Below are positions 1 through 38,790 of a stretch of 38,790 bases of DNA, in pieces (the first letter of the stretch is position 1; each line of letters begins with the position of its first letter). Both the position numbers and the translations under genes were made by a program. Source of the stretch: an uncultured Lachnospiraceae bacterium. GTDB taxonomy: Bacteria; Bacillota; Clostridia; Lachnospirales; Lachnospiraceae. The DNA is taken from contig CAMWLV010000018.1 in the NCBI GenBank assembly GCA_947175175.1, positions 1 through 38,790 of the forward strand. The letters run 5' to 3'. A model generated the notes under the pieces. The model was not told the origin of the DNA. It did not search any database and saw nothing but the letters and a program-made list of their open reading frames with translations.

Positions 1-9
1 CAGATGTAA

Positions 10-167
10 GGAACTGTTCAAGAATAACATGTACACCTCGACTTGTCTATTTCTCCGATTGCACAGGTCAAAAAGCCTCGCCGTAGCCCGCTACGCCTAC
101 GTTTTTTGACCTGTACCCTCGAATAAATATCCTGCGCAAGTTGTACATGTTATTTCTGAACAGTTCC
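10..167. repeat. MITE-like palindromic repeat, copy 1
   Basis: This 158-bp element has 26-bp terminal inverted repeats (10-35 and 142-167) that match at 24 of 26 positions and begin GGAACTGTTCA. Inside it, ACAGGTCAAAAA (63-74) pairs with TTTTTGACCTGT (103-114). This outer stem encloses a smaller stem, CGTAG (82-86) with CTACG (91-95), around a CCCG loop. A second, diverged copy lies at 23511-23664. It has the same ends, the shared words ACTTGTCTA and ATCCTGCG, and the same nested hairpins built from different bases. There is no room for a transposase, so if mobile it would need one in trans. It sits 56 bp upstream of the next start codon and may affect that gene's transcription. The family assignment is not known to me. 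Confidence 0.8.
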
Positions 168-223
168 TAACCGAACCAAGAGAAATGACAAAATGTTTTG
201 TATAGAAATGGGTGATGTGACAC

Positions 224-952
224 ATGGATAATACTGTATTGGGAGTTTTGACAGAAAAGCTGGTACAGTTTGGTTTGACCAGACAAGAGGCAAATATCTA
301 TCTGTGCTTGTTGCGAAATAAAGACTTATCAGGCTATGAGGTGTCTAAAATCACAGGAATATCGCGCTCTAATGTATACAGCGCGCTTGCCAGTCTCGTG
401 GAGAAGGGCGCTGCATATTTATTGGAGGGTGAGACGAACAAGTACACAGCAGTAGTGATAGAAGATTTCTGTGAGAACAGGATTCGTCGACTGACAACGT
501 TGAAGCAGGAGCTTGCGGCGCAGATTCCACAGATCGGGGACAATTCCGAGGGGTATATCACCATCAGCAGTCACAGGCATATTATGGATAAGATATACAA
601 TATGCTGGAACATGTTGAGTATCGGGTTTATCTGTCCATGCCAACAGAATACCTGGAGCAGTTTCGACATCATCTCGAGCAGCTTGCCGCAGATGGGAAA
701 AAAGTAGTACTTCTGGTAAGTGATCTGCCATCTACAGAGATTAGAGGCAGTATTATATATGAGACAGACAAAAGGGACAGACAGCTGCGGTTGATTGTGG
801 ATTCCAGCTATGTCCTCACAGGTGAGATGACTGGGAACACAACGGACAGCTGCCTGTATTGTGGTCAGAAGAATTTTGTAAATGTTTTTAAGGATTCACT
901 TAGAAATGAGATAAAACTAATTCAATTAACTAAAGGAGACAATGAAAAATGA
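224..952 (+). CDS. TrmB-family transcriptional regulator
   Basis: The protein has 242 residues. Residues about 12-75 form a winged helix-turn-helix of the TrmB type, with the recognition region around SGYEVSKITGISRSNVYSAL and a wing near EGETNKYTAV. The remainder resembles the TrmB C-terminal phospholipase-D-like fold, here without any recognisable catalytic motif. Members of this family usually bind a metabolite or sugar and repress or activate nearby genes. The ATG is preceded by GGTGATG. The stop codon overlaps the start of the decarboxylase gene in an ATGA, so the two are probably translationally coupled. By inference the regulator controls that gene. The ligand is unknown. The family call is fairly safe; the target is not. 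Confidence 0.85.
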   Translation: MDNTVLGVLTEKLVQFGLTRQEANIYLCLLRNKDLSGYEVSKITGISRSNVYSALASLVEKGAAYLLEGETNKYTAVVIEDFCENRIRRLTTLKQELAAQIPQIGDNSEGYITISSHRHIMDKIYNMLEHVEYRVYLSMPTEYLEQFRHHLEQLAADGKKVVLLVSDLPSTEIRGSIIYETDKRDRQLRLIVDSSYVLTGEMTGNTTDSCLYCGQKNFVNVFKDSLRNEIKLIQLTKGDNEK

Positions 953-2220
953 ATAAAAAAGCATTTGTAACCAAAGAGCAGATTGAGGAGATCGTAAAGA
1001 CTTATCCCACGCCGTTTCACATCTATGATGAAAAGGGAATCAGGGAGAACGCACAGACTATGAAAGAGGCTTTTTCATGGAATAAAGGGTTCAAGGAGTA
1101 TTTTGCCGTGAAGGCAACGCCAAATCCTTTTTTGATCAATATACTTCGTGAATATGGTTGTGGCTGTGACTGCTCGTCCCTCACAGAGCTTATGTTGAGC
1201 AGTGCGATGGGCATGGAGGGAAAGGATATTATGTTCTCTTCCAATGACACACCGGCAGAGGAGTTTGAATACGCTGCAAAGATTGGCGCTACGATCAATT
1301 TAGATGATATCACACATATTGATTTTCTGGAAAAGACCATTGGGAAACTGCCCGAGACGATATCCTGTCGTTACAACCCAGGCGGACTCTTTCAGATTAC
1401 GACAGATATCATGGATAACCCAGGGGATGCGAAATATGGATTCACGACAGAGCAGCTTTTTGAGGGCTTTCGGATTTTAAAAGAAAAAGGAGTTAAGAAC
1501 TTCGGCATCCACGCATTTTTGGCGAGCAATACCGTCACAAATGAGTATTATCCCACGCTTGCTAAAACTTTGTTTGAGGTTGCTGTAAAGCTGAAAAACG
1601 AGACAGGAGCAGACATTAAATTCATCAATTTATCTGGCGGTATTGGAATTCCATACAGACCGGAACAAGAGCCGAACGATATCAGGATAATCGGCGAGAG
1701 TGTGCGGAAAGTATATGAGGAAGTGCTTGTGCCGGCTGGAATGGGAGATGTGGCAATCTATACAGAGCTTGGACGTTTCATGATGGGACCATATGGACAC
1801 CTTGTCGTGAAGGCAATCCATGAAAAACATACCCATAAGGAGTACATTGGCGTTGACGCCTGTGCAGTAAATCTGATGAGACCTGCCATGTATGGAGCAT
1901 ACCATCATATTACAGTTCTTGGAAAAGAGAATGAGGCGTGTGATCACAAGTATGATATAACAGGTTCCCTGTGCGAGAACAATGACAAATTTGCAGTGGA
2001 CAGAATGCTGCCAAAGATTGACATGGGTGATTATCTTGCCATTCATGATGCTGGTGCGCATGGATTTTCCATGGGATATAACTACAATGGCAAATTAAAA
2101 TCCGCAGAGCTTTTATTGAAAGAAGACGGAAGTGTGCAGCTCATCAGACGTGCGGAGACACCAAAGGATTATTTTGCGACATTTGATTGTTTTGATATAT
2201 TTAATAAGTTTGAATTTTAA
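949..2220 (+). CDS. lysA: Diaminopimelate decarboxylase (PLP fold type III)
   Basis: The 423-residue protein matches group IV PLP-dependent decarboxylases. The PLP lysine is K55 in YFAVKATPNP. A glycine-rich phosphate-binding stretch, NLSGGIGIPY, lies near residues 227-236, and CENND in the C-terminal half matches the CESxD catalytic signature. The segment GDYLAIHDAGAHGFSMGYNYN is typical of meso-diaminopimelate decarboxylase, which makes lysine and CO2 in the last step of the DAP pathway. Ornithine or carboxynorspermidine decarboxylases share the fold, but length and motifs fit LysA best. The start overlaps the regulator's stop by 4 nt, with AAAGGAGAC as ribosome binding site. A strong hairpin terminator follows directly. 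Confidence 0.85.
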   Translation: MNKKAFVTKEQIEEIVKTYPTPFHIYDEKGIRENAQTMKEAFSWNKGFKEYFAVKATPNPFLINILREYGCGCDCSSLTELMLSSAMGMEGKDIMFSSNDTPAEEFEYAAKIGATINLDDITHIDFLEKTIGKLPETISCRYNPGGLFQITTDIMDNPGDAKYGFTTEQLFEGFRILKEKGVKNFGIHAFLASNTVTNEYYPTLAKTLFEVAVKLKNETGADIKFINLSGGIGIPYRPEQEPNDIRIIGESVRKVYEEVLVPAGMGDVAIYTELGRFMMGPYGHLVVKAIHEKHTHKEYIGVDACAVNLMRPAMYGAYHHITVLGKENEACDHKYDITGSLCENNDKFAVDRMLPKIDMGDYLAIHDAGAHGFSMGYNYNGKLKSAELLLKEDGSVQLIRRAETPKDYFATFDCFDIFNKFEF

Positions 2221-2230
2221 GAAAGTAAAA

Positions 2231-2269
2231 ACAAGTAGGAAAAATGTGGGTTTTTCCTACTTGTTTTTT
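2231..2269. terminator. Bidirectional intrinsic terminator between lysA and the lacI-type gene
   Basis: ACAAGTAGGAAAAA (2231-2244) pairs perfectly with TTTTTCCTACTTGT (2251-2264) across a 6-nt loop, giving a 14-bp stem. A T-run follows on the plus strand and AAAA precedes it, so it can work in both directions. The last codons and stop of the minus-strand gene (2257) lie inside the stem. Confidence 0.9.
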
Positions 2270-3270
2270 GCTGCAGCAGGGGCTGGAATGGCAGTTGATT
2301 CACGCACAATCAGGCGCGGCCGCAGCATGGATCTGGATATTGGGACTTTTGCGATCAACCAGTAAAGTGCAGCATAGGAATTTCTGCCAAGATCGATTCG
2401 GTCCTGGTTGATGGTAGTCAGCGCTGGCGAGATTTCTGACGCAATCGGGAGGTTGTCGAAGCCGACAACACTCAATTCCTGTGGGACTTTGATATGAAGC
2501 CGTTCACACTCCCTGAGCACACCGACAGCCAGGAGGTCGTTGCCGCATAAAATAGCAGTAGCACCATTTTCTATTAAAGTTGGAAGATGGTATTTTGCAC
2601 TTTCCTCTACATAATAGCCATATGCCACCAGATTTTCGTCAATTTCCAGTTTATGGCTCTGCATACTGCTGGCATAGGCGTCGTATCTGTTGACTGTCAC
2701 CATGGAGTCCGGCGAACCATTTAGAAGTGCGATCTTTGTATGACCAAGTGCGGTCAAGTGGTCGATGGCAAGGTCGATTCCTTCAAAGCTGTCCGTGCCG
2801 ACATAGGCGATGTTTGGATTCTTTTTGATATAATTGTCGAAGAGCACTGTCGGAATTGTAGTGGTTTCCAGCTGTGTCATCCACGGATCTTTCAGCGCAA
2901 AACCAACCAGAAATCCGCCGTGAAAACTGTTTTTGACCATATATCTGTCATAGGGATCATGCATCTGCAGCAGCGGGGTAATAGGGGTGACCGTGATCTC
3001 CCAGTTGTCACGCACTGCTGCCTGCTTGAAGCCGAGTATGATATCAAAGCCAAAGTCCCCTGGCTTTTCGTAATGCATATTCTCGACAAAGACACAAAGA
3101 CGCTTTCTTGTCTCTTTTTTCATACGCTTGGTGACATAACCCATTTCAATTGCGGTGTCCAACACCAGCTTTTTTAATTCTGGACTGATATCGTTGGCGT
3201 CGTTTAATCCCTTGGATACAGTACTGGGAGCAATGCCCAGACGGGTTGCAATATCTTTAATTGTTACCAT
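2257..3270 (-). CDS. LacI-family transcriptional regulator
   Basis: The 337-residue protein starts with a canonical LacI helix-turn-helix: MVTIKDIATRLGIAPSTVSK (residues 1-20), then the hinge region. A periplasmic-binding-protein-like sensor domain covers about residues 60-325, with the family motifs YVGTDSFEGIDLAIDHL, AILCGNDLLAVGVL and LSVVGFDNLPIA. Members usually repress carbohydrate genes and dissociate when sugar binds; the inducer here cannot be read from the sequence. No sugar-use gene lies beside it. The promoter (3312-3340) contains a perfect palindrome over its -35 box, which suggests autoregulation. The stop codon falls within the shared terminator. The ribosome binding site is weak (AGTGAG about 15 nt upstream). 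Confidence 0.9.
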   Translation of the reverse strand: MVTIKDIATRLGIAPSTVSKGLNDANDISPELKKLVLDTAIEMGYVTKRMKKETRKRLCVFVENMHYEKPGDFGFDIILGFKQAAVRDNWEITVTPITPLLQMHDPYDRYMVKNSFHGGFLVGFALKDPWMTQLETTTIPTVLFDNYIKKNPNIAYVGTDSFEGIDLAIDHLTALGHTKIALLNGSPDSMVTVNRYDAYASSMQSHKLEIDENLVAYGYYVEESAKYHLPTLIENGATAILCGNDLLAVGVLRECERLHIKVPQELSVVGFDNLPIASEISPALTTINQDRIDLGRNSYAALYWLIAKVPISRSMLRPRLIVRESTAIPAPAAAKNK

Positions 3271-3311
3271 AATTTAATATACTCACTTTTAATAATTTCC
3301 TTTTTCTAAAT

Positions 3312-3340
3312 AGTTTACACGATACAGAAAACGTTTTCAA
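3312..3340 (-). promoter_or_regulatory. Promoter and putative LacI-type operator
   Basis: Read on the minus strand, TTGAAA (3335-3340) and TAAACT (3312-3317) are separated by exactly 17 bp. The perfect palindrome GAAAACGTTTTC (3327-3338) overlaps the -35 box. LacI-family operators are CG-centred palindromes of this kind, so the regulator probably represses itself. It also resembles a CcpA cre site, which is the alternative reading. Confidence 0.7.
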
Positions 3341-3427
3341 CAGATTGTGATAAAAAAATTAATTATATACTTCAATTTGTTGATAAAAACTGCAAGGAAA
3401 AGAAAAATTTTTTATATGAGACAAATA

Positions 3428-3456
3428 CTCATATTTTAGATTCTGGGACATATATT
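3428..3456 (+). promoter_or_regulatory. Putative sigma-E promoter of the spoIIIA operon
   Basis: CTCATATT (3428-3435) contains TCATATT, matching the sigma-E -35 consensus KMATATT. CATATATT (3449-3456) matches 6 of 8 positions of the -10 consensus CATACAHT. The spacer is 13 bp, slightly short. The spoIIIA operon is sigma-E dependent in Bacillus subtilis. Nothing else is visible in the AT-rich gap 3341-3427. Confidence 0.55.
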
Positions 3457-3510
3457 GAGGTATGGACAAAATGTATGGAGCAGGGCACGGGCGCAAAAGG
3501 GGGAGATCAG

Positions 3511-4452
3511 ATGGCAGCGGATAACCGGATTCTGCAGTTTTTCCCGCAGGGGCTTAGAGTCGGCTGGGAGAGAAGCGGAGTGTGTTTTGATCAGGTACAG
3601 GAAATCAGGCTGCGTGTCAATCAGGCGGTTCGGGTATTGTCAGACCGCGAGCACAGGCTTCCTATGATATATGGTGAGCGGGAGATGGAAGAAATATTCC
3701 GCTATCTGTGCCATGATTCGGTGTATGCCTATGAGGAGGAGCGAAAGCAGGGTTACATTGTGGTTGAGGGGGGACATCGCATCGGTATCACGGGGGAGCT
3801 TACGACTGCGGGGAACGGCAGATTCATTGCCAAATATATCCGCTATATGAATATCAGGCTGGCGCACGAGCATAAGGGGATCGCAAAAAAAATGATCAGG
3901 TATCTTTATCACAATACAAAGGAAGGGGAACCATTGAATACCCTGATCATCTCGCCGCCGGGAGTTGGTAAGACAACACTGCTGAGGGATACGATACGCC
4001 TGATGTCGAGCGGGAGTGACGGTTACAGAGGATGTAATGTGGGTGTGATTGATGAGAGAGGCGAGATTGCAGGGGCATACAGGGGAAGTGCCATGCTCGA
4101 CTGTGGGGAACGGACAGATATTGTTACGGGCGGGGATAAGCAGCAGGGGATTTCCATACTGGTGAGAACGTTTGCACCGCGGGTGATCGCCATTGATGAG
4201 ATTGGAAAAAGTGCGGATGCAGAAGCAATCCTGCATGCAGGAGTGAGCGGCTGCAGCATACTGGCAACGGTACATGGAAACTCTATCGAGGATATCCGGC
4301 ACAAGGCAGAGATGGAGCAAATTCTTCATTTAGGTTTAATCGACCGGTTTGTCGTATTATCCATAGATGCGAAGATGGAAAGGTATTTTGAAGTTTATGA
4401 CAGGGAGGGGAACAGATTATGTGGCAGAAACTTGTTGCAGGTGCCTGCGTGA
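3511..4452 (+). CDS. spoIIIAA: Stage III sporulation protein AA, ATPase
   Basis: SpoIIIAA is the cytoplasmic secretion-type ATPase of the mother-cell channel (SpoIIIA-SpoIIQ) that keeps the engulfed forespore active for sigma-G. The Walker A motif is PPGVGKTTLL near residues 148-157; a Walker B-like VIAIDEIG and the motif LATVHG lie further on, as in VirB11/PilT-type ATPases. I chose the ATG at 3511 because GGGGGAG sits 5 nt upstream. This gives 313 residues against 307 in B. subtilis. An ATG at 3475 would add 12 residues but has no ribosome binding site. The gene is first in an eight-gene operon and overlaps spoIIIAB by 34 nt. Confidence 0.95.
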   Translation: MAADNRILQFFPQGLRVGWERSGVCFDQVQEIRLRVNQAVRVLSDREHRLPMIYGEREMEEIFRYLCHDSVYAYEEERKQGYIVVEGGHRIGITGELTTAGNGRFIAKYIRYMNIRLAHEHKGIAKKMIRYLYHNTKEGEPLNTLIISPPGVGKTTLLRDTIRLMSSGSDGYRGCNVGVIDERGEIAGAYRGSAMLDCGERTDIVTGGDKQQGISILVRTFAPRVIAIDEIGKSADAEAILHAGVSGCSILATVHGNSIEDIRHKAEMEQILHLGLIDRFVVLSIDAKMERYFEVYDREGNRLCGRNLLQVPA

Positions 4453-4940
4453 TGACAGGAGCGCTTGGATTTGGCTGGTCGCTCTGTGGTGAGATGAACA
4501 GTGATATCCAGCATTTGAGACAGCAGAAACAGATACTTCTGTATATTTCAGGAGAGATTACATATCTGCACAGACCAATGGAAGAAATCTTTGATCTCAT
4601 AGCGTGCAAGGCGGAATCGCCGTATGATCTTTTTCTGAGTGATGTCTCCCGGAGCATGAAGGAGCGAAACGGAAATTCCCTGATCAACATATGGAATGAG
4701 GCAATCCATGCCAGAAAAAATGGGGTGGATTTTTCGCAGACCGGATTAGAATATCTGGCAAAAATGGGGAATTGTTTTGAGTACGAAGGTGAGCAGCTAC
4801 AGGTGGAGGCACTCCGGTTGTTTGAACTGGAGCTGGACAGTGAGATAGACAGGCTTACAGTGAGAAAGAACGAGAATAGCAGGCTGATCAAGGCACTTAG
4901 CACACTGACCGGGATTCTGTGCATTATTTTATTTTTGTAA
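4419..4940 (+). CDS. spoIIIAB: Stage III sporulation protein AB
   Basis: The 173-residue protein is close to the usual 171. An N-terminal hydrophobic segment (about residues 5-24, LVAGACVMTGALGFGWSLCG) and a C-terminal one (LSTLTGILCIILFL) flank a helical middle. SpoIIIAB resembles GspF/PilC platform proteins of secretion systems and is thought to work with the SpoIIIAA ATPase at the mother-cell side of the channel. The ATG is preceded by GGAGGGG and lies inside the end of spoIIIAA, so translation is probably coupled. Confidence 0.93.
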   Translation: MWQKLVAGACVMTGALGFGWSLCGEMNSDIQHLRQQKQILLYISGEITYLHRPMEEIFDLIACKAESPYDLFLSDVSRSMKERNGNSLINIWNEAIHARKNGVDFSQTGLEYLAKMGNCFEYEGEQLQVEALRLFELELDSEIDRLTVRKNENSRLIKALSTLTGILCIILFL

Positions 4941-4988
4941 AAATAATAGACTATAAAGGCACTACATAGTCATGAAATGGGGATGAAA

Positions 4989-5183
4989 ATGGAAGTCAGT
5001 CTGATATTTAAGATAGCGGCAGTTGGCATATTGATCACGATATTGGGGCAGGTATTGAAACACAGCGGCAGAGAAGAACACGCGTTCCTAATTAGCCTTG
5101 CAGGACTGATTCTGGTGCTCTCATGGATTGTTCCTTACATATATCAGCTGTTTGAAATGATACAGGATTTGTTTGCTTTGTGA
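4989..5183 (+). CDS. spoIIIAC: Stage III sporulation protein AC
   Basis: A 64-residue membrane protein with two hydrophobic helices (starting at LIFKIAAVGILITILG and LISLAGLILVLSWIV) around a short polar loop containing GREEHA, as in the SpoIIIAC/AD family. I prefer the third in-frame ATG (4989) because GGGGA lies 5 nt upstream of it. The first ATG (4977) would give 68 residues, equal to B. subtilis, but has no good ribosome binding site. It is an integral subunit of the SpoIIIA channel whose exact role is unresolved. Confidence 0.9.
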   Translation: MEVSLIFKIAAVGILITILGQVLKHSGREEHAFLISLAGLILVLSWIVPYIYQLFEMIQDLFAL

Positions 5184-5206
5184 TTTGGTGTTGACGGAGG
5201 CATTGT

Positions 5207-5587
5207 ATGATTCAGATTTGTGTGCTTGCCATAGCAGGTCTTTTTGCGGCGCTTGTCATCAAGAAAGACAAGCCGGAGTTTGCGACATTGATCATAATCC
5301 TTGTGAGCTTTTTTATCGCGGTCAGAATCCTTGCAGTGCTGGGAAACGCGGTGGAGGAGCTGGAAGAGTGGGAGTCGGCATTGGGCGGGAATATCGCTTA
5401 TGTGTCATTACTCTTAAAAATCATAGGCATCACATATGTGTGTGATTTTGCGTCAAATTTGTGTAAAGACTCTGGGTATTCGGCACTCAGCAACCACATA
5501 GAACTTTTTGGAAAAGTTGCGATCATGGTGGCAGGTTTTCCGATCATACGGATCATGATAGACATGCTGGAAGGAATGATGCGATGA
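5207..5587 (+). CDS. spoIIIAD: Stage III sporulation protein AD
   Basis: The 126-residue protein has at least three hydrophobic helices (about 1-18, 27-46 and a C-terminal one around VAIMVAGFPIIRIMIDML). It is slightly shorter than the 133 residues of B. subtilis SpoIIIAD. The family is homologous to SpoIIIAC, which is visible here in the shared pattern of a hydrophobic helix followed by a KKDKPEFATL-type loop. GGAGG precedes the ATG. Its stop overlaps the start of spoIIIAE in an ATGA. Confidence 0.93.
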   Translation: MIQICVLAIAGLFAALVIKKDKPEFATLIIILVSFFIAVRILAVLGNAVEELEEWESALGGNIAYVSLLLKIIGITYVCDFASNLCKDSGYSALSNHIELFGKVAIMVAGFPIIRIMIDMLEGMMR

Positions 5588-6648
5588 GTCAGGAGATTAA
5601 TTTATGGCAGGAGATTGATATTCTTCCGGATCTGAGTGTATTGGATAATCTGTTAAAAGATTTGCTGCCGGGAAGGAATACAGACTCTATGGATTTTATA
5701 GAAGATGTGTTGAAGGGGAACTGGGCGCTGGATCCGGGGCTGTTCTGGAGATATATCAGAGAATCGGTAACAGGGGTTTTTGATGACTGGAAGAGGCTGT
5801 TCATCACGGTATTGATCTTATTTATTCTGGTGGCAATGGTGAGCAATCTGATGTCGGCACTCAAAAATGAGGGCGCAGCAAAAGCGGCAAAAACCTTTTT
5901 TATCTTATGCCAGTTGGTGGTGTTGATCGACGCGTTTCATGAAGTACTCGGGATTGTCGAGGAGACAATGGTGCAAATGCTCGAGTTTCTGAAATTGATG
6001 ATCCCCGCATATATGATCTGCATTGCGGCGGCGGGTTCCGGACTCACGGCACTGATCTTTTATAAGATGCTTTTGGGTTTTTTATGTCTCATAGAAGGAA
6101 TCGTGGCGTCTTCCCTGACGACAGTAGTCGAGGGATATGTGATGCTTGGTGTGGTGGAAAGCATCTGGGGTGAGGAGCGTTTTAAAGGACTGATGGAACT
6201 CATCAAAAAGGGAATGCAGTGGGGGCTGAAAATGATGGTTGTTGTGATGTCAGGGAGTGGGATTCTGCAGGTGATCATCACTCCAGTGGTTGATAAGACG
6301 AACAATGCAGTGATTCAGAAGACAGCGGGCGCGATTCCTGGAATCGGGGACATTGTGGAGTCGGTGTCAAGCGTGACACTGGCATCGGCGATTGCGATAA
6401 AAAACAGTCTTGGTGTGTTGATACTGGTGGTCCTGGTTCTGCTGATACTGGCTCCTGTTATTAAGGCATTTATGATTCTTCTGATCATCAAGGTGAGCGG
6501 TGCACTGGGAAGCATCTGCGGCGAGCGCCAGATGATGAAGTGTGTAGAGTATATCTCGGAGGCAGGTTTTATGCTCCTTCGGATATTGATCACAGTTACG
6601 ACATTGTTTTTTGTGACAATAGCGGCAGTTACGAATGCTACCAGTTAA
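5584..6648 (+). CDS. spoIIIAE: Stage III sporulation protein AE
   Basis: A 354-residue polytopic membrane protein, the largest SpoIIIA membrane subunit. Hydrophobic segments start near residue 70 (LFITVLILFILVAMVSNL) and recur to the C-terminus (ILITVTTLFFVTIAAV). The segment AGAIPGIGDIVESVSSVTLASA is typical of the family. B. subtilis SpoIIIAE is 399 residues and begins with a signal peptide. Here the first 65 residues are soluble and acidic, with no hydrophobic leader, so this version is N-terminally different. The start overlaps spoIIIAD by 4 nt with AAGGAATG upstream. An open frame further upstream does not supply a signal peptide. Confidence 0.93.
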   Translation: MSQEINLWQEIDILPDLSVLDNLLKDLLPGRNTDSMDFIEDVLKGNWALDPGLFWRYIRESVTGVFDDWKRLFITVLILFILVAMVSNLMSALKNEGAAKAAKTFFILCQLVVLIDAFHEVLGIVEETMVQMLEFLKLMIPAYMICIAAAGSGLTALIFYKMLLGFLCLIEGIVASSLTTVVEGYVMLGVVESIWGEERFKGLMELIKKGMQWGLKMMVVVMSGSGILQVIITPVVDKTNNAVIQKTAGAIPGIGDIVESVSSVTLASAIAIKNSLGVLILVVLVLLILAPVIKAFMILLIIKVSGALGSICGERQMMKCVEYISEAGFMLLRILITVTTLFFVTIAAVTNATS

Positions 6649-6665
6649 ATAAAATCGGAGGGAGT

Positions 6666-7052
6666 ATGGAGAATTTAGCGGCGGAGGTAAGGCGTCTTGT
6701 GTATACCGTGATCTGTTTTCAATGCCTGATCCAGCTTACGGAGGGAAGTGTTTATCAGAAATATCTGAAATTATTTTCCTATCTGCTGACAATGTGCATC
6801 TGCTGCAATGTGATTTTCTCTTTTGTGGGGCAGGTTGAGAACAGCTTTTCTGAGGCAGACCAGCTGTATTTGCGGTGGGAAAAGGAGTGGCGGGAGATGA
6901 CGGAGACCAGCCAGATTTATGACGGGGCGGCATACTATGAACAGCTCTGGAAAGAAAAAATCATAGGCGAAGCACACGAGGAATATGACAGCAGGATTGG
7001 AGGTGTAGAGAATGCCAAAAAAGATTCGGGACAGGATTCAAATGATCATTAG
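6666..7052 (+). CDS. spoIIIAF: Stage III sporulation protein AF, short form
   Basis: Assigned by position between spoIIIAE and spoIIIAG and by two N-terminal hydrophobic helices (about residues 9-25 and 38-55). The ATG at 6666 has GGAGGGAG in front; the open frame extends 126 nt further up, but that part lies inside spoIIIAE. The resulting 128 residues are far fewer than the 206 of B. subtilis. The part after the second helix is only about 73 residues, charged and probably helical, ending in KKDSGQDSNDH. The ring-building domain that normally makes up this part of SpoIIIAF is not evident. The last 41 nt overlap spoIIIAG. Confidence 0.8.
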   Translation: MENLAAEVRRLVYTVICFQCLIQLTEGSVYQKYLKLFSYLLTMCICCNVIFSFVGQVENSFSEADQLYLRWEKEWREMTETSQIYDGAAYYEQLWKEKIIGEAHEEYDSRIGGVENAKKDSGQDSNDH

Positions 7053-7629
7053 CGGAGGAACTGGGGGGAAGGGACGACCGACAAAGGAGACCATGCTCAT
7101 TATTTTTCTGAGCGGGATATTGATCTTTGTCATTCTGCTGCCGACAGGGAATAGCGGCAGCAGCTATATATCAAGGAAAAACCAAAAAAAGACCGAGAAT
7201 ACAACTTCTGTGGGGAGTGTGGCAGCGGGTGAGAGTGAAAAAAGTGAGACTTTCCCAGACGAATACAGGAAAGGGCTGGAAAGAGAGCTGGAAGATTTTT
7301 TGTCCAGTGTGGCAGGTGTGGGCGAGGTAAAAGTGCTGATCTATATGAAAAATTCGCAGGAATATATCGTTGAAAAGGATGTTCCGATGTCCAACTCCGT
7401 CAACGGTGAGAACAGTGAGCTGCGGAAGGAGGAGACGACGGTATATACGACAAATGAAAGCGGAAATGAGGTGCCTTTTATCACACAGACCAAAAGACCG
7501 ACAGTCGATGGTGTGGTAATCTCCGCAAAGGGGGCTTCAAATGAGGCAGTAAAGCTTCAGATTGTCCGGCTTGTGATGGCGCTGTACGGGGTGGAGGCAA
7601 ATAAAGTCGAAGTTTTGATGATGGGGTGA
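7012..7629 (+). CDS. spoIIIAG: Stage III sporulation protein AG
   Basis: The 205-residue protein has a cytoplasmic N-terminus, one transmembrane helix (about residues 28-44, MLIIFLSGILIFVILLP), a polar linker, and a C-terminal ring-building domain (about 82-205, beginning YRKGLERELEDFLSSVAGVGEVKVLIYM). In B. subtilis SpoIIIAG forms a large ring in the space between the two membranes. GGAGGTG precedes the ATG, and the start lies within spoIIIAF. Confidence 0.95.
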   Translation: MPKKIRDRIQMIISGGTGGKGRPTKETMLIIFLSGILIFVILLPTGNSGSSYISRKNQKKTENTTSVGSVAAGESEKSETFPDEYRKGLERELEDFLSSVAGVGEVKVLIYMKNSQEYIVEKDVPMSNSVNGENSELRKEETTVYTTNESGNEVPFITQTKRPTVDGVVISAKGASNEAVKLQIVRLVMALYGVEANKVEVLMMG

Positions 7630-7635
7630 TATAAA

Positions 7636-8598
7636 ATGAATACAAAAAAGTTAAAAATATTAAGTCTAAGAAAAGAAGGCAATGAATATGATAGAAGTAG
7701 CAAAGAGAAACAACAGGAAGGATATGGTTTGGTGAAAAAAATATTAAGAAAGAACCAGATTATGATTACGGCATTGGCAGTCATGATAGCAGTAGCAGGT
7801 TATCTGAACTTTGCCGGTACCAAGATTGGAGAAGAGGATTTTATATCTGTGGACGGAAGCAGTAGTGAGCTTACATATGATATCTCGGAATACGATATCT
7901 CTGATGAAGATATGTATGCCATATCGCTTAGGGAAGATACAGATGGAATAATCCAGGATTACGCGTCTGCGGCAGGAGATAATACAGATATTCTAAGCCT
8001 TGACACAGATGATGTGACGATCACGGACAATTATCTGAGCAGTGATATGAACGCTGTGTCAGACAGTGCCATCGACACATCCATTGCAAATAATACAGCA
8101 GATATGCAGGTGTCAGGTGAGGCAGGGGCGCTTGCTGTCAATGCAGAAGAGTCCGGTGCGACCGTGATCGAGCAGGAAATACCAGGAGAGGCGGTATTTA
8201 CGAGTGCGTCAGGTGTGTCTACCCTTGCGGGGGCAAAGCTTTTAAAGGAACAGACAAGGGCACAGAACAAGGAGTCACTTCTGGAGATCATTCAGAATGA
8301 AGAACTCACAGAGGAGGCGAAAAAGGAAGCTGTGAGCAGCATGATCGCACTTACAGAGACTGCTCAGAAGGAATCCGATGCGCAGATGCTTCTCGAGGCA
8401 AAGGGATTTACGCAGACTGTGGTAAGCATCAGCGGTGATACAGCAGATGTCATGGTGGAGGCAGCAAACCTTACAGAGTCGCAGACCGCCCAGATCTTAG
8501 ATATTGTACAGAGAAAAACAAATATAGCGCCGGAAAATATCATTATTACGGTATCTGGTGCATCTAGCATAGCTGGTGATATAACTGGCGAAGAATAA
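7636..8598 (+). CDS. spoIIIAH: Stage III sporulation protein AH
   Basis: This is the mother-cell partner of forespore SpoIIQ. One transmembrane helix lies at about residues 42-59 (IMITALAVMIAVAGYLNF), followed by a long acidic, Ser/Asp-rich linker of roughly 140 residues. A C-terminal EscJ/YscJ-type ring-building domain starts near LLKEQTRAQNKESLLEII and ends in TNIAPENIIITVSG. At 320 residues it is about 100 longer than in B. subtilis, mostly because of the linker. The ATG at 7636 has GGGGTGAT upstream. A GTG at 7732 with AGGAAGGAT upstream would give a 288-residue protein whose N-terminus (KKILRKNQIMI) better fits the short cytoplasmic tail of other SpoIIIAH proteins. Either start is possible. 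Confidence 0.92.
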   Translation: MNTKKLKILSLRKEGNEYDRSSKEKQQEGYGLVKKILRKNQIMITALAVMIAVAGYLNFAGTKIGEEDFISVDGSSSELTYDISEYDISDEDMYAISLREDTDGIIQDYASAAGDNTDILSLDTDDVTITDNYLSSDMNAVSDSAIDTSIANNTADMQVSGEAGALAVNAEESGATVIEQEIPGEAVFTSASGVSTLAGAKLLKEQTRAQNKESLLEIIQNEELTEEAKKEAVSSMIALTETAQKESDAQMLLEAKGFTQTVVSISGDTADVMVEAANLTESQTAQILDIVQRKTNIAPENIIITVSGASSIAGDITGEE

Positions 8599-8603
8599 AT
8601 GAG

Positions 8604-8632
8604 TGGAATTAATTGGATAAATGTGGTATACT
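8604..8632 (+). promoter_or_regulatory. Probable extended -10 promoter for deoB
   Basis: TATACT (8627-8632) is preceded by TGG, an extended -10. A weak -35, TGGAAT (8604-8609), lies 17 bp upstream. It follows the spoIIIAH stop codon by a few bases and would separate deoB from the sporulation operon. No terminator is visible after spoIIIAH, so readthrough is possible. Confidence 0.5.
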
Positions 8633-8701
8633 AAAGTATTATATTGCGAACTGCCTTGTTTATGTGTGTCATAACAGGTGGTCTGGCGGAAAGGAGCACA
8701 T

Positions 8702-9868
8702 ATGAAAAGAGTATTTTTAATCGTATTGGATAGCTTTGGAATCGGTGAGATGGAGGATGCGGAAGCCTATGGTGACAAGGGTACGAATACCATAGGCTCC
8801 GTTTCCGAAAGCTCATTTTTTCATGTGCCGAATCTGCAGAAGCTCGGACTTTTTCATATTGAGGGTGTGAAGTGTGCAAAACAGGAGACTGTAGGGACAC
8901 CGCTTGCAGCAGTTGCAAGGATGAAAGAGGCTTCACGGGGAAAAGATACAACGATAGGACATTGGGAGATCGCTGGCCTGATATCGGAAAATCCGCTGCC
9001 AACTTATCCAAATGGATTTCCCAGGGAAGTACTTGACGAGTTTACAAGGCTTACTGGCAGGGGTGTGCTCTGTAACAAGACCTACTCAGGTACAGAGGTG
9101 ATTAAGGATTACGGCGACGATCATGTGAAAACGGGGGATCTGATCGTGTACACGTCCGCAGACAGCGTATTCCAGATTGCGGCACACGAGGAAGTCGTGC
9201 CGTTGGAGACACTGTATGACTACTGCAGGAAGGCAAGAGGCATGTTACAGGGAAAACATGGGGTAGGGCGCGTCATAGCGAGGCCGTTTGTGGGTACATC
9301 GGGGAATTATACCAGAACAGCGCACCGCCACGATTATTCGTTACTGCCGCCACAGACAACGATGCTCGACCAGCTCAAGGAGGCGGGCAGGGACGTGATC
9401 GCAGTGGGAAAGATCAACGACATTTTTGCAGGAAAGGGCATTACGGAGTTTGTGTATACAAGTGGAAACGCGGAAGGCATTGAGCGCACGATCGAGTATC
9501 TTGACAAGGACTTTGATGGGCTGTGTTTTATCAATCTTGTCGATTATGATATGCTCTATGGTCATCGCAGGGATGTTGACGGATATGCAAAGGCAATGGC
9601 TTATTTTGACGAAAAGCTGCCTGAAATCATGGGAAAGCTCCGAGAGGAGGATATCCTGATAATCACCGCTGACCATGGCTGTGACCCGGCGTACACGAAA
9701 ACGACAGACCACACAAGGGAGCATACGCCTTTTATCATGTATGGTAAAAAAGTAAAACCGGTGAACTACGGTACGCGGGAGACGTTTGCAGATATCGCGG
9801 CGACAGTGCTTGACTATCTCGGCATAGAGCAGAAAGTGTCGGGGAAAAGTATGTATGATATAAAATAA
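8702..9868 (+). CDS. deoB: Phosphopentomutase
   Basis: DeoB interconverts (deoxy)ribose 1-phosphate and 5-phosphate in nucleoside salvage. It belongs to the alkaline-phosphatase superfamily. Metal-binding motifs are clear: VLDSFGIG at residues 7-14 with D10, VDYDMLYGHRRD, ADHGCDP, and DHTREHTPF near the C-terminus. The 388-residue length fits the family. The ATG at 8702 has AAAGGAG 5 nt upstream, while an in-frame start at 8678 lacks one. prfC follows after 27 nt and is probably cotranscribed. Confidence 0.97.
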   Translation: MKRVFLIVLDSFGIGEMEDAEAYGDKGTNTIGSVSESSFFHVPNLQKLGLFHIEGVKCAKQETVGTPLAAVARMKEASRGKDTTIGHWEIAGLISENPLPTYPNGFPREVLDEFTRLTGRGVLCNKTYSGTEVIKDYGDDHVKTGDLIVYTSADSVFQIAAHEEVVPLETLYDYCRKARGMLQGKHGVGRVIARPFVGTSGNYTRTAHRHDYSLLPPQTTMLDQLKEAGRDVIAVGKINDIFAGKGITEFVYTSGNAEGIERTIEYLDKDFDGLCFINLVDYDMLYGHRRDVDGYAKAMAYFDEKLPEIMGKLREEDILIITADHGCDPAYTKTTDHTREHTPFIMYGKKVKPVNYGTRETFADIAATVLDYLGIEQKVSGKSMYDIK

Positions 9869-9895
9869 TGAGAATAATAGACGGAGGATAGATCA

Positions 9896-11491
9896 GTGAG
9901 TACAATTGCAGAGGAAATAAACAAGAGGAGGACTTTTGCCATTATATCGCATCCTGATGCTGGTAAGACAACCTTGACTGAAAAATTTTTGCTGTATGGA
10001 GGAGCCATCAATCTTGCCGGAAGCGTTAAGGGCAAAGCGACTGCAAGACATGCAGTGTCAGACTGGATGGAGATTGAGAAGGAGCGAGGTATCTCGGTCA
10101 CGTCCTCCGTTTTGCAGTTTAATTATGATGGTTACTGTATCAATATTCTGGATACGCCGGGGCATCAGGACTTCTCTGAGGATACGTACAGAACGCTTAT
10201 GGCAGCAGATTCGGCTGTCATGGTAATCGACGCGTCAAAGGGTGTTGAGGCGCAGACAAGAAAGCTTTTCAAGGTCTGCGGTATGAGAGGGATTCCCATT
10301 TTTACTTTTATCAACAAGATGGACAGGGATGCAAACGACACGTTTGAGCTTCTTGACGAGATTGAGAAAGAGCTTGGTATCGCTACCTGCCCTGTCAACT
10401 GGCCAATTGGTTCGGGAAAGCGTTTTAAGGGAGTCTACGACAGGCATGGGAACCATGTGCTCACCTATTCTGATACCCAGAAAGGAACAAAAGAGGGCGA
10501 GACGACAGTGATTCCGATGGATGATGAGGCGCTTTTGCTTGAAAATATCGGTGATGAGGCGCTCACAACACTGCGCGATGAGATAGAGCTTCTCGACGGG
10601 GCGAGTGCAGAGTTTGATATCGAGGAAGTGCGCAGGGGAAAGCTGACGCCTGTATTTTTTGGCTCAGCGCTCACGAATTTTGGTGTGGAAGTATTTTTGC
10701 AGAACTTTTTGAAGATGGCAACGACACCGCTTCCAAGAATATCACAAGGAGAGACGATCGACCCTGTCGACAATGATTTCTCCGCTTTTGTGTTTAAGAT
10801 ACAGGCGAATATGAATAAGGCGCACCGCGACAGGGTGGCGTTTATGCGCATCTGTTCGGGAAAGTTTGATGCCAGCGCGGAGGTGAAACACGTGCAGGGC
10901 GGGAAGGTGATGCGCCTCTCCCAGCCACAGCAGATCATGGCGGACGAGCGGAAGATACTGAACGAGGCGTATGCAGGGGACATTATCGGTGTGTTTGATC
11001 CGGGGATTTTTTCCATCGGAGATACTGTCTGCGCGCCGAAAAATAACATCTGCTATGAAGGGATACCGACTTTTGCGCCAGAGCATTTTGCACGGGTGAG
11101 ACAGATTGACACGATGAAGAGGAAGCAATTTATCAAGGGTGTCAATCAGATTGCGCAAGAAGGCGCGATTCAGATTTTTCAGGAGTTTAACACTGGTATG
11201 GAGGAGATTATCGTGGGTGTAGTAGGCGTACTGCAGTTCGATGTGCTCAAATACCGTCTGGAAAATGAGTACAATGTCGAAATCAATCTCGAGCCGCTTC
11301 CATATGAGTATATCCGCTGGATCGAGAATAAGGACGAGGTTGACCTGAATAAGCTTTCCGGTACTTCGGATATGAAGAAAATACAGGATTTGAAAGGAAA
11401 TCCGCTGCTCTTGTTTATCAATCAGTGGAGCATCGGCATGACTGTTGACAGAAACAAAGGGCTTGTGCTCTCGGAATTTGGCAGAAATTAA
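9896..11491 (+). CDS. prfC: Peptide chain release factor 3 (RF3)
   Basis: RF3 is a translational GTPase that removes RF1/RF2 from the ribosome after termination. The G1 motif is HPDAGKTT (residues 19-26), the switch/G2 region contains MEIEKERGISVTSSV, G3 is DTPGHQDF (86-93) and G4 is NKMD (140-143). The 531-residue length and the C-terminal domain fit PrfC rather than EF-G. Translation starts at GTG, with CGGAGGATA upstream. It follows deoB in the same direction. No terminator is seen downstream; the next gene begins after 58 nt. Confidence 0.97.
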   Translation: MSTIAEEINKRRTFAIISHPDAGKTTLTEKFLLYGGAINLAGSVKGKATARHAVSDWMEIEKERGISVTSSVLQFNYDGYCINILDTPGHQDFSEDTYRTLMAADSAVMVIDASKGVEAQTRKLFKVCGMRGIPIFTFINKMDRDANDTFELLDEIEKELGIATCPVNWPIGSGKRFKGVYDRHGNHVLTYSDTQKGTKEGETTVIPMDDEALLLENIGDEALTTLRDEIELLDGASAEFDIEEVRRGKLTPVFFGSALTNFGVEVFLQNFLKMATTPLPRISQGETIDPVDNDFSAFVFKIQANMNKAHRDRVAFMRICSGKFDASAEVKHVQGGKVMRLSQPQQIMADERKILNEAYAGDIIGVFDPGIFSIGDTVCAPKNNICYEGIPTFAPEHFARVRQIDTMKRKQFIKGVNQIAQEGAIQIFQEFNTGMEEIIVGVVGVLQFDVLKYRLENEYNVEINLEPLPYEYIRWIENKDEVDLNKLSGTSDMKKIQDLKGNPLLLFINQWSIGMTVDRNKGLVLSEFGRN

Positions 11492-11509
11492 TCATTAGGA
11501 GTATAAAGG

Positions 11510-11549
11510 TTGGTATGCGTCGGAGCACGCAAGGGGTATAAAATCGTAA
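11510..11549 (+). promoter_or_regulatory. Shared leader element, copy A (short form)
   Basis: TTGGTATGCGT, then CGGAGCACGCA, then AGGGGTATAAA directly precedes the start codon at 11550. TGCGT can pair with ACGCA. The same sequence with two extra stem bases occurs just upstream of the genes at 22163 and 23970. The upstream GTTTGAAAG/CTTTCAAAC hairpin of those copies is absent here. The ribosome binding site AAGGGG follows the hairpin immediately. Confidence 0.65.
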
Positions 11550-12785
11550 ATGAGAAAATGGACAGTGTTGTGGGCGGCGCTGATCGGCAGTATGATGCTT
11601 TTGGCACAGGGATGCTCAGATCAGGAGGCTTTTGATATTCAGTATATTATACGCGGAGAGAAAAGCGCTGAGGAAGAAGAAAGTACGATAGAGTCACGCG
11701 AGTATGAACCAGAACAGCCGCAGGATAATAGTACAGAAGCGGAGACCTTGACGGAGGAGCAGAGCGTCAGGGAAGTCTCAGAGCTTTATTATGCATATCA
11801 CCATCTTGACGGGGAGAAACAGAAAATTTATCTCGAGATGTTCGATGCGCTGACCGGGATGAAGAACGGAGTGCCGCTTTCCACGTTGGACAAGTCTGAG
11901 CTGGATGTTGTGTTTGCCTGTGTGATGAATGACCACCCGGAGCTTTTTTATGTAGATGGATATCAGTATACAGAGTACACACTTGGCAATACTGTAACAG
12001 GAATTACGTTCAGCGGTACTTATTCCATGACAAGTGCAGAGGTGGAACAGGCAAGGCTTGGGATTGCGCAGAAGCTTGCGGAGTGCTTTCAGCAGGTTCC
12101 GTTAAATGAGGATGAGTACAGTACTGTCAAATATTTGTATGAATGGCTGATCAATCATACGGAATATGATAGGGATGCAGAAAATAATCAGAATATTTGT
12201 TCCGTGTTTCTGCAGGGACGGTCAGTTTGTCAGGGTTATGCAAAGGCGATGCAGTATATGCTGCAGGCAGCGGATATTCAGTGTGTGTTAGTGACTGGAT
12301 TCACAAACGGTGAGCGGCATGGGTGGAATCTCTTGCGGGTGAACGGTGAATATTATTATCTGGATCCGACATGGGGAGATGCTTCCTATGCATCGGGCAG
12401 TGTGGACAGCATACTGGACGGCTTTGTTCCAGCCATCAATTATGACTATTTTCTGGTGACAACGGATGAAATCACCAGGACGCATTCGATTGAGAAAGTG
12501 GTGGAGCTTCCGCAGTGTACTGCGGTCAATGACAATTATTTTGTGCGTGAAGAATTGTATTTTGACAGCTATGATGAAGCCCGACTTGCCGCTGTCTTTG
12601 GCAGTGAAGCGGCGAAAGCTGCAGGCTGCGTGACCTTGAAATGCGATAACAGTGAAACGTATGAGCTGATGGTGCAGACATTGATTGCGTCACAGAAGAT
12701 TTTTGATTTTGTGGACAAGCAGGGAGAGAGTATTGCATATACCTCGAATGAAGAGCAGAGGACAATCAGCTTTTGGAATATATAA
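11550..12785 (+). CDS. Lipoprotein with transglutaminase-like domain
   Basis: The 411-residue protein begins with a signal peptide ending in a lipobox (LLAQGC, lipid-anchored C22). A Glu/Ser-rich linker follows (about residues 23-75). The transglutaminase-like fold carries the expected triad: C227 in GRSVCQGYA, H257 in GERHGWN and D272 in YYLDPTWGD. Such proteins are usually cell-surface cysteine peptidases or crosslinking enzymes; the substrate cannot be inferred. It follows prfC by 58 nt, and its ribosome binding site belongs to the leader copy A. The remaining about 110 C-terminal residues have no recognised domain. Confidence 0.85.
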   Translation: MRKWTVLWAALIGSMMLLAQGCSDQEAFDIQYIIRGEKSAEEEESTIESREYEPEQPQDNSTEAETLTEEQSVREVSELYYAYHHLDGEKQKIYLEMFDALTGMKNGVPLSTLDKSELDVVFACVMNDHPELFYVDGYQYTEYTLGNTVTGITFSGTYSMTSAEVEQARLGIAQKLAECFQQVPLNEDEYSTVKYLYEWLINHTEYDRDAENNQNICSVFLQGRSVCQGYAKAMQYMLQAADIQCVLVTGFTNGERHGWNLLRVNGEYYYLDPTWGDASYASGSVDSILDGFVPAINYDYFLVTTDEITRTHSIEKVVELPQCTAVNDNYFVREELYFDSYDEARLAAVFGSEAAKAAGCVTLKCDNSETYELMVQTLIASQKIFDFVDKQGESIAYTSNEEQRTISFWNI

Positions 12786-12869
12786 AGCTGCTGATGGTAT
12801 TTTAGAATGGAATAGCAGATTTTGGGATAGTATGATATTATTATCATAATAATAGAATCAATTTCCGCT

Positions 12870-12897
12870 TTGCAAAGTTTAGGGTTAATGATATAAT
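12870..12897 (+). promoter_or_regulatory. Promoter of the yqhY-nusB operon
   Basis: TTGCAA (12870-12875) and a consensus TATAAT (12892-12897) are 16 bp apart. An inverted repeat TATGATA (12831-12837) / TATCATA (12842-12848) lies just upstream and has no T-run, so it could be an operator rather than a terminator. Confidence 0.75.
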
Positions 12898-12935
12898 AAA
12901 ATATAATGCGGAAAGGGATACAGGAGGTTGAAAGC

Positions 12936-13319
12936 ATGGAAAAAGAAACAGAAAAGAGTGGATATTCATTGAATAATGAGGAATTTGGCACGGTAAAGAT
13001 TGCGAATGATGTCGTTGCCATGATCGCGGGACTTGCAGCTACAGAGGTTGACGGTGTGAGTGCCATGGTTGGAAATATCACGAACGAACTGATGGGAAAG
13101 GTTGGTATGAAGAAGCAGACAAAGGGTGTCAAGGTTGATATTCTTGACGGAAATGTGTCTGTGGAGCTTGCGGTTACATTGGAATATGGCTTTAATATTC
13201 CCACAACCTGCAATAAAGTACAGGAGAAGGTAAAAAATGCGATTGAGACAATGACCGGATTTAAGGTTTCTGATGTCAATATCAGAATTGTTGGTATTAA
13301 AATGGCGTCAGACAAATAA
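12936..13319 (+). CDS. yqhY: Asp23/Gls24 family protein (YqhY-like)
   Basis: The 127-residue protein has the Asp23/Gls24 core: GTVKIANDVVAMIAGLAATEVDGV near the N-terminus, then KGVKVDI, and a C-terminal VSDVNIRIVGIKM. In B. subtilis YqhY sits next to nusB and accBC and is linked to control of acetyl-CoA carboxylase; here only the nusB neighbour is kept. The ATG at 12936 has AGGAGG 8 nt upstream; an earlier in-frame ATG (12906) overlaps the ribosome binding site region and is unlikely. It is the first gene of the operon that runs to recN. Confidence 0.92.
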   Translation: MEKETEKSGYSLNNEEFGTVKIANDVVAMIAGLAATEVDGVSAMVGNITNELMGKVGMKKQTKGVKVDILDGNVSVELAVTLEYGFNIPTTCNKVQEKVKNAIETMTGFKVSDVNIRIVGIKMASDK

Positions 13320-13351
13320 AATTTACATCAAGTAGATTAAGGAAAAGATAA

Positions 13352-13774
13352 ATGAGCAGAAGAGAGCTTAGGGAACAGATATTTAAGTATATTTTTAGAA
13401 TCGAATTCAATGCCAGGGAGGAAATGCCTGAGCAGGGCAAGTTCTTTTTTGAAGCCCTGAAAATGGAAGCGCAGGAGAGAGAAGTACAGGAGATTAAAGA
13501 GGAAGATGCAGCATATATCTCCAATAAAAGCAATAAAATCATAGAAAAGCTTGATGAGATTGACGAGATGATCAACAAGCAGGCAAAGGGCTGGACAACA
13601 CAGAGAATGGGTAAGGTAGACCTCACAATCCTGCGCCTTGCAGTGTATGAGATCGTCTTTGACGAAGATGTACCGACAGGGGTTGCAATCAACGAGGCGG
13701 TTGAGCTTGCCAAGCGGTTTGGGCAGGAGGAATCGTCAGGGTTTGTCAATGGAGTGCTTGCAAAATTTGCATAG
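13352..13774 (+). CDS. nusB: Transcription antitermination factor NusB
   Basis: NusB binds boxA RNA with NusE (S10) and supports antitermination of rRNA transcription. The 140-residue, all-helical protein starts with SRRELREQIFKYIFRIEF and has the typical C-terminal block LRLAVYEIVFDEDVPTGVAINEAVELAKRF followed by FVNGVLAK. AAGGAAAAG precedes the ATG. It lies between yqhY and xseA, the order usual in Clostridia; folD, present in B. subtilis between nusB and xseA, is missing. Confidence 0.96.
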   Translation: MSRRELREQIFKYIFRIEFNAREEMPEQGKFFFEALKMEAQEREVQEIKEEDAAYISNKSNKIIEKLDEIDEMINKQAKGWTTQRMGKVDLTILRLAVYEIVFDEDVPTGVAINEAVELAKRFGQEESSGFVNGVLAKFA

Positions 13775-13798
13775 TCTATCATGTACGGAGGCATATTC

Positions 13799-15028
13799 GT
13801 GAAGCAGAATGTTTATACAGTTGCCCAGATCAATTCCTACATTAAGAACATGTTTACGCAGGATTACATGCTGCGGTTTGTTTTGGTGAAAGGCGAGGTC
13901 AGTAATTGTAAGTACCATTCGTCAGGGCATATCTATTTTACGTTAAAGGATGCAAAGGGCGTTATCGCCTGTGTCATGTTTGCCGGCAATCGCACCGGAC
14001 TTTCCTTCAAATTGGAGGAGGGGCAGATGGTTGTGGTTGGCGGTACGATTGACGTGTATGAGAGAGATGGAAAATACCAGCTTTATGCGAAGCAGATTAC
14101 ACTCGACGGCGCTGGTGTGCTGTACGAAAAGTTTGACCGCATGAAGCGTAAGCTGGAAGAGATGGGAATGTTTGCACCGGAATACAAACAGCCCATTCCC
14201 AGATATATCAGGACGCTGGGGGTTGTGACAGCGCCTACAGGAGCGGCAGTGCGTGATATCATCAATATTGCGACGAGGCGGAATCCCTATATACAGATCA
14301 TATTGTATCCAGCGATCGTGCAGGGGGATCAGGCGGCGGCAAGCATTATTAACGGAATCCACGCGTTGGAGCAGCTGGGTGTGGATGTGATGATTGTCGG
14401 CAGGGGCGGCGGTTCCATCGAGGATTTGTGGGCTTTCAATGAGGAGGCAGTGGCACAGGCAGTGTTTGACTGTCAAGTGCCCGTCATATCAGCGGTCGGG
14501 CATGAGACAGACACAACGATCACAGATTTTGTGGCGGATTTAAGGGCGCCGACGCCTTCGGCGGCAGCGGAACTTGCTGTCTATGATTTTGCACAGCTGA
14601 TGGACAGGCTTATGGCATACAGCAATGCCTTGAACCATGCCATGCAGGTGCAGATCCGCAGGCAGCAGAACAGACTGGAAAACAAGAAACTGCGGTTAAA
14701 ATACCTGAGTCCGATGAACCAGATTCAGCAAAAGCGCACTTATTGTATGGATTTGGAGGGAAGGCTGGCAGGATTGATGAACAGTGCATTGATACAGCAG
14801 CGGCATCGGATGGCATTGTATGCCGAGAAATTAAAGGGATTATCGCCGCTCGAGAAGCTTAGTCAGGGGTATGCGTATGTCGAGAACGCGAACCACGAGG
14901 TAATAAACGATGTGAACAGTGTGAAGCCGGAGGATATCGTGCAGATTTATGTGAAAAATGGGACGATACAGGCGGAAGTGAACAGTGTGAAGAGATTTCC
15001 TAAGCCAGTACAGGACACGGAGGACTAA
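13799..15028 (+). CDS. xseA: Exodeoxyribonuclease VII large subunit
   Basis: XseA is the catalytic subunit of exonuclease VII, which degrades single-stranded DNA from both ends. An N-terminal OB-fold (about residues 1-100, VYTVAQINSYIKNMF to GKYQLYAKQI) precedes the nuclease domain with the motifs GVVTAPTGAAVRDI, GRGGGSIEDLWAFNEE and SAVGHETDTTITDFVADLRAPTPSAAAE. A coiled-coil region follows. Start is GTG at 13799, since CGGAGG lies 7 nt upstream; the ATG at 13781 would place that site inside the gene. The 409-residue length is normal. It begins 24 nt after nusB. Confidence 0.96.
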   Translation: MKQNVYTVAQINSYIKNMFTQDYMLRFVLVKGEVSNCKYHSSGHIYFTLKDAKGVIACVMFAGNRTGLSFKLEEGQMVVVGGTIDVYERDGKYQLYAKQITLDGAGVLYEKFDRMKRKLEEMGMFAPEYKQPIPRYIRTLGVVTAPTGAAVRDIINIATRRNPYIQIILYPAIVQGDQAAASIINGIHALEQLGVDVMIVGRGGGSIEDLWAFNEEAVAQAVFDCQVPVISAVGHETDTTITDFVADLRAPTPSAAAELAVYDFAQLMDRLMAYSNALNHAMQVQIRRQQNRLENKKLRLKYLSPMNQIQQKRTYCMDLEGRLAGLMNSALIQQRHRMALYAEKLKGLSPLEKLSQGYAYVENANHEVINDVNSVKPEDIVQIYVKNGTIQAEVNSVKRFPKPVQDTED

Positions 15029-15079
15029 GAAATTCTTCACGCGGGAAGAACGCAAAGGGCGCGTTGGGAGAGGTAAAGT

Positions 15080-15286
15080 ATGGCGAAGGAACAGACGCTG
15101 GAACAGGCATTTGATAAGCTTGAGGATATGATTGGAAAACTGGAGCAGGAAGATATCTCATTGGAGGAATCCTTCAAACTCTATAAAGAGGGCATGAAAC
15201 TGATCAAGTCCTGCAATGACAAGATTGACAAGGTGGAGAAGGAAGTTCTCAAATTAAATGAAAATGGTGAATTAGATGAATTTTGA
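15080..15286 (+). CDS. xseB: Exodeoxyribonuclease VII small subunit
   Basis: The 68-residue protein matches XseB throughout: LEQAFDKLEDMIGKLEQEDISLEESFKLYKEGMKLIK. Several copies bind the coiled coil of XseA. GGGAGAGG precedes the ATG. The 51-nt gap after xseA is GC-rich and can form two mutually exclusive hairpins. The gene overlaps ispA by 11 nt. Confidence 0.95.
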   Translation: MAKEQTLEQAFDKLEDMIGKLEQEDISLEESFKLYKEGMKLIKSCNDKIDKVEKEVLKLNENGELDEF

Positions 15287-16181
15287 TAAAGAGTTAGAAA
15301 ACAAAGTAAAAGAAACAGAGTCCATAATAAAGGAGTATCTTCCAAAGGAAGACGGCTGGGCAAAGACTGTGATGGAAGCGATGAACTACAGTGTCAATGT
15401 AGGCGGCAAGCGGCTTCGTCCTGTATTGATGGCAGAGACCTATCGGCTTTTTGGCGGTACGGACAAAGTAATCGAACCATTTATGGCAGCAATCGAGATG
15501 ATACATACGTATTCGCTTGTACATGACGATCTGCCGGCAATGGATAATGATGAGTACCGCAGGGGCAAAAAAACGACATGGGTAGTCTACGGAGATGCCA
15601 TGGCGATCCTTGCAGGGGACGGACTTTTGAACTATGCTTTTGAGACGGCTTTAAAGTCCTTTGAGATGTCTGACAGCGATACTGGCAAAAAGGCGAAAGC
15701 CCTCTCGATACTTGCTAAAAAAGCTGGAATCTATGGAATGATCGGCGGACAGACAGCTGACATTGAAGCAGAAAATCTCGGGAGTCAGGCAACGCAGGAG
15801 CATCTTCTTTTTATCCACGAGCACAAGACAGCTGCACTGATACAGGCTGCAATGATGGTTGGAGCGGTGCTTGCAGGTGCAGACGAGACACAGATCTGTC
15901 TGGTGGAAAAAGCGGCTTATGAGATCGGCGTCGCTTTCCAGATACAGGATGATATCCTTGATGTGACGAGCAATCTGGAGACGCTGGGAAAGCCTGTTGG
16001 AAGTGATGCAAAGAATCAGAAGACGACCTATGTCACGCTAAAGGGAATCGAGGATGCCTCACAGGAACAGAGGGAACTGTCAGACCACGCTATAGAACTG
16101 TTGGAATCCTTGGCGGAAGAAGGTTATCAGAACGAATTTTTAATAGAATTGATACGAAGTCTGATCACGCGTATCAAATAG
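15276..16181 (+). CDS. ispA: Farnesyl/geranyl diphosphate synthase
   Basis: The 301-residue protein is a trans-prenyltransferase that condenses dimethylallyl and isopentenyl diphosphate. The first aspartate-rich motif is DDLPAMD (from D84), the second is DDILD (from D225), and the substrate-binding block is GGKRLRPVL near residue 43. Chain length is inferred from the family: short-chain synthases of this type in the xseB-dxs context are usually farnesyl diphosphate synthases. The start overlaps the end of xseB. It lies directly before dxs, which feeds the same pathway. Confidence 0.94.
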   Translation: MNFDKELENKVKETESIIKEYLPKEDGWAKTVMEAMNYSVNVGGKRLRPVLMAETYRLFGGTDKVIEPFMAAIEMIHTYSLVHDDLPAMDNDEYRRGKKTTWVVYGDAMAILAGDGLLNYAFETALKSFEMSDSDTGKKAKALSILAKKAGIYGMIGGQTADIEAENLGSQATQEHLLFIHEHKTAALIQAAMMVGAVLAGADETQICLVEKAAYEIGVAFQIQDDILDVTSNLETLGKPVGSDAKNQKTTYVTLKGIEDASQEQRELSDHAIELLESLAEEGYQNEFLIELIRSLITRIK

Positions 16182-16240
16182 TTGAATGGATACAGATATA
16201 CTGACAAAAGAACCAATTCTGAAAGGGAAAGGCGCTGAGT

Positions 16241-18097
16241 ATGATATTAGAAACAATCGAGAAAGAAAATGATATAAAAAACGTAGCACCCGAAGACTGG
16301 AACTTGTTGGCAGAGGAGATCAGGGAATTTCTGATCAAAAAGATCAGTGTCACAGGAGGACACCTTGGTTCCAATCTCGGCGCAGTCGAGCTGACCATGG
16401 CACTGCACCTGAGTCTGAATCTGCCACAGGATAAGATTGTGTGGGATGTGGGGCATCAGTCTTATACCCATAAGCTGTTGACGGGCAGACGATCTGGATT
16501 TGAGAGCCTGCGGAAATATGGCGGCATGAGTGGCTTTCCTAAGCGAAAAGAGAGCGAGTGTGACTGTTTTGACACGGGACATAGTTCTACGTCCATCTCA
16601 GCGGGGTTAGGTCTTGTGAAAGCAAGGGATCTTCGCGGTGAAGACCATACGGTTATCTCTGTCATCGGCGACGGTTCCCTCACTGGAGGAATGGCATATG
16701 AGGCGCTGAACAATGCCTCGCGTCTGAAAAAGAATTTTATTATTGTACTAAACGACAATAATATGTCTATCTCGGAAAATGTCGGCGGCATGTCAAAATA
16801 TCTCAACAATATCAGAACAGCGGACAAATATCTGGACATGAAAGAGGGAATCTATAATTCTCTCATGGAATCTAATTTAGAGCCTCTCGTCACGAGTATC
16901 AGGAGGGCGAAAAGCTCTGTAAAGCAGCTGGTGATTCCTGGCATGTTTTTTGAAGATATGGGGATTACATATTTAGGACCTGTGGATGGACACAATATCA
17001 ATGCCATGATAAAGGTTCTGCGAGAGGCAAAACGCTGCAAATCGGCGGTGCTGGTGCACGTGATCACGCAGAAAGGCAAGGGATTTGCACCCGCGGAGAA
17101 GCACCCGGCGCGTTTTCACGGTGCAGAGCCCTTTGATGTGGAGACAGGACTGCCGCTCACACCGAAGACAAAGTCAAGTTACACCGATGTCTTTTCGACT
17201 GTGATGTGCAAGCTGGGAGACCGCTATAATGACATTGTTGCAATCACGGCAGCGATGCCTGACGGTACAGGACTTAAGCGATTTCGCAATATGTATCCCG
17301 ACAGGTTTTTTGATGTCGGGATTGCTGAGGAGCATGCAGTGACCTTTGCAGCAGGACTGGCAGCCGGAGGCATGCGTCCAGTGGTGGCAGTCTATTCTTC
17401 CTTTTTGCAGAGGGCGTATGACCAGATTCTGCATGATGTCTGTATCCAGAATCTTCCGGTGGTCTTTGCAATTGACAGGGCAGGACTTGTAGGAAGTGAC
17501 GGGGAGACGCATCAGGGAATTTTTGATCTGTCGTATCTGTCCTCTATACCAAATATGCATATTATGGCGCCGAAGAATAAATGGGAGCTGTCGGATATGC
17601 TGAAATTTGCGGTGGCTTTTCAGGGACCGATTGCGCTCCGCTATCCAAGAGGCGAGGCGTATGACGGGCTTCGCGAGTACCGTGAGCCGATACAGTTTGG
17701 CAGGGCAGAATGGATTTATCATGAAAGTGAAATCGCACTTGTGGCGGTGGGCAGCATGGTAAAGACCGCACTTACCGTGCGGGAAGGGCTTGCCCAAAAG
17801 GGAGTTCACTGCAGTATCATTAATGCGCGTTTTGTCAAGCCAATTGACACAGAGATATTGGATGAGGCTGTCAGGGAGCACAAATTGATCGTGACAATGG
17901 AAGAAAATGTGGCAAGCGGCGGATTTGGTGAGAAAGTAAGGGAATATTTTGATGAACATCATTTCGGCACAAATCTGTTGACGATTCATATACCCGACGA
18001 GTATGTGGAGCATGGAAATGTGGAGATACTGCGCCGCGAAGTAGGAATCGATGCGGAGACAATTGAGCAGAAAATACTCATACAGCTTGAAAAATAA
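16241..18097 (+). CDS. dxs: 1-deoxy-D-xylulose-5-phosphate synthase
   Basis: Dxs joins pyruvate and glyceraldehyde 3-phosphate in the first step of the MEP isoprenoid pathway. The thiamine diphosphate motif runs from GDG (143-145) to NN (157-158). Other family marks are WDVGHQSYTHKLLTGR, GPVDGHN and, in the pyrimidine-binding domain, FDVGIAEEHAVTFAAGLA. The 618-residue length is normal. It begins 59 nt after ispA with GGGAAAGG upstream, and is followed after 32 nt by tlyA. Confidence 0.97.
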   Translation: MILETIEKENDIKNVAPEDWNLLAEEIREFLIKKISVTGGHLGSNLGAVELTMALHLSLNLPQDKIVWDVGHQSYTHKLLTGRRSGFESLRKYGGMSGFPKRKESECDCFDTGHSSTSISAGLGLVKARDLRGEDHTVISVIGDGSLTGGMAYEALNNASRLKKNFIIVLNDNNMSISENVGGMSKYLNNIRTADKYLDMKEGIYNSLMESNLEPLVTSIRRAKSSVKQLVIPGMFFEDMGITYLGPVDGHNINAMIKVLREAKRCKSAVLVHVITQKGKGFAPAEKHPARFHGAEPFDVETGLPLTPKTKSSYTDVFSTVMCKLGDRYNDIVAITAAMPDGTGLKRFRNMYPDRFFDVGIAEEHAVTFAAGLAAGGMRPVVAVYSSFLQRAYDQILHDVCIQNLPVVFAIDRAGLVGSDGETHQGIFDLSYLSSIPNMHIMAPKNKWELSDMLKFAVAFQGPIALRYPRGEAYDGLREYREPIQFGRAEWIYHESEIALVAVGSMVKTALTVREGLAQKGVHCSIINARFVKPIDTEILDEAVREHKLIVTMEENVASGGFGEKVREYFDEHHFGTNLLTIHIPDEYVEHGNVEILRREVGIDAETIEQKILIQLEK

Positions 18098-18129
18098 GGA
18101 ACGATTGCGATTGGAAAGGGTACAGGAGC

Positions 18130-18969
18130 ATGAAGGAACGTCTGGATGTACTGTTAGTGCGGCAGGGGCTTGCCGAGTCACGCGAGAAGGCAAAAGCAGT
18201 GATCATGGCAGGCTGTGTGTATGTCAATGACCAGAAAGAGGACAAGGCGGGAGCCATGTTTGATGAATCTAAGGCTTTGCTTGAAGTCAGGGGAAATACG
18301 CTCCGATATGTCAGCCGCGGCGGTTTAAAACTGGAAAAGGCGATTGAAAAGTTTGGCGTAGCACTGGACGGAAAAATATGTATGGATATCGGTGCATCTA
18401 CGGGCGGTTTTACGGACTGTATGCTTCAAAATGGGGCAAAAAAGGTTTATTCTGTGGATGTGGGGTACGGACAGCTGGCGTGGAAACTCCGCAATGACGA
18501 GCGTGTTGTCTGTATGGAAAAAACGAATTTCCGGTACATGGTTCCGGAGGATATTGGGGACAAGCTTGATTTTGCTTCGGTTGATGTATCTTTCATATCA
18601 TTGGAGAAGATACTGGGACCTGCACACAGCCTGTTAAAGCCAAATGCGCAGATGGTTTGTCTCATCAAACCGCAGTTTGAGGCAGGAAAAGAGAAGGTTG
18701 GGAAAAAGGGTGTTGTGAGAGAGCCGCAGGTACATAAGGAAGTGATCGAGACAGTATTTGCATTTACGCTGGAAAAAGGTTTTAAAATATTGAATCTTGA
18801 TTTTTCACCGATTAGAGGACCAGAGGGAAATATTGAGTATTTAATGCACCTTATCAGGGTTGATCAGGCGGCAGCAAATTTCGATTTTGTTAGTTATGTA
18901 CAGGACAATTTTGCAGGGCTTATAAGGGAAACCGTTGACCTTGCACACAGAACATTAGATGTTAAGTAG
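18130..18969 (+). CDS. tlyA: TlyA-family rRNA 2'-O-methyltransferase (YqxC-like)
   Basis: The 279-residue protein has an N-terminal S4 RNA-binding domain (about residues 3-62, RLDVLLVRQGLAESREKAKA) and a FtsJ/RrmJ-like methyltransferase domain with the SAM motif MDIGASTGGF (85-94) and the conserved IKPQFEAGKE. Mycobacterial TlyA methylates 16S and 23S rRNA; the Firmicute members are often annotated as hemolysins, a name with weak support. Its stop codon lies inside a perfect 20-bp palindrome. It is in the same operon as dxs and nadK. Confidence 0.93.
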   Translation: MKERLDVLLVRQGLAESREKAKAVIMAGCVYVNDQKEDKAGAMFDESKALLEVRGNTLRYVSRGGLKLEKAIEKFGVALDGKICMDIGASTGGFTDCMLQNGAKKVYSVDVGYGQLAWKLRNDERVVCMEKTNFRYMVPEDIGDKLDFASVDVSFISLEKILGPAHSLLKPNAQMVCLIKPQFEAGKEKVGKKGVVREPQVHKEVIETVFAFTLEKGFKILNLDFSPIRGPEGNIEYLMHLIRVDQAAANFDFVSYVQDNFAGLIRETVDLAHRTLDVK

Positions 18970-18985
18970 CTGTCATGACAGCTAC
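18966..18985. repeat. Perfect 20-bp palindrome between tlyA and nadK
   Basis: GTAGCTGTCA is followed at once by its exact reverse complement. The tlyA stop codon TAG is inside it, and the nadK start lies 17 nt downstream. There is no T-run, so it is not an ordinary terminator. It could be an mRNA hairpin or a protein-binding site. Confidence 0.8.
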
Positions 18986-19002
18986 TGAGATATGGGGTAT
19001 CA

Positions 19003-19815
19003 ATGAAAACATTTTATATTTATACAAACCAGACAAAGGACGGAAAAGGTGAGGTCACACAGTATATACGGGATTACCTGAATCTGAAAGGGTGTCTTTG
19101 CAGCAGTAAGGTGGATGACAAGGTTGAAGGGATGATCGTGCTTGGCGGCGACGGAACGATGCTCCGGGCGGCGCGGGAATATGTCTCTTATCATATCCCG
19201 ATGATCGGTGTCAATCTCGGTACGCTGGGATATCTTGCGGAGGTCGACAAGGAGGATATTGAATCTGCGCTTGACAGTCTGATCGCGAACCAGTACGATA
19301 TTGAACCGCGCATGATGCTGAGTGGTATTCCAGTGATATCCGGCGTCAGTTCCAATCCGCAGACGGCGTTGAATGACATTGTAATCAACAGAAAAGGTGC
19401 GCTGCATGTCATAAATTTCAATATTTATGTGAATGGGCGGATGCTCAGTACATACAGTGCAGACGGCATGATCATATCCACGCCGACAGGATCTACGGCA
19501 TATAACCTGTCAGCGGGGGGGCCGATCGTCGAGCCAAGGGCAAGACTGATCATGATGACACCTGTTTGTTCCCACACACTGGTGAATAACAGAACAATCA
19601 TACTTGCCGAGGACGATGTCATTGATATTGAAATTGGGCGGTACAAGCCAGGGGAAAAGCAGGAGGTGGACGCCAGCTTTGACGGAAGATGCCCAGTCAA
19701 TCTCAACGAGGGCGATAAGATTCGAATCATTCGTTCTGACAAAGTGACGAAGATCATAAAACTCAGTGAGGGAAGCTTCCTGGATACATTACATAAGAAA
19801 ATGCGTGTTTTTTGA
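19003..19815 (+). CDS. nadK: NAD kinase
   Basis: NAD kinase phosphorylates NAD to NADP. The 270-residue protein has the GGDGT motif (48-52), NDIVINRKG, and the second signature STPTGSTAYNLSAGGPIV. The C-terminal block includes ASFDGR, as in the polyphosphate/ATP-NAD kinase family. TGGGGTA precedes the ATG. In Clostridia nadK is commonly placed between tlyA and argR, as here. The stop codon is followed closely by argR. Confidence 0.96.
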   Translation: MKTFYIYTNQTKDGKGEVTQYIRDYLNLKGCLCSSKVDDKVEGMIVLGGDGTMLRAAREYVSYHIPMIGVNLGTLGYLAEVDKEDIESALDSLIANQYDIEPRMMLSGIPVISGVSSNPQTALNDIVINRKGALHVINFNIYVNGRMLSTYSADGMIISTPTGSTAYNLSAGGPIVEPRARLIMMTPVCSHTLVNNRTIILAEDDVIDIEIGRYKPGEKQEVDASFDGRCPVNLNEGDKIRIIRSDKVTKIIKLSEGSFLDTLHKKMRVF

Positions 19816-19859
19816 GGGATGAACTCATAAAATCTGTGAAAGGCATGGTATTGGATGCA

Positions 19860-20312
19860 ATGAAAAGAGAGAGACACGAGGTCGTGGTAGATCTGATCAA
19901 CAAATACGATATTGAAACGCAGGAGGAGCTGGCTTCATATCTCCGTAAGGAGGGATTTGAGGTGACGCAGGCGACTGTGTCAAGGGATATCCGGGAGCTG
20001 CATCTGTCAAAAATAGCGTCGGGAAACGGCAGGCAGAAATATATCATTCTGCAAAATGAGGACACCCGTCTGAGTGATAAATATATCCGCGTGCTCAGGG
20101 ACGGTTTTGTTTCGATGAACATGGCTCAGAACATACTGGTGATCAAGACCGTGCAGGGAATGGCAATGGCAGTCGCTGCGGCGGTGGATGCCATGCGGTT
20201 TCCTGAGATTGTCGGCTGCATAGCAGGGGATGATACGATCTTTGCCGCGGTAAAGTCAGTGGATGAAACGAAATCCGTGATGGACAAATTGGATGAAATT
20301 ATAAAAGGTTAG
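19860..20312 (+). CDS. argR: Arginine repressor
   Basis: ArgR/AhrC senses arginine and controls its synthesis and breakdown. The N-terminal winged helix contains TQEELASYLRKEGFEVTQATVSRDIRELHLSK; the C-terminal oligomerisation and arginine-binding domain ends with IVGCIAGDDTIFAA, which carries the conserved GDD. I chose the ATG at 19860 (150 residues, MKRERHEVVV) because family members align from there. An ATG at 19845, a GTG at 19836 and a TTG at 19812 are in frame; none of the possible starts has a clear ribosome binding site, so coupling to nadK is likely. Confidence 0.93.
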   Translation: MKRERHEVVVDLINKYDIETQEELASYLRKEGFEVTQATVSRDIRELHLSKIASGNGRQKYIILQNEDTRLSDKYIRVLRDGFVSMNMAQNILVIKTVQGMAMAVAAAVDAMRFPEIVGCIAGDDTIFAAVKSVDETKSVMDKLDEIIKG

Positions 20313-20321
20313 GTACGGAAA

Positions 20322-22001
20322 ATGTTAATTAGCTTGCATGTAAAGAATCTGGCTCTGATCTCAGAGACAGAAGTAACTTTGGGGGAAGGACTCAATATCT
20401 TAAGCGGTGAAACCGGAGCCGGCAAATCGATTATTATCGGTTCTATCAATCTTGCATTAGGCGCGAGAGCAGACAAGGATATGATAAGGACAGGGGCTGA
20501 CTATGCGCTTGTCGAACTGGTCTTTCAGGTGACAGATGATACCATGATGCAGGAGATCAAAGCGCTTGAGATTCCTGTCGAGGAAGATGGAATCATCATT
20601 ATACAGCGAAGGATACAGCCCAGCAGAAATCTATTCAAGATATGCGGCGAGACGGTCACGGCAAAGCAGATCAAGGCGCTTTCTGAGCTTTTGATCGATA
20701 TTCATGGACAGCATGAGCATCAGTCACTTCTATACAAGAAAAATCATATGGAGATTCTTGATTCTTTTGCGGGGGAAGATCTTTCTAAGATCAAGGAGGA
20801 ACTTAGAGAAAAGTATCAGATGTATACAAAGCTGAAGAAAGAGCTTGCGGAGTTCTGCGTCGATGATGGGGCAAAGGCAAAAGAACTATCTCTTGCGGAG
20901 TTTGAGTATCAGGAGATTGAGGAAGCCGGGGTGACCGCGGGGGAGGATGAGGAACTCGAGCGCGATTACCGAAAAATGGCAAACAGCAGACAGATTGTCG
21001 AAGCGGCAGATAAGGCCTATCAGCTGACTGGAAACAGTGAGCAGTCGGCGGCGGACGCAGTTGGCTATGCAGTGCGGGAACTGCGCAGTGTGGAAGGCTA
21101 TGACGACAGGGCGCGGGAGCTTGCTGATGAGCTTGAGAATGTCGACGTCCTGCTCAGTGATTTTAACCGGGAGATCGCCGAATACATGGCGGATATGGAG
21201 TTTGACGGAGAGCGTTTCAGCCAGATGGAGGAACGTCTGAATCTGCTGAATCATCTAAAACTCAAATACGGTAACAGTATTCAGTCGGTTTTGCAGTATC
21301 AGGCAGACCTTGGAGAGAAGATAGAGAAGTTAAAGAATGCAGATGCATATAAGGCCCAGCTGGAGACAAAGCTGGCAGAGATTCAGACGAAATTAAAGAA
21401 TCTGTGTCAGAAAGCCTCAAAAGTCCGCAGCAAAGAGGCAGCAAAGCTTGAAAAGGATATGATCGCGGCATTGACAGATCTAAATTTCCTGGATGTGAAA
21501 TTTGAGATACAAGTGCGAAGGAAAGAGGAGATCGCTTCTAACGGATATGACGACGTGGAATTTATGATTTCAACGAATCCCGGCGAACCGTTAAAGAGTC
21601 TTGGAAATGTGGCGAGTGGCGGTGAGCTTTCACGTATTATGCTGGCAATCAAGACAGTACTTGCGTCAAGGGACCGGATACCAACCATGATCTTTGATGA
21701 GATTGACACTGGTATCAGCGGAAAGACAGCGTGGAAGGTGTCAGAGAAACTTGGGAAACTGGCGCAGAGTCATCAGATCATCTGTATCACACATCTGCCT
21801 CAGATTGCAGCTATGGCAGATAGTCATTATAAAATCGCAAAGCAGGCAGTGAATAACAAAACGGTTACGGATATCGTGCAGTTGAATGAGACGGAGACCG
21901 TTGATGAGCTTGCGAGAATGCTTGGAAGTGATGAGATTACAGATACCGTGAGAGAGAATGCCAGAGAGCTGATTGCGACGGCTCAGAAGAAAAAAGTATA
22001 A
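20322..22001 (+). CDS. recN: DNA repair protein RecN
   Basis: RecN is an SMC-like ATPase recruited to double-strand breaks. Walker A is GETGAGKS (29-36). A long coiled coil fills the middle (about residues 150-370). The ABC signature is VASGGELSRIMLAIK, and Walker B is MIFDEIDTGISG. The length of 559 residues is normal. It starts 10 nt after argR and is the last gene of the yqhY operon. In B. subtilis spoIVB and spo0A follow; here about 6.7 kb of other genes intervene before spoIVB. Confidence 0.97.
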   Translation: MLISLHVKNLALISETEVTLGEGLNILSGETGAGKSIIIGSINLALGARADKDMIRTGADYALVELVFQVTDDTMMQEIKALEIPVEEDGIIIIQRRIQPSRNLFKICGETVTAKQIKALSELLIDIHGQHEHQSLLYKKNHMEILDSFAGEDLSKIKEELREKYQMYTKLKKELAEFCVDDGAKAKELSLAEFEYQEIEEAGVTAGEDEELERDYRKMANSRQIVEAADKAYQLTGNSEQSAADAVGYAVRELRSVEGYDDRARELADELENVDVLLSDFNREIAEYMADMEFDGERFSQMEERLNLLNHLKLKYGNSIQSVLQYQADLGEKIEKLKNADAYKAQLETKLAEIQTKLKNLCQKASKVRSKEAAKLEKDMIAALTDLNFLDVKFEIQVRRKEEIASNGYDDVEFMISTNPGEPLKSLGNVASGGELSRIMLAIKTVLASRDRIPTMIFDEIDTGISGKTAWKVSEKLGKLAQSHQIICITHLPQIAAMADSHYKIAKQAVNNKTVTDIVQLNETETVDELARMLGSDEITDTVRENARELIATAQKKKV

Positions 22002-22032
22002 CAGCAAATTTTTATAAAAAGACAGATAAATA

Positions 22033-22061
22033 TTGAAAATGTCTGAAAATATCGGTATACT
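22033..22061 (+). promoter_or_regulatory. Promoter of the chemoreceptor-like gene
   Basis: TTGAAA (22033-22038) and TATACT (22056-22061) are separated by exactly 17 bp, a strong sigma-A promoter. Transcription should start near 22068, giving a leader of about 95 nt before the ATG. Confidence 0.75.
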
Positions 22062-22068
22062 ATATATG

Positions 22069-22162
22069 TCGGTTATGCGGAATGGAGGATGGGGTTTGAA
22101 AGAAAGGTCACTTTCAAACGATTGATTGGTATGCGTGCCAGAGCACGCAAGGAGGTATAAAT
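22069..22162 (+). promoter_or_regulatory. Shared leader element, copy B
   Basis: Two hairpins are visible. GTTTGAAAG (22094-22102) pairs with CTTTCAAAC (22111-22119) around a loop containing GGTCA. Then TTGGTATGCGTGC / CAGA / GCACGCA forms a 7-bp GC stem, followed at once by the ribosome binding site AAGGAGG and TATAAAT before the ATG. The same arrangement occurs at 23842-23969, with promoter, hairpins and ribosome binding site in the same order, and in shortened form at 11510. Confidence 0.7.
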
Positions 22163-22744
22163 ATGATATTAAAAGATTACATGGATACAAGAAAATTGCA
22201 GGATTTACAGAATTCTTTTACAGAGTTTGCAGGTTTTGATGCTGTCGTGGTTGACGTGGAAGGAGAGCGCCTGACAGAAGGACATGATTTTCAGGAGGAG
22301 GAAACGGATTCCTTTGACATTGTTGTGAATGGTGAGAGGCTCGGTGCGGTTGTCGTTTCACAGTCTTTGGACAGAAAGGCAAAGCGCGCTGCACAGATGC
22401 TTAGTACGATGATCAGTCAGACAGCAAGTCTGGAACATCTGAATAACAGAAATACTGGGAAATTTGATTCGGTGAAGGACGATATCAAGAAATCTGGCGA
22501 GTTGGTGCAGATGATCAATGAGAAGACAGGGCATCTGAAGGGAATTGCCAAGAAGCAGACAATCTTATCTCTCAACGCCACAATAGAGGCTGCAAGAAGC
22601 GGCGAAGCGGGTGTCGGTTTTGCAGTTGTTGCTAAAAGCATGCAGGATTTGTCAAATCAGTCAGCGGGAATTTATACAGATATTGAGACATCAGTCGAGG
22701 AAATTACCAACCTGATCAATTCGATTATTGATTCACTAGAATAA
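22163..22744 (+). CDS. Soluble chemoreceptor-like (MCP hairpin) protein
   Basis: The 193-residue protein has no transmembrane helix or HAMP domain. Residues about 6-70 resemble the start of a PocR-type sensory domain (LQDLQNSFTEFAGFDAVVVD), which is much shorter than a full one. Residues about 75-190 are helical and hold the conserved hairpin tip of methyl-accepting chemotaxis proteins: LSLNATIEAARSGEAGVGFAVVAKSM (about 135-160). That tip normally contacts CheW and CheA, so it may be a cytoplasmic chemoreceptor or an adaptor; the two helical arms are unusually short. AAGGAGG precedes the ATG. It has its own promoter and a terminator, so it is monocistronic. Confidence 0.8.
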   Translation: MILKDYMDTRKLQDLQNSFTEFAGFDAVVVDVEGERLTEGHDFQEEETDSFDIVVNGERLGAVVVSQSLDRKAKRAAQMLSTMISQTASLEHLNNRNTGKFDSVKDDIKKSGELVQMINEKTGHLKGIAKKQTILSLNATIEAARSGEAGVGFAVVAKSMQDLSNQSAGIYTDIETSVEEITNLINSIIDSLE

Positions 22745-22747
22745 AGG

Positions 22748-22770
22748 AGGAGCGCAGCCGCGCTCCTTTT
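22748..22770. terminator. Intrinsic terminator between convergent genes
   Basis: AGGAGCGC (22748-22755) pairs with GCGCTCCT (22760-22767) across the loop AGCC, followed by a short T-run. The stop codon of the minus-strand gene (22769-22771) lies directly beside the stem, so it can serve both genes. Confidence 0.85.
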
Positions 22771-23467
22771 AAAATCCCTCTATAGTAAAACGAACTGCGC
22801 CTACAGGGACATTGAATTCACTGTGATAGATCCTTCCCTTCGCTAAGGTGCTGCAATAGAGATGAACCTTGGACAACACATTTCCGTCAGCATCATAGAA
22901 AGAGCCATAACATCCCCACCTGGAATAGCCGTCATCCTTGTAGGATGCACACTGGTACTTGATATTTAATGTGTTTTTATAATCACCAAAATCAGCATAT
23001 GTGAAATCATAAGGTACAAATTCATAGCTTACCAAAGTACAGTAATTGTCACGGTTTGTTCCTAATCTGGCGGGAATCTCCATGATCAGTGGTGATGCAT
23101 TGATGGTTACATATGCCACAACTGCTGGATTGTCAAGATGGTAAATGGCAGCGAGCGTTGAGCCGCTATTCTCATAATTTACCTGATAAGCTGCAGCATT
23201 GGCAGCGTATGCGATCGGTGTAACGGTCACAATATCCGGATCTGCGACAATGCAGGCAAGTCTCGACGCGTCAAAGCCTTCTTCGAGTATCGCAGTGAAG
23301 GTCATGGAAGAACCTGCTGTGATTGTGATGCTGTCAGTGGAGAGAATCAGACCATTTCCAATACTTTCCTTTGCAGAAACTGACAGGATTGGAACAGCGC
23401 ATGTCACAGACAAGGCTAGGGCACACGATAATATAGAACATATTAATTTTTTCAGTTTTGTTTTCAT
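22769..23467 (-). CDS. Secreted protein of unknown function
   Basis: The 232-residue protein starts with a clear signal peptide (KKLICSILSCALALSVTCAV, likely cleaved after a VSA motif near residue 32). Residues about 40-125 look like a beta-rich Ig-like domain (LSTDSITITAGSSMTFTAIL). The C-terminal part has several aromatic residues and cysteines (YQCASYKDD, SRWGCYGSF, HLYCSTLAKG) and resembles no family I know. AAGGAG precedes the ATG. The palindromic repeat copy 2 begins 43 bp upstream, so any promoter lies within or next to it. It is convergent with the chemoreceptor-like gene. Confidence 0.75.
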   Translation of the reverse strand: MKTKLKKLICSILSCALALSVTCAVPILSVSAKESIGNGLILSTDSITITAGSSMTFTAILEEGFDASRLACIVADPDIVTVTPIAYAANAAAYQVNYENSGSTLAAIYHLDNPAVVAYVTINASPLIMEIPARLGTNRDNYCTLVSYEFVPYDFTYADFGDYKNTLNIKYQCASYKDDGYSRWGCYGSFYDADGNVLSKVHLYCSTLAKGRIYHSEFNVPVGAVRFTIEGF

Positions 23468-23510
23468 ATATTTTCTCCTTGCATAATAAAAATAAGTAGT
23501 TTGATAATAA

Positions 23511-23664
23511 GGAACTGTTAAAGAATTAATCTTTACATCTGACTTGTCTAAATCTTCTTATGCCGCGTTGTCGTCAATCGGCGTACCCCAGTACGCCTCA
23601 TTCCTCCGCCTTGCATAAAAAGATTTATCCTGCGTCATATGCAAAGTTAATTCTTAACAGTTCC
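23511..23664. repeat. MITE-like palindromic repeat, copy 2
   Basis: This 154-bp element ends in GGAACTGTTAA and its inverted copy. ATCTTCTTATGC (23552-23563) pairs with GCATAAAAAGAT (23613-23624), and GGCGTAC (23580-23586) pairs with GTACGCC (23591-23597) around a CCCA loop. The layout equals that of copy 1 at 10-167 although the stem bases differ. The stretch 23665-23806 beyond it is AT-rich and contains no feature I can support. Confidence 0.8.
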
Positions 23665-23806
23665 TAATTATAAAATGGTTATGTCTATACCTCATAAGCT
23701 ATCTATATTATAATAAAAAATGAGTTCAAATAACAAGTAGCAGCTTATTAAAATATGATAAAAAAATTAAACTTAGATAAAAAATGTTATATACTCTTTT
23801 ATTTTC

Positions 23807-23835
23807 ATGTAAATTTAGTTAAAATGTCATATAGA
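23807..23835 (+). promoter_or_regulatory. Probable promoter of the efflux operon
   Basis: ATGTAA (23807-23812) and TATAGA (23830-23835) are 17 bp apart. They lie at the same distance from the shared leader as the strong promoter of copy B, which is the main support. An alternative, TTAAAC and TATACT at 23767-23795, also has a 17-bp spacer. Confidence 0.45.
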
Positions 23836-23841
23836 TGTAAT

Positions 23842-23969
23842 TGACGGATTATGCATCACAGAAGGATACACTGATAAGAGTGATGCAGCAGAAAAGGAAA
23901 AAGTTTGAAAGCAGGTCACTTTCAAACTTTTGATTGGTATGCGTGCCGGAGCACGCAGGGGGTATAAAT
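23842..23969 (+). promoter_or_regulatory. Shared leader element, copy C
   Basis: An extra hairpin, TGCATCAC (23852-23859) with GTGATGCA (23880-23887), is followed by GTTTGAAAG (23903-23911) pairing with CTTTCAAAC (23919-23927), loop CAGGTCA. Next comes TTGGTATGCGTGC / CGGA / GCACGCA, the ribosome binding site GGGGG and TATAAAT. From the GTTTGAAAG stem onwards it is nearly identical to copy B. Confidence 0.7.
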
Positions 23970-25586
23970 ATGAAAAACAGACAAAGAAAAATTGCTTTAC
24001 TTTTATGTGCGGCACTGTCTGCATCAGCTTTTTGGGGATGTGGGCAGACGACAGAGGAGGTAACTGTGGATGATGTGGCGATTGTCGAGACGGCAAATCC
24101 TGAGGTGGGAGAACTGAAGCTCAGTGCGAATTTTATTGCCACGATTAATCCAGATGAGTCAGTGTATGTGATTCCCAAGGCTACAGCGGAGGTGGTTGAG
24201 GTTCTTGTTGAGGCAGGTGATGTCGTGGAAGAAGGTGATGTGCTTGCCGTGCTGGATGATACGGTAGCACAGTTTACGATGAGAAATGCGGAGGCAGCTG
24301 CCCAGAATGCGCAGCTTGGTCTGGCGAATGCACAACTTGGTCTGGCAAACGCACAGCTTGGTTATGACCTGCAGTATGGCGATGCGGCAACGATTCTCAA
24401 TGATATGAATTCGGATGTTACACTCACACAAGTAGAGGATGGTATGACTCAGCTTCAGGAGTCCTATATGGATGCAATGGATACGCGCCAGCAGACAATG
24501 GATAAGCTCAAAGATGCGGAGAAGGAGCTTGCGGACTTGAAAGAGCAGTATGGTTACAAAGAAGACGTCGACGAGATTAAGGAGTATGCAGAGACGCTCT
24601 CCAAAGTTCCGGATATCTCTGAACTGGGACCGGCTGCCTCCATGATGGATCCCAGTTCTTTGGTTAGTTTTTCTGAGTATGGGCGTGCAATGGCCAGGTA
24701 CCAGGAGGCAGCACAGAAGGATGCCACAGTGGACGCCAAGATCAAGCAGTACAAAGCAGCGATCGACCAGTGTGAGGAGGCACTTGAAACGATCCAGGAT
24801 CAGATGGACAGTACATATGAGAACTACAGCCGCACGGTAGTTTCCCAGGATCTCAGCAACGGAGTGCTAAGGGACGAACAGAAGCAGACATCACAGAATG
24901 GCATTTCGCAGGCAGAGCTTGGCATTTCGCAGGCAGAGGCAGGCATTTCGCAGGCACAGATCTCAATCGATCAGGCCCATGAAAATCTGGATGCTTACAC
25001 GATCACAGCTGCGATCTCTGGTGTTGTGGAAAGTGTGAATATCAAGGAGCACGATTTTGCCACATCAAGCAATCCGGCATTTGTGATCTCTAACAAAAAT
25101 ACGATGGTTGCTACCTATTATGTAAGTGAGGACGTAAGGAATACTTTCTCGATGGGGCAGAAGATCACGCTCGAAAAGGATGACAAGCTTTATGACGGTG
25201 AAGTGATAGAGATCGGAAGTGCAATTGATGCGGCGACAGGTCTGTTCAAAATCAAGGCTGCTGTCAAGGGGGATACTGCGAATCTGCTTTCCGGCACAAA
25301 AGCAACAGTGACGACAGATACATATCATGAAAAAAATGCGATTATTATACCATATGATTCTGTTTACTATGATGGAACACAGGCTTATGTATATACCGTT
25401 GTGGACGGAAGGGCAAAGAGGACAGAAGTGACGACGGGACTTTACGACATTGACCGGATCGTGGTCACAGAGGGACTTGCCAAGGATGATACCATCATTA
25501 CTACATGGTCTGCCCAGCTGCGTGACGGTGTGGAGATTTCTGCACGTAAGAGCAGTGCAGATACGGAAAAGAATGCGCAGGAATAG
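23970..25586 (+). CDS. RND efflux adaptor (HlyD/AcrA-type membrane fusion protein)
   Basis: The 538-residue protein has a signal peptide that ends in an imperfect lipobox (AFWGC, C23), so it is probably membrane anchored. A biotinyl-lipoyl half-motif (VVEVLVEAGDVVEEGDVLAVLDD) lies near residues 75-97, followed by a long alpha-helical hairpin and the second lipoyl half near YTITAAISGVVESV. Beta-barrel and membrane-proximal parts follow (FSMGQKITLE, then IPYDSVYYDG). Both arms of the hairpin contain three tandem heptads encoded by 21-bp repeats. The true start is 23970, where the leader's GGGGG is the ribosome binding site. The RND pump gene follows after 13 nt. Confidence 0.9.
   Translation: MKNRQRKIALLLCAALSASAFWGCGQTTEEVTVDDVAIVETANPEVGELKLSANFIATINPDESVYVIPKATAEVVEVLVEAGDVVEEGDVLAVLDDTVAQFTMRNAEAAAQNAQLGLANAQLGLANAQLGYDLQYGDAATILNDMNSDVTLTQVEDGMTQLQESYMDAMDTRQQTMDKLKDAEKELADLKEQYGYKEDVDEIKEYAETLSKVPDISELGPAASMMDPSSLVSFSEYGRAMARYQEAAQKDATVDAKIKQYKAAIDQCEEALETIQDQMDSTYENYSRTVVSQDLSNGVLRDEQKQTSQNGISQAELGISQAEAGISQAQISIDQAHENLDAYTITAAISGVVESVNIKEHDFATSSNPAFVISNKNTMVATYYVSEDVRNTFSMGQKITLEKDDKLYDGEVIEIGSAIDAATGLFKIKAAVKGDTANLLSGTKATVTTDTYHEKNAIIIPYDSVYYDGTQAYVYTVVDGRAKRTEVTTGLYDIDRIVVTEGLAKDDTIITTWSAQLRDGVEISARKSSADTEKNAQE
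24306..24368 (+). repeat. Three 21-bp tandem repeats in the adaptor, first helical arm
   Basis: Units at 24306, 24327 and 24348 encode NAQLGLA, NAQLGLA and NAQLGYD. Each is one coiled-coil heptad, so copy-number change would shift the helix by whole turns. Confidence 0.9.
24900..24962 (+). repeat. Three 21-bp tandem repeats in the adaptor, second helical arm
   Basis: Units at 24900, 24921 and 24942 begin GGCATTTCGCAGGCA and encode GISQAEL, GISQAEA and GISQAQI. The number of units equals that on the opposite arm, whose repeat has a different sequence. Confidence 0.9.
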
Positions 25587-25599
25587 GAGGGCATAGGTT

Positions 25600-28500
25600 A
25601 TGAGTTCTTTAACCAAGCTGGCCCTGAAACGGCCTGTTTCAGCACTGTTGATTGTGCTGGCACTATTTGTATTTGGTATCAGCTCTGTATTTGGCTTTAA
25701 GATGGAGCTGACACCTGATCTGGAGATGCCCATGTTGTTTGTCATGACGATCTTTCAGGGCGGTGACCCGGCAACGACGGAGGAGCTGGTGACAAAAATC
25801 ATAGAAGATTCTGGCAAGACGCTCTCTGGTGTAGATTCTGTGACTTCACAGACGACAGAAAATATGTCATTTGTTATGTTTTCTTATGAGTATGGAACAG
25901 ATACAGATGAAGCGTATGCGGATCTCAGAAGCGCAGTGGATACTGCGTCACTGCAGCTGCCAGAGGATGCACAGGATCCAGTTATCATTGAGATGGATAT
26001 GAATGCACAGGATATGATGACATTGTCAATCACGTCAACTGGCGATACGGATGTACTGACGTTTGTGGAGGATGAACTTCGGCCTGAACTGGAGCGTCTT
26101 TCGGACGTCGCTCAGATTACGGTATCAGGTGGTGAGCAGGATTATATCCGAATACAGCTTCACAGCGACAAGATGCAGCAGTATGGTGTGACCATGGCAA
26201 ATGTCAGGACATACATCACAACAACTGATTTTACGATTCCGATTGGCAGTGTGGAGCAGGGAGCACAGAGCATTAGTGCATCTGCTTCCTCAAAACCGAC
26301 AAATCTTATGGAGCTGCAGAATATACCCATTATCACGAGCAGAGGCACAACGATTGCTCTGTCGGATATTGCAACAGTATCCATGTCCTCTAGGGCAAAC
26401 AGCAGTATCAGCCGCTTTAACGGTCAGGACAGTATCAGTGTTGGTATCGCAAAGGTTCAGAGTGAGGGTACTGTTGATGTCTCTAACCATGTAAAATCAC
26501 TGATTAAGCGTGTGGCGGCAAAAAATTCAGCAATTCAGATATCTGTGGCATATGATGCGGCAGACAGTATTAAATCCTCGCTAAGTTCTGTGGCGGAGAC
26601 ACTTGTACTGGGTGTTCTGTTTTCTATGCTGGTGCTTTTCATTTTCTTTGGAGACTTTAAGGCAAGCCTGATCGTCGGCAGTTCTATGCCGATATCGCTT
26701 CTGGCAACACTTATTTTTATGAGTTTTGCAGGATTTTCGCTGAATGTAGTTACAATGGGAGCGCTTGTTATCGCGATCGGTATGATGGTTGACGCATCGA
26801 TCGTTGTGCTGGAAAGCTGTTTCCGGTTGAAGGATGAAAAGCCGGAATATAAAGATGCAGCGATGGTTGGTACGAAAGTGGTGGCATCGTCAGTTTCTGC
26901 GTCAACGATTACTACTGTAGTAGTATATCTGCCGCTTGCTACGATGAAGGGGCTCGCAGGACAGCTCTTTTCACAGCTTGGATTTACGATTATCTTTGCC
27001 ATGATGTCTTCATTGATTGTGGCAATTACGTTGATTCCGATTTTCTTTTGGAAATACAGGCCAAAGGAGAAGAAGGATACTCTGGCAAACCGGATCGTGG
27101 GAAAGGTAGGAAATGGATACAAGATTTTACTAGGACATATCATGTTGAAGAAAAAGACGGTCATGCTGGTGGCGGTAGGACTTTTGGTGCTCGCATTTAT
27201 GCTGGCAGGGCAGCTTGACACAGAGCTGATGTCGGCGACAGGTCTTGACAACATGAGTATCTCCATAGAACAACGGTCAGGAACACGGCTTGAGGTGATG
27301 GATGAAAGTATCCAGTTCATTGAACAGATGGTGATTGACGATCCAGACTTTGCAGGATGTAATCTGACGATCAGCGGTTCATCAGCGACGATTACAGCAT
27401 ATCCATCAGATACATGTGAAAAGAGTATCAATCAGCTTGTGGACGAGTACAATGCGAAGCTGATGGACAGTACAAACATGAGTGTTATCGTCTCGGCAGC
27501 AGGAAGCGGAATGTCTGCTATGATGAGTGTCATGTCGAGTACGGAAGTTGACATGAGTGGTGATAGTATCGAGGATCTTAAAACTGCCGCAAGACAGGTC
27601 GATGCGATTATGATGGATATTCCAGGCGTCATCAAGACTTCGAGCAATCTCACATCAGATGCTACACAGGTAAAGATACAGATCGATCCGTTAAAATGTA
27701 TGAATGTAGGACTTACTGCCGTGCAGGTCGCAAGCGAGATGTACAATGCCAGCAGTGGTATCGAAGTCATGGACATGACGATTGGAACAGAGGAATATTC
27801 TGTGAGAATGGAGTATCCTGAGGACAGCTATGTCAATATGAATCAGTTGTTAAACCTTGAGATTGCCACTCCGATGGGAAGTATGATCACAGTTGGGGAC
27901 GTGGCGGAAGCGGTGTATTCTGATGTGCCAAATACACTTGTGAGAGAGGATGGCAGATATCAGGTTGCAATTACAGCATACACGACAGAGGCTGCAAAGT
28001 TTACAGCACAGGCTGCCATTATAGAAGCAGTAGATGAGGCAGAACAGAGAGGAGAGTTCCCAGAGGGCGTCGGTCAGACACAGAGTATGATGAACGAGAT
28101 GATCATGGAGGAATTTACAGCGATTGGAAAAGCGATTTTTACAGCAATTTTCCTGATTTTTCTTGTCATGGCTATGCAATTTGAATCACCAGTCTTCTCG
28201 CTCATGGTTATGCTTAGTATTCCATTTAGTCTGATCGGGTCTTTCTTCCTGTTGTTTATCTCGGGTTCGACGCTGAATATGACATCTTTGATGGGTGTGC
28301 TGATGCTGGTAGGTATCGTAGTCAACAACGGTATTTTGTATGTTGATACGACCAACCAGTTAAAGGAGACGATGCCGTTAAATGATGCCTTGATGGAAAG
28401 CGGACGACTACGACTGCGACCGATCCTTATGACAACATTGACGACTATTTTGTCAATGATACCGATGATCTTTACACAAAATGAAAATGCGGCGATGATG

Positions 28501-28665
28501 AAGGGCATGTCGCTCATCATTATCGGAGGGCTGATTACCTCCACACTGTTGATTCTGTTATTATTGCCAAGTTTTTATCTGTTAATGAGCAAACAGGGCA
28601 GAAAAGAGGCAAAGGAAAGAAGAAAGATGAAGCGGCAGAAACGGCTTGCGGCAAAGGATAAGTAA
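25600..28665 (+). CDS. RND-superfamily efflux transporter (SwrC/AcrB-like)
   Basis: The 1021-residue protein has the RND layout: a transmembrane helix at about 13-34, a large extracytoplasmic loop, helices 2-6 (about 330-470), a second helix-loop-helix repeat from about 518, and helices 8-12 (about 843-1003). Helix 4 reads GMMVDASIVVLE, keeping the proton-relay aspartate (D398, AcrB D407) but with Ala at the D408 position. Helix 10 reads GIVVNNGIL, with N909 where AcrB has K940. Gram-positive members such as SwrC export surfactants or toxic compounds across the single membrane with an adaptor. The substrate is unknown. GGAGGG precedes the ATG. It is cotranscribed with the adaptor. Confidence 0.93.
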   Translation: MSSLTKLALKRPVSALLIVLALFVFGISSVFGFKMELTPDLEMPMLFVMTIFQGGDPATTEELVTKIIEDSGKTLSGVDSVTSQTTENMSFVMFSYEYGTDTDEAYADLRSAVDTASLQLPEDAQDPVIIEMDMNAQDMMTLSITSTGDTDVLTFVEDELRPELERLSDVAQITVSGGEQDYIRIQLHSDKMQQYGVTMANVRTYITTTDFTIPIGSVEQGAQSISASASSKPTNLMELQNIPIITSRGTTIALSDIATVSMSSRANSSISRFNGQDSISVGIAKVQSEGTVDVSNHVKSLIKRVAAKNSAIQISVAYDAADSIKSSLSSVAETLVLGVLFSMLVLFIFFGDFKASLIVGSSMPISLLATLIFMSFAGFSLNVVTMGALVIAIGMMVDASIVVLESCFRLKDEKPEYKDAAMVGTKVVASSVSASTITTVVVYLPLATMKGLAGQLFSQLGFTIIFAMMSSLIVAITLIPIFFWKYRPKEKKDTLANRIVGKVGNGYKILLGHIMLKKKTVMLVAVGLLVLAFMLAGQLDTELMSATGLDNMSISIEQRSGTRLEVMDESIQFIEQMVIDDPDFAGCNLTISGSSATITAYPSDTCEKSINQLVDEYNAKLMDSTNMSVIVSAAGSGMSAMMSVMSSTEVDMSGDSIEDLKTAARQVDAIMMDIPGVIKTSSNLTSDATQVKIQIDPLKCMNVGLTAVQVASEMYNASSGIEVMDMTIGTEEYSVRMEYPEDSYVNMNQLLNLEIATPMGSMITVGDVAEAVYSDVPNTLVREDGRYQVAITAYTTEAAKFTAQAAIIEAVDEAEQRGEFPEGVGQTQSMMNEMIMEEFTAIGKAIFTAIFLIFLVMAMQFESPVFSLMVMLSIPFSLIGSFFLLFISGSTLNMTSLMGVLMLVGIVVNNGILYVDTTNQLKETMPLNDALMESGRLRLRPILMTTLTTILSMIPMIFTQNENAAMMKGMSLIIIGGLITSTLLILLLLPSFYLLMSKQGRKEAKERRKMKRQKRLAAKDK

Positions 28666-28758
28666 AAAATTTGACATGTCGTTTATTTTATAAAAAAATC
28701 CATATACTACAATTGGTCAAAAGTATGCAAAGATTAAACTTAGTAAGGTAGTGGATGG

Positions 28759-30033
28759 ATGAAAGTAGAGAACATGAAACATACTGCGTTGAGCAGGCGG
28801 ATGAAATATCTCTTATTTTTATATGTTTTTTTGGGATTTGCGATTGGGTTATTCTGTTGGGCGACTTACGCATATTATCAGAGTACCGTACCTAGTACAA
28901 TTAGTATTAAGGCTGGAACGAGTGAGGAATTCAATCTGCGCGTTCCGGCATCAGGGATTCTCAGTACGGATTCTGAGACAACCCTGGCACTCAATCAGCC
29001 GCTTACGATTGTGGCAGGAGACACGACAAGCTCCTATCAGATGCGGCTGAAACTTTTTGGTATTGTACCGCTCAAGGATGTGGATATTCAGGTCATAGAG
29101 AACACAACCCTGACACCGGTGGGAAGACCGATTGGCATCTATGTCAGGACACAAGGCGTGTTAGTGGTGGACACAGGCAGTTTCGAGGGGGCAGGCGGTG
29201 ACAAGTATGCGCCTTCTGACTATAAGCTGCAGGCGGGAGATTATCTCACTGCGATGGATGGAGTGGCAATCAGTGATAAGAAGCAGGTCAGGGAATATGT
29301 AGAAAATGGAAATGGGGCGGAGATCATTTTTCAGGTTTCCAGAAAGGACGAGTTGATTCAGGTAAAGATCAAGCCAGAAGCAGATGCCAATAATATCTAT
29401 AAAATGGGTGCATGGCTCAGGGACAGCGCGCAGGGGATAGGAACGATGACTTATGTAGACAGTCAGAATCAGTTCGGGGCACTGGGACATGGCATCAATG
29501 ACATGGATACCGGTGAGCTTTTAAAACTGGGAAGTGGGCTTTTGTACCATACAGAGATTGTAGCAGTCAAGCGCGGCGAGAAAGGAAATCCAGGAGAACT
29601 GACAGGTGTGATTGAATACAAGCCAGATCAAGTATCGGGGGTGATCGTAGACAACACAATGCAGGGGATCTATGGCGTGGCAAATGCGGAGCTTCTAAGC
29701 GAATATACTGCTGGGAGGGAGGCTCTGCCTATTGCATTGAAACAGGAGGTGACAACAGGACCAGCACAGATACTGTGTGCTATTGATGGCGTGGCAAAGT
29801 ACTATGATGTGGATATCACAAAGCTTACTCCGGGAAAGGAGGCAGTGAATCGTCAGATCTCCCTCGAGGTCACGGATAAGGAATTGCTTTCAGTAACTGG
29901 TGGTATTGTACAAGGAATGTCAGGCGCGCCGATAGTGCAAAATGGCAGATTTGTGGGTGCTGTCACACATGTGCTTGTTCAAGATAGTACGAAAGGGTAT
30001 GGGATATTTATTGAGGATATGCTGGGGCATTGA
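28759..30033 (+). CDS. spoIVB: SpoIVB peptidase (sigma-K checkpoint signalling protease)
   Basis: SpoIVB is secreted from the forespore and triggers pro-sigma-K processing in the mother cell. The 424-residue protein has an N-terminal membrane anchor (about 17-38), a PDZ domain (about 125-205, KLQAGDYLTAMDGVAIS) and a C-terminal S55 serine peptidase domain. The catalytic candidates are H244 in GALGHGI and S388 in GMSGAPI. Matching length and motifs make the call firm. The sequence TATACTA (28703-28709) resembles a forespore -10, but no convincing -35 is visible. GGATGG precedes the ATG, and an alternative start at 28774 is possible. It is separated from recN, its usual neighbour, by the accessory block. 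Confidence 0.95.
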   Translation: MKVENMKHTALSRRMKYLLFLYVFLGFAIGLFCWATYAYYQSTVPSTISIKAGTSEEFNLRVPASGILSTDSETTLALNQPLTIVAGDTTSSYQMRLKLFGIVPLKDVDIQVIENTTLTPVGRPIGIYVRTQGVLVVDTGSFEGAGGDKYAPSDYKLQAGDYLTAMDGVAISDKKQVREYVENGNGAEIIFQVSRKDELIQVKIKPEADANNIYKMGAWLRDSAQGIGTMTYVDSQNQFGALGHGINDMDTGELLKLGSGLLYHTEIVAVKRGEKGNPGELTGVIEYKPDQVSGVIVDNTMQGIYGVANAELLSEYTAGREALPIALKQEVTTGPAQILCAIDGVAKYYDVDITKLTPGKEAVNRQISLEVTDKELLSVTGGIVQGMSGAPIVQNGRFVGAVTHVLVQDSTKGYGIFIEDMLGH

Positions 30034-30052
30034 CCCTGGCATATCCTTTGTT
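30014..30052 (+). terminator. Terminator overlapping the end of spoIVB
   Basis: AGGATATGC (30014-30022) pairs with GCATATCCT (30039-30047), with a GGG/CCC extension inside, followed by TTTGTT. The spoIVB stop codon (30031-30033) lies in the loop. Confidence 0.7.
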
Positions 30053-30059
30053 ACATTGT

Positions 30060-31040
30060 TTATGCCTGTGCATCAATAATGGATACACCAATCTTATCAG
30101 GCTGAACGATATCATTGAAGATATTTTTGCAATACTCTGAAACTGCATTTCCAAACACGGCATTTTTGCCAAATAATTCATTGTATGTATTCTGGAAGTC
30201 AGGATCAGTCATGTTGACACTGGCATTAAATACCATATTTTTCTGTTCATTGTCAAAGGTCAGACCAAGTTTGGCAAGCTTGTCTTTGTGATCAATGCAC
30301 AGCTGATTCAGTTTGTCTATATTTTTGTTTGCGTTTGTGCCGTCTGCATGATACACTGACTGGGCAAAATATGCCAACAATTTTTTGGTCGAGTCCTGAA
30401 TAGTGCTATCAGATAAATTGCTGGATTGGACAATTGTCATGACCGATGTGGTCTGTCCCGCAAGTGTCATATTGGCAGCAAGCGTCATATCTGCTTCCTC
30501 ATAGTTCAGTGTCCTGCTCAATTTGTACTCATTAATATTGTATTGTGCATCGCTGGCAGTTTCATCCACCTTGCGCATGATCTTATCTGCCTGTCCGATG
30601 AAAGAATCATGACCGACAAAAAGAGCATCAATCGCTTTGTCAGCAGCATCTGCGAAAGTTTTACTGTCAAATGAATATTTGCCGTTAACTTTCTCTACGC
30701 CGATTTTTTTCAGTTCTTTTTCATTGTCAGAGAACAGTTTTTCGAGCTTTGAAATCTGCTTTTGCACATCTTTATCTGTTACTTTGGCTGAGCTGTTCTT
30801 CATATCATTATAGGATTTCACCAGATCTTCAATCTGGCTTTCAAGTAAATCCCTTGAGATCCCTCCTGAGGAATAGCGTTTTAATTTTTTTACACTTTTT
30901 TTGAAAGCTTCGGCTTTATCCTGAAGTTTTTCAACATTGGCATCAGCCTCTGTTACCTTTTTAGTGTAGGAGTGTGTATAGGAATAGTTGTTTTGCCTGA
31001 TTTGGTCAATAAGCTTCATAGGTTCATATTGAACAGTCAT
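30060..31040 (-). CDS. Coiled-coil protein with a FliD-like segment, function unknown
   Basis: The 326-residue protein has no signal peptide or membrane helix. It is mostly helical, with coiled-coil stretches near residues 28-55 and 85-115. The segment LKKIGVEKVNGKYSFDSKTF (about 110-130) resembles a motif seen in the C-terminal part of the flagellar cap protein FliD (usually IGI followed by GKLSLD), but the rest does not align by eye. GGGAGGG precedes the ATG. An almost perfect sigma-28 -10 element lies 31 bp upstream of the start, which supports a link to motility. It is convergent with spoIVB, and no other flagellar gene is in the window. Confidence 0.6.
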   Translation of the reverse strand: MTVQYEPMKLIDQIRQNNYSYTHSYTKKVTEADANVEKLQDKAEAFKKSVKKLKRYSSGGISRDLLESQIEDLVKSYNDMKNSSAKVTDKDVQKQISKLEKLFSDNEKELKKIGVEKVNGKYSFDSKTFADAADKAIDALFVGHDSFIGQADKIMRKVDETASDAQYNINEYKLSRTLNYEEADMTLAANMTLAGQTTSVMTIVQSSNLSDSTIQDSTKKLLAYFAQSVYHADGTNANKNIDKLNQLCIDHKDKLAKLGLTFDNEQKNMVFNASVNMTDPDFQNTYNELFGKNAVFGNAVSEYCKNIFNDIVQPDKIGVSIIDAQA

Positions 31041-31071
31041 ATAGAATCCCTCCCAAGTTAATATATAAATA

Positions 31072-31098
31072 TTATCGGCAGATTTGTGCCAAAGTTAA
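31072..31098 (-). promoter_or_regulatory. Putative sigma-28 (SigD) promoter
   Basis: On the minus strand GCCGATAA (31072-31079) is an exact match to the sigma-28 -10 consensus. TTAA (31095-31098) lies 15 bp upstream, matching 3 of 4 bases of the TAAA -35. Transcription would start about 25 nt before the ATG at 31040. The rest of the gap to potA (31099-31293) is AT-rich; no clear potA promoter was found in it. Confidence 0.6.
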
Positions 31099-31293
31099 AG
31101 GGCTTTCGGGGGATTCCATCTGCAATGATAATAAAAATTTTTTTTCAGTAGCAATTCTCATGAGTATATGGTACACTACAAAGTGATGCATTAAAGATTC
31201 TAATGAAAAGATAATGATTAAAAGAATAAAAATGTGGATTGAGTGGATGCAGGCATTGCAGGATGGTAGTTTACGAAATGAGGAGGACAGGAG

Positions 31294-32727
31294 TTGGGGG
31301 AAAATATTATTGAGTTAAAGCATATCAGCCGTACTTTTGATGACGGTTTTCGCGTGGTTGACGATTTCAACCTTACAGTACAGAGAGGCGAGTTTGTCAC
31401 ATTTCTGGGGCCTTCAGGCTGTGGGAAGACAACGACACTGCGCATGATCGCAGGATTTGATAAGCCGACAGAAGGAGAGCTGTTGTTAAACGGTGAGGAT
31501 ATACGGGATTTGCCGCCCAATAAACGTCCTATCAATACCGTTTTTCAGAGATACGCATTGTTTCCGCACTTAAATGTATTTGAAAATGTTGCCTTTGGGT
31601 TGAAATTAAAGAAGCTTCCGAAAGCGGATATCGTAAAGAAGGTTCAGAAAGCACTGGAGATGGTGGATTTAGAGGATTTTGAGGACAGGGGAATACAGAC
31701 GCTCTCGGGCGGCCAGCAGCAGCGTATCGCGATCGCGCGGGCAATTGTCAATGAGCCGGAAATCCTGCTTCTGGATGAACCATTGGGTGCACTGGACTTA
31801 AAGATGCGCAAGGAGATGCAGCTCGAGTTAAAGGGCATGCATGAAAAATTGGGAATCACGTTTATCTATGTGACGCATGACCAGGAGGAAGCACTTACCA
31901 TGTCCGATAAGATTGTCGTGATGTCTGAGGGGAAAATCCAGCAGATCGGAACGCCGGAGGATATCTATAATGAACCGAAAAATGCTTTTGTTGCCGATTT
32001 TATTGGGGAGAGTAACATTTTTAGCGGCATTATGACAGGAAAGTGCAGGGTACGGTTCTGTGGGGCAGAATTTGAGTGTGTGGACGATGTCGAGCATGGC
32101 ACGATGATCGATGCAGTGGTGAGACCAGAGGATGTGACTATTACGACACCTGATCAAGGGATCATCAAAGGAATTGTGACCTCGGTCATATTTAAGGGTG
32201 TGCACTATGAGATTACAGTACAGTCCGGCAAAAATGAGATTGTGATACAGTCCACCAGAAAAGCGGAGTTGAACGCTGCAGTAGGGTTGTATATTGAACC
32301 AGAGGGGATTCACATTATGCTGGCGGAGAACACGATAAACCGTATTGAATCCGGGCTGGACAAGGAATACAGGCTGGCATTTCTCGGGGGAATGCTCGAT
32401 TGTGATCTGACGGCCCTGATACCAGGGTCTTCATTTAACACGGATGGGGCACTTGTGGACGCACATGGCGATATTATTGAGTCAGACCGTATCAAGGTGA
32501 TCGTGTCTGTAAATCCAGGAGATATCACAATGAGTGACGATAAGGAGGCAGGAATCCTCAGGGGACATATCATCAATCTGATCTATAAAGGCGACCACTA
32601 CAGCTATGTGGTGCGAACAGAGGAAGATGAAGATTTTATCGTGTCTGACGAGTATCTGTGGAATATGGATGATTATGTGAGCCTGCTGATACCAAAAGAG
32701 AAATTTCATTATGCCATTAAGAAATAA
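31294..32727 (+). CDS. potA: Polyamine ABC transporter ATP-binding protein
   Basis: PotA powers spermidine/putrescine import. Motifs: Walker A GPSGCGKTT (39-47), Q-loop NTVFQRYALFPHL, signature LSGGQQQR, Walker B ILLLDEPLGALD, and H-loop VTHD. The length of 477 residues exceeds the usual 360-380 because the C-terminal TOBE region is present twice: VVRPEDVTITT to VIFKGVHYEITV and again VSVNPGDITMS to LIYKGDHYSYVV. Translation starts at TTG, since GGAGG lies 7 nt upstream and no better start exists. It is the first gene of potABCD and is followed by potB after 10 nt. Confidence 0.93.
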   Translation: MGENIIELKHISRTFDDGFRVVDDFNLTVQRGEFVTFLGPSGCGKTTTLRMIAGFDKPTEGELLLNGEDIRDLPPNKRPINTVFQRYALFPHLNVFENVAFGLKLKKLPKADIVKKVQKALEMVDLEDFEDRGIQTLSGGQQQRIAIARAIVNEPEILLLDEPLGALDLKMRKEMQLELKGMHEKLGITFIYVTHDQEEALTMSDKIVVMSEGKIQQIGTPEDIYNEPKNAFVADFIGESNIFSGIMTGKCRVRFCGAEFECVDDVEHGTMIDAVVRPEDVTITTPDQGIIKGIVTSVIFKGVHYEITVQSGKNEIVIQSTRKAELNAAVGLYIEPEGIHIMLAENTINRIESGLDKEYRLAFLGGMLDCDLTALIPGSSFNTDGALVDAHGDIIESDRIKVIVSVNPGDITMSDDKEAGILRGHIINLIYKGDHYSYVVRTEEDEDFIVSDEYLWNMDDYVSLLIPKEKFHYAIKK

Positions 32728-32737
32728 GGAGGGGCGA

Positions 32738-33541
32738 ATGGAAAAAATTCGTTTTCAGAGGTCGCAGCTGTGCATACCGTATGGTCTGTTTCTGGTATGC
32801 TTTGTGCTGGCGCCTTTGATTGTTATTATATATTATGCATTTACAAACGGGGAAGGACAGTTTACCCTTGAAAACCTGATTGGATTTTTTTCCAGTCCCA
32901 ATACGATTGGAACGCTTGCCTACAGTTTCGGCATTGCGGTCGCCACTACATGTACCTGCCTGATGCTGGCGTATCCGATTGCATATATACTGGCGCGGAG
33001 CAATATGAAACATAAGTCGGTGATACTTATGGTTTTTGTCATGCCTATGTGGATTAATTTTACACTCCGGATTACGGCGCTTAAGGAAATTCTTACCATG
33101 GTAGAGGGAAATCTTGCCTATCACCCGTTTTTGAACACACTGATTGGTATGACATATGACTTTCTGCCATTTATGATTCTTCCGATCTATACGACTTTGT
33201 TAAAGCTTGACGGGAGCCTTCTGGAGGCGGCGGCAGACCTTGGAGCCGACACGGTTCAGACATTCCTGAAAGTGACACTTCCGCTGTCTGTTCCGGGGAT
33301 CATCAGCGGTATCGTGATGGTGTTTCTTCCGTCCATGACGAACTATGTTGTGCTCGATATGCTCTACAACAGCACTTATATTATGGGAAGTCTGATTGGA
33401 GCGTATTTCAGCGCCTATGACTGGCATAATGGTTCAATGATCGCGCTGATTTTGCTGGTGATCATTCTGGTATTTACATTGCTGACGAACCGCTATGCAG
33501 ATCAGGATGCAGGCAGCAGCAGGGGAGGTGTACTTGGGTGA
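32738..33541 (+). CDS. potB: Polyamine ABC transporter permease PotB
   Basis: The 267-residue permease has about six transmembrane helices, the first at about residues 13-34. The EAA loop that docks onto PotA reads LEAAADLGADTVQTFLKVTLPLSVPG near residue 165. The ATG at 32738 follows AAGGAGG by 5 nt; the open frame continues upstream into potA, but those nine residues are not needed. Its stop overlaps the potC start by one base. Confidence 0.93.
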   Translation: MEKIRFQRSQLCIPYGLFLVCFVLAPLIVIIYYAFTNGEGQFTLENLIGFFSSPNTIGTLAYSFGIAVATTCTCLMLAYPIAYILARSNMKHKSVILMVFVMPMWINFTLRITALKEILTMVEGNLAYHPFLNTLIGMTYDFLPFMILPIYTTLLKLDGSLLEAAADLGADTVQTFLKVTLPLSVPGIISGIVMVFLPSMTNYVVLDMLYNSTYIMGSLIGAYFSAYDWHNGSMIALILLVIILVFTLLTNRYADQDAGSSRGGVLG

Positions 33542-34365
33542 TGAAAAAGGCTTTTAGCAGGGCATTTCTGGTGTTGATGGTGATACTGTTGTATCTGCCC
33601 ATCTTTGTGCTGGCTGTGTACAGCTTTACGGATTCTGCGAATATCGGAGCCATACATGGCTTTTCGCTGAAAAATTACGAGACTCTGTTTACGAAACCTG
33701 ATCTGAGAGCCATGATTCTGGGAACACTGGTTCTTGCGATTGGTTCTGCCTTTGTCTCAACGATACTTGGCACCTTTGGCGCTGTGGGCGTCTTTTATTC
33801 AGGAAGATTTGGGAATGCGGTAGTGGGGGCGCTGAATCAGGTGCCCGTTGTAAATGCCGAGGTTGTGACGGCATTTTCACTGTGTATACTGCTGATCGGA
33901 GTATGCGGCGTGGACAAGGGGAGTTTTATCTCGCTGCTGATTGGTCATGTGGTGTTGGAGGCTCCTTTTGTATATTTGTCTGTTGTGCCGAAGTTAAAGC
34001 AGATGGATAACAGTCTGTATGAGGCGGCGCTTGACCTGGGGGCATCTCCAGCGATGGCACTGAGGCGCGTGGTGTTTCCGCAGATCTTTCCGGGTGTTGT
34101 CTCGGGATTTGCCTTGGCGGTAACGCTGTCACTTGACGATTATTTCATCACAAGTTATACAAAGCCCGCGACATTTGACACGATCAGTACTTATGTGGTA
34201 AATGCGACAAGAGGTTCGCAGACGGATATTAAGACGGCGCTGTGGGCACTTTCTACGATCATATTCGTGGTGGTTGTGCTGATGGTAACGGTTATGAATA
34301 TGAGTGGAAATAAAAATGACAAAAACGAAAAAAGGGCAGGTGCGGAAAATGGCAAAAATAGGTAA
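33541..34365 (+). CDS. potC: Polyamine ABC transporter permease PotC
   Basis: The 274-residue permease has about six transmembrane helices starting with FLVLMVILLYLPIFVLAVYS. The EAA loop is YEAALDLGASPAMALRRVVFPQIFPG. PotB and PotC form the membrane channel. The ATG overlaps the potB stop as TGATG; a GTG one codon earlier is also possible. The end of the gene overlaps potD by 17 nt. Confidence 0.93.
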   Translation: MKKAFSRAFLVLMVILLYLPIFVLAVYSFTDSANIGAIHGFSLKNYETLFTKPDLRAMILGTLVLAIGSAFVSTILGTFGAVGVFYSGRFGNAVVGALNQVPVVNAEVVTAFSLCILLIGVCGVDKGSFISLLIGHVVLEAPFVYLSVVPKLKQMDNSLYEAALDLGASPAMALRRVVFPQIFPGVVSGFALAVTLSLDDYFITSYTKPATFDTISTYVVNATRGSQTDIKTALWALSTIIFVVVVLMVTVMNMSGNKNDKNEKRAGAENGKNR

Positions 34366-35836
34366 CAGTAGAGCGCTTGCTGTGCTTAGTGCGTTTGCAG
34401 TGTGCAGCTTTTTGAGTGGAACAGTATATGCGCGTGAGGAACCCATTATATTGCGTGTGTGCAGCTGGGAGGAATATATCGACCTCGGAGAATGGGACGA
34501 GGAGGAAGCAATCGCACTTGACAATGGCACTGTGATTTTTGGGGAGAGACCGCTCTATGAGGAGTTTGAGGACTGGTACAGAGAGACTTATGGCAGGGAG
34601 GTGCGCGTAGAGTACTCCTGTTTTGGCACAAACGAGGATCTCTATAATCAGTTAAATATGGGCGATACGTATGATCTGGTGTGCCCATCGGAGTATATGA
34701 TTATGAAACTGATGGCAGAGGACAGGCTTCTGCCGTACTCGGACAGTTTTTATGATACAGACAATGCCAACAATTTTTATATCAACAATGTATCACCTTT
34801 TATCCAGGAGACATTGGAATCCAATGAGATTGGCGGCGAGAGCTGGAGCAAGTATGCTGCCGGATATATGTGGGGGATCACAGGTGTTTTGTATAATCCG
34901 GAGCTTGTGACGGAAGAGGAGGCATCAACATGGGAAATCTTTGGCAATCCGAAGTTTCACAGGCAGATTACATTAAAGGATAATGTGCGGGACTCTTACT
35001 TTGCAGCACTTGGGATTTTGAAAGCTGATGAACTGACAGACGAGAATTTCATCCACTCAGTGGATTACCATGACAAGCTGGCTGATGTGATGAATGACGT
35101 GAGCCCGGAGACGATCGAACAGGCGCAGGAACTATTGGATGAATTGATGGGCAATGTGTATTCCCTCGAGACAGACAGCGGAAAGGCGGATATGATAACC
35201 GGTAAGATTGTGGCAAATTACCAGTGGTCGGGCGACGCGGTCTATGCCATGGACCAGGCGGATGAAGATGACTTTGAGCTTCGGTTTGCAGTGCCCAAGG
35301 AGAGCACGAATCTCTGGTTCGATGGCTGGGTAATGTTGAAGAGCGGTATTGATGACAATGCAGACAGACAGCATGCAGCGGAGGCTTTTGTTAATTTTGT
35401 GTCAAGAACGGACAATGCTGTCAGAAATATGTATTATATCGGATATACTTCATCGATTGCAGGAAATAAAGAGGATGATACCATCTATGAATATATGAAT
35501 TGGTGTTATGGTGCTGATGAGGAGGAAGAGGATATCATGGAATACCCTGTGGGGTATTTCTTCAGCGGAGATAACAGCGATGAGAATTATATTCTGCAGT
35601 CGACGGGCAGTCAGATGGGCAGGCAGCTCTACAGCCAGTATCCGCCGCAGGACGTCATGGAGAGGACTGCGATCATGCGGTATTTTGATGAGGATGCCAA
35701 CAAGGCGATCAACCAGATGTGGATCAATGTCAGATGCTTTGATATTGCCGATGTACCGACAGTTGTCTGGATGGCGCTGCTTGCAGGATTGCTTGTGCTG
35801 GTCTGGATGGGGTATAGAAGGAGTAAAAGGAGATAG
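34349..35836 (+). CDS. potD: Polyamine-binding protein PotD, C-terminally membrane anchored
   Basis: The 495-residue protein has an N-terminal signal peptide (ALAVLSAFAVCSFLSGTVYA) and the bacterial solute-binding fold (ILRVCSWEEYID, TYDLVCPSEYMI, YMWGITGVLYNPE, NYQWSGDAVYAM, NLWFDGWVML). No lipobox cysteine follows the signal sequence. Instead, the C-terminus has a hydrophobic helix and a positive tail (VVWMALLAGLLVLVWMGYRRSKRR). It is longer than E. coli PotD (348) because of inserts near residues 45-65 and in an acidic segment (ADEEEEDIMEYP) before the final domain. Starts at 34316 and 34304 are in frame; 34349 has the better site (AGGTG). Binding of polyamine is inferred from family and operon. 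Confidence 0.9.
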   Translation: MAKIGNSRALAVLSAFAVCSFLSGTVYAREEPIILRVCSWEEYIDLGEWDEEEAIALDNGTVIFGERPLYEEFEDWYRETYGREVRVEYSCFGTNEDLYNQLNMGDTYDLVCPSEYMIMKLMAEDRLLPYSDSFYDTDNANNFYINNVSPFIQETLESNEIGGESWSKYAAGYMWGITGVLYNPELVTEEEASTWEIFGNPKFHRQITLKDNVRDSYFAALGILKADELTDENFIHSVDYHDKLADVMNDVSPETIEQAQELLDELMGNVYSLETDSGKADMITGKIVANYQWSGDAVYAMDQADEDDFELRFAVPKESTNLWFDGWVMLKSGIDDNADRQHAAEAFVNFVSRTDNAVRNMYYIGYTSSIAGNKEDDTIYEYMNWCYGADEEEEDIMEYPVGYFFSGDNSDENYILQSTGSQMGRQLYSQYPPQDVMERTAIMRYFDEDANKAINQMWINVRCFDIADVPTVVWMALLAGLLVLVWMGYRRSKRR

Positions 35837-35842
35837 ATAGTT

Positions 35843-37660
35843 ATGTCAAATTTTGATCAGAGTAAAATCAGGAATTTCTGCATTGTGGCTCATATCGATC
35901 ACGGGAAGTCCACACTTGCGGACAGAATCATAGAAAAGACGGGACTTTTGACGAGCCGTGAGATGCAGGATCAGATCCTTGACAACATGGAGCTGGAGCG
36001 GGAGAGGGGTATCACGATCAAGGCGCAGACTGTCCGCACTGTTTATAAGTCGCAGGACGGAAATGAATACATTTTTAACCTGATTGACACGCCGGGACAC
36101 GTTGACTTTAATTATGAAGTGAGCCGTGCGCTGGCTGCCTGTGACGGGGCTATCCTGGTCGTGGATGCAGCGCAGGGGATTGAGGCGCAGACACTTGCAA
36201 ATGTGTATCTGGCACTGGACCATGACCTTGATGTTTTTCCTGTGATCAACAAGATCGACCTTCCAAGTGCACGTCCGGACTGGGTGAAAAATGAGATTGA
36301 GGATGTCATTGGCATTGAAGCACAGGACGCGCCGCTGATATCAGCAAAAAACGGCGTCGGCATTGAAGAGGTTTTAGAGGCGGTTATTCAAAAGATACCA
36401 GCACCCAGGGGCAGCGCGGACAATCCGCTGCAGGCACTGATTTTTGATTCGGTTTATGATTCTTATAAGGGCGTCATTGTATTTTGCCGCATCATGGAAG
36501 GGAGCGTTTCCAAGGGAACGAAGATTAAGATGATGGCGACGGGGGCGTCATTTGATGTGGTGGAGGTTGGATATTTCGGGGCAGGGCAGTTTATTCCCTG
36601 TGAGGAATTGTCGGCTGGAATGGTTGGCTATCTGACCGCGTCCATCAAAAATGTAAAGGATACAGCAGTCGGAGATACTGTCACAAATGCGGAGAATCCT
36701 TGTGCGGAGCCGCTTCCGGGATATAAAAAGGTACAGTCTATGGTGTACTGTGGGCTTTACCCTGCTGATGGTGCAAAATATCCAGATCTGAGAGATGCGC
36801 TGGAAAAACTACAGCTAAATGATGCATCGCTTTTCTATGAGCCTGAGACTTCAGTGGCGTTGGGATTTGGCTTTCGATGTGGATTTTTGGGACTGCTGCA
36901 TCTTGAGATCATTCAGGAACGACTGGAGCGCGAGTACAATCTTGACCTCGTGACGACAGCGCCAGGCGTTGTCTACAAGGTTCACAAGACAAATGGCGAT
37001 ATCATCGAACTGACAAATCCCTCCAATCTGCCAGACCCATCAGAGATTGACTATATGGAGGAGCCGATCGTCAGCGCTGAAATCATGGTGACAACAGAGT
37101 TTATCGGTTCTATTATGGAGCTTTGTCAGGAGAGGCGCGGGCGTTACCTTGGCATGGACTATGTGGAGGAGACGCGGGCACTGTTAAAATACGAGCTTCC
37201 ATTGAATGAGATCATCTATGATTTCTTTGATGCGCTTAAGTCGCGCTCAAGAGGATATGCTTCATTTGACTATGACATTAAGGGCTATGAACAGTCTGAG
37301 CTGGTTAAGCTTGATATTCTGATCAACAGGGAGGAAGTAGATGCGTTGTCTTTCATTGTACACAAAGAATCCGCTTATAACAGAGGCAGACGTATGTGTG
37401 AGAAATTGAAAGACGAGATACCAAGGCATCTGTTTGAGATTCCGATACAGGCTGCTGTGGGTGGCAAGATCATCGCAAGGGAGACCGTGAAGGCAATGCG
37501 CAAAGATGTTCTCGCCAAGTGCTATGGCGGAGATATCACACGAAAGAAGAAACTTCTTGAAAAACAGAAGGAAGGCAAGAAGCGCATGCGGCAGGTGGGC
37601 AGCGTGGAAATACCCCAGAAGGCGTTTATGTCCGTGCTGAAACTTGACGATTCGAAATAG
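35843..37660 (+). CDS. lepA: Elongation factor 4 (LepA)
   Basis: LepA is a ribosome-bound translational GTPase. G1 is AHIDHGKST (16-24), G3 is DTPGHVDF (82-89) and G4 is NKID. The LepA-specific C-terminal domain is present ([35 protein letters not shown]). The length of 605 residues is normal. AAAGGAG precedes the ATG, 6 nt after potD. No terminator is visible downstream. Confidence 0.97.
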
Positions 37661-37692
37661 AATATTATATAGATGATTACAGGGAATCTGAG

Positions 37693-37818
37693 ATGGGCAT
37701 ATGGGATTTGGTGTTCATAAATTATAAGGATGATTATGGCGGAGAACTTGCCAGGCGATATGACTACACTTTGTCAAGCGGGCATTTCATTCTCTATTAT
37801 AATAGATTTGCAAATTAA
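37693..37818 (+). pseudogene. Possible decayed gene fragment (41 codons) after lepA
   Basis: ATG at 37693 opens a 41-residue frame with a protein-like mix of residues (IWDLVFINYKDDYGGELARR). The same frame continues open upstream to the lepA stop region without a start. There is no good ribosome binding site. It may be a remnant of a longer gene, or chance. The rest of 37661-37862 shows nothing else. Confidence 0.25.
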
Positions 37819-37862
37819 ATGCTGTACCTTGACAATTGCATACTTTGCGTTAGGAAAAAATA

Positions 37863-37891
37863 TTGTAATGTGCTATTAGAACGGCTATAAT
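37863..37891 (+). promoter_or_regulatory. Promoter of the AAA-ATPase-like gene
   Basis: TTGTAA (37863-37868) and a consensus TATAAT (37886-37891) are separated by exactly 17 bp. The transcript would have a leader of about 43 nt, ending in AAGGAGG before the ATG. Confidence 0.75.
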
Positions 37892-37940
37892 GAGATTAAG
37901 CGAGTTATACTGGTTTCATAAATGGCAAGGAGGAACAGAA

Positions 37941-38790
37941 ATGTTAGGCAGACCTGCTCTCGGATATCAGAACTATGAGGAAGTAATCACAGAAAATATT
38001 TTCTATATTGATAAGACACATTTTATCAGGGAATGGTGGGAATATGGCGACAAGGTTACCCTGATCACAAGGCCACGCAGATTTGGCAAGACGCTGAATA
38101 TGAGCACCGTTGAATGTTTTTTTTCCAATAAATATGCAGGACGCGGTGATCTGTTTGAGGGAAAATCCATCTGGAGTGAAAAATCTCCTGACGGAGATTA
38201 CAAATACAGGCAGCTGCAGGGGACATTTCCTGTGATCTTTTTGAGTTTTGCGTCAGTTAAGACTGGCGATGTTGCCGGGATTAAGACTGCAGTGAAAAAA
38301 ATCATTTCCAATGTCTACAGGGAATATAGAGATATGATGACATCGGAAGAATTTAATGACATGGATAGGGCATATTTTGATAAAATGATCTATGACATGA
38401 GTGATGATATGGCATATACATCAATAAACAGTCTTTGCATTTATCTTGAAAATCATTATTGCAAAAAGGTAATTGTACTGCTAGATGAATATGACACGCC
38501 GATGCAGGAGGCATGGCTTGCAGGGAACTGGGATCAGGCAGTGGAATTTTTCAGGAGCTTTTTTAATGCTACATTCAAGACAAATGACCATATTTATCGA
38601 GGAATCATCACAGGGATTACAAGAATCTCGAAAGAGAGCATTTTCTCTGATCTGAATAATCTCGAGGTAGTGACGACTACATCTGATAAATATGCTATAT
38701 CCTTTGGGTTTACAGAAGAAGAAGTATTTAATGCAATGGAGGAATGTGGGCTTTCGGAGGAAAAGGAGCAGGTGAAGCACTGGTATGACG
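37941..38790 (+). CDS. AAA-ATPase-like protein (PF09820 type), 3' end outside window
   Basis: The frame is open from ATG 37941 to the end of the window (283 codons, incomplete). It matches the family with an AAA-ATPase-like domain followed by a PD-(D/E)XK nuclease-like domain (DUF1703); the second part would lie beyond the window. Walker A is RPRRFGKT (44-51), Walker B is VIVLLDEYD (D182, E183), and GITRISKESIFSDLNNL is a conserved downstream motif. Such genes occur in many paralogous copies in gut Bacteroidetes and Lachnospiraceae; their role is not established. AAGGAGG precedes the ATG, and it has its own promoter. Confidence 0.9.
   Translation, partial: MLGRPALGYQNYEEVITENIFYIDKTHFIREWWEYGDKVTLITRPRRFGKTLNMSTVECFFSNKYAGRGDLFEGKSIWSEKSPDGDYKYRQLQGTFPVIFLSFASVKTGDVAGIKTAVKKIISNVYREYRDMMTSEEFNDMDRAYFDKMIYDMSDDMAYTSINSLCIYLENHYCKKVIVLLDEYDTPMQEAWLAGNWDQAVEFFRSFFNATFKTNDHIYRGIITGITRISKESIFSDLNNLEVVTTTSDKYAISFGFTEEEVFNAMEECGLSEEKEQVKHWYD

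Follow-up and report, generated by a model that had tools for sequence, protein, structure and literature searches.

Here, we describe a short repeated sequence that is probably a mobile element. By our reading, it is a non-autonomous unit of ~66 nt which would insert, in the sense orientation, into the spacer between the Shine-Dalgarno (SD) sequence and the start codon of a gene, its own SD replacing the old one. The window (the whole stretch of DNA analysed, 38,790 nt from an uncultured Lachnospiraceae bacterium) contains copies B, C and A. Each unit comprises, in order, hairpin 1, a TTGATTGG linker, hairpin 2 and its own SD, followed by the start codon. The basis for this reading is comparative: copy number, presence/absence, placement, split spacers, insert length, covarying hairpins and occurrence in several genera. 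In the mechanism that we propose, the element would enter the spacer between the SD and the start codon of a gene, a few nucleotides upstream of the start. Because the element has an SD close to its 3′ end, the gene should still be translatable, and this SD would presumably become the working ribosome-binding site. An enzyme acting in trans may recognise the element as a folded single strand, ssDNA or RNA, by means of its two hairpins.

Copies in the window

Copy B separates the old SD from the ATG at 22163, where a gene with an MCP signalling domain begins (Table 1). It is present in the near relative G017, and the orthologous site in G013 is empty: G013 reads GGAATGGAGGATGGAATATG, versus an element between GGAGGATGG and AATATG in the window. 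The old SD now lies 74 nt before the start codon. Copy C precedes the ATG at 23970 of a gene for an HlyD-type efflux adaptor, with an AcrB-type transporter gene next. Its site is without the element in G013, G007, G003 and many other genomes, and the net gain relative to G013 is 66 nt. Copies B and C have in common hairpin 1, a linker with TTGATTGGTA, hairpin 2 and the SD, and they share 92% identity over a 48-nt core. As the covariance model R1 was built in part from these two copies, their R1 scores are not independent. Within the HlyD-type adaptor gene itself, we also observe three 21-nt tandem repeats (24892-24954).

Table 1. Positions of the element copies, their parts and related features (window coordinates, except where a locus is named)
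Feature	Position	Strand	Basis
Copy B of the element	22092..22160	+	R1 model match, 84.6 bits
Old pre-insertion SD (GGAGG) of gene B	22084..22088	+	Kept at the G013 empty site GGAATGGAGGATGGAATATG
Hairpin 1, copy B (GTTTGAAAG / CTTTCAAAC)	22094..22119	+	Sequence, fold, family covariation
Hairpin 2, copy B (TGCGTGC / GCACGCA, loop CAGA)	22132..22149	+	Sequence, fold, family covariation
Putative element-borne SD, copy B (AAGGAGGT)	22149..22156	+	Sequence; AGGAG unpaired in centroid fold
Copy C of the element	23901..23968	+	R1 model match, 94.0 bits
Hairpin 1, copy C (GTTTGAAAG / CTTTCAAAC)	23903..23927	+	Sequence, fold
Hairpin 2, copy C (TGCGTGC / GCACGCA, loop CGGA)	23940..23957	+	Sequence, fold
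Putative element-borne SD, copy C (AGGGGGT; first A closes hairpin 2)	23957..23963	+	Sequence; GGGGGT unpaired in centroid fold
Copy A, shortened hairpin 2 and SD, without hairpin 1	11510..11541	+	Weak R1 match
L172, hairpin 1 alone	L172:4736-4768 = G000:C5:6235-6267	-	5′-half search

RNA folding predicts both hairpins in the leaders of B and C (z -2.24 and -2.47). The centroid folds leave the SD core unpaired, namely AGGAG in copy B and GGGGGT in copy C. In copy B there is weak pairing of the final G and T of the SD, and the minimum-energy fold of copy C has three paired SD bases. The initial annotation had put the GC hairpin on the ribosome-binding site. The hairpin does adjoin the SD, ending directly 5′ of it (in copy B, the first A of the SD closes the stem), but it does not cover the SD. 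A promoter had also been proposed as part of the module. We place the promoter-like sequence of B outside, because the empty site in G013 has it in its flank as well. Copy A, which had been taken as a third copy, gives a weak R1 match (11486-11542, 25.5 bits) upstream of a transglutaminase-like gene at 11550. It lacks hairpin 1, and since its orthologue in G017 (L089/L129) is full length, we regard it as a decayed copy.

Distribution, empty sites and placement at start codons

The near-identical two-hairpin leaders at B and C, pointed out at the start, are real and far from isolated. In the 4.1-Mb genome of the window (G000), 78 places match a 25-nt hairpin-2 pattern with up to three mismatches and none match the reversed control, which excludes chance. 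R1 finds 86 matches in G000, 78 in G017 and 9 in G013. Of the 38 genomes of the genus, 21 have at least one match, with 0-6 copies outside these three. Under strict filters, 9 of 397 genomes of the family match; in the order, 7 of 392 do, all from Lachnospiraceae (G000 is included in both counts). The narrow pattern has no match in 24 genomes of other families of the same order. A wider model, R2, run on 19 selected genomes and limited to 150 scored candidates per genome, extends the range to other genera of the family, with up to 109 copies. Fifteen of the 19 have a match, among them G168 (109), G409 (41), the single-contig genome G405 (21) and G374 (11). The exact pattern occurs in 43 named stretches, all from metagenome-assembled genomes, labelled Lachnospiraceae or Acetatifactor and in one case only "bacterium"; the family and genus names used here rest on these labels. 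From alignment A1, 10 of 105 unique candidates were left out, on account of odd length, a doubtful hairpin 1 or, for L179, likeness to L169. Carriage by phages or plasmids was considered and set aside: three patterns had no match in viral contigs, phage matches amounted to three weak partial ones, and there was no plasmid match. Our literature search found no element of this kind; most subscription papers lay outside it, and absence from print is thus not proven.

Two variants were also seen. A longer one at L110:4052-4154 has an extra hairpin (AATAGAAT..ATTCTATT) between hairpins 1 and 2. Another, at L350:1191-1266 in G168, has a different second hairpin (ATCGCAGGC ATA GCCTGCGAT) before GCAGGGG and ATG, hinting at a wider superfamily.

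Presence or absence of the element was compared between G000 and G017 at 34 sites. Nineteen are shared, nine lack the element in G017 (five of these at ≥94% identity), five have no orthologue, and one has the element in both genomes, shortened in G017. Because 19 of the 34 sites are common to G000 and G017, many insertions cannot be recent and must predate the split. Eight more sites of G000 were compared in six genomes. The element-free G017 sites at 94-99% identity number eight: L004b, L015, L038, L018, L022, L025, L040 and L046. At L022, the G017 sequence AAGGGGTAGAATATG may represent what is left of a copy and not an empty site.

The net gain was anchored on both sides at 17 sites, comprising 12 hand-chosen pairs and 5 that were added (57, 57, 62, 63 and 66 nt); the set leaves out L073, a truncated copy, and pairs marked as shared among the 34 sites. 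The gain is 66 nt at nine sites and 62-67 nt at 15. Values other than 66 are 67, 65, 64, 64, 63 and 62 nt at six sites and 57 nt at two (L022 and L040); L018 has a loop deletion of 2 nt. Ten of the first 12 pairs have an SD-like stretch as one anchor and the start codon as the other, with 5-11 nt between them at the empty site. The upstream flank, usually including the old SD, remains upstream of the element. No clear target duplication is seen at the 17 site pairs, where up to three A's at the junction are ambiguous; these A's cannot be assigned to either side and would leave room for a short duplication. By eye, the 5′ end AAGTTTGAAAG does not match the reverse complement of the 3′ end (TTTATACCCC), that is, we see no terminal inverted repeats.

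Placement with respect to genes shows a preference for starts. By exact recount, 60 of the 78 pattern copies are in sense, with an ATG or GTG 8-11 nt after the pattern and an ORF of at least 50 codons, a test passed by 3.9% of 20000 random positions from the G000 loci and the window. The 18 copies that fail are of four kinds: inner units of tandem pairs (four; L010, L016, L026, L069), a start at 12-16 nt (three; second copy of L006, L024, L064), an ATG at the usual distance with no long ORF (four; L005, which is the same site as L004b, second copy of L010, L014, L031) and locations elsewhere (seven; L025, L028, L032, L033, L040, second copy of L043, L054). Among the 60 G000 copies scripted as full length with a readable 3′ flank, ATG is found within 8 nt downstream in 48, GTG in 4 and neither in 8, the last being four tandem junctions, L025, L033, L040 and L064 (ATG at 10). 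At least one of the four GTGs, at L032, is not an ORF start. By our own 32 gene calls, the window has 237 non-start intergenic ATG/GTG/TTG triplets versus 32 true starts; hence an NTG motif combined with loss of genic insertions would not by itself favour true starts.

Similar placement is seen in other genera. For four genomes of four other genera, we took one match per locus (of 62 in all) and allowed ATG, GTG or TTG; 33 of the 40 loci have an ORF start between -3 and +9 nt relative to the match. The seven loci without a nearby ORF start include several tandem junctions or short ORFs, as well as L359 and L362 of G409, which have no ATG. Of 76 G000 copies with enough flank, none is clearly inside a gene; a frame is open for 450 nt across the element in nine, in seven of these on the opposite strand only. 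The copies that miss the usual placement count against our reading, as do the two 57-nt gains and the sites shared with G017. L025 was inserted before an AATATG that overlaps the stop of the upstream gene, ~30 nt before the real start; at L004b, the insertion precedes an ATG with only a few codons; and at L040, the relative has no ATG at the insertion point and 8 nt are missing. One of two readings on offer from the outset had been a mobile 5′ module supplying both a promoter and a ribosome-binding site. Many copies before unrelated genes, empty sites and the ~66-nt gain all speak for mobility, and a module with a putative ribosome-binding site of its own is strongly supported; a promoter as part of it is not.

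Hairpin covariation and downstream genes

The initial annotation had asked for covarying stem pairs, and these are found between lineages. When 71 matches taken from other genomes (67 loci) were aligned to R1, 94% of the cells are paired and two-sided change is evident in 11 of 16 pairs (87 cells), in an alignment fitted to the structure, which favours covariation. When the partner was slid by 1-3 columns, at most 5 pairs and 23 cells were obtained; in the shuffle control, 11 pairs were reached in 6 of 500 cases and the other measures in none. Because the stems covary between lineages, we conclude that the structure does have a function, be it in movement or in place. Copies within G000 give a different picture. 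Among 54 distinct rows, there are 54 one-sided stem changes and none that is compensated, with variation of 1-5% in stems versus 10-22% in loops. We read this difference of between- and within-genome changes to mean that structure is kept in the moving lineage and that little is kept after insertion. The low variation of the stems would also fit a degree of constraint after insertion.

The other reading on offer was a cis-regulatory RNA, in which the hairpins would act as a sensor or as the binding site of a factor and govern translation of a dispersed regulon, the leader having spread because it is useful. Covarying hairpins that adjoin the SD would suit such a leader, as would the fixed position at starts and, in G000, stems that vary less than loops. 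The genes downstream, however, form no shared class. Twenty downstream proteins of G000 (of 73 ORFs listed) were scanned; 19 belong to unrelated Pfam families, which include FabF, DHFR, pantothenate kinase, HisF, dUTPase and MATE, and one has no match. Of 10 downstream proteins from other genera, nine are in unrelated families and one in none, and there is no transposase among the 10. Rfam 15 has no match in the window at the gathering score. In five loci searched at E up to 1, six weak Rfam matches were obtained, all at L238:2085-2145, away from the element. Also at odds with regulation are the low copy number in the rest of the genus, the lack of any compensatory change among the 54 distinct G000 copies, the SD core predicted to be free and the tandem arrays. 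We therefore consider a regulatory leader improbable. Absence of covariation, random sites and copies inside genes had been named as signs of a plain repeat; judged by these, the leader is not refuted. As compared with the structured leader RNAs of Rfam, the element is alike in that its hairpins adjoin the SD, and unlike in having no family match in the window, no gene class and apparent mobility.

Decay, candidate movers and known repeats

The 78 places were found through the 3′ half of the element. At 15 of them the 5′ arm of hairpin 1 is missing, at one it is cut by the contig end, and at three it is changed or displaced. A 5′-half query yields 57 matches in G000, of which one, L172, is without the 3′ half; it is flanked by an MCP gene and a response-regulator gene and is not placed at a start. 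This search, made in G000 and G017 for an autonomous form whose halves would flank a gene, gave seven G000 matches outside the hairpin-2 list. These are L172, L167, which is cut by the contig end, and others that have a diverged 3′ half or are a tandem unit, and we set the autonomous form aside. That hairpin 1 can be lost through later deletion is shown by copy A and by L003/L104, which differ by a deletion that in L104 took the old SD too. Loss of the 5′ part with retention of the SD part would be expected if the gene now depends on the SD of the element. Five loci of G409 carry identical copies.

Tandem units differ between close relatives. L010, L016 and L026 are tandem pairs in G000 versus a single copy in G017; the reverse is true of L007, single in G000, for which G017 has an extra unit (L177). 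Tandem spacing is ~66 nt in G168 and G374 and ~75 nt in G405. Such tandems would be explained either by repeated insertion at the same start codon or by unequal exchange. In G405, three tandem units precede an ATG (G405:C1:2548886-2549109).

What moves the element? Our search covered PF01797 (Y1 transposase) and PF00078 (reverse transcriptase), and neither turns up in every high-copy genome. Among 16 genomes, PF01797 has no match in G000, G013, G168, G409, G374 or G404, 3 matches in G017, 4 in G405 and 13 in G022. For PF00078, G000 and G168 give no match and G017 a fragment that falls below the cut-off; it is present in G409, G374 and G405. A single absence from G000 says little, since this genome is 86.5% complete. 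It is the joint pattern of presence and absence across the high-copy genomes that disfavours either enzyme as the shared mover.

These data bear on two more specific proposals. Single-strand HUH transposition is characterised by hairpin ends, one orientation, and neither terminal inverted repeats nor target duplication. A REPIN- or MITE-like element moved through its two hairpins by an IS200/IS605-type (Y1 HUH) or related single-strand transposase would account for hairpins near both ends without terminal inverted repeats, for the want of a resolved target duplication and for the one orientation relative to the target. Yet PF01797 is missing from four high-copy genomes (G000, incomplete as it is, G168, G409 and G374) and has 13 matches in G022, a genome without the element by either model, and we think this route doubtful. 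Alternatively, the RNA of the element may enter initiation sites, in mRNA or in DNA, and then be reverse transcribed. Sense orientation at starts, a near-constant distance to the start codon and acceptance of GTG are in keeping with such retrotransposition. So are the sense-strand mismatches between lineages, where G-U exceeds A-C by 51 to 28 in rows that are not independent; within G000, by contrast, the counts are 23 versus 19, with no strand bias, and we regard the G-U excess as a suggestive strand sign between lineages only. Target-primed reverse transcription, which might be read from ragged 5′ ends, is weakened by the full-length orthologue of copy A and the deletion at L003/L104, the ragged ends being later deletions in both cases checked. 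With PF00078 distributed as it is in G000, G168 and G017, retrotransposition seems to us more doubtful still than a Y1 enzyme, and rather unlikely overall.

Returning to a non-autonomous element that inserts before start codons, we can compare it with known repeats. REP elements, associated with RAYT transposases, are short, hairpin-forming, high in copy number and without coding capacity, they occur in tandem groups, and their palindromes have a GTAG-type tetranucleotide at the foot. The element described here shares the short, hairpin-forming, high-copy, non-coding and tandem character of REPIN/REP. It differs in lying in sense between an SD and a start codon, in having its own SD and in that no Y1 transposase is common to its high-copy genomes. 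By eye, the GTAG-type tetranucleotide is not at the foot of hairpin 2, which in G000 is preceded by GGTA.

Like MITEs, the element is non-autonomous, very short, presumably moved in trans, multicopy and polymorphic between close relatives; unlike them, it has no terminal inverted repeats (by eye) or resolved target duplication, and it targets translation starts. The window also contains what looks like an ordinary MITE. This second, unrelated repeat of ~165 nt at 23501-23675 has inverted ends (AAGGAACTGTTAA / TTAACAGTTCCTAA), and copies 77-100% identical are found elsewhere in G000 and in G017, G013, G002, G005, G003 and G061. At the contig start, 6-171 holds an 82-nt inverted repeat (76%), of which 149-170 resembles 23646-23667; this repeat may be a further copy of that MITE.

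The pneumococcal BOX, RUP and SPRITE repeats (PMC3049150) are similarly small, structured and amplified in one lineage. According to that account, BOX and RUP have terminal inverted repeats and target duplications and SPRITE is enriched near the 3′ ends of genes, features of which we see no clear sign in our element.

A bolder proposal is that the element represents a new mobile class, one that targets the initiation site (SD, spacer and start, GTG included), is recognised via the mRNA or the initiation machinery and not a DNA motif, and survives by replacing the ribosome-binding site. We put this forward tentatively, as possible rather than probable. The gap between SD and start codon is among the worst places for insertion of DNA, and yet it is the place that the element prefers, which raises the question of how a transposition system might recognise translation starts. 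The element might prove to be a tool for swapping ribosome-binding sites, and it serves as a warning that dispersed hairpins close to an SD are not to be taken for riboswitches. Finally, since dozens of ribosome-binding sites would have been rewritten, including those of housekeeping genes (FabF, DHFR, pantothenate kinase), gene expression in this bacterium has perhaps been widely reset.
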